NCBI GenBank assembly: GCA_024742735.1
Contig: JANSXV010000010.1
Span: forward strand, 1-41,831
Direction of reading: 5' to 3'
Origin: Alphaproteobacteria bacterium
GTDB lineage: Bacteria > Pseudomonadota > Alphaproteobacteria > Caulobacterales > Maricaulaceae
Length of the DNA stretch: 41,831 nt
The translations under genes were made by a program, and so were the position numbers. Positions 1-41,831 of the stretch are shown piece after piece. How positions within the stretch are numbered: position 1 is the stretch's first letter; each line of letters opens with the position of its first letter. Below the pieces are notes generated by a model. That model was not told the origin of the DNA and did no database searches. It worked only from the letters and a program-made list of their open reading frames with translations.

Positions 1-134
1 CCGAGGCAAGGCGCGAAGACCTGCCGAACTGGATCAGGCGTTACAACACCTGCCGAAGGCACTACGCTCTGAACCGACGCACGCCCCTTCAGGCCCTCGC
101 AGACATGAACAACGTCGTGAGACATCACAGCTAA
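1..134 (+). mobile_element. Right end of an IS481-like insertion sequence (partial)
   Basis: The window opens inside an insertion sequence. Its transposase reading frame runs off the left edge and stops at 132-134, and the sequence right after it reads as a glutathione S-transferase gene on the other strand. The element's end is therefore near 129-134. The outermost bases, read inward on the minus strand, begin TGTGATGTCTCACGACG, which fits a TGT...ACA-type terminus. The other end is not visible, so the terminal repeat and target duplication cannot be confirmed. The assignment to IS481 rests only on the look of the transposase C-terminus. Confidence 0.6.
3..134 (+). CDS. IS481-like transposase, C-terminal fragment
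   Basis: The open frame from position 3 gives 43 residues ending RRTPLQALADMNNVVRHHS. The block W-I-R-R-Y-N...RRHYALNRRTPLQAL resembles the 'W..YYN..RPHSALGGRTP' end of DDE integrase-type transposases of the IS481/IS3 superfamily, just after the catalytic Glu region. The protein would catalyse cut-and-paste transposition of its element. Only the C-terminus is visible; start, HTH and DDE residues lie left of the window. The stop codon TAA overlaps the presumed element/target junction (G-CTAA), so it may be supplied by the target. IS481 elements prefer CTAG-like targets, but that link is inference. Confidence 0.65.
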   Translation, partial: EARREDLPNWIRRYNTCRRHYALNRRTPLQALADMNNVVRHHS

Positions 135-750
135 CCGGCGCCGTGATCTTGCGCATGCGCTTGTGGGCGTCACGGTCGCGGATGCGATCCAGCCAGGCGT
201 GGACGGGGCTGTTCTCCTTCAGGACGCCGCGCGCCGCCGCCGCCTCCATCTGGAAGCCCATCATGATGTCGGCGGCGGTGAAATGGCCGCCGGCGAACCA
301 TTGATGAGCTGACAGGTGGGCTTCGACATAAGCCAGAACCTTGTCGCGCTCGCCGGCCATGTAGCCGGCCAGCAGGCTGTCTTCCAGGCCGGTGGCGGTC
401 AGATACGTGTTCATCAGGAAGGGCAGGAAGACCGCCCCTTCGCTGGCGTGCAGCCACTCCAGAAACGCCGAACGCTCCGGCTCGCCGGGCGCGGGATGCA
501 GCTGATGATCCGGGTCGAACGCTTCCAGCAGGTATAGCGCGATGGCGCCGCTCTCCGCCATAACGCGGCCGTCATACTCCACCAGCGGCGCCTTGCCGAG
601 CGGATGCAGCCTGGCCAGCTCCGGCGGCGCGAGACGGCTCTGCGGATCACGGGAATGGCGCTTGAGCTCATAGGAGACGTTCAGCTCCTCAAGCAGCCAG
701 ATCAGACGTTCGGATCGGGACTGGCCGAGGTGATGAAGGATGAGGGTCAT
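34..750 (-). CDS. Glutathione S-transferase, 3' end replaced by IS sequence
   Basis: A cytosolic GST: an N-terminal thioredoxin-fold domain (about residues 1-80) with LILHHLGQSRSERLIWLLEE, the cis-Pro region HPLGKAPLVEYDG and the glutathione-binding motif MAESGAIALYL, then an all-helical C-terminal domain containing FTAADIMMGFQMEAA. GSTs conjugate glutathione to electrophiles or reduce peroxides; the substrate here is unknown. Native-looking sequence lasts about 204 residues, to RDRDAHKRMRKITA. The remaining ~34 residues (cysteine- and arginine-rich) are the antisense of the inserted transposase, and the frame stops at 34. The fold may still be nearly complete because only the last helix or tail is lost. 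It starts 76 bp downstream of the AbgT-family transporter stop on the same strand and may be co-transcribed with it. Confidence 0.85.
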   Translation of the reverse strand: MTLILHHLGQSRSERLIWLLEELNVSYELKRHSRDPQSRLAPPELARLHPLGKAPLVEYDGRVMAESGAIALYLLEAFDPDHQLHPAPGEPERSAFLEWLHASEGAVFLPFLMNTYLTATGLEDSLLAGYMAGERDKVLAYVEAHLSAHQWFAGGHFTAADIMMGFQMEAAAARGVLKENSPVHAWLDRIRDRDAHKRMRKITAPVSCDVSRRCSCLRGPEGACVGSERSAFGRCCNA

Positions 751-826
751 GGCGCAAAGCCTTCCAGATTTCAGGTTCAGGGCGAGGATCGCAGGCGGGG
801 ACCAGCGGCGCCGGCGCGCAGCAAGG

Positions 827-2485
827 TCAGCCCCCGACAGCGACAGGCAGCTCGTAGGCCACCGAGGCGCCGGGGCCCAGCGGCAGGCCTAGGAACACCC
901 ACGCGACGGTCAGGATCACGCCGCTGATCATCAGCCAGACCGAGTACGGGATCATGGAGGCGGTCAGCGATCCGATGCCGAACTCGGGCACCCAGCGCTT
1001 GGCGAAGACCAGGACGAGCGGGAAGTAGACCATCAGCGGGGTGATGATGTTCGTCCCGCTATCGCCCACCCGGTAGGCGGCTGTGGCCATCTCCGGGCTG
1101 ACGCCCAGCAGCATCAGCATGGGCACCAGCACCGGCGCCATGAGCGCCCATTTGGCGCTGGCCGAGCCCACGAACAGGTTCAGAAGGCCCGCAAAGACCA
1201 CGATCAAGCCCAGGACGATGGGCAGGGGCAAACCCGACTGTTCAATGGCGTTGGCGCCGTTGACCGCCGAGATCAGGCCCAGATTGGAGATATTGAACAG
1301 CTCGACGAAATACGCCGCGAAGAAGGCCAGCACGAGGTAATAGCCCATGTCCTTCATGGCCCCGGCCATCATGTCGACCACGTCGCGATGATCCTTGATG
1401 GTCCCGGCCGCACGGCCATAAGCCACGCCGGCGAAGATGAAGAGGATCATGAAGCCGGCGACAAGGGACTGGAAGAACGGCACCAGCGCCACGGCGACGT
1501 TGGCTTCGGGATCCAGAAGCGCGGCCTCATCGAAAAGCGGCGCGTCGCCGCGATAGATGGAGAGGTCCGTGCCCGGGATCCAGGCCAGCAGGTCGACGGT
1601 CAGGAACAGCCAGACCGCCATGACGGCCAGGCACGCCAGGCCCGCCGCGCCCAGACCCTTCTTCTGCCCCTCGGTCAGCGGGGCGCTCGGATCGTCGTCT
1701 CCGTCCGTGGAGCCGGCGACTGCCCCACCTGTCCAGGGGCCGAGGCGCGGCTCGACGATCCGGTCGGTCACGAACCAGATCACCGGCAGGAAGATGAAGG
1801 TCATCACCGCGATGAAGTACCAATTGCCCGCGATGTTCATGGTCCAGTTCGGATCGAGCGCCTGTACCGAGGCCTCGGTGATGCCGAACAGCAGCGCGTC
1901 GAGCTGACCGGGAAGCAGATTGGCGGAGAAGCCGCCTGAGACGCCTGCAAAGGCGGCCGTGATCCCTGCGATGGGATGACGGCCGGCCGCGGCGAAGATC
2001 ACGCCGGCCAGCGGGATCAGCACCACATAGGCCGCATCCGCAGCCAGATTGCCCATCATGGCCGCCAGGGCGACCGCCGGGGTCAGCAGGAAGCGCGGCG
2101 CGTCGGACACCGCAGCGCGCATCGCCGTGCCGAACAGGCCGGCGCGTTCGGCCACGCCGGCGCCCAGCATCACTACCAGCACATAGCCCAGCGGGTGGAA
2201 GCCGGTGAAGATTTCCGGCATCTCCACGAGCAGATGGCGCAGGCTCTCCGGCGCGAGCGCGCTGACGGCGTTCACGATGTCGGGATTCCCGTCAGCGTCG
2301 AGGCGCGTGGGATGCTCCACCGAGATCTGCGCGAAGGCCGCGATCGTGGAGACGATCGCCATGATGATGATCAGGTAGAAGAAGATGAAGGCCGGGTCCG
2401 GCAGCTTGTTGCCCGCCCGCTCGACCAGGCCGAGAATGCCCTTCTGGTGTTCGACCGCACCAGACGTGTTGTTCTGTTCGCTCAT
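827..2485 (-). CDS. AbgT-family inner-membrane transporter
   Basis: A 552-residue polytopic membrane protein of the AbgT family, whose members include E. coli AbgT (p-aminobenzoyl-glutamate uptake) and Neisseria MtrF (linked to hydrophobic drug and sulfonamide export). A soluble N-terminus (SEQNNTSGAVEHQKGILGL) precedes helix 1 (FIFFYLIIIMAIVSTIAAF). Family hallmarks are VVMLGAGVAERAGLFGTAMRA, MMGNLAADAAYVVLIPLAG, a re-entrant-like GFSANLLPGQLDALL, and near the C-terminus VGSASAKWALMAPVLVPM followed by YRVGDSGTNIITPLMVYF. Length matches the family. It diverges from the DNA ligase gene with about 156 bp between starts, and a truncated GST gene lies downstream. Substrate and direction of transport cannot be read from the sequence. 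Confidence 0.93.
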   Translation of the reverse strand: MSEQNNTSGAVEHQKGILGLVERAGNKLPDPAFIFFYLIIIMAIVSTIAAFAQISVEHPTRLDADGNPDIVNAVSALAPESLRHLLVEMPEIFTGFHPLGYVLVVMLGAGVAERAGLFGTAMRAAVSDAPRFLLTPAVALAAMMGNLAADAAYVVLIPLAGVIFAAAGRHPIAGITAAFAGVSGGFSANLLPGQLDALLFGITEASVQALDPNWTMNIAGNWYFIAVMTFIFLPVIWFVTDRIVEPRLGPWTGGAVAGSTDGDDDPSAPLTEGQKKGLGAAGLACLAVMAVWLFLTVDLLAWIPGTDLSIYRGDAPLFDEAALLDPEANVAVALVPFFQSLVAGFMILFIFAGVAYGRAAGTIKDHRDVVDMMAGAMKDMGYYLVLAFFAAYFVELFNISNLGLISAVNGANAIEQSGLPLPIVLGLIVVFAGLLNLFVGSASAKWALMAPVLVPMLMLLGVSPEMATAAYRVGDSGTNIITPLMVYFPLVLVFAKRWVPEFGIGSLTASMIPYSVWLMISGVILTVAWVFLGLPLGPGASVAYELPVAVGG

Positions 2486-2641
2486 AGCGCTCCCCGAAGC
2501 TGTGTCGCCGCCGCCAAGTCCCTCCCGGCGCGGCCGACTGCTTGTCTGGGCCTAGGGTTAGCGCGTGTGACCGGGTTGGAAAACCCGCCGCGCGCAACGG
2601 AAGGGGCGGACTTAGCGCCGCGAGCGCCTAGATTACCCGCC

Positions 2642-4258
2642 ATGGAACGCTTCGCCGCCCTGCTTGACCGGTTGTCGCTGACGCCCCAGCGCAATGCGAA
2701 ACTGACCCTGCTCGCCGAGCATTTCGCTACAGTGCCCGATCCCGAGCGGGGCCTGGCACTGGCGGCGATCACTGGCGGGCTGGACTTCAAGGGGGCCAAG
2801 GCCGGCGCGATCCGGCAGCTGGCCTCGGCCCGCGTCGATCCGGTTCTGTTTGAACTGAGCTATGACTATGTCGGCGATCTGGCTGAAACCACAGCCCTGA
2901 TCTGGCCGGCCCGCCATGGCGCGAACCACAGACCGGACCTGTCAGAAGTGATCGAGGGCCTGCAGACAGCAACACGCGCCGAAGCCCCGGCCCTGATCGA
3001 GTTCTGGCTGGATGCGCTTGATCCCACAGGACGCTGGGCGTTGCTCAAGCTGGTCACCGGCGGGTTGCGCATCGGCGTTTCCGCGCGGCTGGCCAAGACC
3101 GCACTGGCGAAATTCGGCGATGTGAACGTTACCGAGATCGAGGAGCTCTGGCACGGTCTGGAGCCGCCCTACGAGGACCTGTTCGCCTGGCTTGAAGGGC
3201 GGGCCGACAAGCCGGTCAGCGCGGCCAAGGCGCCGTTTCGCCCGGTCATGCTGGCCAACCCCATCGAAGACAGCGACCTGAAGAAGCTCGACCCGGCCGA
3301 CTACGCTGCGGAGTGGAAATGGGACGGCATCCGCATCCAGGCGGTCAGCGAAGGCGGGGTGCGCCGGCTCTACACGCGTACGGGCGACGACATCTCCCAC
3401 ACCTTCCCCGACGTGCTGGCTGCGCTGGAGTTTGAAGGCGCCATCGACGGTGAACTTCTGGTCAGTGACGGCGTAGGCGGCGTCGCGCCCTTCGCCGACC
3501 TCCAACAGCGCCTGAACCGCAAGACGGTCTCGAAAAAGCTGATGGAGAAGCACCCCGCCTTCATCCGCGCCTATGACCTGCTGGTCCACGGCGAGACCGA
3601 TGTGCGCCGCCAGCCCCTGAAGCAACGTCGGGAACGGCTGGAGCGGTTTGTCGCCGAGGCCGGTGAACGCATTGACCTCTCCGAGCTGGTCACCGTGGAG
3701 AGCTTCGCTCAGCTGGAGGCCTTGCGCGCTGATCCGCCCCACGCTCACGCCGAAGGGCTCATGCTCAAACGCTGGGACAGCGCCTACACGCCGGGCCGGC
3801 CCAAGGGGCCGTGGTTCAAGTGGAAGCGCGACCCGTTCCTGGTGGACGCTGTTCTGATGTACGCCCAGCGCGGACACGGCAAGCGCTCCAGCTTCTATTC
3901 CGACTACACGTTCGGCGTCTGGCGCGAGGGTGAGGCCGGGACCGAGCTGGTGCCTGTCGGCAAGGCCTATTTCGGCTTCACAGACGCCGAGCTGAAGCAG
4001 ATCGACAAGTTCGTGCGCGAGCACACCGTCGAACGCTTCGGCCCGGTGCGCTCGGTCAGGGCGCAGCCCGATCTCGGGCTCGTGCTGGAGATCGCGTTTG
4101 AGGGCCTCCAGCGCTCCCCCCGCCACAAGTCAGGCCTCGCCATGCGCTTTCCCCGCGTGCACCGCATCCGGTGGGACAAGCCGGCCGGCGAGGCCGACCG
4201 GATCGAGGCGCTGGAGACCCTGCTTGCAGAACGGTTCGACGCGCGCGCGAAGCGGTGA
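2642..4258 (+). CDS. ATP-dependent DNA ligase
   Basis: A 538-residue ligase that seals nicks in duplex DNA through a lysyl-AMP intermediate, probably in repair, since NAD-dependent LigA normally does replication. It has an N-terminal DNA-binding domain (residues ~1-200), the adenylation domain with motif I K226-W-D-G-I-R, DGEL (motif III), E371-G-L-M-L-K-R (motif IV) and motif V around K393-W-K395, then a C-terminal OB fold. The frame is open far upstream, but the upstream part overlaps the divergent transporter gene and the ligase-like sequence begins at MERFAALLDRL. There is no clear Shine-Dalgarno; a TAGATT box lies about 7 nt before the ATG, so the mRNA may be leaderless. The exonuclease, helicase and PdeM partners often found next to alphaproteobacterial ligases of this class are absent. 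Confidence 0.95.
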   Translation: MERFAALLDRLSLTPQRNAKLTLLAEHFATVPDPERGLALAAITGGLDFKGAKAGAIRQLASARVDPVLFELSYDYVGDLAETTALIWPARHGANHRPDLSEVIEGLQTATRAEAPALIEFWLDALDPTGRWALLKLVTGGLRIGVSARLAKTALAKFGDVNVTEIEELWHGLEPPYEDLFAWLEGRADKPVSAAKAPFRPVMLANPIEDSDLKKLDPADYAAEWKWDGIRIQAVSEGGVRRLYTRTGDDISHTFPDVLAALEFEGAIDGELLVSDGVGGVAPFADLQQRLNRKTVSKKLMEKHPAFIRAYDLLVHGETDVRRQPLKQRRERLERFVAEAGERIDLSELVTVESFAQLEALRADPPHAHAEGLMLKRWDSAYTPGRPKGPWFKWKRDPFLVDAVLMYAQRGHGKRSSFYSDYTFGVWREGEAGTELVPVGKAYFGFTDAELKQIDKFVREHTVERFGPVRSVRAQPDLGLVLEIAFEGLQRSPRHKSGLAMRFPRVHRIRWDKPAGEADRIEALETLLAERFDARAKR

Positions 4259-4300
4259 TATCAGACCGGAATACGTCCATTTCGGCTGGGATTCACCACG

Positions 4301-5158
4301 ATGAACCTTGATTCCATCACCCTCGCCGCCGCCGGCGGGACCTTCGACATCGAGCAGATCACGAATTTCCTGACCACGGTCGGCCTTCAGGCCGCCATCA
4401 ATGTCGGCATGGCCGCGCTGATCCTGATTGTCGGCTTCATGATCGCCGGCGCCGTGGCCCGAACCATCCAGCGCATGCCGGAACACAATGCGCGCTTCGA
4501 CCAGACCCTGGCGAACTTCTTCGCTTCTCTTGCAAAGTGGGGCATCCGCGCGGTCGTGATCATCGCGGTGCTGACCCGGTTCGGCGTTGAAACGACTTCG
4601 CTGGTCGCCGCCCTCGGCGCACTGACGCTGGCCATCGGCCTTGCCCTCCAGGGCACGCTGTCCAACGTGGCGGCTGGCGTGATGATCGTCTTCTTCCGGC
4701 CCTACAAGATCGGCGACTACGTCGAGGTCGCGGGACAGGCCGGCACCGTCAAGGCCGTGACGCTGTTCTATACCGAGATGAACACGCCTGATAACAAGCA
4801 GATCATCGTTCCGAACGGCCAGGCGTGGGGTGACGTCATCACCAACTACTCCGCCTACCCCACACGGCGCTGCGACTTCACCTTCTCCGCCGCCTATGAC
4901 GACGACATCGAAAAGGTGCAGGGCGTTCTCAGGGCCGTGTTCGAAGCGGACGAGCGTGTCCTGAAGGACCCGGCCCTGTTCGTGGAAGTCAAGGCCCACG
5001 GCGCGTCCAGCGTCGACTATGCCGTGCGCGCCTGGTGCAACGCCGGAGACTATTGGGGCCTGCATTTCGACATGAACAAGCGGGTCAAGATCGCCTTCGA
5101 CGAGGCCGGCATCGAGATCCCCTACCCTCACCAGGTGGAAATCCAGAAAAAGGGCTGA
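4301..5158 (+). CDS. MscS-family mechanosensitive channel
   Basis: A 285-residue small-conductance mechanosensitive channel, which opens under membrane tension to release solutes on hypo-osmotic shock. Three helices are visible: TM1 (AAINVGMAALILIVGFMIAG), TM2 (WGIRAVVIIAVLTRF) and the pore-lining TM3 LGALTLAIGLALQGTLSNVA, followed by the signature GVMIVFFRPYKIGDYVEV. The beta domain (GTVKAVTLFYTEMNTPDNKQIIVPNG) and the C-terminal alpha/beta vestibule are complete, ending QVEIQKKG. Length is the same as E. coli MscS (286). It starts 42 bp after the ligase stop and is followed after 45 bp by a small membrane protein, so the three may share transcription. Confidence 0.96.
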   Translation: MNLDSITLAAAGGTFDIEQITNFLTTVGLQAAINVGMAALILIVGFMIAGAVARTIQRMPEHNARFDQTLANFFASLAKWGIRAVVIIAVLTRFGVETTSLVAALGALTLAIGLALQGTLSNVAAGVMIVFFRPYKIGDYVEVAGQAGTVKAVTLFYTEMNTPDNKQIIVPNGQAWGDVITNYSAYPTRRCDFTFSAAYDDDIEKVQGVLRAVFEADERVLKDPALFVEVKAHGASSVDYAVRAWCNAGDYWGLHFDMNKRVKIAFDEAGIEIPYPHQVEIQKKG

Positions 5159-5203
5159 GCGGGCGCCACACGCCTGCCCCATTCACCCTGAAGGATCATG
5201 CCC

Positions 5204-5518
5204 ATGAGCCAGGATCAGAACACCCAAGCCAAGTCGGACAAGCCCTTCCTCCAGCGCCTGCTGGCGGTGCGGCCGAGCGATCTGGTGATCATCTTCTTCC
5301 TGTGCGTGCTCGTGGGCATGATCCTGGCGCTTCTGAACGTCGACCCGGCCCGGCTCTGGGTCGACTTCTTCGGCGCCGTGGCCGACGCCTGGACCTCGTT
5401 CTTCGAAAATATCGGCGACGCACTGGGCTGGGCGCTCCAGTACTTCTTCCTGGGCGCGATCATCATCATCCCGATCTGGATCGTCTGGCGGCTCATCAAG
5501 GCCTTGTCGAAGACTTAG
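5204..5518 (+). CDS. Small two-helix membrane protein (DUF6460-like)
   Basis: A 104-residue protein with a charged N-terminus, a first membrane helix (DLVIIFFLCVLVGMILALL), an amphipathic middle (ARLWVDFFGAVADAWTSFF) and a second helix (YFFLGAIIIIPIWIVWRLI). It resembles small alphaproteobacterial membrane proteins grouped as DUF6460; that assignment is from memory of the pattern and no function is known. I chose the second ATG because AAGGA at 5191-5195 sits 8 nt upstream of it but only 2 nt before the alternative ATG at 5198. It follows the MscS gene closely, and its compact basic-tailed helices suggest an inner-membrane location. Confidence 0.75.
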   Translation: MSQDQNTQAKSDKPFLQRLLAVRPSDLVIIFFLCVLVGMILALLNVDPARLWVDFFGAVADAWTSFFENIGDALGWALQYFFLGAIIIIPIWIVWRLIKALSKT

Positions 5519-5624
5519 CGCCCGCCGACTGCGTTCCGGCGCTGTTAACCTTGATTCCCACAATCGCCTGCATTCAGGCGTGATCCGGGCTACGACGCTT
5601 GCCTGATGCAAGGGTGGTGAAGCC

Positions 5625-6428
5625 ATGGATGGCGACCTGATCGAGCTTGATGTGAAGCGGCGCACGCGCGACTGGCGCGAGCGTCCGCTCATCGTGCTCG
5701 ACGCGGTGCGCTTCACCCGCAATCTGACCCTGGACATGCTGCGCCACGCCGGCGCGCGCCGTCTGAACACCGCCAGCAACGCGAAGGCGGCCTCCTGGAT
5801 GGTGCGCGAGAGCCGCGACGCGATCCTGATCGCCGACTGGCGCGACAGCTTCCAGACCGGCCCAGGCCTGATCCGGTCCCTGCGCCGCGGGTCCGGTCCG
5901 GAACGGCACGTTCCGGCCCTTGTCCTGAGCGACCGGCGCGGCGTGGTGGAGATCGAGGATGCGCGGGACGCTGGCGTCAGCGCCATCGCTGTGCGCCCGA
6001 TCCCGACGCAGGCCTTCATCGACCGGCTGGGCGAGATCACCACGCACCCGCGCCGCTTCATCGAAACCGCCCGCTTCTCCGGCCCGGACCGCAGAACGCC
6101 GCGCCCACGCACGCATGACCCGGACTACAAGCGCGGCGCGGATGTGGTAGCCGGGCGGACCACCGAGCTGGACGCGGCCCGCGCCCAGGCCCGGGCCATC
6201 ATCTTTGAAAAGCTGCGCCGCAACGACCCGCTGGCCGCGCGCGTGGGCCGCTCCATGGAGCGCTTCCTGTCGGCCATGGACCGGATCGACGAGAAGAGCG
6301 CGGAGATCATCGAGCTGCACCGCATGACGCTGGGCAAGCTGGACGACCATCGTGGCGCGGAGATGAATGTGCGCCTGGACATCGTCGCCGGCCTGGAACG
6401 CCTGGTGGAGCGGCGCACCGCCGCCTGA
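5625..6428 (+). CDS. Receiver-domain (CheY-like) protein with a coiled C-terminus
   Basis: A 267-residue protein with a divergent response-regulator receiver fold at residues ~20-135. D71 at the end of ILIADW is the expected phospho-acceptor, S102 in ALVLSD occupies the Thr/Ser switch position, and R124-P125 replaces the usual conserved Lys-Pro. The acidic pair at the end of beta-1 is reduced to LIVLD (D26). Residues ~175-267 are helical and charged, without a recognisable DNA-binding or enzymatic output domain. It may be a single-domain-type signalling adaptor or a scaffold. The leader holds a CGCCTG-CATT-CAGGCG hairpin at 5565-5580 and a TTAACC box (5545-5550) reminiscent of a CtrA half-site, but one half-site is weak evidence. 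Confidence 0.75.
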   Translation: MDGDLIELDVKRRTRDWRERPLIVLDAVRFTRNLTLDMLRHAGARRLNTASNAKAASWMVRESRDAILIADWRDSFQTGPGLIRSLRRGSGPERHVPALVLSDRRGVVEIEDARDAGVSAIAVRPIPTQAFIDRLGEITTHPRRFIETARFSGPDRRTPRPRTHDPDYKRGADVVAGRTTELDAARAQARAIIFEKLRRNDPLAARVGRSMERFLSAMDRIDEKSAEIIELHRMTLGKLDDHRGAEMNVRLDIVAGLERLVERRTAA

Positions 6429-6469
6429 GCGGCTTTTCACGCCGCAGCGCAACGCGTACAAGACCGGCC

Positions 6470-7006
6470 ATGAGCGAAGACCTTCAGGCCCGTCTCGACC
6501 AGCTCGCCCCGCTGCTGGTCGAGGGCAGCCCCCACGCCGTCGATCTGGGTTTCAAGCTGGAGGCGATCCGCCCCGGCGAAGCAGTCGTGCGCGCGCCCTA
6601 TCGCGAAGACCTGATCGGCGATCCCGAAACCGGCGTCATGCACGGCGGCGTCGTCACGGCTCTGCTCGATCATGCCTCGGGCACCGCCGGCTTCGCAGGC
6701 CTTGGCGGGACCCAGGCTCTGGCCACGCTGGACCTGCGCCTGGATTACATGCGCCCCGCCACGCCGGGCCGTGACGTCATCGCGGAAGCGCGCACCATCA
6801 AGGTCTCCGGCCTGATCGCGTTCGTCGAAGCCGTCGCCCATGACGGCGACCGGGACGATCCGGTGGCCACAGCCCATGCCGCCTTCATGGTCAACAAGGT
6901 CAGCCAGGACGCCGCCGAGAAAGTCCGCGCCAACGTGGAGGCCGGCATCGAACGCGGCGAAACGCCGATCTCCAGACTGCCGGACTCCAGCCGGGGGACG
7001 TCGTGA
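6470..7006 (+). CDS. PaaI-type hot-dog thioesterase
   Basis: A 178-residue single hot-dog-fold acyl-CoA thioesterase of the PaaI/YdiI group, predicted to hydrolyse acyl- or aryl-CoA thioesters in the cytosol. The signature MHGGVVTALLDHASGTAG carries the H-G-G loop and the helix with the catalytic Asp. LDLRLDYMRPATPGRDVIAEA is the typical central strand pair, and VATAHAAFMV is the last strand. The C-terminus (VEAGIERGETPISRLPDSS) is a tail beyond the usual ~140 residues. It is directly coupled to a second hot-dog gene by a one-base stop/start overlap. The pair may form a heteromer or cover different substrates. There is no Shine-Dalgarno; GTACAAG about 10 nt upstream could be a -10 element of a leaderless transcript. 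Confidence 0.92.
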   Translation: MSEDLQARLDQLAPLLVEGSPHAVDLGFKLEAIRPGEAVVRAPYREDLIGDPETGVMHGGVVTALLDHASGTAGFAGLGGTQALATLDLRLDYMRPATPGRDVIAEARTIKVSGLIAFVEAVAHDGDRDDPVATAHAAFMVNKVSQDAAEKVRANVEAGIERGETPISRLPDSSRGTS

Positions 7007-7410
7007 TGGAAGACCGCCTCGCGCCGCTTTTCGCCAGTCCCTACGTGAAGCGCCTGGGGGTGCGTTATGACGGCCATGGCGATGAATTGACCTGTATCCT
7101 GCCCTACGCCGATACGCTGGTGGGCAATCCGCTGATCCCGGCCCTGCATGGCGGGGCGATCGGCGCCTTCATGGAGATCACGGCCTCGGCCGGTCTCATG
7201 GCCGCCAGCGAGCTGGCCGCTCTTCCCAAGCCCATCGACGTGGCCGTGGACTATCTTCGCCCCGCCCGGCCCCAAGACGTCTACGCCCGCGCGGCGATCA
7301 CGCGCCAGGGCTCCCGCGTCGCCAATGTGCGCGTGGAGGCCTGGCAGGACCGTCGCGGCGCGCCCATCGCGACCCTGCACGGACACTTCCTGGTCAAGCC
7401 GGCGGGTTGA
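7006..7410 (+). CDS. Second PaaI-type hot-dog thioesterase
   Basis: A 134-residue hot-dog thioesterase with ALHGGAIGAFMEITASAGLMAA (active-site loop and helix, with Glu where the upstream paralogue has Asp), IDVAVDYLRPARPQDVYARA and a closing strand IATLHGHFLVKPAG. The ATG overlaps the preceding stop as TGATG, which implies translational coupling. GGGGGA at 6993-6998 lies 7 nt before it, so I prefer this start over the in-frame GTG at 7003. Both proteins of the pair share the fold but are clearly diverged, so this is an old duplication. The substrate is unknown. Confidence 0.92.
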   Translation: MEDRLAPLFASPYVKRLGVRYDGHGDELTCILPYADTLVGNPLIPALHGGAIGAFMEITASAGLMAASELAALPKPIDVAVDYLRPARPQDVYARAAITRQGSRVANVRVEAWQDRRGAPIATLHGHFLVKPAG

Positions 7411-7437
7411 GGCGCGAGGCGAGCTCGTATTTGAGCT

Positions 7438-7692
7438 TTAGACGTTGCCGAGACTAAGCGCCGCCACAAGGGCGGATACCCCTCGCCCGAGTGAACGAGG
7501 CGCAAAGAATGCGATCGCAAACGCGATGCACCCCGAAGCAACACATCCGAGCAGCGCTGCCGGCGCCAGCCCAAGCCCCAACTGCAACGAGCCCGCGCCG
7601 GCAAGAATCCCCCCTGCAATGACGAGCACGATCAAGCTGGTACCGACCACCAACTCGCGCACGGGAACCTTGGACTTTTCATCGTCTTGCAT
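7438..7692 (-). CDS. Small hypothetical membrane protein
   Basis: An 84-residue protein: a hydrophilic N-terminus (MQDDEKSKVPVRE), a first membrane helix (LVVGTSLIVLVIAGGILAG), and a second hydrophobic stretch (PAALLGCVASGCIAFAIAFF) ending in RSLGRGVSALVAALSLGNV. I do not recognise the family. It is convergent with the thioesterase pair (27-bp gap) and divergent from glyQ (76 bp). The local base composition is visibly less GC-rich than its neighbours and no good ribosome-binding site precedes the ATG. It could be a recently acquired or orphan gene; a spurious ORF is possible but the well-formed helices argue against it. Confidence 0.55.
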   Translation of the reverse strand: MQDDEKSKVPVRELVVGTSLIVLVIAGGILAGAGSLQLGLGLAPAALLGCVASGCIAFAIAFFAPRSLGRGVSALVAALSLGNV

Positions 7693-7768
7693 GTAGAGGC
7701 CCGTGCTTGAACGCGTCAGGCGGCAAGCCTAGCGTCAGGACTCACATCGCGCACTACTGGAACTTGAT

Positions 7769-8647
7769 ATGGCCGCTCCCTCTTTCCAGGACCTGATCCT
7801 GACCCTCCAGCGCTACTGGGCTGATCAGGGCTGTGCGATCCTGCAGCCCTATGACACCGAGGTGGGCGCCGGCACGCTGCACCCGGCCACGACCCTGCGC
7901 AGCCTGGGCGCAAAGCCCTGGCGCGCGGCCTATGTGCAGCCCTCCCGGCGGCCCGGCGATGGCCGCTACGGGGAGAACCCGAACCGGCTGCAGCACTATT
8001 ACCAGTTCCAGGTGCTGCTGAAGCCCAGCCCGTCCAACCTGCAGGACCTGTATCTGGGCTCGCTGGACGCCATCGGGATCGACCGCAAGCTTCACGATGT
8101 GCGCTTCGTCGAGGATGACTGGGAGAACCCCACGGTCGGCGCCTGGGGCCTGGGCTGGGAGGTCTGGTGCGACGGCATGGAGGTCAGCCAGTTCACCTAT
8201 TTCCAGCAGGTGGGCGGCCTGGATGTGGAGCTGGTCTCCGGCGAGCTGACTTATGGTCTGGAGCGGCTGGCCATGTATGTCCAGGGCGTCGAGAACGTCT
8301 ACGATCTGGACTTCAACGGCGCCGGCATGAGCTATGGCGACGTGTTCCTGGAGAACGAGCGCCAGCAATCGGCCTTCAATTTCGAGCATGCCGACGTCGA
8401 CATGCTGATCGAGTGGTTCAAGGGCGCGGAGAAACAGTGCAACGCGCTTCTCGCGCTGGATCCGCCGCTGCCGCTTCCCGCCTATGACTGGTGCCTGAAA
8501 GCCTCCCACCTGTTCAATCTGGTCGATGCGCGCGGCGCCATCTCGGTCGCCGAACGCGCCAGCTGGATCGCCCGGGTGCGCGAGCTCGCCAAGGGCTGCG
8601 CGGATGCGTGGGTGGCGCTGGAGAAGCGGGCGAAAGAGGCGGCGTGA
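7769..8647 (+). CDS. glyQ: Glycyl-tRNA synthetase, alpha subunit
   Basis: A 292-residue alpha subunit of the alpha2-beta2 class II glycyl-tRNA synthetase, holding the active site that forms glycyl-adenylate. Highly conserved blocks include [20 protein letters not shown], the motif-2-like region [52 protein letters not shown] and the motif-3 region [16 protein letters not shown]. Length is normal. Its stop overlaps the GTG of the next gene (GTGA). The beta-subunit gene lies 1.8 kb further on, separated by four other genes, so the alpha/beta balance may depend on a long polycistronic message or a second promoter. Confidence 0.98.
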
Positions 8648-9069
8648 GCGGGTCGGGCGGAGTTCGGCCCCGCTCGGCGATTGTCGTTCGCGTTGATGAC
8701 GCGCACCTGGAGTTCCTCGTCGATGGCGAGGGCAGTTATTCCATCCTGCTTTTCGGCGCGGTTGAAGCCTCCGACCTGGACGCCGCGCCCGTTGGCATGG
8801 CGTTCGACATCACGCTGTCCGACATCGATCCGGAGAGCTATGGCCTGATGATCGGCGCGGACAGCGGCGGCCTGAATTATCAGATCGAAGGCCGGCAGGC
8901 CGAGGGCGTCAGAACCCTGGCGGGCCTGGCGCGCGGCCGGCCCGGCGCGCTCATTTGTACGATCAAGCTGTTTGATGAAGGCCGCCCCCGCGCCGGTGGT
9001 CTGTTCTGGGGCGGGCCGGTGCTGACGCTGACGGCGCGCAACATTCTGGAACGGGAGACCTCCCCATGA
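8644..9069 (+). CDS. Hypothetical protein between glyQ and glyS (1)
   Basis: A 141-residue protein I do not recognise. It starts at a GTG that overlaps the glyQ stop (GTGA at 8644-8647) and ends in an ATGA overlap with the next gene, so all three appear translationally coupled. The sequence is mixed alpha/beta with repeated short beta-like segments ([61 protein letters not shown]). It has no signal peptide or membrane helix and no obvious catalytic motif, so it is probably cytosolic. The frame is open further upstream inside glyQ, but that part is an arginine-rich shadow. Confidence 0.75.
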
Positions 9070-9470
9070 GCGGTGTGCGCGAGCCGGAATTCTTCGCCGA
9101 CCTTCGCATCGCCGTGAATGATGCGCGTGTGGACTATGCGTTTGACGCCGCACCCGCCTATGAAATCGCGCTGCTGGGTGAGGTCACTCAAGCCGGCCGG
9201 GACATCTGGCCTTTGGGAACACAGGCGCAGGTTCTGTTCGACGAGCGGCTGGAGGGCAAAAGCCTCGTGTTCGCCCACGATTTTCTGTCCATCGCCTGCC
9301 ACGCGACGGCCGGGGACACGCAACAGGTCGCCGATCTGGTCCGCACCGCCCAGACCCAGCAGGGCGGGCTTCTGGTCGATGTGGATCTGGGCGCGAAACC
9401 CGCTCAGGATGACCCGAACCGCTGGTATGTCACCGATGTCGGTGTCATGCTGCCCAACATCCTGATCTAG
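9066..9470 (+). CDS. Hypothetical protein between glyQ and glyS (2)
   Basis: A 134-residue soluble protein of unknown family. The ATG overlaps the preceding stop by 4 bp (ATGA). It is acidic, with strands such as FFADLRIAVND, YEIALLGEVTQAG, QAQVLFDERLEGKSLVF and GGLLVDVDLGAK, and ends WYVTDVGVMLPNILI. It may form a pair with the upstream unknown gene, given the tight overlap and similar size, but I see no convincing sequence similarity between them. It has no export signal, metal site or nucleotide-binding motif. Confidence 0.75.
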   Translation: MSGVREPEFFADLRIAVNDARVDYAFDAAPAYEIALLGEVTQAGRDIWPLGTQAQVLFDERLEGKSLVFAHDFLSIACHATAGDTQQVADLVRTAQTQQGGLLVDVDLGAKPAQDDPNRWYVTDVGVMLPNILI

Positions 9471-9487
9471 CCGGAAAGACAGAGCCC

Positions 9488-10081
9488 GTGACCATTCAGC
9501 TTTTCCATAACCCCCAGTCCCGCGCCACCATGATGCACTGGCTGCTGGAGGAGCTTCAGATCGATTACGAGCTGGTTCACGTCGACTACGAGGACGGCTC
9601 CATGCGCACGCCGGAGTTTCTGGAGGTCAGCCCGATGGGCAAGATCCCCGCGATCCGCGACGGCGAGCTGACGGTCAGCGACACCGTCGCGATCGCGCTA
9701 TATCTCGCCGACAAGTACAAGACGCCGAACGATCTGGCGCCGGGCGTCCATGATCCGCGCCGGGGCGAATATCTGCGCTGGCTGGTGTTTCAGGCCTCCT
9801 CGGTCGAGCCGGCCATGATGCAGGCCGGCGCCAAGTTCGAGACCAAGCGCCAGCAGGCCGGCTGGGGCGATGTGGACACTGTGGTCGATGTGCTGGAGAC
9901 GCGGCTGGCCAAAGCCGATCCCTGGCTTATGGGAGACTGGTTCACCGCCGCCGATCTGGTCCTGGGTGGCGCGGTGAACTGGGCGCTGGGCTGGAACCTG
10001 TTCCCAAAGAAACCGGCCTTGCAGGCCTACGCCGAGCGCATCGCCGAGCGCCCGGCCTACAAGACCGTCATGGGAGGCTAG
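9488..10081 (+). CDS. Glutathione S-transferase
   Basis: A 197-residue GST with an N-terminal thioredoxin-fold domain (TIQLFHNPQSRATMMHWLLEE, cis-Pro block SPMGKIPAIRDGELTVSD, and SDTVAIALYLADKY for the glutathione gamma-Glu) and a short helical C-terminal domain with WFTAADLVLGGAVNWALGW. The start is a GTG at 9488; there is no in-frame ATG before residue 17 or so, and the N-terminus fits the family. It would use glutathione to conjugate or reduce an unknown substrate. It lies 17 bp after the preceding gene and 7 bp before the CDGSH gene, so a redox pair embedded in the glyQ-glyS operon is likely. Confidence 0.94.
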   Translation: MTIQLFHNPQSRATMMHWLLEELQIDYELVHVDYEDGSMRTPEFLEVSPMGKIPAIRDGELTVSDTVAIALYLADKYKTPNDLAPGVHDPRRGEYLRWLVFQASSVEPAMMQAGAKFETKRQQAGWGDVDTVVDVLETRLAKADPWLMGDWFTAADLVLGGAVNWALGWNLFPKKPALQAYAERIAERPAYKTVMGG

Positions 10082-10088
10082 AAGACTC

Positions 10089-10331
10089 ATGACCGAACCC
10101 GTCCGCGCGGGCGATGCGCCCATCCCGATCGAGGTCGAGGAAGGCAGGAATTACTTCTGGTGCACCTGCGGCCAGAGTTCCAACCAGCCCTTCTGCGACG
10201 GCAGTCATGCAGGAACCGGGCTCGCCCCCCTGCGCTGGACCGCCGACGCCACGAAGCGCGTCTTCTTCTGCACCTGCAAGCAGACCGCCGGTCAGCCCCT
10301 GTGCGACGGCAGCCACAACAAGCCGGCGTAG
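10089..10331 (+). CDS. Twin CDGSH iron-sulfur protein
   Basis: An 80-residue protein with two CDGSH [2Fe-2S] motifs: C25-T-C27...F-C36-D-G-S-H40 and C61-T-C63...L-C72-D-G-S-H76. Each set of three Cys and one His binds one cluster, as in the mitoNEET superfamily and its tandem-motif bacterial members. The role is usually redox sensing or cluster transfer; here it is unknown. No membrane anchor is visible, so it is probably cytosolic. It sits 7 bp after the GST stop and about 100 bp before glyS, in line with a glutathione/redox function shared with the GST. Confidence 0.95.
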   Translation: MTEPVRAGDAPIPIEVEEGRNYFWCTCGQSSNQPFCDGSHAGTGLAPLRWTADATKRVFFCTCKQTAGQPLCDGSHNKPA

Positions 10332-10434
10332 CTCCCCCGAACCAGGCGGACGCATAGGCCTTCTGGACGCCCGGCGGCTTCAGCGCTAAGCCGTGCCATC
10401 GTCTCCATCGCGAGCCTTTGCGACCCGGATATCC

Positions 10435-13002
10435 ATGGCCCAGCTTCTCCTTGAATTCTTCTGCGAAGAAATCCCGGCCCGCATGCAGGCGCGCGCCGAG
10501 TCCGATCTCGAGCGCCTCCTTTCGGAGCGCCTGAAAGCGGCGGGTCTGTCTTGGGAGAGCCTTGTCACCTTCTCCGGCCCGCGCCGCCTGGGTCTCGTGA
10601 TCGAGGGCCTTCCTGAGAAGACCGAAGACGTCCGCGAGGAGCGCAAGGGCCCCAAGGTCGGCGCACCGGACCAGGCCGTGCAGGGCTTCCTGCGGTCCGC
10701 CGGGCTCGACAGCCTTGACCAGTGCAAGATCGAAGAAGGCAAGAAGGGCGCTTTCTACGTCGCCCTGATCGAAAAGCCGGGCCGGGAGACCGCCGAGGTC
10801 ATCGCCGAAGCCCTTCCCGAGATCGCCCGCAATTTCCCCTGGCCGAAATCCATGAAGTTCGGGCAAGGCGACACCGCCCAGCGCTGGGTGCGCCCGCTCC
10901 AGCGCGTGCTGTGCCTTCTGGGCGGCAAGGTCGTCGACGCCGACGTGTTCGGAATCAAGGCTGGCGACCTGACCGAAGGCCACCGCATCCACGGCTCCGG
11001 CGAAGCCGTCGCCGTGACCGACTTCACTGATTACGAGGCCAAACTGCGCGCAAACGGCGTCACCCTGACCCGCGATGAGCGCCGCGACACGATCCTGACG
11101 GGCGCCCGCGAGGTCTGCGAAGAGGCCGGGCTGAAGCTGGTGGAAGACGCCGGGCTTCTGGAGGAGGTCACGGGCCTGGTCGAACACCCGGTCGCGATCC
11201 TGGGCGATATGGCCCCGGACTTCCTGGACCTGCCGCCGGAAGTCATCCAGCTGACCATGAAGACCCACCAGAAATACTTCGCGGTGGAGGACAAGGCCGG
11301 CAGGATCGCCCCGAAATTCGTGGTCATCGCCAATCAGGCCGCGCCCGACGGCGGGAAAGCCATCGCCGCGGGCAACGCCCGGGTCCTGTCCGCCCGCCTG
11401 TCCGACGCCCGCCATTTCTGGGACCTCGACCGCGCCAAGGGTCTTGAGGCCATGGCCGGAGAGCTGAACAAGGTCACCTTCCACGAAAAGCTGGGCACGG
11501 TCGCCGACAAGGCCGAGCGCGTCGCCGCGCTGGCGAAGGAGCTCGCCCCGGCCGTGGGCGCCGATCCGCAGCTCGCCTTCATCGCCGCAAAACTCGCCAA
11601 GGCCGACCTCGTCAGCCAGATGGTCTACGAGTTTCCCGAGCTGCAAGGCGTGATGGGGCGGTATTATGCCCATGAATTCCCGGCCAAGCCGCAGGCGCAG
11701 AGCCGGGACCTCCCCGCGAGCTCGCAACAAGGTCCCGGATCGGCGCCTGAGCCAAGCTCAGGCTTGTCCGGGAATTCAGGCTTGTTGGCAGGGTTGAGCC
11801 CCGCTGACCGCGCCGCCGTCGCCGACGCCATCCGCGATCACTACAAGCCGCAGGGCCCCTCCGACGCCGTCCCGACCGCGCCAGTGAGCGCCGCCGTCGC
11901 CCTCGCCGACAAGCTCGACACGCTGGTGGGCTTCTGGGCGATCGATGAAAAGCCGACGGGCTCGAAAGACCCGTTCGCGCTGCGGCGAGCGGCGCTGGGG
12001 GTTATTCGGATTTCGCAAACAAGTGAGGCGAAGCTCCCTGTCAAAAAGGCGATTTTGTCTTGGGTCGAAGAAACCTGTCATGTAGCGGGGACGCACGAAC
12101 GGTCCGCAACGGGGTGGTGGCAGGGAGTTCAAGTTGGACTGAACGGCGAAGCTTATGACACGGTGATAGCGTCTGCTGAGCGCGAAACCGCCGAGCAGCC
12201 AGAACCGCATGCGACTGTTGGTTGGCATTTTGAGGTGCTTGAACGCGTTTCCGACAAGCTCGCCAAATCCCTCCTCGCCTTCTTCGCCGACCGCCTCAAA
12301 GTCCACCTGAAGGACGAGGGCGTGCGCCATGATGTGATCGATGCAGTGTTTGCGCTGGGCGACGACGACCTCGTCCGCGTCACCAAAAAATCCCGCGCGC
12401 TGCAGAGCTTCCTGGAGACCGCCGACGGCGCGGCGTTGCTGGCCGGGTATCGGCGCGCGGCGAACATCCTCGCCGCGGAGGAGAAGAAGGGGTTTGATCT
12501 GGACGGCGCGCTTGGTGAGGCGTTGGGCGAGCACCCCACCCCGGCCCTCCCCTCAAGGGGAGGGAGAGATGCGGCGGCGTCTGGAGCTGAAACGGCCGAC
12601 GGCGCGCGCCCAGCGCAGGCCAGAGAAGAATCGAGCGGCGGCTCCGCTGCTTCCCCCTCCCCCTCGGGGGAGGGCCGGGGTGGGGGGCTCACCGACGATG
12701 AAAAATCCGCCCTCATGATCGAAATCGCGAAAACCGCCGGCCATGAGGCCGAGCGCGCGCTGATCGCGGCGATCGAGGGCGCGGGCGCGGTGGCCGCCAA
12801 GGCTCTGGACGACGAGGACTTCGAATCCGCCATGGCCGCGCTGGCGAAATTGCGGGAGCCGGTGGATGCGTTTTTTGAAGCGGTTGTCGTGAACGATGAA
12901 CGCGATATTGTGCGGCGCAACAGACTCTTGCTGCTGTCGCGGATTCGCGCTGCCGCCGATCAGGTCGCAGACTTCTCCCGGCTGGAAGGCGAGGCCCGTT
13001 AG
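10435..13002 (+). CDS. glyS: Glycyl-tRNA synthetase, beta subunit (enlarged by inserts)
   Basis: The beta subunit of the heterotetrameric enzyme, needed for tRNA binding and aminoacylation. Conserved blocks: MAQLLLEFFCEEIPARMQ at the N-terminus (start chosen here, not the open frame 42 bp upstream), FSGPRRLGLVIEGL, KVGAPDQAVQGFLRSAGL, WPKSMKFGQGDTAQRWVRPL, LPPEVIQLTMKTHQKYF, LSDARHFWDLDRAKGL, IRDHYKPQGPSD, TGSKDPFALRRAALGVIRI, LLAFFADRLKV and the C-terminal FFEAVVVNDERD. It is 855 residues instead of about 690-700. Three extra segments account for the excess: residues ~414-448 (dispersed repeat A), ~523-600 (foreign-looking codon use) and ~700-751 (dispersed repeat B, reading HPTPALPSRGG...SPSPSGEGRGGG). 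The reading frame survives all three, so the protein is probably made and functional. Confidence 0.96.
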   Translation: MAQLLLEFFCEEIPARMQARAESDLERLLSERLKAAGLSWESLVTFSGPRRLGLVIEGLPEKTEDVREERKGPKVGAPDQAVQGFLRSAGLDSLDQCKIEEGKKGAFYVALIEKPGRETAEVIAEALPEIARNFPWPKSMKFGQGDTAQRWVRPLQRVLCLLGGKVVDADVFGIKAGDLTEGHRIHGSGEAVAVTDFTDYEAKLRANGVTLTRDERRDTILTGAREVCEEAGLKLVEDAGLLEEVTGLVEHPVAILGDMAPDFLDLPPEVIQLTMKTHQKYFAVEDKAGRIAPKFVVIANQAAPDGGKAIAAGNARVLSARLSDARHFWDLDRAKGLEAMAGELNKVTFHEKLGTVADKAERVAALAKELAPAVGADPQLAFIAAKLAKADLVSQMVYEFPELQGVMGRYYAHEFPAKPQAQSRDLPASSQQGPGSAPEPSSGLSGNSGLLAGLSPADRAAVADAIRDHYKPQGPSDAVPTAPVSAAVALADKLDTLVGFWAIDEKPTGSKDPFALRRAALGVIRISQTSEAKLPVKKAILSWVEETCHVAGTHERSATGWWQGVQVGLNGEAYDTVIASAERETAEQPEPHATVGWHFEVLERVSDKLAKSLLAFFADRLKVHLKDEGVRHDVIDAVFALGDDDLVRVTKKSRALQSFLETADGAALLAGYRRAANILAAEEKKGFDLDGALGEALGEHPTPALPSRGGRDAAASGAETADGARPAQAREESSGGSAASPSPSGEGRGGGLTDDEKSALMIEIAKTAGHEAERALIAAIEGAGAVAAKALDDEDFESAMAALAKLREPVDAFFEAVVVNDERDIVRRNRLLLLSRIRAAADQVADFSRLEGEAR
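11674..11777 (+). repeat. Dispersed palindromic repeat A, copy 1 (inside glyS)
   Basis: About 104 bp bounded by GAATTCCCGG on the left and TCCGGGAATTC on the right, so the ends are inverted repeats. The centre carries GGGACCTCCCCGCGAGCTCG and AAGGTCCCGG, themselves able to pair. A second copy with the same order and orientation lies at 18805-18900. In glyS it encodes Ser/Pro/Gln/Gly-rich sequence (SRDLPASSQQGPGSAPEPSS) between the conserved YYAHEF and ADRAAVADAIRDHYKP blocks, where homologues are shorter. It looks like a REP or palindromic element tolerated in a surface loop. Confidence 0.75.
12532..12687 (+). repeat. Dispersed palindromic repeat B, copy 1 (inside glyS)
   Basis: 156 bp, exactly 52 codons, flanked by two hairpin-forming arms. 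The left arm is CACCCCACCCCGGCCCTCCC then CTCAAGGGGAGGG. The right arm has CCCTCCCCCTCGGGGGAGGG then CCGGGGTGGGG. The two arms are inverted relative to each other. The core differs from that of the copy near nadA (22341-22438), but both copies keep the CTCAAG arm and the CTCGGG arm in the same order. In glyS the element is read through as a low-complexity Pro/Ser/Gly/Ala segment. Confidence 0.85.
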
Positions 13003-13060
13003 CGCTATCTGGCGCACGTCTTGCTGACCTTGGGGACAAACAAAAGAAGGTGAGCCGAAA

Positions 13061-15727
13061 ATGGCCAAGTGGGTTTACGCATTCGGCGGCGGCACGTCAG
13101 ACGGGGATCGCGACGACAAGAATCTCCTCGGCGGCAAGGGCGCGAACCTGGCGGAGATGGCCAAGCTGGGCCTGCCGGTGCCTCCGGGCTTCACCCTGAC
13201 CACGGCGGTGTGCACGGCCTTCTATGAAAACGACCGCCAGTACCCGGCCGATCTGAATGATCAGGTCGAGGATGCGCTGAAAGCGCTGGAAGCCAAGGTC
13301 GGCAAGACGTTCGGCGATCCGGCCAACCCGCTGCTGGTCTCCGTGCGCTCCGGCGCCCGGGCCTCCATGCCGGGCATGATGGACACGGTGCTGAACCTGG
13401 GCCTCAACGACGAGACGGCGGAAGGGCTGGCCAAGCTGTCGGGCGACCGGCGCTTCGCCCTGGACAGCTATCGCCGCTTCATCACCATGTATTCCGACGT
13501 GGTTCTGGGCGTTTCCCACTCCACGTTCGAGGAGATCCTCGAGACCTTCAAGGAAGACCGGGACTATTCCCTGGACACCGAGGTGACCGCCGAGGAATGG
13601 GAAGAGGTCATCGCCGAGTACAAGCAGGCCGTCGAGGACGCGCTCGGCAAGCCCTTCCCCACCGATCCGCGCGACCAGCTCTGGGGCGCCATCGGGGCGG
13701 TCTTCGGCTCCTGGATGAATGACCGGGCCATCACCTACCGGCGCATGTACGACATCCCGGCCAGCTGGGGCACGGCGGTGAACGTCCAGGCCATGGTGTT
13801 CGGCAATATGGGCGACACCTCGGCCACGGGCGTGGCGTTCACCCGCGACCCCTCCACCGGCGAGCGCGGCTATTACGGGGAATTCCTGATCAACGCCCAG
13901 GGCGAAGACGTGGTGGCGGGCATCCGCACGCCGCAATGCCTGACCGAGTCCATGCGCGCCAAGTTCGACGATCCCGCCCCCTCCATGGAGACCGCGCTTC
14001 CCGACGTCTACGCCCAGCTGGTCGACGTGTTCGACAAGCTGGAAAAGCACTATCGCGACATGCAGGACATCGAGTTCACAGTCGAACAGGGCCGGCTGTG
14101 GATGCTGCAGACCCGCAACGGCAAGCGCACGGCCAAGGCCGCGCTGAAGATCGCCGTGGAGATGGTCGAAGAGGGCCTGATCACCGAGGAAGAAGCCGTC
14201 CTGCGCGTCGACCCCGGCCAGCTTGATCAGCTCCTGCACCCCACCATCGACGCTGATTACAAGCGCGACGTGATCGCCAAGGGTCTGCCCGCCAGCCCCG
14301 GCGCGGCCAGCGGCAAGGCGGTGTTCGATTCCGACGAGGCTGAACAGCTCGCGGCTCTGGGCGAGAAAGTCATCCTGGTGCGCGTGGAGACCAGCCCGGA
14401 AGACATTCACGGCATGCACGCCGCCCAGGCCATCGTGACCGCACGCGGCGGCATGACCAGCCACGCGGCCGTGGTCGCGCGCGGCATGGGCCGGCCCTGC
14501 GTCTCCGGCGCAGGCGAGATCAAGATCAACGCCGCCGACAAGACCTTCACCGCGCGCGGACGCACCATCACCCAGGGCGAGATCATCACCGTGGACGGCG
14601 CCACCGGCGAAGTGCTGGCCGGCGAAGCGCCCATGATCAAGCCGGAGCTGACCGGCGATTTCGCCTCGCTCATGGTCTGGGCCGACAAGGCCCGGCGCAT
14701 GAAGGTGCGCACCAACGCGGAAACCCCCGCCGACGTCCAGACCGCCAGGGAATTCGGCGCGGAAGGCATCGGGCTGTGCCGCACCGAGCATATGTTCTTC
14801 GACGCCGACCGGATCGCGGCGGTGCGCGAGATGATCCTGGCCACCGACCAGACCGGCCGGATCAAGGCGCTGACCAAGATCCTGCCCATGCAGCGCGACG
14901 ACTTTGCGGAGATCTTCCGCATCATGGAGGACCGCCCCTGCACGATCCGCCTGCTCGACCCGCCGCTGCACGAATTCCTGCCCCATAGCGAAGAGGACGT
15001 GAAGGCGGTCGCCGAAGCCACCGGCCTTCCCGCCGACCAGCTGCTGGCGCGGGCCAGGGACCTGAATGAAACCAACCCCATGCTGGGCCATCGCGGCTGC
15101 CGGCTGGGGATCACCTATCCTGAAATCTACGAGATGCAGGCCCGGGCGATCTTCGAGGCCCAGGCGCTGGTGGAGAAGGAGACCGGGGTGAAACCGGTCG
15201 CCGAGATCATGGTGCCTCTGGTCGCTGTCCCGAAAGAACTGGAGATCCTGAAAGTCCGCATCGAAGCGGTGGCGGCGGCTGTGGCCGAGGAGACCGGCGT
15301 GGCGCCGGTCTACCTGACCGGGACCATGATCGAACTGCCCCGCGCGGCCCTGCGGGCCGGCGACATCGCGCGCAGCGCGGAGTTCTTCTCCTTCGGCACC
15401 AACGACCTGACCCAGACCACGTTCGGCCTGTCCCGCGACGACGCCGGCAAGTTCCTCGGCGACTATCTGGAGGCCGGGATCTTTGAAAAGGACCCGTTCG
15501 TCAGCATCGACCAGGACGGCGTGGGAGACCTGATCAAGATCGGTGTGGAACGCGGCCGGGCGGCCCGCGGCGGCCTGAAACTGGGCATTTGCGGGGAGCA
15601 TGGCGGCGATCCGGCCTCGATTCGCTTCTGCGAGGGCGCCGGGCTCGATTATGTGTCCTGTTCGCCATACCGCGTCCCGATTGCGCGTCTGGCGGCGGCT
15701 CAGGCGGCGCTTGAAGCGAAGGGCTGA
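13061..15727 (+). CDS. ppdK: Pyruvate, phosphate dikinase
   Basis: An 888-residue PPDK interconverting pyruvate + ATP + Pi and PEP + AMP + PPi. The N-terminal ATP-grasp domain has NLLGGKGANLAEMAKLGLPV, VSVRSGARASMPGMMDTVLN and DIEFTVEQGRLWMLQTRNGK. The swivelling phosphohistidine domain has GGMTSHAAVVARGMGRPCV with catalytic H468. The C-terminal TIM barrel has GLCRTEHMFF, RLLDPPLHEFLPH, GTNDLTQTTFG and the acid/base C844 in GICGEHGGDP. AAGAAGGTGA precedes the ATG. With pckA elsewhere in the window it points to a bidirectional PEP/pyruvate/oxaloacetate node serving gluconeogenesis. The gene is 58 bp downstream of glyS, possibly with its own promoter. Confidence 0.98.
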   Translation: MAKWVYAFGGGTSDGDRDDKNLLGGKGANLAEMAKLGLPVPPGFTLTTAVCTAFYENDRQYPADLNDQVEDALKALEAKVGKTFGDPANPLLVSVRSGARASMPGMMDTVLNLGLNDETAEGLAKLSGDRRFALDSYRRFITMYSDVVLGVSHSTFEEILETFKEDRDYSLDTEVTAEEWEEVIAEYKQAVEDALGKPFPTDPRDQLWGAIGAVFGSWMNDRAITYRRMYDIPASWGTAVNVQAMVFGNMGDTSATGVAFTRDPSTGERGYYGEFLINAQGEDVVAGIRTPQCLTESMRAKFDDPAPSMETALPDVYAQLVDVFDKLEKHYRDMQDIEFTVEQGRLWMLQTRNGKRTAKAALKIAVEMVEEGLITEEEAVLRVDPGQLDQLLHPTIDADYKRDVIAKGLPASPGAASGKAVFDSDEAEQLAALGEKVILVRVETSPEDIHGMHAAQAIVTARGGMTSHAAVVARGMGRPCVSGAGEIKINAADKTFTARGRTITQGEIITVDGATGEVLAGEAPMIKPELTGDFASLMVWADKARRMKVRTNAETPADVQTAREFGAEGIGLCRTEHMFFDADRIAAVREMILATDQTGRIKALTKILPMQRDDFAEIFRIMEDRPCTIRLLDPPLHEFLPHSEEDVKAVAEATGLPADQLLARARDLNETNPMLGHRGCRLGITYPEIYEMQARAIFEAQALVEKETGVKPVAEIMVPLVAVPKELEILKVRIEAVAAAVAEETGVAPVYLTGTMIELPRAALRAGDIARSAEFFSFGTNDLTQTTFGLSRDDAGKFLGDYLEAGIFEKDPFVSIDQDGVGDLIKIGVERGRAARGGLKLGICGEHGGDPASIRFCEGAGLDYVSCSPYRVPIARLAAAQAALEAKG

Positions 15728-15821
15728 TCGCTCAACGCGGTCAAGGGCTTGCCCGCATCAGCTTGAATTCGGGCCTCGTGCGCCCAAATTCCGCCCCATC
15801 GACACGGCATTGACCGGCTGA

Positions 15822-15843
15822 CGCGCTGGACGTATCCAGCGCG
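15822..15843 (+). terminator. Hairpin downstream of ppdK
   Basis: CGCGCTGGA (15822-15830), loop CGTA, TCCAGCGCG (15835-15843): a perfect 9-bp stem with a tetraloop, 95 bp after the ppdK stop. It lacks a run of T, so it may be a transcript-stabilising 3' hairpin or a weak or factor-dependent terminator. The rest of the 249-bp gap to the next gene holds a smaller CCTGG-TCCA-CCAGG hairpin near 15889-15902 and no ORF I would defend. Confidence 0.5.
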
Positions 15844-15976
15844 CCCTTGCTTAACGAGATCATCATCACAGGCAAGGTATCTGGAACCTGGTCCACCAGG
15901 TCCCGGTTTCGGCGCAGGTCTTGCATCTTCGCTGAACCGATGAGCGGCGTTCCAGCCGCGCATGGAGGATTGCGAC

Positions 15977-16729
15977 ATGAGCCAGCCGGCTCTCATACGG
16001 CGCCTCAAGCGCACGATGACGGCCCTGGGCGCTGTCGCGGCTTTCGCCGTGTCTGCGACCGCCCTGTCGTTCGCGCCTGCGGCCGTGGAGCGTCAGGACG
16101 ACGCCGCCCACTGGCGTGCGCTGGCCTCATCCTATGTCGAAACCTCCGGTCTTGAGGGCGCCGAAGCCCCGGCCGTGATCGAATTCGCCAGCTTCCAGGT
16201 CGAAGCCGATCACGAGGTCGGCGCACGCATCACCGCGCGCTCGCTGGACGATCTGCGCAGCTTCGATGCGTCCCACCTGGACACCGCCCGCCAGGCCGCG
16301 CGCGAGCGCCAGTGCCTGGCTGAGGCGATCTATTACGAGGCGCGCTCGGAAGGCTTTTCCGGCCAGGCGGCCGTGGCCGAAGTCGTGTTGAACCGGGTGC
16401 GTCACCGCGCCTATCCCGACACGGTCTGCGACGTGGTCTATCAGGGATCTGAGCGCTCCACCGGGTGCCAGTTCACCTTCACCTGCGACGGCTCCATGGC
16501 GATCCCGCCCTATGGCCGGGGTTGGGAGCAGTCCCAGCTGGTCGCCGAGCACGCCCTCATGGGCTTCGCCCAGCCCATGACACGGCGCGCTACGCACTAT
16601 CACACCACGGCGGTCGATCCGTACTGGAACGACTCCCTGGTGCGCACCCGCCGCATCGGCACCCACGTCTTCTACCGCTTCCCCAACCGGTCCGAGCGCC
16701 AGCTCCTGATCCGTGAACGCGAAGCCTGA
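15977..16729 (+). CDS. SleB-type cell wall hydrolase
   Basis: A 250-residue exported or membrane-anchored protein: a basic N-terminus (IRRLKRTM), one hydrophobic segment (ALGAVAAFAVSATALSFAPAA), a linker, then a SleB/hydrolase_2 domain from ~residue 108. The domain has CLAEAIYYEARSEGFSGQAAVAEVVLNRV, where E121 matches the catalytic Glu of SleB lytic transglycosylases, and DTVCDVVYQ, CQFTFTCDG, and HYHTTAVDPYWNDSL. It likely cleaves peptidoglycan glycan strands in the periplasm during growth or division, since the organism would not sporulate. GGAGGATTGCGAC before the ATG favours this start over one 15 bp upstream. Its 3' end overlaps the following TetR gene by 17 bp. Confidence 0.93.
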   Translation: MSQPALIRRLKRTMTALGAVAAFAVSATALSFAPAAVERQDDAAHWRALASSYVETSGLEGAEAPAVIEFASFQVEADHEVGARITARSLDDLRSFDASHLDTARQAARERQCLAEAIYYEARSEGFSGQAAVAEVVLNRVRHRAYPDTVCDVVYQGSERSTGCQFTFTCDGSMAIPPYGRGWEQSQLVAEHALMGFAQPMTRRATHYHTTAVDPYWNDSLVRTRRIGTHVFYRFPNRSERQLLIREREA

Positions 16730-17321
16730 CGCCGCCGGCGACGGTCTGCGCGCGCGCAAAAAGCGTGAAGTGCGAGAGCGCCTGTACTCTGAAGCCCTCA
16801 CGCTGTTCCGCCGCGACGGCTACGACGCCGTTTCCGTCAACGCCATCTGCGAAGCGTCCGGCGTCGCCAAGGGCACGTTTTTCAATCACTTCCCCACCAA
16901 GGACCATGTCCTGCTGGAGTGGTACCAACGCCTGAACGCCGCCGCCAACGCGGCTCCGCCGCCCGGACCGCTGGCCCAGCGCCTGATCGCCCTGGCGAGC
17001 GGCTTTTTCGACGTCACCCTCGCCGATCCCGATCTCTGGCGCGCCAAGCAGCAGCGCGCGGCGCTCAACGCCGACTTCCGCAAGGCGGAGCTGGCCAGCG
17101 ACGCCGAAACCCGGGCGCTGGCCGCAAAACTCTTCACCGACGCAGCAGCAGACCGCGCGCTTGCAGGCGGGCTCGACGCTGAGTCTTGCGCCGACCTGTT
17201 CGTGGCCATGCTCAGCGGCACGGTCCATGACTGGGTGCTGTCGGACGGTGCGATGGATTTCCGCCATGCCGTCACCCGCCGCACTGAAAGTCTCTGCGCG
17301 GCCCTTGCAGCGGGCGTCTGA
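16713..17321 (+). CDS. TetR-family transcriptional regulator
   Basis: A 202-residue TetR repressor. The N-terminal HTH spans residues ~43-66 (NAICEASGVAKGTFFNHFPTKDHVL), the family's most conserved stretch. The remaining ~130 residues form the helical ligand-binding/dimer domain, including FDVTLADPDLWRAKQQR and ADLFVAMLSGTVHDWVLSDG. It starts at GTG inside the 3' end of the wall hydrolase gene and is probably translated from the same message. The perfect palindrome 7 bp after its stop, just before the S41 lipoprotein gene, is the natural candidate operator. The ligand is unknown. Confidence 0.93.
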   Translation: MNAKPDAAGDGLRARKKREVRERLYSEALTLFRRDGYDAVSVNAICEASGVAKGTFFNHFPTKDHVLLEWYQRLNAAANAAPPPGPLAQRLIALASGFFDVTLADPDLWRAKQQRAALNADFRKAELASDAETRALAAKLFTDAAADRALAGGLDAESCADLFVAMLSGTVHDWVLSDGAMDFRHAVTRRTESLCAALAAGV

Positions 17322-17328
17322 ATTCCAT

Positions 17329-17350
17329 AAAAGTGACCGCGGTCACTTTT
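17329..17350. promoter_or_regulatory. Perfect 22-bp palindrome, likely TetR operator
   Basis: The left half AAAAGTGACCG (17329-17339) is followed by its exact reverse complement (17340-17350), with no spacer. It lies between the tetR stop (17321) and the S41 lipoprotein start (17361), and ends just before the GGAG ribosome-binding site. The size and symmetry are typical of TetR-family operators. Binding here would block the lipoprotein gene; it would not autoregulate tetR unless a second site exists upstream. Confidence 0.8.
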
Positions 17351-17360
17351 GGAGCTGTTC

Positions 17361-18785
17361 ATGATCCGCCCTTTCCTTGTTCTCACCGCGTGCACCCTGG
17401 CGTCGGCGTGCACCGCCGCTGAAAGCGAAGTGAGTTCTGTTAGGCCCTGGCTGAACGCCGGCCCGCTGACCCCGCTCTATACCGACGACGGCGCGACGGC
17501 GGCCGAGTATCGCGGCGTGTGGCGGTCTCGCGGCTATGGCTGGGTGCTGGAGATCGATGAGCAGGGAGTCACGCGCTATCAGGAGGGTGAGGTCTGCTAC
17601 CCGACGCCGGAGGCGACGCGCCAGATGTCGGCCATGGCCTTGGTCAGCTATCGCTACGCCCGCGCCCTTCCCGGAGACGCGGCGATTTTCCAGCTTCTGG
17701 ACGGCGATACGAATGTCGTGTTCGACCGGCTGGACGCCCTGCCCGCAGCCTGCAGCGAGCCGGTCGACACCTCACCGACCGCCGCGGCTGCAGCCTTCCT
17801 CGATCATTTCGAGCGTCACTACGTCTTCTTCGATCGCCGCCTGCCCGACCGCCAGGCGCGCGCCGAGCAGCTTCTCCGGACCGTCCATGACGAGATGGAC
17901 GAAGCTGAACTCTGGAACGCGCTGACCGCCTATATGGACGGCCTCTCCGACAGCCATACCAAGCTGATCGGCGCGGTCGACGGCGAACCGCGCCGCCAGC
18001 AGGACGGTCAGGGCGAGACGCTGCCAACTGTGCGTGCCGGGATGGGCGAGCAGAGCTGGCTCATCGGCCTGATCGACCAGACGATGGGAGAGCTGGGCGA
18101 AACCGGCGTCCACACCCTCAACGATCGCCTCGTCTGGGGCATGATCGAACCGGAGCCCGGCCGCCGCATCGGCTATCTCCAGCTTTTCGTCATGGGTGGT
18201 TTCACCGACCGGACCGACTTCGCCAGCGAGGCCTGGGCGGACGCCGAGATGGCGGCGCTCAACGCCGCCCTCGATGAGGCCTTCGCGGCCTTTGACGACG
18301 CCGAGGCCGTGATCGTCGACCTGTCCAATAATCGCGGCGGCTGGGACCGTGTCGCCAAAGCCCTGCCCGGCCGGTTCACCGATCAGGGCTTCCCCGGCTT
18401 CACCACGGTCAGCCGGGCCTCAGGCCTCGCGCCCTTCCCTCATGTGATCGCACCTGCTGACGGGCCGCGCTTCACCGGGCCGGTGCGTCTGCTGACCAGC
18501 GATGTGACGGTCAGCGGCGGGGAGCTGGCGGCGCTGGCCTTCCGCCAGCTGCCCAATGTCACGCACTATGGCGGAACGACCCGGGGCAGCTTCTCCACGC
18601 CGCTCGCCAAGCCGCTACCCAATGGCTGGCTGCTGGAGCTGTCCAACGAGGTGTTCGCAGCGCCCGATGGCGCGGTGTTCGAGGAGACCGGGATCGCCCC
18701 GGATGTGGCGCTGGAGGTCTATCCCGAAAGCGATCCCATCGCCGGGCACTGGCGGGCGGTGATGGCGCTGGCGTCGGAGGGCTGA
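17361..18785 (+). CDS. S41-family (IRBP/tail-specific type) peptidase-like lipoprotein
   Basis: A 474-residue protein with a lipoprotein signal: MIRPFLVLTACTLASAC, lipobox LASAC with C17 as the lipidated residue. The C-terminal ~200 residues resemble S41 proteases of the interphotoreceptor-retinoid-binding type: AVIVDLSNNRGGWDRVAKAL, RLLTSDVTVSGGELAALAF (S in the nucleophile region), YGGTTRGSFSTP and FEETGIAPDVALEVYP. The usual Lys-containing motif is not obvious, so activity is uncertain. The N-terminal part contains tryptophan- and acid-rich sequence without a clear PDZ domain. I use the ATG after GGAG (17351-17354), not the upstream TTG, because only this start gives a clean lipobox. It probably faces the periplasm and is controlled by the palindrome just upstream. 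Confidence 0.85.
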   Translation: MIRPFLVLTACTLASACTAAESEVSSVRPWLNAGPLTPLYTDDGATAAEYRGVWRSRGYGWVLEIDEQGVTRYQEGEVCYPTPEATRQMSAMALVSYRYARALPGDAAIFQLLDGDTNVVFDRLDALPAACSEPVDTSPTAAAAAFLDHFERHYVFFDRRLPDRQARAEQLLRTVHDEMDEAELWNALTAYMDGLSDSHTKLIGAVDGEPRRQQDGQGETLPTVRAGMGEQSWLIGLIDQTMGELGETGVHTLNDRLVWGMIEPEPGRRIGYLQLFVMGGFTDRTDFASEAWADAEMAALNAALDEAFAAFDDAEAVIVDLSNNRGGWDRVAKALPGRFTDQGFPGFTTVSRASGLAPFPHVIAPADGPRFTGPVRLLTSDVTVSGGELAALAFRQLPNVTHYGGTTRGSFSTPLAKPLPNGWLLELSNEVFAAPDGAVFEETGIAPDVALEVYPESDPIAGHWRAVMALASEG

Positions 18786-18804
18786 GGGTTTCGACCAAGC
18801 ACTT

Positions 18805-18900
18805 GAACCCCCGGGCAAGCGCAGCGCCGACCCGGGGCCTCCCTGCGAACTCGCACAAAGGTCCCGGCTCTGCGCCGCTTAGCGGCTTGGCCGGGAATTC
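18805..18900 (+). repeat. Dispersed palindromic repeat A, copy 2
   Basis: About 96 bp between the S41 lipoprotein gene and nadC (convergent genes). It matches the glyS-embedded copy at 11674-11777 in order and orientation, sharing GGCCTCCCTGCGAACTCGCA versus GACCTCCCCGCGAGCTCGCA, then AAAGGTCCCGG, then GGCTTGGCCGGGAATTC at the right end. The left end (GAACCCCCGGGCAAGC) is more diverged. It occupies nearly the whole gap and, being able to fold, may act as a bidirectional 3' hairpin. Confidence 0.75.
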
Positions 18901-18918
18901 AGTAAGAGGTTGAGTGAC

Positions 18919-19764
18919 CTAAACCGCGTCCAGCCCGAAGTCGAAGTTGACCGCGGAATGCGTGATCGCGCCGACGCTGATCACGTCAACGCCGGTTTCT
19001 GCGATGGCGCGGACTGTGTCGATCGTTACCCCGCCGGAGGCTTCCAGCGTGACCTTTCCCTTTGCGGCCATCACAGCCGTGCGCAGGTCGTCGAGGGAGA
19101 AATTATCCAGCAGGACGCTTTCGGCGCCGGCTTCAATCGCATCGCCCAGCTGATCGAGCCGGTCCACCTCCACCGCCACGCGGGTCATGTGGCCGGCGAA
19201 GGCCTTCGCCCGGCGCACCGCTTCGCCGACGCCGCCGCACACGGCCACGTGATTGTCCTTGATCAGGATCGCATCATCCAGGCCGAAGCGGTGGCTCGCT
19301 CCGCCGCCGGCTCGCACGGCCTGCAGCTCCAGCGCGCGCAGGCCGGGCGTGGTCTTGCGGGTGTGGGCGATGACCGCGCCGGTCCCAGCGATCGCGGCGG
19401 CGTAGCGCCGCGTCAGGGTGGCGACGCCGGACAGCCGGCCCAGGAAATTCAGCGCGCTTCGCTCGGCCGTCAAGAGCGAGCGCGCGGGACCTTCAAGGCG
19501 GGCGATCGACTGGCTCTTGTGCACCTCGTCGCCGTCGCAGATGCGCCAGTCACAGGCGATCTCCGGATCCACCTGCGCCATGACTTCCTCGGCGGCCTGG
19601 CGCCCGGAGAGGACGCCTTCGGCGCGGCTGACGATCTCGAACGCCGCCACTGCGTCTTCGGGGATCGTCGCCAGCGAGGTCAGGTCGCCGCGCCCGCCCA
19701 GATCTTCATCCAGGGCCAGCGCCACGATCTCGGCGACGATGCCGCGGGGAACGGGAGGGATCAT
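18919..19764 (-). CDS. nadC: Nicotinate-nucleotide pyrophosphorylase (quinolinate phosphoribosyltransferase)
   Basis: A 281-residue NadC that condenses quinolinate with PRPP to form nicotinate mononucleotide, CO2 and PPi, the third step of de novo NAD synthesis. Conserved motifs: LDEDLGGRGDLTS, ERSALNFLGRLSGVAT, HTRKTTPGLRALE, KAVRAGGG-like AVRAGGGASHR with FGLDDAILIKDNH, VEVDRLDQL, VLLDNFSLDDLR and LEASGGVTIDTV with the final ISVGAITHS. Length is typical. Its start overlaps the nadB stop by 4 bp, so it is translated with nadB as the last gene of the NAD cluster. Confidence 0.97.
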   Translation of the reverse strand: MIPPVPRGIVAEIVALALDEDLGGRGDLTSLATIPEDAVAAFEIVSRAEGVLSGRQAAEEVMAQVDPEIACDWRICDGDEVHKSQSIARLEGPARSLLTAERSALNFLGRLSGVATLTRRYAAAIAGTGAVIAHTRKTTPGLRALELQAVRAGGGASHRFGLDDAILIKDNHVAVCGGVGEAVRRAKAFAGHMTRVAVEVDRLDQLGDAIEAGAESVLLDNFSLDDLRTAVMAAKGKVTLEASGGVTIDTVRAIAETGVDVISVGAITHSAVNFDFGLDAV

Positions 19765-21290
19765 TCGGCAAACTCCGCCTTGGCGGGGGTGGGAACAGTG
19801 ACAGCGCGAGCGTCGTCCAGCGTCAGACGGGTCGAGACGGCGCGCTCGGACCGCGCAGGGAAGTCGCTGCGGAAATGCCCGCCCCGGCTTTCAGTGCGTT
19901 TCAAAGCGCCGGCGGCGACGAAGCGCGCGGCGATGAGCGCCGGGGCCGGCCCGTAACGCTCCTCCAGCTGATCAATGGCGGCCAACAGGCGTGACAGCCC
20001 GGCGGCGTCGCGCTCAACCCCGGCGTCCAGCGCCATGACCTGGCGCAGGCGCTGCAGCGCCGGGGCCGGCAAGACCGGCGGCGCGGACGGCTCCAGCGGC
20101 TCAAGCGGGCGAGGCGCCGCCTCACGCAGCGCCTGCGCGGCCCGGCGTCCGAACACCAGCCCGTCCAGAAGGGAGTTGGACGCCAGACGGTTCGCGCCGT
20201 GCACGCCCGTGCAGGCGCATTCGCCGACCGCCCAAAGGCCCGGCACGCCGGTGAAGCCATCGAGATCCGTCGCGATGCCGCCCATGTGATAATGCGCGGC
20301 CGGCGCCACGGGGATCGGCGCGCGGCGCGGGTCGATTCCGCCGCTCATGGCGGCTGCAAACACGGCCGGGAATCGATCCGGGAAGGCCTCGCCCACGGCG
20401 GCGCGCGCATCCAGGAGGGCGCCCTCGCCTCGCTTGATCTGGCGATGGACGGCGCGCGCGACCACGTCGCGCGGCGCCAGCTCGGCGTCGGCGTGGACCG
20501 ATTTCATGAAGCGCCGGCCCTTGGCGTCGATCAGGGTCGCGCCCTCCCCACGCAGCGCCTCGGTGGCGAGCGGAGCGGGATCGCGGCCGATATCAATGGC
20601 GGTGGGGTGGAACTGGACGAATTCGGGATCCCGGATCACCGCGCCGAGCTCCGCCGCCATGGCGAGCGCCTGGCCCTGGCTGGTCCAGGGCGTCGTGGTC
20701 ACAGCGTAAAGCCCGCCCAGAGACCCGGTCGCCAGAACCGTGTCCGAGGCCTCGATCCGCTGCAGACCACCGTCTGCGTCACGGGCCAGCACACCGGCGC
20801 ACCCGCCGTTCGCGTCGCGCAGCAGGGTCTCGGCCCGCCAGCCTTCGCGGATGTCGATATGGGGCGCAGCCTTCACGGCCCTGATGAGCGCGGCGAGAAT
20901 ACCCGCACCGGCCTGATCGCCCTTCACCCGGGCGACGCGGGCGCGGCTATGGGCGGCTTCGCGCGACAGGGCCCAGGCCCCGCCCGCCTTCTCGAACGGC
21001 GCGCCCAGCGCGAACAGGTCCTCAATCTCGCGCGGCCCGGCTTCGGCGAGCAGACGCGCGGCGTCTTCATCCACCAGCCCTGCGCCCGCCGCGATCGTGT
21101 CTTCGGCGTGCAGCGCCGGCGCATCATCTCCACCCAGCGCCGCCGCCACCCCGCCCTGCGCCCACGCCGTGGACGCGCCCTCGCCGAGCCTGCCGCCGGT
21201 CAGCAGGACAACGGGCCGCGGCGCGGCGTGCAGCGCGGTCCAGAGCCCGGCAATGCCTGCGCCGGCGATGATGAGGGGGTGGGTCACCAT
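19761..21290 (-). CDS. nadB: L-aspartate oxidase
   Basis: A 509-residue flavoenzyme that oxidises L-aspartate to iminoaspartate, the substrate NadA uses next. The N-terminal FAD fold is LIIAGAGIAGLWTALHAA (GxGxxG), with GEGASTAWAQGGVAAALG, HTD-type region, VLATGSLGGLYAVTTTP, EFVQFHPTAID, EALRGEGATLID, HYHMGGIATDLDG, the FAD-binding WAVGECACTGVHGANRLASN and SLLDGLVFGRRAA. The C-terminal domain is slightly short. The first two codons are ATG-GTG. The stop of the upstream chimeric ORF lies inside this start region (ATGGTGA), giving a 7-bp overlap and probable coupling. Its first 63 bp recur, diverged, at the head of that upstream ORF. Confidence 0.97.
   Translation of the reverse strand: MVTHPLIIAGAGIAGLWTALHAAPRPVVLLTGGRLGEGASTAWAQGGVAAALGGDDAPALHAEDTIAAGAGLVDEDAARLLAEAGPREIEDLFALGAPFEKAGGAWALSREAAHSRARVARVKGDQAGAGILAALIRAVKAAPHIDIREGWRAETLLRDANGGCAGVLARDADGGLQRIEASDTVLATGSLGGLYAVTTTPWTSQGQALAMAAELGAVIRDPEFVQFHPTAIDIGRDPAPLATEALRGEGATLIDAKGRRFMKSVHADAELAPRDVVARAVHRQIKRGEGALLDARAAVGEAFPDRFPAVFAAAMSGGIDPRRAPIPVAPAAHYHMGGIATDLDGFTGVPGLWAVGECACTGVHGANRLASNSLLDGLVFGRRAAQALREAAPRPLEPLEPSAPPVLPAPALQRLRQVMALDAGVERDAAGLSRLLAAIDQLEERYGPAPALIAARFVAAGALKRTESRGGHFRSDFPARSERAVSTRLTLDDARAVTVPTPAKAEFAE
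21224..21286. repeat. 63-bp direct repeat, copy in nadB 5' end
   Basis: This covers codons 2 to about 22 of nadB (the FAD-binding beta-alpha unit). It aligns without gaps to 22261-22323, with 8 differences in 63 positions by my count (about 87% identity). This is the ancestral copy because it is an essential part of the nadB coding sequence. Confidence 0.85.
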
Positions 21291-22324
21291 GGAACTATTG
21301 ATCCGTCCTCGTGCCTTAACACCCGCTGGCAGACATAGGGCGCATTCAGCATCAGCGCGTCGGAATAAGTGAGAGGCCAGCGATCTGCACAGCGGCGCTC
21401 CACGCAGAAGCAGGCGACGAAATACCCATCATCGGCAAAGTCATCCGCCTCTTCAGCGGGCCTCGGAGTGAATATCTGCGTCGGACGATGAGCCGGATTC
21501 GAACGAAAGCGATTGAGAGGCGACCGAGCGAACCCCTCATGAATGCTCAGCCTCGTACCGATCACACCGCTCTCATCAGTCTGCGGGTCAGGTCCGTCGA
21601 GTAGCGTCAAGCCGGCGACCTCAAGCAGTCCGCGCTCAACTGCTCCAGGCAATTGCGCGACATCCAAGTCACCAGCCACTCCACGATTGCCTTCGCCGAC
21701 AACGCGGCGGCCGGGACCAGTCTCGACAGATATGATCCGCACGTCCGACAACTCCACGCGCGCAGAGGCGCTGCTGTGGCAATATCCAGACGTCCAGACA
21801 ATCAGATCCGGATTGGCATCCTGATAGGCGCGGTTCGCAACATAGGCCTGCCTGCAATAATTCCGCAGAAACCCGACCAGCTCCACCCACGCCCCGTCAA
21901 GTGCCTGGAACTCCGGCTGTGGGTCGTGAAACGACATGATCTTGAGGTCGGGCTGAAAGTACCAGAACTGCCCTGGCTCACGTTGGAGGTCGCCGATCGA
22001 GTCGACGATTGAAGCCTGGCTGAGATGAGTCAGCCCGACTCGAACTTCTCCAACCAATCGGACCCATGAACACTCCAGAGAAGAGGGCTCGTATAAATTC
22101 TGCGCCGCTTCTCCGAAAAGAGTCTCAGAGACGCCCACCCAGACCGCTTGCTCTGGTGAGGCCGCCTCCCGCGGCGTCTCGGCCGCGTCCACATCGAACC
22201 AGCACTCTATCGGATCACCCTGAATGGCGCCCGCAGCTTCTGCATCGGCGCCAACCGCTGCGGCGTGCGGCGCGGTCCAGAGGGCTGCGATCCCGGCGCC
22301 GGCGATGATGAGGAGGTGGGTCAT
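21284..22324 (-). CDS. Chimeric ORF: nadB 5' end fused to an unknown protein
   Basis: A 346-residue ORF between nadA and nadB. Residues 1-~22 (MTHLLIIAGAGIAALWTAPH) copy the NadB N-terminus. From ~residue 24 (VGADAEAAGAIQGDPIECWF) it is unrelated, with blocks SLECSWVRLVGEVRVGLTHL, GAWVELVGFLRNYCRQAYVA, LIVWTSGYCHSSASARVELS and a C-terminal ADRWPLTYSDALMLNAPYVC. I recognise no family. Several cysteines and tryptophans would suit an exported protein, and the NadB-derived hydrophobic run followed by PHAAAVGA could by chance serve as a signal-like segment, but it lacks basic residues. Base composition is clearly less GC-rich than in nadA or nadB. It ends inside the nadB start. It may be a functional acquired gene or a decaying insertion that has kept an open frame. 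Confidence 0.65.
   Translation of the reverse strand: MTHLLIIAGAGIAALWTAPHAAAVGADAEAAGAIQGDPIECWFDVDAAETPREAASPEQAVWVGVSETLFGEAAQNLYEPSSLECSWVRLVGEVRVGLTHLSQASIVDSIGDLQREPGQFWYFQPDLKIMSFHDPQPEFQALDGAWVELVGFLRNYCRQAYVANRAYQDANPDLIVWTSGYCHSSASARVELSDVRIISVETGPGRRVVGEGNRGVAGDLDVAQLPGAVERGLLEVAGLTLLDGPDPQTDESGVIGTRLSIHEGFARSPLNRFRSNPAHRPTQIFTPRPAEEADDFADDGYFVACFCVERRCADRWPLTYSDALMLNAPYVCQRVLRHEDGSIVPW
22261..22323. repeat. 63-bp direct repeat, copy at head of chimeric ORF
   Basis: Ungapped match to 21224-21286 (nadB codons 2-22). The chimeric ORF's ATG corresponds to the GTG second codon of nadB. The two copies bracket about 974 bp of lower-GC sequence, which is the layout expected if a segment was inserted with duplication of the nadB 5' end. 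Confidence 0.85.
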
Positions 22325-22340
22325 AGGTCTTTCGCTTCAG

Positions 22341-22438
22341 CCCCCACCCCGGCCCTCCCCCGAGGGGGAGGGAGAAGTGAGCGGTGCGATGATCGGAACA
22401 GGTCTCCCTCCCCTTGAGGGGAGGGTCGGGGTGGGGTG
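22341..22438 (-). repeat. Dispersed palindromic repeat B, copy 2
   Basis: A 98-bp element between nadA and the chimeric ORF, starting 9 bp after the nadA stop. Read on the minus strand it starts CACCCCACCCCGACCCTCCC, has a CTCAAG hairpin arm, a short core, then a CTCGGG hairpin arm ending CCGGGGTGGGGG. This is the same architecture as 12532-12687 with an unrelated, shorter core. The two stable hairpins could attenuate transcription or protect the nadA message. Confidence 0.85.
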
Positions 22439-22446
22439 CGCGGTCG

Positions 22447-23562
22447 CTAGACCGCTACATACGGCACGGCGACCGCGTCGCGGCCCGTGTCGAAGTGCGG
22501 CGGCTTGTCGGCCTTGGGCAGGTCGAGCATCGCCTGCAACGACGCGCGCGCCTTCGCGGCGATGACCGGATCGACGGTCACCTCGTGTTTTAAATCGCGC
22601 AGGGCTTCGTAGATGCCGGTCAGCGTGATGCGCTTCATGTGCGGGCACAGATTGCAGGGCTTCACGAACTGAACGCCGGGATTCTCCACCGCCACATTGT
22701 CGCTCATGGAGCATTCGGTGATCAGGATCGCTTTTTTCGGGCTGTGATCCTTCACATAGCCGGCCATGGCCCCCGTCGACCCGGCGAAGTCCGCCTTTGC
22801 CATCACCTCCGGCGGGCACTCGGGGTGGGTCAGGATCACCGCGTCAGGGTGGGCCGCGCGCAGGTCTTCGATGTCCTCCGGCGTGAACTGCTCGTGGACT
22901 TCGCAGGAGCCCTTCCAGGTCAGGATCTTGATGTCGGTCTGGGCGGCGACGTTCTTGGCCAGGTACTCGTCGGGGATCATGATCACCGTGTCGACGCCCC
23001 ACTGGGCCGCCACCGCCTCGACCACCTGCACGGCGTTGGAGCTGGTGCAGCAGATGTCGGCATACGCCTTCACGTCGGCGGAGGTGTTCACATAGGTGAC
23101 GATGGGCAGATCGGGATAGGCCGCCTTGATGCGCTGCACGTCCTCGCCGGTGATGGAAGCGGCCAGCGAACAGCCCGCCTCCATGTCCGGGATCAGCACC
23201 GTCTTGTTCGGGGAGAGGATTTTCGCGGTCTCGGCCATGAAGTGCACGCCGGCCTGGACGATCACGTCCTCCTCGGCTTCAGCCGCGACCTGGGCGAGCT
23301 TCAGGGAATCCCCCGTGATATCGCCGACGCAGTTGAAGATTTCCGGCGTCATGTAGTTGTGGGCGAGGATGGTCGCGCCGCGCTGTTCCTTCAGGCGCAG
23401 GATCCCATCAATGAGGGGTGCGAATTTCGGCCACTCCATGGGCGTGATCACGTCCTTTACGCGCTCATAGAGATGATCCACGCGCGCCCTAACCGCATCG
23501 TCATAGACGAGCGCGTCAGCCTGTGGCCATTGCGTGTCGGCGCTGAAAGTCATGCCGTCCAT
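22447..23562 (-). CDS. nadA: Quinolinate synthase A
   Basis: A 371-residue [4Fe-4S] enzyme that condenses iminoaspartate with dihydroxyacetone phosphate to quinolinate. Motifs: ATILAHNYMTPEIF, VGDITGDSLKLAQVAAE, VQAGVHFMAETAKILSP, LIPDMEAGCSLA (first cluster Cys), YVNTSADVKAYADICCTSSN, HPECPPEV (second Cys region), FAGSTGAM, and FVKPCNLCPHMKRITL with the last cluster Cys. It belongs to the longer, E. coli-like form. GGGAGGCGACC precedes the ATG, supporting this start. It is the first structural gene of the NAD cluster and has its own 168-bp upstream region with two operator-like inverted repeats. Confidence 0.98.
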   Translation of the reverse strand: MDGMTFSADTQWPQADALVYDDAVRARVDHLYERVKDVITPMEWPKFAPLIDGILRLKEQRGATILAHNYMTPEIFNCVGDITGDSLKLAQVAAEAEEDVIVQAGVHFMAETAKILSPNKTVLIPDMEAGCSLAASITGEDVQRIKAAYPDLPIVTYVNTSADVKAYADICCTSSNAVQVVEAVAAQWGVDTVIMIPDEYLAKNVAAQTDIKILTWKGSCEVHEQFTPEDIEDLRAAHPDAVILTHPECPPEVMAKADFAGSTGAMAGYVKDHSPKKAILITECSMSDNVAVENPGVQFVKPCNLCPHMKRITLTGIYEALRDLKHEVTVDPVIAAKARASLQAMLDLPKADKPPHFDTGRDAVAVPYVAV

Positions 23563-23591
23563 GGTCGCCTCCCGGTCGAATCGCGGCGGGG

Positions 23592-23613
23592 TTTTTGCTC
23601 GATTTGAGCATTT
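23592..23613. promoter_or_regulatory. Operator candidate 1 upstream of nadA
   Basis: The perfect inverted repeat TGCTC-GATTT-GAGCA (23596-23610) in a T-rich/AT-rich frame (TTTT before, TTT after), 30 bp upstream of the nadA start codon. A near-identical site lies 65 bp away. On the minus strand TTGCAG (about 23629-23634) and AATGCT may form a promoter overlapping this site, which would allow repression; the promoter call is weak. The adjacent NadQ-like gene is the obvious candidate regulator. Confidence 0.65.
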
Positions 23614-23656
23614 CTCCGGCGCGAAGGTGCTGCAAAACGAAGGGGTCGCTGCAGCA

Positions 23657-23677
23657 GTTTTGCTCCAAGTGAGCCTA
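23657..23677. promoter_or_regulatory. Operator candidate 2 upstream of nadA
   Basis: TTTTGCTC-CAAGT-GAGCCTAA carries the same GCTC-N5-GAGC core as the site at 23592-23613, on the same side and 65 bp further from nadA (about six helical turns). Two spaced copies of one palindrome upstream of nadA, with a DNA-binding Nudix-type regulator gene next door, point to a cooperative or looping NAD-responsive operator. Confidence 0.6.
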
Positions 23678-23730
23678 AGGTGGGCGCGAACTATACCCCT
23701 GGCAAGCCCCTTGGCAAGCGCTGCGGCGAA

Positions 23731-24714
23731 TTATCCGTCCTTCAATCGTGGGATCGAGAGGCCCAGCGCGTCACCAGAACGCAACGTCGCGCGCACGAAG
23801 CGGTGCAGTTCGGCCGGTCGCCCGCCGGTCTTCGCCTCCATGCGGCCCGTGCCTTCGACAAAACCGGCGCGGTCCAGCGCCCGGCGGAAGTTCTGCTTGT
23901 GCAGCGGGAAGCCTGCGATGCTCTCCACCAGTCTTTGCAGGTGGGACAGGGTGAATTCGGCAGGCGTCAGCTCGAAGACGACCGGGCGATACTTGATCTT
24001 GCCGCGCAGGCGCGACAGCGCAGTCGCCAGGATCCTGCGGTGATCGGACGCCATGGCCTGCCCCAGCGTCACCGGACCAGCCGCCTCCCCCCGGTCGCGG
24101 GCGGCCTCGGCCACCAGACCGGCCTCGTACAGGAGTTCATAGCGATCCAGCGCCCGCTCCTCGCTCCACGGCGCGCCGTCCAGGGCGAAGGTCAGGCGCA
24201 CCCGGTCATAACGCGCCGCCCGGCGGCCTGGCGCGGCGGCTTCGTCAGCCCAGGAGCGCAAGGCCGGCTCGATCACCTCGCTCAGGATGGCCGGCTTGCC
24301 GTCGCGATGGTCCTCCCACGGGAAGAAGCGCGACCAGGCGACCCAGCGCGCCTCAGCGCCCTTCAGCGCCCGCGCTTCGGGCGTGAGGCCGAGATACCCC
24401 ACGGAGATCACGCGCGCATCCTCCGCGCCGGCGAGCGCGGCCACCGGCGCCTCCCGTCCCCGGTCGCCGAAAGTGTAGAGCTGCTCGACATAGCCCAACT
24501 CGAACCCGGTCTGGCCACGCACCCATTCGCGCAGGCCGATCTCGAAGGTGCGATGGGTTTCCGGATCGAACGGACCGAAGGGCAAGGCCGGCTGGCCGCC
24601 GTCCAGGCTCTCGGTCACCAGCACGTTCAGCTCGCCCTCGTCAGCGGCGAAGATCACCGCGTTCAGTCCGACGACGACGCGGCCCAGCGCGCCAGGATCG
24701 ATTTCCGGCTTCAT
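23731..24714 (-). CDS. nadQ: NadQ-like (COG4111) Nudix-winged-helix regulator
   Basis: A 327-residue protein with an N-terminal Nudix-like fold and a C-terminal winged helix (LSRLRGKIKYRPVVFELTPAEFTLSHLQRLVESI...KQNFRRALDRAGFVEGTG), the architecture of NadQ/NrtR-type regulators that sense NAD-related nucleotides. The Nudix box is degenerate: at residues 62-70, REWVRGQTG replaces REUxEExGU, losing the metal-binding Glu pair. It is therefore probably a ligand sensor and not a hydrolase. It lies just upstream of nadA on the same strand and overlaps the upstream HD-hydrolase gene by 4 bp. Two similar palindromes precede nadA, which supports regulation of nadA (and the following nad genes). The symbol rests on architecture and context. 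Confidence 0.85.
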   Translation of the reverse strand: MKPEIDPGALGRVVVGLNAVIFAADEGELNVLVTESLDGGQPALPFGPFDPETHRTFEIGLREWVRGQTGFELGYVEQLYTFGDRGREAPVAALAGAEDARVISVGYLGLTPEARALKGAEARWVAWSRFFPWEDHRDGKPAILSEVIEPALRSWADEAAAPGRRAARYDRVRLTFALDGAPWSEERALDRYELLYEAGLVAEAARDRGEAAGPVTLGQAMASDHRRILATALSRLRGKIKYRPVVFELTPAEFTLSHLQRLVESIAGFPLHKQNFRRALDRAGFVEGTGRMEAKTGGRPAELHRFVRATLRSGDALGLSIPRLKDG

Positions 24715-25334
24715 GCCCGCGCCTCGCGCTCGACCCGGCGCAGCAGCGCCTCGAAGCGCTCCAGGAACTGGACCTGCGCCGCCGCGGCGGGCTTGGGCTT
24801 GATCGCCACGGTCAGACCCTTGGGCGGACGGCCGAAGAATTTGCGCGCCTCCTCCACGGAGAAGCCGGCGATCTTGGTGGCTTCAAAGAAGGCGCAAACC
24901 CGGTCCGCGCGCTTGATCACCGCATGGACGCTTTTCGGAAGCTCGGCGGGCAGGCCGTAACGCATGTGGATCGCCCCCTCCAGCCGGGCCTCGAACGCCT
25001 TGTAGTCATAGCCCAACGCCGCCTTGAACGGGGAGATCATGTCCCCGATCACATATTCAGGCGCGTCATGCAGCAGTGCGGCCAGGCGCCACTTGCCCGG
25101 CCAGTCCGGCTCAAGCTTGCCGCAGATCTGCTCCACGATGACCGAATGCTCGGCGACGGAAAAGGCGTGATCGCCCTCGGTCTGTCCGTTCCAGCGCGCG
25201 ACCCGCGCCAGACCTTGCGCGATGTCGTCGATCTCCACGTCGAACGGGGACGGGTCCAGCAGATCCAGCCGCCGCCCTGAGAGCATGCGTTGCCAGGCCC
25301 GGGGCGGTTGTGTTTTCGATGAAAGGCGCGCCAC
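24711..25334 (-). CDS. HD-domain phosphohydrolase (YfbR-like)
   Basis: A 207-residue HD-superfamily hydrolase. Metal ligands are visible as H63 (FSVAEHSVIVEQI), H89-D90 (AALLHDAPEYVIGDMISPFK) and D144 (KRADRVCAFFEA), the spacing of YfbR-type 5'-deoxynucleotidases and relatives. It probably dephosphorylates a nucleoside monophosphate in the cytosol. Its 4-bp overlap with the NadQ-like gene suggests a role linked to nicotinamide or other nucleotide turnover, which is inference from context only. It diverges from a universal stress protein gene with a 99-bp shared upstream region. Confidence 0.9.
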   Translation of the reverse strand: MARLSSKTQPPRAWQRMLSGRRLDLLDPSPFDVEIDDIAQGLARVARWNGQTEGDHAFSVAEHSVIVEQICGKLEPDWPGKWRLAALLHDAPEYVIGDMISPFKAALGYDYKAFEARLEGAIHMRYGLPAELPKSVHAVIKRADRVCAFFEATKIAGFSVEEARKFFGRPPKGLTVAIKPKPAAAAQVQFLERFEALLRRVEREARA

Positions 25335-25433
25335 TTTGTCCCGCTCTGGTTCCGCTCGCTTCCCGTCCTATCGCGAAAAAGCGTAAGTTCAAGAAAAGCT
25401 GCATCAGACAGCGCACACAGGAGGAGGCCCGCC

Positions 25434-26270
25434 ATGTACCGCGAACGCATTCTCGTCGCCCTGCAGGGCTCCGACGCGGACGCCCGCCCGCTGGAGGCCG
25501 CCAAAGCTCTGGCGCCGCTGTTCGACGCCGACGTGCGCGGCCTGTTCGTGGAGCCGGACCCGGCGGCCTACATGCTGTGGACCGGGCCCGGAGCGGCTGG
25601 CGCCAGCGTGGTCTCCAGCGCCGTCGACGCGGTCCGAGAGGAAGCCGACAAGGCGCACGAGGCCGCGAAATCGCGTTTCGACGAGGCCATCAAGGCCGGC
25701 GATCTGGCCGACGGCGCCAGCTTCAAGCGCATCTGCGACAGTCCTTCGGACGCCGCTGAACAGGCCCGGCTCGTGCGCCTTCTGGTCACCTGCCCGGAAG
25801 CGGCGGCGGGCAAGGGCCCGCTGGCGGATTTCACCGCCTCCTGCCTGGTCGATGAAGGCTGCCCGGTCTTCGTGCCGCGCGTCGGCGCGATCGCCCCGAA
25901 ATCCATCGCGGTCGCCTGGGACGGGTCGAAGGAAGCCGCCCGCGCCGCCTTCGCCGCACAATCCCTGTTCGGCCCGTCGGTCGCCGTGAAGATCCTGCAC
26001 AGCCCGCGCAATCTCGATTACCACGACCGCGCGGCGGCGGCCCCGAACCGGCTGGCGAACTGGCTGAAGGCGCGCGACGTGGAGGCCGTACCCGTTGAAG
26101 TGTCCGGCAACGGCCGGGTCGGTGAAGCGCTGCTGGAGGCGGCCGGAAATGTCGATCTGATCGTGGCGGGCGCCTACGGCCATTCGCGCATCGCCCAGTT
26201 CATGTTCGGCGGCGTGACGCGCACGCTTCTGACCGCGCAGGACGCTCCGTCCCTGCTCATCGCCCATTAG
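25434..26270 (+). CDS. Tandem universal stress protein
   Basis: A 278-residue protein with two UspA-like domains. The first (residues 1-~145) begins RERILVALQGSDADARPLEAA. The second (~155-278) begins KSIAVAWDGSKEAARAAFAA and carries the ATP-binding signature GAYGHSRIAQFMFGGVTRTLL, close to G-2x-G-9x-G(S/T). Such proteins help survival under starvation or respiratory stress; the specific role here is unknown. AGGAGGAGG precedes the ATG, a strong ribosome-binding site in a window where many genes lack one. The first domain lacks the glycine motif and is probably non-nucleotide-binding. Confidence 0.93.
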   Translation: MYRERILVALQGSDADARPLEAAKALAPLFDADVRGLFVEPDPAAYMLWTGPGAAGASVVSSAVDAVREEADKAHEAAKSRFDEAIKAGDLADGASFKRICDSPSDAAEQARLVRLLVTCPEAAAGKGPLADFTASCLVDEGCPVFVPRVGAIAPKSIAVAWDGSKEAARAAFAAQSLFGPSVAVKILHSPRNLDYHDRAAAAPNRLANWLKARDVEAVPVEVSGNGRVGEALLEAAGNVDLIVAGAYGHSRIAQFMFGGVTRTLLTAQDAPSLLIAH

Positions 26271-26294
26271 AACAGTTATTCAGGGAGACCCATC

Positions 26295-26675
26295 ATGGCT
26301 TTGACACGCCTCACCCTGCGCCTCGGGCGCAATCCGGACGCCGGCTATCCCGAAGGCGATGACGATCACGGCTATGTCATCACCGCGCCGCTGGACAAGG
26401 ACGGCAAGCTGGACGCCGATCTGTGGCGCGATCACAAGAAGGCCTGCACCGTCATCCGCTTTTCACCTGACGACGCCGACAAAGCCGACGGCTGGCTGAC
26501 CCATCGGGGTTCGAACTGGTTCTTCCACTACGATGAAGACCATGAGGGCCCGGATGAACCGGTCTACAAGCTCGGCGACCATACCCTGCGCACCGGGGAC
26601 TATGTGACCATCCACGAAGCCGATGGCGATGATCTGGTCTACAAGATCACCGACGCGCAGGTCGTGCGCGGCTAG
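26295..26675 (+). CDS. Conserved small hypothetical protein
   Basis: A 126-residue acidic soluble protein: LTRLTLRLGRNPDAGYPEGD, HGYVITAPLDKDGKLDADLW, TVIRFSPDDADKADGWLTHR, NWFFHYDEDHEGPDEPVYKL and a final YVTIHEADGDDLVYKITDAQ. I have no named family for it, though the Trp/Asp-rich pattern resembles small uncharacterised proteins seen in alphaproteobacteria. It is 24 bp downstream of the stress protein gene with GGGAGACCC before the ATG, so it is likely co-expressed in the same stress operon. Confidence 0.8.
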   Translation: MALTRLTLRLGRNPDAGYPEGDDDHGYVITAPLDKDGKLDADLWRDHKKACTVIRFSPDDADKADGWLTHRGSNWFFHYDEDHEGPDEPVYKLGDHTLRTGDYVTIHEADGDDLVYKITDAQVVRG

Positions 26676-26684
26676 ACAGGGGCC

Positions 26685-28124
26685 TTATTCGCTCGGCGCG
26701 CTGTCCGGCTGGTCGCGGAAGTCCAGACCGGTGTCGGCGACCAGCCAGGTGAACATGGCCCAGGCGGCGACGTTCTGGGCCATCTCCTCCGGCACGATCT
26801 TGTCGAACGTGTCGTTGGGCGTGTGGTGGAACTCGAAATAGTCCTCGCCGTTCTGGTCCAGCCGCGCCATGGGCACGCCCATGAAGGCTAGCGGGATCAT
26901 GTCCGGCCCGCCCCCCGACTCATTGCCGCCGCGCACGATCCCCAGGTGCTGCATCTCCACATGCATCTGGTCGAAGAAGGGCAGAGCGTGCTCGCCCACA
27001 TTCGTGGACAGGCGGTAGACCTCCCGCGCGCCGAAATCGCTCTCCGAACCGATGACGTGGTTGGGGATCGTCCCGTCCTGCATGCGGGCGTTGGCGTAGG
27101 CGCGTGCGCCGACCAGTCCCACTTCTTCAGCGCCGAACAGCACGACCCGGATGGTGCGGCGCGGGCGCTGGCCTGACTCAAGGATCAGCCGCGCCGCCGC
27201 GGTGACGATGCCGACCCCGGCGCCATCGTCCAGCGCGCCGGTCCCGGTGTCCCAGCTGTCCAGATGAGCGCCGATGATGACGATTTCGTCCGGCGCTTCG
27301 GAACCCTCGATCTCCGCGATGACATTGCCGCTGACCACCTCACCGCGCCAGCCGGCATAGGTCTGCAGCCGGATGCGCAGCGTCTCGCCGCTTTCATGGA
27401 TGCGCTCGATCTGGTCCGCATCGGGCGCTGACACCGCAAGGGCGGGAATCTCCGGGCGGCGCCCCTCGGGAAAGCTCATCATGCCGGTATGGGCGAAACG
27501 GTTGGAGCTGGTGCCGACAGAGCGGATCAGCACGCCCGCCGCGCCGCGATCCTCGGCCTCATGCCAGGCGCGGGTGCGCTTGCGGTTGGCCCAGCCATAG
27601 CCCTCGCCAGTGCGCGAGGCGACCATGCGGTCATTGATGAAGACCAGCTTTCCTTCCAGCGCGTCGTCGGCGCCGTCGAAGGCCAGCAGATCATCGAAAC
27701 TGTCAAAGAAAACGACCTCGGCCTCCAGCCCGCCTTCAGGCGTCGCCGCCGCGCCGCCCAGCGACGTGGCATAAAGCGGCTGCGGGAAGGGCGCGGTGAT
27801 GGCGACCTCTTCATAGATCGAGCGCCCGCGCGTCCACAGGTCCAGCTCGAACTGCTCGACCCGGACATTCTCAAAGCCCAGCTCGGTGAACATCTCCACC
27901 GCCCAGTCCCGGGCGCGCGCCTCGTGAGGGGTGCCCGCGAGGCGCGGGCCCACCTCGGTCGTCAGGGATTCGGTGATCTCGTAGGCAAGATCGCTCTCCA
28001 GCGCCTGTTCCGCCAGGGCGTGAGCCGTCGCCAGGCTGTCAGGATCGATCGGCGCCTCGGTCTGGGCGAAGCCAGGGCCTGCGGCGAGCAAGGTGACGGC
28101 GAGGGCGGCGGCGCTGCGAAGCAT
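26685..28124 (-). CDS. Secreted M28-family zinc aminopeptidase
   Basis: A 479-residue exported metallopeptidase. From this start it has a clean signal peptide, MLRSAAALAVTLLAAGPGFA-Q. A PA-like insert domain (residues ~130-260) precedes the M28 catalytic core: VIIGAHLDSWDTGTGALDDG (His and bridging Asp ligands), RRTIRVVLFGAEEVGLVGA (Glu general base and Glu ligand), SDFGAREVYRLSTN and the final EFHHTPNDTFDKIVPEEM (His ligand). It resembles carboxypeptidase Q/glutamate carboxypeptidase-like aminopeptidases. I chose this ATG because AAAGGA lies just upstream; in-frame ATGs at 28139 and 28181 are alternatives. It is convergent with the small conserved gene and divergent from the FkbM gene. Confidence 0.93.
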   Translation of the reverse strand: MLRSAAALAVTLLAAGPGFAQTEAPIDPDSLATAHALAEQALESDLAYEITESLTTEVGPRLAGTPHEARARDWAVEMFTELGFENVRVEQFELDLWTRGRSIYEEVAITAPFPQPLYATSLGGAAATPEGGLEAEVVFFDSFDDLLAFDGADDALEGKLVFINDRMVASRTGEGYGWANRKRTRAWHEAEDRGAAGVLIRSVGTSSNRFAHTGMMSFPEGRRPEIPALAVSAPDADQIERIHESGETLRIRLQTYAGWRGEVVSGNVIAEIEGSEAPDEIVIIGAHLDSWDTGTGALDDGAGVGIVTAAARLILESGQRPRRTIRVVLFGAEEVGLVGARAYANARMQDGTIPNHVIGSESDFGAREVYRLSTNVGEHALPFFDQMHVEMQHLGIVRGGNESGGGPDMIPLAFMGVPMARLDQNGEDYFEFHHTPNDTFDKIVPEEMAQNVAAWAMFTWLVADTGLDFRDQPDSAPSE

Positions 28125-28217
28125 GGCGGATCCTTTCATCTTGAGGAGCGCGAGCCTAATGAGCTGCGCGGCCTGTGCCAATCAGGGCGCCGCTCTGAAG
28201 TGTTTCTTCGATCCTGC

Positions 28218-28237
28218 GGCGGGGCTATAACCCCGCC
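28218..28237 (+). promoter_or_regulatory. Inverted repeat and possible leaderless promoter before the FkbM gene
   Basis: GGCGGGG-CTATAA-CCCCGCC abuts the ATG at 28238. The loop contains TATAAC, a good -10 hexamer placed so that transcription would start at or next to the start codon. No Shine-Dalgarno is present. Either a leaderless transcript or a DNA-level operator with TATAAC in its centre would explain the arrangement. Confidence 0.45.
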
Positions 28238-29170
28238 ATGACGACGCAGCCCTCCCCTGACCGCGAACAGCTGGACGCTGAAACGCCGCTCGCCGAGGCC
28301 GAACCGGCCAGGGGCACGCCGGCGCACCCCGCTGCGCCCGAGCACGGCTCCCACCGTCCGCCCTTCGCGGCGCGCGCGGCCATGTCGGCAGGCCGGCTGC
28401 TGCCAAAGGGCGAGGCCGGATTACGGCTGGCCGGGGCCCTCAAGCCGCTGGCGCTGTCGGGCGGGAAAGGTCCGCGTGACGTTGTGGCGCTGGGCCTGAA
28501 GTTGCGCCTGCACCCTTATGACAATCTGACCGAAAAGCGCCTTCTGGTGACGCCGCAATGCGTGGACCCCGAAGAGCTTGCGGTCGTGCGTGAGGTCATG
28601 GGGCCGGGCCGCTCTTTTCTGGATATCGGCGCCAATTCCGGGCTGTATTCGCTGGTCGCGGCGCTGGCCGGCGGACCGAAGAGCGCAGTTCTGGCGGTGG
28701 AGCCGCAGAGCGAGATGCGCCGGCGTCTCTCCTTCAACGCCCGGCAGAATGATCTGGGCAATATCAATATCGCCGGCGTCGCCCTGTCCGACTATGAGGG
28801 CGAAGACGTGCTGCGCCTGGTGGACGGCAATCTGGGCGGCACCCGCCTGGAGACCTCCAAGGGCGGAGACGGCGAGGCGGTGCGCGTGCGCAAGCTGACC
28901 AACCTTCTGGACGAGTATCGCTGGACGAAGATCGATCTGATGAAGATCGACGTGGAGGGCGATGAGTGGCGCATCCTCGCCCCGTTTTTCGCCGAGGCGC
29001 CGGAGACGCTGTTCCCGGAACGCATCATCATGGAGCGCTTCGAGGTCAACGCCTCGATCCGTGACGATGTCGTCGATCCCATGCCGCGCCTGGCGCGCCT
29101 GGGCTATCGCGAAGAGCGCCAGGCCCGGCGCAATGTGATCCTGCGCCGGTCTGCTCCGGCCGCCGCCTGA
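28238..29170 (+). CDS. FkbM-family methyltransferase
   Basis: A 310-residue SAM-dependent methyltransferase of the FkbM family, which mostly O-methylates sugars or natural products. A ~75-residue Pro/Ala-rich N-terminal extension precedes the core. The SAM site is SFLDIGANSGLYSLVAAL (D129), then VLAVEPQSEMRRRLSFNARQ and VALSDYEGEDVLRL. The family signature IDLMKIDVEGDEW lies near residue 230, and PERIIMERFE near 265. It leads a tight three-gene run with an MBOAT acyltransferase (16-bp gap) and an SGNH-like protein, so its acceptor is plausibly an extracellular or envelope glycan; this is inference. Confidence 0.92.
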   Translation: MTTQPSPDREQLDAETPLAEAEPARGTPAHPAAPEHGSHRPPFAARAAMSAGRLLPKGEAGLRLAGALKPLALSGGKGPRDVVALGLKLRLHPYDNLTEKRLLVTPQCVDPEELAVVREVMGPGRSFLDIGANSGLYSLVAALAGGPKSAVLAVEPQSEMRRRLSFNARQNDLGNINIAGVALSDYEGEDVLRLVDGNLGGTRLETSKGGDGEAVRVRKLTNLLDEYRWTKIDLMKIDVEGDEWRILAPFFAEAPETLFPERIIMERFEVNASIRDDVVDPMPRLARLGYREERQARRNVILRRSAPAAA

Positions 29171-29186
29171 CGGCCCGGCGCACCCG

Positions 29187-30632
29187 ATGGTCTTCAGCGC
29201 GCCGGAATTCCTGTTTCTGTTTCTGCCCCTGACTGTGCTGGCCTTCTATCTGGCGCGGCGCCTGGCAGGCCATGACGCCTCGCTCTGGGTGCTGCTGGGC
29301 GCATCGCTGATCTTCTATTCCTGGTGGGACGTGCGCTTCCTGCCGCTGCTGCTCGGCTCCATCGTTCTGAATTTCGGGTTCGCGCATCTGATCCGGCGGG
29401 GAAACAGCGCCCTTTGGACCGGAATCGGCGTGACCGCCAATCTCGCCCTGCTGGCGGTGTTCAAATACGCCGACTTCCTGGTGGAGAATCTCAACTCCGC
29501 GACCGGTGCAGACCTGCCCCTGCCCGGCCTGCCTCTGCCGCTGGCGATCTCCTTCTTCACCTTCCAGCAGATCGCGTTTCTGGTGGACACCGCCCGGCGC
29601 ACGACCGATCCCAGCCGCGCGGACCGCTACGCCCTGTTCGTGGCCTTCTTCCCCCAGCTGATCGCCGGCCCCATCGTGCATCACCGCACCATGGCGCCCC
29701 AGCTGGCCGACAGGGACCGCCCCTCAAAGGCCATGGAGAACATCTCCATCGGCCTGTCGATCTTCGCGATCGGTCTCGCCAAGAAAGTGCTGATCGCCGA
29801 CACGGTCGCGCCCTACTCCAACGCCGCCTTCGATACGGCGGCGTCAGGCGAACCGGTCGGCCTGCTGCTCGCATGGAGCGGAGCGCTCGCCTACGCCATG
29901 CAGATCTACTTTGATTTCTCCGGCTATTCCGACATGGCGCTGGGGCTGGGGCGCATGTTCGGCTTCCAGCTTCCGGTGAACTTCAACGCGCCCTATCGAT
30001 CGCGCTCGATCACAGAATTCTGGCGGCGCTGGCACATCACCCTGTCCCATTTCCTGCGCGACTATCTCTACATCTCGTTGGGCGGAAACCGAGCCGGCCA
30101 GGTGCGCACCCTCGTCAATCTGATGATCGTCATGCTGCTGGGCGGGCTCTGGCACGGGGCGGCCTGGACGTTCGTCGTCTGGGGCGGGCTGCACGGCCTG
30201 GCGCTGATCTGGTGCCGGCTCATGGACCGGCTCAGACCTGGCGGACTGTTCAACGGCGTGCCCTGGGTCTCGGTGGGCGTCACCTTCCTCTTCGTTGTGA
30301 TCACCTGGGTGTTCTTCCGGGCGGAGAGCTTTGATGCGGCCTGGATGATGCTCGCCGGCATGGCCGGCCTCAACGGAACCGGCGCGGGCGTCGGAGAGGA
30401 GCCCTTCATCGCGCTGGTCATCTGCTTCCTGCTGATCTGGCGCGCGCCGGAGACCGGGCAGTTCTTCTTCGACCAGATCGACCCGGCGCTGCGCCAGGAA
30501 GCCGGGCTGACGGCGCCGCGCCGACTGCGCTGGACACCGACGCGGCGAACCGCCGTGCTGATCGCCGCCCTGCTGTTCATCTGCGCGGTGAACACCTGGG
30601 GCTTCTCTGAATTCATCTACTATAATTTCTGA
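29187..30632 (+). CDS. MBOAT-family O-acyltransferase (AlgI-like)
   Basis: A 481-residue polytopic membrane protein of the membrane-bound O-acyltransferase family, like AlgI or DltB, which passes acyl groups across the inner membrane for polysaccharide O-acetylation. It begins MVFSAPEFLFLFLPLTVLAF. Signature regions are ISFFTFQQIAFLVDTARR, FPQLIAGPIVHHRTMAPQL, YFDFSGYSDMALGLGRMFGF, NFNAPYRSRSITEFWRRWH and LGGLWHGAAWTFVVWGGLHG, with the catalytic-type H323 and a second conserved H336. Length matches AlgI. It stops 2 bp before the next gene, a probable partner transferase. Confidence 0.95.
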   Translation: MVFSAPEFLFLFLPLTVLAFYLARRLAGHDASLWVLLGASLIFYSWWDVRFLPLLLGSIVLNFGFAHLIRRGNSALWTGIGVTANLALLAVFKYADFLVENLNSATGADLPLPGLPLPLAISFFTFQQIAFLVDTARRTTDPSRADRYALFVAFFPQLIAGPIVHHRTMAPQLADRDRPSKAMENISIGLSIFAIGLAKKVLIADTVAPYSNAAFDTAASGEPVGLLLAWSGALAYAMQIYFDFSGYSDMALGLGRMFGFQLPVNFNAPYRSRSITEFWRRWHITLSHFLRDYLYISLGGNRAGQVRTLVNLMIVMLLGGLWHGAAWTFVVWGGLHGLALIWCRLMDRLRPGGLFNGVPWVSVGVTFLFVVITWVFFRAESFDAAWMMLAGMAGLNGTGAGVGEEPFIALVICFLLIWRAPETGQFFFDQIDPALRQEAGLTAPRRLRWTPTRRTAVLIAALLFICAVNTWGFSEFIYYNF

Positions 30633-30634
30633 TC

Positions 30635-31891
30635 ATGACCGGATATTCGCGCACGCTTCTGATTACGCTCGCTGCTCTGCTGGCCGGTTTCGGCGGTTTC
30701 AACTTCCTGGTCGACCCCTACGGCCTGCAGGGCTGGGCCATCCCCGGCGTCAACGAGCAGCGGACCCGTGACTTCGAAGACGGCCGGCGCATCCAGGTCG
30801 GCCATCAGCTGGGCCTGACAGAAGAGCGCTCGGTGATCCTGGGCTCCTCGCGGGTCGTGGACGGCTTCCCGCGCACCATCCAGAGCTGGCCGGGCGGGCT
30901 GTACAACGCCGGCATGCGCGGCACGAACGCGTTCGAGCTCGCCCATGCCGCAGCGCTCGCCGGCGCCGATCCGGATCTGCGCTGCCTGGTGATCGGGCTG
31001 GACATGTGGGAATTCGCAGCCGGTGAGAAATTCAAACCCGCCTTCCCCATCAGTCGCCTGTCCGACGGCTCGCGCGTGTTCAGCAGCCTTCGCGCGACCA
31101 TGGCGCCGAACACCTTCGTGCGCTCGGTCCAGACCATCGCCGACAATGTGACCGGCGCCGGAACGGCCGATCCCTTCCCTGACCAGTATCCGGCGGGCCG
31201 CCAGCGCGACTGGTTCACGGGCACCCCGCGCGGTCATCCCGGCGCAGCGTCACTGAGAGCCGACCCGGCGCGCATGGACCTGTTGTTTGGCGTGCTCCAG
31301 CGCCTCGCCGACAGCGGGGTTCAGATCGTGGGCTTTCTGCATCCCGTCCACGCCTATAACGAGGAAGCCTTGTTCGCGGTTGATCGCGCCGGTGATTACC
31401 ACGCCTTCCGCGCCGAAATGGCCGAGCGCTTCGCCGCCCTGTCCGGCGAGCCGGTGCAGGCCTGCGCACCGGGCGGTCAGGGCGTGTTGTGGGACTTCGC
31501 CGGCTTTCAGGCGCCGGCCGTCAGCGCCCTTCCTGAAGCCGGCGCCACCGACCCGCACCCCACCCATCACGAACCAGCCCACTACCGCCCGCGCATCGGC
31601 GTCACGCTGATCGAACGCATTTTGGCGGGCGACGAGGATGGCGAATTCGGCGTGCGCCTGACGCCGGCCTCCGCGGCTGCGACCAGCGCCGCCATCGACC
31701 AGCGCCGCGCCGCTTACCTGCAGACCGAAGACGGCGAGCTGCTGGCGCGCCTCACCGCGCAATACGTATCCGGGCCTGCGCCCGCGCCGTCATCCTGGCC
31801 GCTGACTCCGGCGGATCTGCGCGACGTCGAGGCGTTGCTGGAGGATATGGCGAGTCGCCAGGCCCGGCTCAGCCGGGAAGAAGCTTCTTGA
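30635..31891 (+). CDS. Membrane-anchored SGNH-like partner of the MBOAT protein
   Basis: A 418-residue protein with one N-terminal helix (TLLITLAALLAGFGGFNFLV) and a large presumably periplasmic domain. A GSSR motif (G70-S-S-R, in RSVILGSSRVVDG) fits an SGNH-type nucleophile block, and HHEPAHYRPRIGVTLIERIL near residue 312 resembles the '[DE]PxHY' block that supplies the catalytic His in AlgJ/AlgX-like acetyltransferases and in unnamed proteins beside MBOAT genes. It would take acetyl groups from the MBOAT protein and place them on an extracytoplasmic polymer. The coupling (2-bp gap) strongly supports partnership; enzyme activity itself is inference. Its 3' end overlaps the convergent oxygenase gene by 23 bp. 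Confidence 0.75.
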   Translation: MTGYSRTLLITLAALLAGFGGFNFLVDPYGLQGWAIPGVNEQRTRDFEDGRRIQVGHQLGLTEERSVILGSSRVVDGFPRTIQSWPGGLYNAGMRGTNAFELAHAAALAGADPDLRCLVIGLDMWEFAAGEKFKPAFPISRLSDGSRVFSSLRATMAPNTFVRSVQTIADNVTGAGTADPFPDQYPAGRQRDWFTGTPRGHPGAASLRADPARMDLLFGVLQRLADSGVQIVGFLHPVHAYNEEALFAVDRAGDYHAFRAEMAERFAALSGEPVQACAPGGQGVLWDFAGFQAPAVSALPEAGATDPHPTHHEPAHYRPRIGVTLIERILAGDEDGEFGVRLTPASAAATSAAIDQRRAAYLQTEDGELLARLTAQYVSGPAPAPSSWPLTPADLRDVEALLEDMASRQARLSREEAS

Positions 31892-32498
31892 GGAAGTATT
31901 GCAGCCCGCCGCGGTTTTCCTTGCGGTCAAGTTCGTCCTGACTGGTCAGGAAGGTCGTCTGGATCACATAGCGCTCACCGGCGAACGGCAGGTGGCCGTG
32001 CCATGACGTATCGGAGCGCTTGAACGCGAACACCGTACCGGCCAGCGGCGGCACTTCCATGGTGTAGTCGTCAAAGTCGTCCGGACCGTTCAGAACCCGG
32101 ATGCAGCCATCGCTCGTGCCGTTCCACTCGGCATTGAGATAGAGCAGCATGGTCAGCAGCTTGGACTTGGAATCGTTGTGGATCGGCCCGTCCGACAGCT
32201 GGGACAGGCGGCGCACGGTGATCATGCGCGGGCGGCCTTCCAGGTCGATCTCCAGCCGGTCGCTGAGCACCTCGGCCAGACGTTCGCTCTGCAGGTCCTC
32301 GACGATCTGTTTGAAGGCGCCGGTCTGGGTCAGCTTTGACAGGGGCAGATAGCCCGGACGATCGATAGCCGGATAGTCGCGCCGGATGTCGGCGGCGGCC
32401 TGTTCGCTGATGGCGCCGTCGGTGCAGAAAAAGGTATAGGGCTCGCGCTGGGTCTCAGCTGCTGCAAGCCGGTCGAAATCCAGAAGACCGCCGCTCAA
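31869..32498 (-). CDS. 2-oxoglutarate/Fe(II)-dependent oxygenase
   Basis: A 209-residue prolyl-hydroxylase-fold oxygenase. The iron facial triad is H107-x-D109 (GPIHNDS) and H167 (TSWHGHLPF), with R176 (GERYVIQTTF) for the 2-oxoglutarate carboxylate. Members hydroxylate proteins, sugars or small molecules using O2 and 2-oxoglutarate. The domain covers nearly the whole protein, and no signal peptide is present, so it acts in the cytosol. It converges on the MBOAT/SGNH operon with a 23-bp overlap and diverges from the pirin gene. Whether it belongs functionally to the glycan cluster is open. Confidence 0.88.
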   Translation of the reverse strand: MSGGLLDFDRLAAAETQREPYTFFCTDGAISEQAAADIRRDYPAIDRPGYLPLSKLTQTGAFKQIVEDLQSERLAEVLSDRLEIDLEGRPRMITVRRLSQLSDGPIHNDSKSKLLTMLLYLNAEWNGTSDGCIRVLNGPDDFDDYTMEVPPLAGTVFAFKRSDTSWHGHLPFAGERYVIQTTFLTSQDELDRKENRGGLQYFLKKLLPG

Positions 32499-32579
32499 TT
32501 TGACCTCTCCATGCCCGGACTAGATAGTCCTGAACTCCTCGCATGGCGGCAGCCCCAAGACAAGTTGGACCAATTACCC

Positions 32580-33488
32580 ATGTCCCAGATCGAACACATC
32601 ATCACAGGCCGCAAAAAGGATCTGGGCGGCTTCCAGGTCGCCCGCGTCCTGCCCTACGCCAAGCGCCGCCGGGTGGGGCCCTTCGTGTTCTTCGACGAAA
32701 TGGGGCCGGCGGTCTTCGCACCGGGCAAGGGCGTGGATGTTCGTCCGCACCCCCATATCGGCCTGTCCACCGTCACCTATCTGTTCGAAGGCGAGATGGA
32801 TCACGCCGACACGCTGGGCGTCCAGCAGACGATCTATCCCGGAGAGGTCAATCTCATGACCGCCGGCCGCGGCATCGCCCATTCGGAACGCACAGGCGCG
32901 AAGGCCCGCGCCGCCGGTCATCCGCTGCACGGGATCCAGGTCTGGATCGCCCTGCCCCGCGAGGACGAGGAGATCGCGCCGGACTTCGCCCATCACAAGG
33001 CTGATGAGCTGCCGGAATGGGATGAGGGCGGGGCGCGGATGCGCCTGATCCTGGGGACCGGCTACGGCCGCACGTCCCCGGTGAAGGTTCGCGGATCCAT
33101 GGTCTATATCCATACCGAGGCGCCGGCCGGATCAGCCTTCGAGCTGCCGGCCGGTCACGGAGAGCTGGCCGCCTATGTGGTCTCCGGGCGCGTCGAGACG
33201 GCGGGCGAGCCCGTCAGCGCAGGCTGCATGGCGGTATTCGCCCCCGGTGAGCGCGCCGTGATCCGCGCCCAGGAAGACAGCCGCATCATGGTCCTGGGCG
33301 GCGCCGATATCGGCGAGCGCCACATCGACTGGAATTTCGTGTCCAGCCGCAAAGAACGCATCGAGCAGGCCAAGGCCGACTGGCGCGCCTCCATCGCAGG
33401 CGGCTGGGACAATACGCCCTTTTCGATGGTGGTCGGCGAGGACGAATACATCCCGCTGCCCGGCGATCCCGATCCCGGTCAGGGATGA
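32580..33488 (+). CDS. Pirin family protein
   Basis: A 302-residue bicupin of the pirin family; some members have quercetin 2,3-dioxygenase activity, others act as redox-linked regulators. The N-terminal cupin has GPFVFFDEMGPAVF, VRPHPHIGLSTVTYLFEGEM (two metal His) and TAGRGIAHSERTG (third His and the Glu), giving the expected H-H-H-E iron site. The C-terminal domain (GSMVYIHTEAPAGSAFELPA...FNFVSS-type DWNFVSSRKERIEQA) completes the fold. I start at 32580 because pirin-like sequence begins at MSQIEHIITGRKK; an in-frame ATG at 32511 would add 23 unconserved residues. Confidence 0.94.
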   Translation: MSQIEHIITGRKKDLGGFQVARVLPYAKRRRVGPFVFFDEMGPAVFAPGKGVDVRPHPHIGLSTVTYLFEGEMDHADTLGVQQTIYPGEVNLMTAGRGIAHSERTGAKARAAGHPLHGIQVWIALPREDEEIAPDFAHHKADELPEWDEGGARMRLILGTGYGRTSPVKVRGSMVYIHTEAPAGSAFELPAGHGELAAYVVSGRVETAGEPVSAGCMAVFAPGERAVIRAQEDSRIMVLGGADIGERHIDWNFVSSRKERIEQAKADWRASIAGGWDNTPFSMVVGEDEYIPLPGDPDPGQG

Positions 33489-33610
33489 CACGCTGTCACA
33501 GCTTGAAGGGTGATTTGCGTTTCAAGCCGCGCTAGAACGTCCGCCTCGCGAGTTCTGCAACAGACGGGACCGCGCCCAAATGCACATCACCCTGCAGGGA
33601 GGGGGACACT

Positions 33611-35230
33611 ATGGCTGACGGCATGATCTCGAGCCGGGATCTGAGCGATCTCGGCGTCACGAATACTGCAAAGCTGAACGTGAACTGGCGCGAAGAGGCC
33701 CTTTACGAAGAGTCCGTGCGCCGCGGCGAAGGCCGGGTCGCCAAGGGCGGCCCGCTAGTGGTGGAGACCGGCCAGCACACCGGGCGTTCCGCGCGCGACA
33801 AGTTCACGGTCCGCGACGAAGCCACCGAAGACACCGTCTGGTGGGACTTCAACGCCTCCATGACGCCGGATCATTTCGACGCCCTGTGGGAAGATTTCCG
33901 CGCCCATATGGGCGGCAAGGAGCTGTTCGTTCAGGAGCTGTTCGGCGGCGCGGACGAGCGCCACCGCCTCCCGGTGCGCGTGGTCAACGAGCTGGCCTGG
34001 CACTCGCTCTTTATCCGCCACCTGCTGCGCCGTCCGTCGGCCGAGGAGCTGGACGGCTTCTCCCCCGAGTTCACGATCATCAACCTGCCGAGCTTCAAGG
34101 CGGACCCTGACCGCCACGGCACGCGCAGCGAGACGGTCATCGCGGTGAATTTCGCGAAGAAGCTCGTCCTGATCGGCGGCACATCCTATGCCGGCGAGAC
34201 CAAGAAATCCGTCTTCACGATTCTGAACTACCTGCTGCCCGAGCGCCGCGTCATGCCCATGCACTGCTCGGTCAATGTGGGCGCGGACAATGACCCGGCT
34301 GTCTTCTTCGGCCTGTCGGGTACGGGCAAGACGACCCTGTCGGCCGATCCCAAGCGCAAGCTGATCGGCGATGACGAGCATGGCTGGTCGCCGGACGGGC
34401 TGTTTAATTTCGAGGGCGGCTGCTACGCCAAGATGATCCGCCTTTCGCCCGAAGCCGAGCCGGAGATCTACGCCACGACCAAGCGCTGGGGCACGGTGCT
34501 GGAGAACGTGGTCATGGATCCGGTGACCCGCGAGCTGGATCTCGATGACGCGACGCTGGCGGAAAACTCCCGCGGCGCCTATCCTCTGCATTACATCCCC
34601 AATGCCTGCGACAAGAATGTCTGCGGCCACCCGCGCAATCTGGTCATGCTGACCTGTGACGCGTTCGGGGTGATGCCGCCCATCGCCAAGCTCACGCCGG
34701 CCCAGGCCATGTACCACTTCCTGTCGGGCTACACCGCGAAGGTCGCCGGGACCGAGAAGGGCGTGACCGAGCCGAGTGCCACCTTCTCCACCTGCTTCGG
34801 CGCGCCCTTCATGCCGCGCCACCCGGCCGAGTACGGCGCGCTATTGCGCGAGCTGATCGCCGAACACGGCGTGGATTGCTGGCTGGTGAACACCGGCTGG
34901 ACCGGCGGCGCCTACGGGGTCGGCGAGCGTATGCCCATCAAGGCGACGCGCGCCCTGCTCAACGCCGCGCTCGACGGAACGCTGGCTGGCGCGGAATACC
35001 GCATGGATCCGGTCTTCGGCTTCGCCGTGCCCACCCATGTGGAGGGCGTCGATCCGAAAATCCTCAATCCACGCGACACGTGGTCCAACCCTGAAGCCTA
35101 TGACGCCCAGGCCGAAAAGCTGGCGGACATGTTCGTGGCGAACTTTGAAAAGTTCGAAGAGCACGTCCAGCCTTATGTCCGCGCCGCAGCGCCCCGCCCC
35201 GACAGCGCGAAGGTGAGCGCGGCGGAGTAG
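33611..35230 (+). CDS. pckA: Phosphoenolpyruvate carboxykinase (ATP)
   Basis: A 539-residue ATP-dependent PEPCK converting oxaloacetate + ATP to PEP + CO2 + ADP, the entry step of gluconeogenesis. Visible motifs: [33 protein letters not shown] (Arg for oxaloacetate), [20 protein letters not shown] (metal Lys/His region), the P-loop [11 protein letters not shown] with K240, [36 protein letters not shown] and GVGERMPI. Length is typical of alphaproteobacterial enzymes. GGGAGGGGG lies just before the ATG. The leader carries an inverted repeat, GCTTGAA...TTCAAGC (33501-33527), a possible operator. A strong terminator follows the stop. Confidence 0.98.
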
Positions 35231-35252
35231 AACTGGCGTTCAGCCGGAAAAG

Positions 35253-35286
35253 AAAAACCCCGGCGCAAGCGCGCCGGGGTTTTTTT
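35253..35286. terminator. Bidirectional intrinsic terminator between pckA and the DEAD-box helicase
   Basis: CCCCGGCGC (35258-35266), loop AAGC, GCGCCGGGG (35271-35279), flanked by AAAAA on the left and a run of seven T on the right (35280-35286). The perfect 9-bp GC stem with U-tracts in both directions serves the two convergent genes. It is the clearest intrinsic terminator in the window. Confidence 0.95.
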
Positions 35287-35295
35287 GTTCGAGGC

Positions 35296-36546
35296 TCAGG
35301 CGGCTCTGCGCTGACGCTGACCGCTTTGTCCCCCGCCGCCGCGGCGGTTGCGGCGGCGCTTGGGCTTGCCGGCGCCTGCGGGCTTGGCGGCATCGCCCTT
35401 CGGCATGGGCGGGGCGTCGTTTAGGCTCTTGGGCTCAATGCCGGTCAGCTTGACGATGTCCTTCAAGAGCTTGCGCTCGTCCGGCGCGCACAGGGCGACG
35501 GCGCGGCCATCCGCCCCGGCGCGCGCGGTGCGGCCGATCCGGTGGACATAGCTTTCCGGCACATTGGGCAGCTCGTAATTCACGACCAGATCAATGCCCT
35601 CCACGTCGATGCCGCGCGCGGCGATGTCGGTTGCGACCAGAACCGGGGCCTTGCCCTCCTTGAAGGCGGCGAGCGCGCGCTCGCGCTGCCCCTGAGACTT
35701 GTTGCCGTGGATGGCGTTCACACCGTGGCCGTACTGGGCCAGGCGCTTGGCGACCCGATCCGCGCCGCGCTTGGTGCGGGTGAAGACGATGACCTTGCGG
35801 CCCACTTCCTTGCTCATCAAGTCAACCAACGTGTCCGGCTTGTCCGCCGCGTTCACGTACAGCACCGCCTGAGCGATGCGCTCGACCGGCCGGGACGGCG
35901 GCGTGGCAGCGATGGTGATCGGGTTTTTCAGGAATTCGTCGGCCAGCTTGCGGATCGGCGCGGGCATGGTCGCGGAGAACATCACGGTCTGACGAGGGCT
36001 GCCCAGCTGTTTCAGGATTTTCCGGATCGCCGGCATGAAGCCGAGATCCAGCATCTGATCGGCCTCATCCAGGATGACGCGGCGCGTGTGATCGAGGCGC
36101 AGCGCGCCCGTGGAGGCGTGATCGAGAAGACGGCCGGGCGTGGCCACCAGGATATCGACGCCGCGCGCCATGGCGCGAATCTGCGGGCCGGGCTTCACCC
36201 CGCCGAAGATCACCGTGCAGGTCAGGTTCGATCCCGCTGCATACGTGTTCACGCTCTCGGCGATCTGGGCGGCCAGCTCGCGCGTCGGCGCCAGGATCAG
36301 GGCGCGGGCGGTCTTGCCCGGCGCCTGCTTCTTCTCGGCCAGCAGCTGGTCGATCAGGGGCAGGACGAAGGCGGCGGTCTTGCCCGAGCCGGTCTGGGCC
36401 AGACCCACGACATCGCGTCCGGACAGGACGGCGGGTATGGCCTTGCCTTGAATCGGCGTCGGCGTGTCATAGCCCGCGCCCGCCACGGCGGCGAGGACCG
36501 GAGCGGACAGGCCGAGATTGGTGAAGGCGGTTGTGTGTTGAGTCAT
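35296..36546 (-). CDS. DEAD-box ATP-dependent RNA helicase (RhlE-like)
   Basis: A 416-residue helicase that unwinds short RNA duplexes in ribosome assembly or mRNA decay. Motifs in order: Q-motif (FTNLGLSAPVLAAVAGAGYDTPTPIQ), I AQTGSGKTAAF, Ia PTRELAAQI, GG, Ib TPGRLLDHA, II ILDEADQML, III FSATMP, IV VIVFTRTKRGAD, V ATDIAARGIDVE and VI HRIGRTARAG. The C-terminal tail (KPKRRRNRRGGGGQSGQRQRRAA) is short, basic and Gly/Arg-rich, typical of RhlE-type proteins. The gene has a promoter candidate about 200 nt upstream and so a long 5' leader, as often seen in cold-shock helicase genes. Confidence 0.95.
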   Translation of the reverse strand: MTQHTTAFTNLGLSAPVLAAVAGAGYDTPTPIQGKAIPAVLSGRDVVGLAQTGSGKTAAFVLPLIDQLLAEKKQAPGKTARALILAPTRELAAQIAESVNTYAAGSNLTCTVIFGGVKPGPQIRAMARGVDILVATPGRLLDHASTGALRLDHTRRVILDEADQMLDLGFMPAIRKILKQLGSPRQTVMFSATMPAPIRKLADEFLKNPITIAATPPSRPVERIAQAVLYVNAADKPDTLVDLMSKEVGRKVIVFTRTKRGADRVAKRLAQYGHGVNAIHGNKSQGQRERALAAFKEGKAPVLVATDIAARGIDVEGIDLVVNYELPNVPESYVHRIGRTARAGADGRAVALCAPDERKLLKDIVKLTGIEPKSLNDAPPMPKGDAAKPAGAGKPKRRRNRRGGGGQSGQRQRRAA

Positions 36547-36751
36547 AAAAAGCTTTCCGGCGCGCAGAGCCGGTCACGGCGCGCGCCTTGATATCAGGTT
36601 TCAGGAAACGTCTGCGCAGACCAGATCGTCTTCGGGGGAGCGGTGTCGCTCGACGCCCGGACATCGCGACGGCGGTTTCGCCGAACAACTCCGTCGCGCT
36701 CCGCGTATCGGCTTAGGGCCGTTCTACGCACGGAGCGCTTGCGCTAAGAGC

Positions 36752-36780
36752 CGTATGGTCCTGTTTTCAGGCGAAAGCAA
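36752..36780 (-). promoter_or_regulatory. Promoter candidate and ~200-nt leader of the DEAD-box helicase gene
   Basis: On the minus strand TTGCTT (36780-36775) and CATACG (36757-36752) are 17 bp apart, a sigma-70-like layout. Transcription would start near 36745, leaving about 200 nt before the helicase ATG at 36546. That leader has no ORF I would defend and several GC-rich hairpins, for example AGCG-CAAG-CGCT near 36733-36744. A short AAAGCTTTTT stretch just before the ATG replaces a clear Shine-Dalgarno. Confidence 0.4.
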
Positions 36781-36792
36781 GGCGCAATGCAT

Positions 36793-37299
36793 TCAAGGCG
36801 CGCTTTTGAGCAATCTCTTGCGGTGTGTCTCGACCAGCTCCGCCAGATCGGGAGCAAGCGCCGGACCGGCTTCCGGCGCCACATCCCGCGCCGTCAGCGG
36901 CGCGCCGGCTTCAGACAGCACCGCCGCGCCGCGGATGGGCTGTCCCGTCGCCCGCTCGATCAGGCGCAGGCGCTCGCCGGCCGGATCCGGGCGCCAGCGA
37001 TCGCCCCACTGATTCAATGAGATGAGCACTGGGTAGAGATCCAGTCCCGCCTCTGTCAGCCGGTACTCCGCCGCCCGTCCATCATCAGGCGCGGGACGGC
37101 GCTCCAGAACGCCCTCCCGCACCAGACGCGCCAGGCGGTCCGACAGAACGCTGGTGGAGATCGACAACTGCTCCTGAAAGGCGTCGAACCGGCGCACCCC
37201 GTGAAAGGCGTTGCGCAGGATCAAAAGACTCCAACGGTCGCCGATCACCTTGAGGGTCTCGGCGACACCGCAGCCCGTCAGTCCAGGGCGGACGGTCAC
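36793..37299 (-). CDS. HxlR-family transcriptional regulator
   Basis: A 168-residue winged-helix regulator. The N-terminus GLTGCGVAETLKVIGDRWSL matches the HxlR start 'CpveatLdviGgKW', with the conserved C10 that in several members senses electrophiles or oxidation. It continues LLILRNAFHGVRRFDAFQEQ, SISTSVLSDRLARLVREGVLERR and YRLTEAGLDLYPVL. An extra ~50-residue C-terminal region (GERLRLIERATGQPIRGAAV...) is of unknown function. It follows the nitronate monooxygenase gene with a 4-bp gap, so enzyme and regulator share a transcript, probably autoregulated through the inverted repeat at 38302-38326. Confidence 0.93.
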   Translation of the reverse strand: MTVRPGLTGCGVAETLKVIGDRWSLLILRNAFHGVRRFDAFQEQLSISTSVLSDRLARLVREGVLERRPAPDDGRAAEYRLTEAGLDLYPVLISLNQWGDRWRPDPAGERLRLIERATGQPIRGAAVLSEAGAPLTARDVAPEAGPALAPDLAELVETHRKRLLKSAP

Positions 37300-37303
37300 C
37301 GGA

Positions 37304-38290
37304 TCAGGCCGCCCCCATCATGGCGCCGAAGCGCTGGGTCACGATGGCTTCGGCCTCGCGCATGATCCGGCCGATCAGCTCCTCGCAGGTGGGAATATCG
37401 TGGATCAGCCCCGCGACCATGCCGCAGGACCACGCGCCCGCGTCCATGTCGCCTTCCATCATGATGCGCGGGTAAACCCCTGCGACTTCCTCGATGATGT
37501 CCTCGAACTTCAGATCGGCGCCGAGGGCCTTTTCCTTTTCCAGAAGCCGCTCGACAGCGGCGTTTGTCATGACGCGCTCGGTATTGCGCAGCGGGCGCAT
37601 CACAAGGCGCGTATCCAGCTCGCTGGCCGCCACGATGGCGTCCTTTACGTTCTGGTGGACCGGCGCTTCCTTCGTGGCGATGAAGCGCGTACCCATGTTC
37701 ATGCCCTCAGCCCCCATGGCGAGCGAGGCGACCAGCGAGCGCGCATCGGCCTGCCCCCCGGAGGAGACGAAGGGAATCTCCAGCTCGTCAGCGGCGCGCG
37801 GCAAGAGGATCATGTTGGGAATGTCGTCCTCGCCGGGGTGGCCGCCGCACTCAAACCCGTCGACGCTGACTGCGTCGCAGCCGATGGACTGGGCCTTGAG
37901 CGCATGGCGCACGGAGGTGCATTTGTGGATCACCTTGATGCCGGCGTCCTTCAGGAACGGCATCACCTCGGCCGGATTGCGCCCGGCGGTCTCCACGATC
38001 TTCACCCCGCCCTCGATGATCGCCTTCACATAGCCAGGATAATCCGGAGCGTTCACCGTCGGCAGGAATGTGAGGTTCACTGCGAAGGGCTTGTCGGTCA
38101 TGTCCTTGCAGCGCGCGATTTCGTTAGCGAGCTTGTCCGGAGTCTTCTGGGTGAGACCGGTGATGGTGCCCAGACCGCCCGCGTTGGACACCGCCGCCGC
38201 CAGCTCGGCGAAGCCGACATAGTGCATGCCGCCCTGGATGATGGGGTGCTCGATGCCGAACAGCTCGGTGATGCGCGTCTTCAGGGCCAT
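37304..38290 (-). CDS. Nitronate monooxygenase (2-nitropropane dioxygenase-like)
   Basis: A 328-residue FMN TIM-barrel protein of the NMO/NPD family, which oxidises toxic propionate-3-nitronate and related nitronates; some homologues act as enoyl reductases. Conserved parts: TELFGIEHPIIQGGMHYVGFAELAAAVSNAGGLGTI, PFAVNLTFLP, VIHKCTSVRHALKAQSIGCDAVSVDGFECGGHPGE, PFVSSGGQADARSLVASLAMGAEGMNMGTRF. I start at the ATG of MALKTRITEL because GGAG lies 6 nt before it; an ATG 12 bp upstream (38302) is possible but overlaps the operator-like repeat. It is the first gene of an operon with the HxlR regulator. Confidence 0.92.
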   Translation of the reverse strand: MALKTRITELFGIEHPIIQGGMHYVGFAELAAAVSNAGGLGTITGLTQKTPDKLANEIARCKDMTDKPFAVNLTFLPTVNAPDYPGYVKAIIEGGVKIVETAGRNPAEVMPFLKDAGIKVIHKCTSVRHALKAQSIGCDAVSVDGFECGGHPGEDDIPNMILLPRAADELEIPFVSSGGQADARSLVASLAMGAEGMNMGTRFIATKEAPVHQNVKDAIVAASELDTRLVMRPLRNTERVMTNAAVERLLEKEKALGADLKFEDIIEEVAGVYPRIMMEGDMDAGAWSCGMVAGLIHDIPTCEELIGRIMREAEAIVTQRFGAMMGAA

Positions 38291-38301
38291 GCGGAACTCC
38301 A

Positions 38302-38326
38302 TTTAACTTCGTTTTTCAAAGCTAAA
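38302..38326. promoter_or_regulatory. HxlR operator candidate
   Basis: TTTAACTTCG (38302-38311), spacer TTTTT, CAAAGCTAAA (38317-38326): the half-sites pair at 8 of 10 positions. It is an AT-rich island in GC-rich DNA immediately before the nitronate monooxygenase start and in the intergenic region divergent from the cNMP/TrxR-like gene. Its position and symmetry suit a winged-helix dimer such as the co-transcribed HxlR protein. Confidence 0.6.
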
Positions 38327-38415
38327 TTCATTTCCTGAGGGTGAACAAGCTTTTTCCTCGTATCGGATCGGACCGCCGGGCAGTATCAGCGGCTCTACAA
38401 GCCGGAGATACCGCC

Positions 38416-40080
38416 ATGAGCGCGCCGCCTGCCGACGTCAATCACACGTTCAATGACGATGAACTCAAGGCGCTCGCCGCCTATGGCGAGGTGCGCCGCC
38501 ACGACTCTGGCGAGCAGCTGGTTAGCCCGGGCCAGCAGCGCACCGACATGCTGGTCACGCTCTCGGGCCAGACCCACATCTTTGTCGACGGCGCAGACGG
38601 TCCGCGGCGCCTGGGCTGGATGGAGCGGGGCCAGTTCGCCGGCGATATCGGCGTCCTGACCGGCCAGGCGTCGCTGGCGCGGGTCGATATGGGCGAGGCG
38701 GGCGAGGTCCTGCACATCCCCTTCGACCGGTTTCAGAAGTTGCTGGTGGAAAACTCGGCGCTGTCCGACGTATTCGTACGGACCCTGTCGGCGCGGCGCG
38801 CCTTCGCGCTGTCGCGCAACGATGCGCCGGTCATCGTGCTCGGCTCGGCGCTGGACCGCTCGGTCTTCGCTCTGCGGGACTTTCTGACCCGCCACGGCAC
38901 GCCCCACACCTGGTGCGATCCGGTGCTGAACGAGCTGGGCGCCCGCATCGTAGACGCCAAGGGCCTGGCCGACGACCAGCTTCCCGCCGTCGTTCTGGGC
39001 TCGGAGCGTGTGCTTGTCCGACCGACCGTCAATGATCTGGCTTCCGAGCTCGGCTCCGACCTGCTGCCGGATGGCGCAGCAGCCGACGTCATCGTCGTGG
39101 GCGCCGGACCCGCGGGCCTGGCCGCATCAGTCTATGCCGCCTCGGAAGGCCTGACCGTCCTGACGCTGGAGTCCGCCGCAGCCGGGGGACAGGCCGGCAC
39201 GTCCTCCAAGATCGAGAACTATCTGGGCTTCCCGACCGGGATTTCCGGGCAGGATCTGGCCGACCGGGCCGCCGTCCAGGCCCAGAAATTCGGCGTGCGT
39301 CTGGCTGCGCCAGTGCGGGCGAAAGCCCTGAGCGCGCTGGAGGACCAGACCTGGTGCGTCGAAACCACCGACGGACGGCTTCTGAACGGCCGCGCCGTGG
39401 TGATTGCGACGGGCGCTGAATATCGCCAGCTCGATATCGAGCACCTGGAGACGTTTGAAGGCGCGGGCGTGTATTACGGCGCCTCGCCTCTGGAGGCCCA
39501 GCTGTGCGGCGACGCGGAAGTCGCCGTCGTCGGCGCGGGCAATTCCGCCGGTCAGGGGGCGGTCTTCCTGTCCAAGACCGCCAAGACGGTCCACGTTCTC
39601 TACCGCCGCGCGGATATCCGCGAGACCATGTCCGAGTATCTGGTGCGGCGCCTCGAAGAGACGGAGAACATTATCCTGCACCCGCAGACCGAGATCGCGG
39701 CCCTGAAGCCCCATTGCGCCGATAGCAGCGCGCCGCGTCTGGCCGCGCTGACGGTGAAGACGCCCGATGGCGAACTGGAGCTGCCCGCCACCTTCGTCTT
39801 TCTGTTCATCGGCGCGGCGCCGGCCACCGACTGGCTGCCCCCGACCATTGCGAGGGATCCGCGCGGCTTCATCAAGACCGGGCCTTTGCTGGAGCCCCGC
39901 GATCTGGTGCGCGGCGGCTGGGCGCTGGAGCGTATGCCCAGCCCTTATGAAACCAGCCTGCCGCGCGTCTATGCGGTCGGCGATGTGCGCGCCGGCAGCG
40001 TGAAGCGCGTGGCGAGCGGCGTCGGCGAAGGCAGCGTCGTCGTCAGCGATGTCCACAAGGCGCTCGCCGAGCTGACCTGA
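38416..40080 (+). CDS. cNMP-binding domain / thioredoxin-reductase-like fusion
   Basis: A 554-residue protein. Residues ~10-130 form a cyclic-nucleotide-binding-like beta roll (EQLVSPGQQRTDMLVTLSGQ, QFAGDIGVLTGQASLARVDM). Residues ~135-220 are a short thioredoxin-like linker (APVIVLGSALDRSVFALRDF), and ~230-554 a TrxR-type flavoprotein: VIVVGAGPAGLAASVYAASE, GGQAGTSSKIENYLGFPTG, VIATGAEYRQL, NADPH site EVAVVGAGNSAGQGAVFLS and FAD-closing VYAVGDVRAGSVKRVAS. The redox CxxC of thioredoxin reductases is absent (VYYGASPLEAQLC at that place), so it cannot act as a classical TrxR. GGAG precedes this ATG; the GTG at 38341 is less likely. Confidence 0.9.
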   Translation: MSAPPADVNHTFNDDELKALAAYGEVRRHDSGEQLVSPGQQRTDMLVTLSGQTHIFVDGADGPRRLGWMERGQFAGDIGVLTGQASLARVDMGEAGEVLHIPFDRFQKLLVENSALSDVFVRTLSARRAFALSRNDAPVIVLGSALDRSVFALRDFLTRHGTPHTWCDPVLNELGARIVDAKGLADDQLPAVVLGSERVLVRPTVNDLASELGSDLLPDGAAADVIVVGAGPAGLAASVYAASEGLTVLTLESAAAGGQAGTSSKIENYLGFPTGISGQDLADRAAVQAQKFGVRLAAPVRAKALSALEDQTWCVETTDGRLLNGRAVVIATGAEYRQLDIEHLETFEGAGVYYGASPLEAQLCGDAEVAVVGAGNSAGQGAVFLSKTAKTVHVLYRRADIRETMSEYLVRRLEETENIILHPQTEIAALKPHCADSSAPRLAALTVKTPDGELELPATFVFLFIGAAPATDWLPPTIARDPRGFIKTGPLLEPRDLVRGGWALERMPSPYETSLPRVYAVGDVRAGSVKRVASGVGEGSVVVSDVHKALAELT

Positions 40081-40167
40081 CCTACCATCACGAAAGCGGG
40101 AGCGCGGGTTGCGCCTGGCCCGGCCGGTCCCATTTGCCGTCCCAAGCCATCAAGGGAAAACTGATCC

Positions 40168-41001
40168 ATGACGACCTACACCCCCCCTAAAGTGTGGACC
40201 TGGGATACGGAAAGCGGCGGCAAGTTCGCCAGCATCAACCGGCCGATCTCCGGCGCCACCCATGACAAGGCGCTGCCGGAAGGCGAGCACAAGTTCCAGC
40301 TCTACTCCCTGGCTACGCCCAACGGGGTGAAGGCGACGGTCATGTTCGAAGAGCTTCTGGAGCTGGGCCATGCCGCCGAGTACGACGCCTGGCTGATCAA
40401 TATCGGCGAGGGCGACCAGTTCGGCTCCGGTTTCGTGGAGATCAATCCGAACTCCAAGATCCCGGCCCTGCTGGACAGGACCGGGCCAGAGCCGGTGCGT
40501 GTGTTTGAATCGGCCTCGATCCTTATGCACCTGGCCGAGAAGTTCGGCGCCTTTCTGCCCGCCAGCGGCCCAGAGCGCACGGAGGTGATCAATTGGCTCA
40601 TGTGGCAGATGGGATCGGCGCCCTATCTCGGCGGCGGGTTCGGTCACTTCTACGCCTATGCACCGGAGAAATTCGAATACCCGATCAATCGCTTCGCCAT
40701 GGAGGTGAAGCGCCAGCTCCACGTGCTGGAGACCACGCTGGCCGACCGGCCGTACATCGCGGGCGACGATTACACCATCGCCGACATGGCTATCTGGCCC
40801 TGGTATGGCGCACTGGCCATGGGCCTGCTCTATGACAGCGCGGAATTCCTGTCGGTGCACGAATACAAGGCCGTGCGCGCCTGGGCGGAGAAGATCGCCG
40901 AACGGCCGGCCGCGCAACGCGGCCGGCGTGTGAACCGGGTGTGGGGCGAGGAGACGAGCCAGCTGCGCGAGCGGCACGGGCCGCAGGATTTTGAGCGGTA
41001 G
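40168..41001 (+). CDS. yghU: Glutathione-dependent disulfide-bond oxidoreductase (YghU-type GST)
   Basis: A 277-residue GST of the YghU/nu class, which binds two glutathiones and reduces organic peroxides and disulfides. The long N-terminal extension (YTPPKVWTWDTESGGKFASINRPISGATHDKALPEGEHKFQLYSLATPNGVKATVMFEE is typical in outline) leads to the cis-Pro loop VEINPNSKIPALLD, FESASILMHLAEKF, and helices with MWQMGSAPYLGGGFGHFY and DYTIADMAIWPWYG. Length agrees with E. coli YghU (288). It lies 87 bp after the flavoprotein gene and ends just before the terminator shared with the rRNA operon. Confidence 0.94.
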   Translation: MTTYTPPKVWTWDTESGGKFASINRPISGATHDKALPEGEHKFQLYSLATPNGVKATVMFEELLELGHAAEYDAWLINIGEGDQFGSGFVEINPNSKIPALLDRTGPEPVRVFESASILMHLAEKFGAFLPASGPERTEVINWLMWQMGSAPYLGGGFGHFYAYAPEKFEYPINRFAMEVKRQLHVLETTLADRPYIAGDDYTIADMAIWPWYGALAMGLLYDSAEFLSVHEYKAVRAWAEKIAERPAAQRGRRVNRVWGEETSQLRERHGPQDFER

Positions 41002-41029
41002 ACGCAGCGCTTGAACGCAAAGCAGAAAA

Positions 41030-41058
41030 AAGCCCCCGGCCAGATGGCGCGGGGGCTT
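41030..41058 (-). terminator. Terminator of the rRNA operon / initiator tRNA (shared with yghU)
   Basis: AGCCCCC (41031-41037) pairs with GGGGGCT (41051-41057). On the minus strand the hairpin is followed by TTTTTT (from 41031 down to 41025), the canonical intrinsic form, 6 bp after the tRNA 3' end. On the plus strand it is followed by CTTCTCCTT, a poorer terminator for yghU. Confidence 0.85.
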
Positions 41059-41063
41059 CTCCT

Positions 41064-41140
<77 letters not shown>

Positions 41141-41177
41141 TCAAACTGACGATATGGCCAACGTCCAGAGACGACAA

Positions 41178-41199
41178 AGCCCCGGCCGAAACCGGGGCT
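41178..41199 (-). terminator. Hairpin between 5S rRNA and initiator tRNA
   Basis: AGCCCCGG (41178-41185), loop CCGAAA, CCGGGGCT (41192-41199), followed on the minus strand by TTTGTC. It has a strong 8-bp stem but only three U, so it may be an inefficient terminator or an RNase processing structure that separates 5S from the tRNA. Confidence 0.5.
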
Positions 41200-41244
41200 G
41201 GCCAAACCTTGACGATGAACGGAGGACGTGTGTCGTACGTGCGG

Positions 41245-41360
41245 AGCGGGCGGCGACCTACTCTCCCATGCCTTAAGACATAGTACCATCGGCGCTGAGG
41301 GGCTTAACGGCCGTGTTCGGGATGGGAACGGGTGCGGAACCCTCGCTAAAACCACCCGCT
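41245..41360 (-). rRNA. rrf: 5S ribosomal RNA
   Basis: The minus strand reads AGCGGGTGGTTTTAGCGAGG, then the conserved CCCATCCCGAACACGG and GTTAAGCCCCTCAGCGCC, GATGGTACTATGTCTTAAGG and GGGAGAGTAGGTCGCCGCCC. The ends pair as GCGGGTGG/CCGCCCGC (helix I). Exact mature ends are approximate by a few bases. It lies between the 23S 3' end and the initiator tRNA, in standard rRNA operon order. Confidence 0.97.
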
Positions 41361-41451
41361 CGGCGCGTGCGACACATAATTCGTAGAGACATTCTGACTT
41401 AAGGGGCTCGATTGCGCAGGGGGCGAAGCGATCGCCGCCCATGAGCATCGT

Positions 41452-41831
<380 letters not shown>

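Follow-up and report, generated by a model that had tools for sequence, protein, structure and literature searches.

Sec signal peptides open with a basic start, followed near the N-terminus by an uncharged hydrophobic stretch and by small residues at the cleavage site. The origin of a bacterial signal peptide is seldom visible, because fast divergence leaves no source.

Two described systems come closest to the locus reported here. In homology-facilitated illegitimate recombination (HFIR), as set out in PMC3240628, one end of the exchange is homologous and the other is not, inserts are ~1 kb on average, and resident DNA of similar size is deleted; the introduction of that paper gives 3–10 bp of microhomology as usual for the joints. 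At T6SS effector genes of Vibrio cholerae, unlike modules are exchanged at one locus, and PMC5361080 suggests an HFIR-like event anchored on a conserved flank, with part of the old locus left beside the newcomer.

The DNA analysed (the window) is a 41,831-nt stretch of a Maricaulaceae genome (contig JANSXV010000010.1; genome G000 below). Between nadA and nadB it carries an open reading frame, here called X, that opens with a copy of the start of nadB (the nadB head). As in HFIR, the X locus was read as one homologous and one non-homologous end around an insert of ~1 kb; unlike in HFIR, no resident coding DNA seems to have been lost, and an in-frame chimera was found three times at one gene. 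Evidence for the homologous end is a shared tract ending in nadB in two other genomes (G022 and G113), with none from the three chimeras themselves. As in T6SS effector displacement, unlike X modules are exchanged at one locus and part of the old locus is retained. Unlike in that case, where whole immunity genes are kept, 18–22 codons of a metabolic gene are kept here and become part of the newcomer; an effector role of X is no part of the likeness. By DNA identity, the source of the head is the N-terminal FAD-binding motif of NadB, and the rest of NadB is absent from X. No paper on capture of a nadB head by X was among the matches listed in literature searches, which is weak evidence.

The nadA-X-nadB locus in the window

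The relevant features of the window are listed by position.

18919–19764, minus strand: nadC, quinolinate phosphoribosyltransferase (Pfam PF01729 and PF02749)
19761–21290, minus strand: nadB, L-aspartate oxidase (Pfam PF00890, E 1.6e-76; NCBIfam NF005701, 664 bits, cut-off 528)
21223–21286, minus strand: nadB head in place, at the nadB start (from the 64-nt repeat)
21284–21290, minus strand: ATGGTGA, the X stop codon inside the nadB start (4-nt GTGA overlap if the nadB start is GTG)
21284–22324, minus strand: X, 346-codon ORF; chimera in which the nadB head (codons 1 to ~22) precedes a Cys-rich body that is probably exported
22260–22323, minus strand: nadB-head copy opening X; probable n- and h-region of a signal peptide (MTHLLIIAGAGIAALWTAPHAAA), from the repeat (8/64 mismatches) and a crude rule
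22325–22446, minus strand: nadA-X spacer with a G-rich inverted repeat, in the same position as same-genus nadA-nadB spacers
22447–23562, minus strand: nadA, quinolinate synthase (Pfam PF02445; NCBIfam NF006878)
23563–23730, no strand assigned: nadA upstream region with two TTTGCTCNANNTGAGC palindromes (23594–23609 and 23659–23674), a candidate NrtR operator

An earlier note on this DNA had described an ungapped 63-bp repeat of the nadB head at the start of X. The repeat was recovered: positions 22260–22323 aligned with 21223–21286 on the minus strand over 64 nt, without gaps and with 8 mismatches (56/64 identical), and local alignment of the nadB head to 1.8 kb of upstream DNA scored 43, the maximum over 40 shuffles of the head being 15. 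When the window's own genome was searched with X, the sole matches were X itself and the head in nadB. Relative to the nadB head, the X head has Leu for Pro, Ala for the third glycine of GxGxxG and Pro for Leu; it matched the nadB head of G010 at 50/57 positions and its own nadB at 49/57. Two further statements of the note also held. X was less GC-rich (GC 60.7%, GC3 65.7%) than nadB (73.5%, 84.5%), nadA (63.5%, 87.1%) and the window (66.4% GC), and X ended in the nadB start, its TGA stop lying within ATGGTGA. The GTG of this motif is the codon aligned with the nadB starts of relatives; with this start, X overlaps nadB by 4 nt (NTGA) in 8/8 nad-located X genes.

Annotation of 18919–25334 gave nadC, nadB, nadA, an NrtR-like protein and an HD-domain protein as neighbours. 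No integrase was found in the insert or beside X in this interval, and the ~1-kb insert consisted of X only. The NrtR-like regulator gene (23731–24714; Pfam NrtR_WHD match, NCBIfam score below cut-off) lies beside nadA, and the two TTTGCTCNANNTGAGC palindromes upstream of nadA compare with a mean of 0.03 in shuffles. Since an NrtR-like protein adjoins nadA with two palindromes between them, X may be transcribed with NAD synthesis, and NAD-responsive control of nadA-X-nadB-nadC is possible. The G-rich inverted repeat of the nadA-X spacer occupies 22342–22436 (34-nt arms, 88%); similar-looking repeats were seen in nadA-nadB spacers of several same-genus relatives.

Distribution, exchange and chimeric starts of X

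Junctions between nadA and nadB were readable in 61 of the 137 genomes of the taxonomic family (nadA was found in 104 and nadB in 103 at the cut-offs used). A junction was called empty by length (gap ≤300 nt); G003, in which no nadA was found, was left out. Forty junctions were taken as empty (39 by gap length, plus G125), 8 contained X, and 13 had longer gaps without X. The other readable junctions of the window's genus were all empty (13/13). Eight of the nine family X genes lay immediately before nadB (the G113 record is without nadA and the X start), and no nad gene was found within the fetched stretch near X of G089 or of eight loci outside the family. Other variation was observed at these loci. 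In G116, a Macro-domain gene (Pfam PF01661, E 1.7e-44; L042, 767–1285) lies between nadA and X. In L072 and L073 (G120 and G121; genus g9, Maricaulis), the junction holds another gene, of 141 codons, and a similar-looking one is seen in L093 (G025). At nadB codons ~375–450, loci of genus g9 showed gaps and an identity between close species far below that of the rest of the gene.

With profiles, and with the window counted each time, X was found in 9/137 genomes of the family, in 13/398 drawn from the order (some matches being short C-terminal stretches; G194, G421, G425) and in 3/385 drawn from the class. All nine X-bearing family genomes had a single X and no array. With the X body as sole query, 2/60 relatives matched. 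In each, the match lay between nadA and nadB and began with its own signal-peptide-like sequence; tblastn with the window X body gave relatives down to E 5e-14. A scan of genome contigs gave no match with X alone as query and four Maricaulis loci with alignment A3. Several Cys residues and a CxC-WPL-D-C C-terminus were conserved across 11 aligned sequences and kept in the chimeras. X relatives outside nad had signal-peptide-like N-terminal stretches; in these relatives and in the chimeras alike, the first conserved Cys falls near residue 40.

No credible X relative was found in Pfam, NCBIfam, PADLOC, PHROGs, PDB sequences, plasmids or phages (the phages searched with the G117 protein). Window X had no Pfam match at E up to 1, hence no match to the NadB FAD-binding domain, and its GxGxxG has Ala as third Gly; weak FAD-family matches (E 0.07–0.12) appeared in 1–2 of 11 X proteins. 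Two structure predictions of X had a mean pLDDT of 40. X belongs to an old, unnamed, Cys-rich and apparently exported family, export being likely from the N-termini of relatives and the Cys content. The description of X as a new gene was therefore abandoned: the family already exists, with members that have a signal-peptide-like start in that place, and the novelty is the N-terminal part. Its remainder had also been called unrelated, which was correct with respect to nadB and incorrect otherwise, as a search for body relatives with N-termini of their own found them. The same N-terminus was not found outside nad operons, where X relatives differ N-terminally and 4/4 tested were without a head repeat.

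The nadB head opened X in the genomes of three related, marine bacteria (G000, G115 and G117), that is, at 3/61 junctions and in 3/7 nad-located X genes with a readable start. G115 and G117 belong to the genus Maricaulis; G115 was placed there by its shared genus label g9 only. Head-repeat scores exceeded shuffles by at least 28 points in these three and by at most 3 in other loci, G113 and G125 having too little upstream DNA to reveal a repeat. In G115, the X head matched its own nadB at 54/54 nt and continued as FQLTLATPAQA. In G117, the match was 56/58, with both differences synonymous and TSPLVAQ following. The nadB of G125 differed from the G115 head at 4/54 nt. Each head matched the nadB of its own lineage. 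Joint positions differed among the chimeras (~codons 18, 19 and 22). The earlier note mentions neither the capture in two further genomes nor the head's likely role as a signal peptide.

Signal-peptide-like starts unlike nadB were found at the same place in X of G114, G116 and G036. The X start of G022, likewise signal-peptide-like, scored 13 against the nadB head, the maximum among 83 control starts being 12 (two start choices tried), and may be an eroded nadB head. Two broader proposals were rejected. Erosion of nadB heads as the origin of every X signal peptide was dismissed on the scores of G114, G116 and G036, which fell within those of 83 signal-peptide-like control starts from G022. That X captures the head of whichever gene follows was dismissed on G350, G276, G188 and G089, which had no head repeat. 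In a tree of X bodies, the nad-located genes grouped weakly (68/52), and one clade of the three chimeras occurred in 0% of 200 bootstrap trees; the tree is weakened by long branches, and its well-supported branches alone are compatible with a single chimera origin.

X is exchanged between species rather than fast-evolving. Identity was 98% in nadA and 31% in X between G116 and G117, and 96% and 43% between G022 and G114. Between G022 and G113, X was 95% and nadB 89% identical (dS 0.059 vs 0.50), with a dN/dS of 0.47 on 28 changes in X. Twelve 50-nt bins of this pair, 351 to 950 (~480 nt of the X 3' part and ~142 nt of nadB), held 3 mismatches; the first 350 nt, inside X, held 26, and divergence past ~nt 142 of nadB was 12.6%. 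This shared tract shows that X sequence moves together with the nadB 5' end; its left edge lies inside X, so movement of the whole of X is not demonstrated by that tract. Sliding identity gave no clear donor tract in nadB of the window, G115 or G117, nor was any donor X found that retained its former signal peptide. The X of G113 (L064), from a contig-end MAG record, has an in-frame TAG (decay or sequencing error). Exchange of unlike X proteins between close species might be said to recall arms-race genes.

Order of events and the head as a possible signal peptide

Among the nadB genes compared, that of G125 is nearest to G115. It directly follows nadA, and the 47 nt before it were 46/47 identical to the 47 nt before X of G115. 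In G118 (empty; not the nearest relative of G117), the leader resembles that before X in G117. Since leaders before X match leaders before nadB in empty relatives, X sits where nadB began. The G125 record is 69% complete and its contig begins at the nadA-nadB junction, and the G115/G125 picture would look the same had X been lost by a crossover between heads. Insertion is favoured by the low identity of X proteins between close species, 28–43%, compared with 93–98% for nadA (G115, G022 and G114; G116 and G117), and from these sequences we infer insertion as the order of events. The proposal that an insertion left nadB whole and gave X the nadB start codon and leader agrees with the 13/13 X-free junctions of the genus and with G115/G125, which resembles a filled/empty pair.

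The uncharged N-terminal run, by a crude rule, was 26 residues in X vs 23 in NadB in G000, 31 vs 16 in G115 and 23 vs 16 in G117; the cleavage-site part of the rule does not discriminate, as it also fits NadB itself (LWA, LHA). In the window, the best 12-residue hydrophobicity was 2.61 for the X head and 2.03 for its nadB source. By the same crude rule, all three chimeras have a hydrophobic N-terminal stretch, as Sec signal peptides do. Residue 3 is Arg in G115 and G117, and AQA in G115 could offer small residues for cleavage; in the window head, His stands ahead of the stretch, with neither Lys nor Arg. The joints lie near the end of the first hydrophobic helix of NadB, after which charged residues (K..APR in Maricaulis) continue NadB and uncharged residues continue X. 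The copy of the nadB head is now probably an export tag of X. Unlike those of usual Sec signal peptides, the chimera starts are traceable in DNA to a neighbouring cytosolic enzyme.

Proposed mechanism, alternatives and implications

The reading that we favour, with a little better than even confidence, is that incoming X-nadB DNA was joined into the resident nadB head, which now serves as the start codon, ribosome site and hydrophobic signal-peptide part of X. On this view, X would encode an exported, Cys-rich protein and pass laterally among Maricaulaceae as part of nadA-X-nadB operons, with recombination in the nad genes on either side as its means of transfer. An incoming X body with a nadB 5' end would, in three lineages, have recombined by homology in nadB at one end, and the other end would have been joined without long homology into resident nadB at ~codons 18–22, presumably by an illegitimate joint. 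The resident head would thereby have come to open X, contributing a ribosome-binding site and start codon as well as the n-region and the hydrophobic h-region, with everything beyond these coming from X itself; a complete nadB would be restored downstream, starting in the X stop codon. In NadB, the FAD-binding first strand and helix (MTRPVLIIGAGIAGLWAAL) would already resemble a signal-peptide h-region, and exchange of the charged continuation for uncharged residues would direct X to Sec export. The window head would since have lost the third glycine of GxGxxG and gained hydrophobicity, and in-frame joints that make a signal peptide would have been kept by selection. One-sided homologous exchange with an illegitimate joint would explain the head, the body, the overlap and the intact nadB in one step. 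Counting against this reading, the identical heads of G115 make it unlikely that the donor in that case belonged to another species, barring later conversion or a closely related donor.

The main rival, to which we give a modest minority of our confidence, is local replacement: a resident X had a signal peptide of its own until a local event (duplication with deletion, gene conversion or template switching) put the cell's nadB head in its place, no donor DNA being needed for the head. The identical heads of G115 and the two changes in G117 fit a copy of the cell's own nadB, and the non-nadB signal-peptide-like starts at the same place in G114, G116 and G036 also speak for this rival; however, the empty junctions of the genus (13/13) and of G125 would mean that a resident X had been lost several times, and conversion in one step would have had to proceed without homology at the 3' edge.

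It is unlikely that the head lends a start codon and leader only, X being not exported and perhaps decaying. The conserved Cys and CxC-WPL-D-C are retained in the chimeras, the frame is open in all three, and the window head is more hydrophobic than its source, all of which speak against this, whereas the in-frame TAG of G113, the G022/G113 dN/dS and the lack of Lys or Arg in the window head speak for it. Less likely still is that the nadB head is a recombination site, like an att site or Campbell integration, through which an X cassette enters and leaves by crossover between head copies. All three chimeras are head-X-head, a head crossover would restore nadA-nadB, and empty and filled sites both occur among relatives, but the 1-kb insert carries X only, some nad-located X genes show no clear head repeat, and each of the nine family genomes has one X in place of an array. 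Assembly error, for which draft contigs could be invoked, has a negligible probability, since three genomes of two genera have the same layout with different head alleles and X is ~20 kb away from either end of its contig.

A wider proposal, held tentatively and at somewhat under even confidence, is that the nucleotide-binding hairpin of a cytosolic enzyme is a ready-made, repeatedly captured signal peptide. Three independent captures, differing from today's source gene at 0, 2 and 8 nt, would form a natural time series, and the nadA-nadB junction would be a cassette site that fits an arriving exported protein with a host leader. At this locus the source lies next to its copy, and the three captures, which differ in apparent age, allow a comparison; the X case may show how part of a cytosolic enzyme becomes a signal peptide. 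It also suggests a route for lateral transfer into a core biosynthetic operon, in which an arriving gene uses the ribosome site and start already in place, while the resident gene is made whole again downstream, overlapping the arrival by 4 nt.
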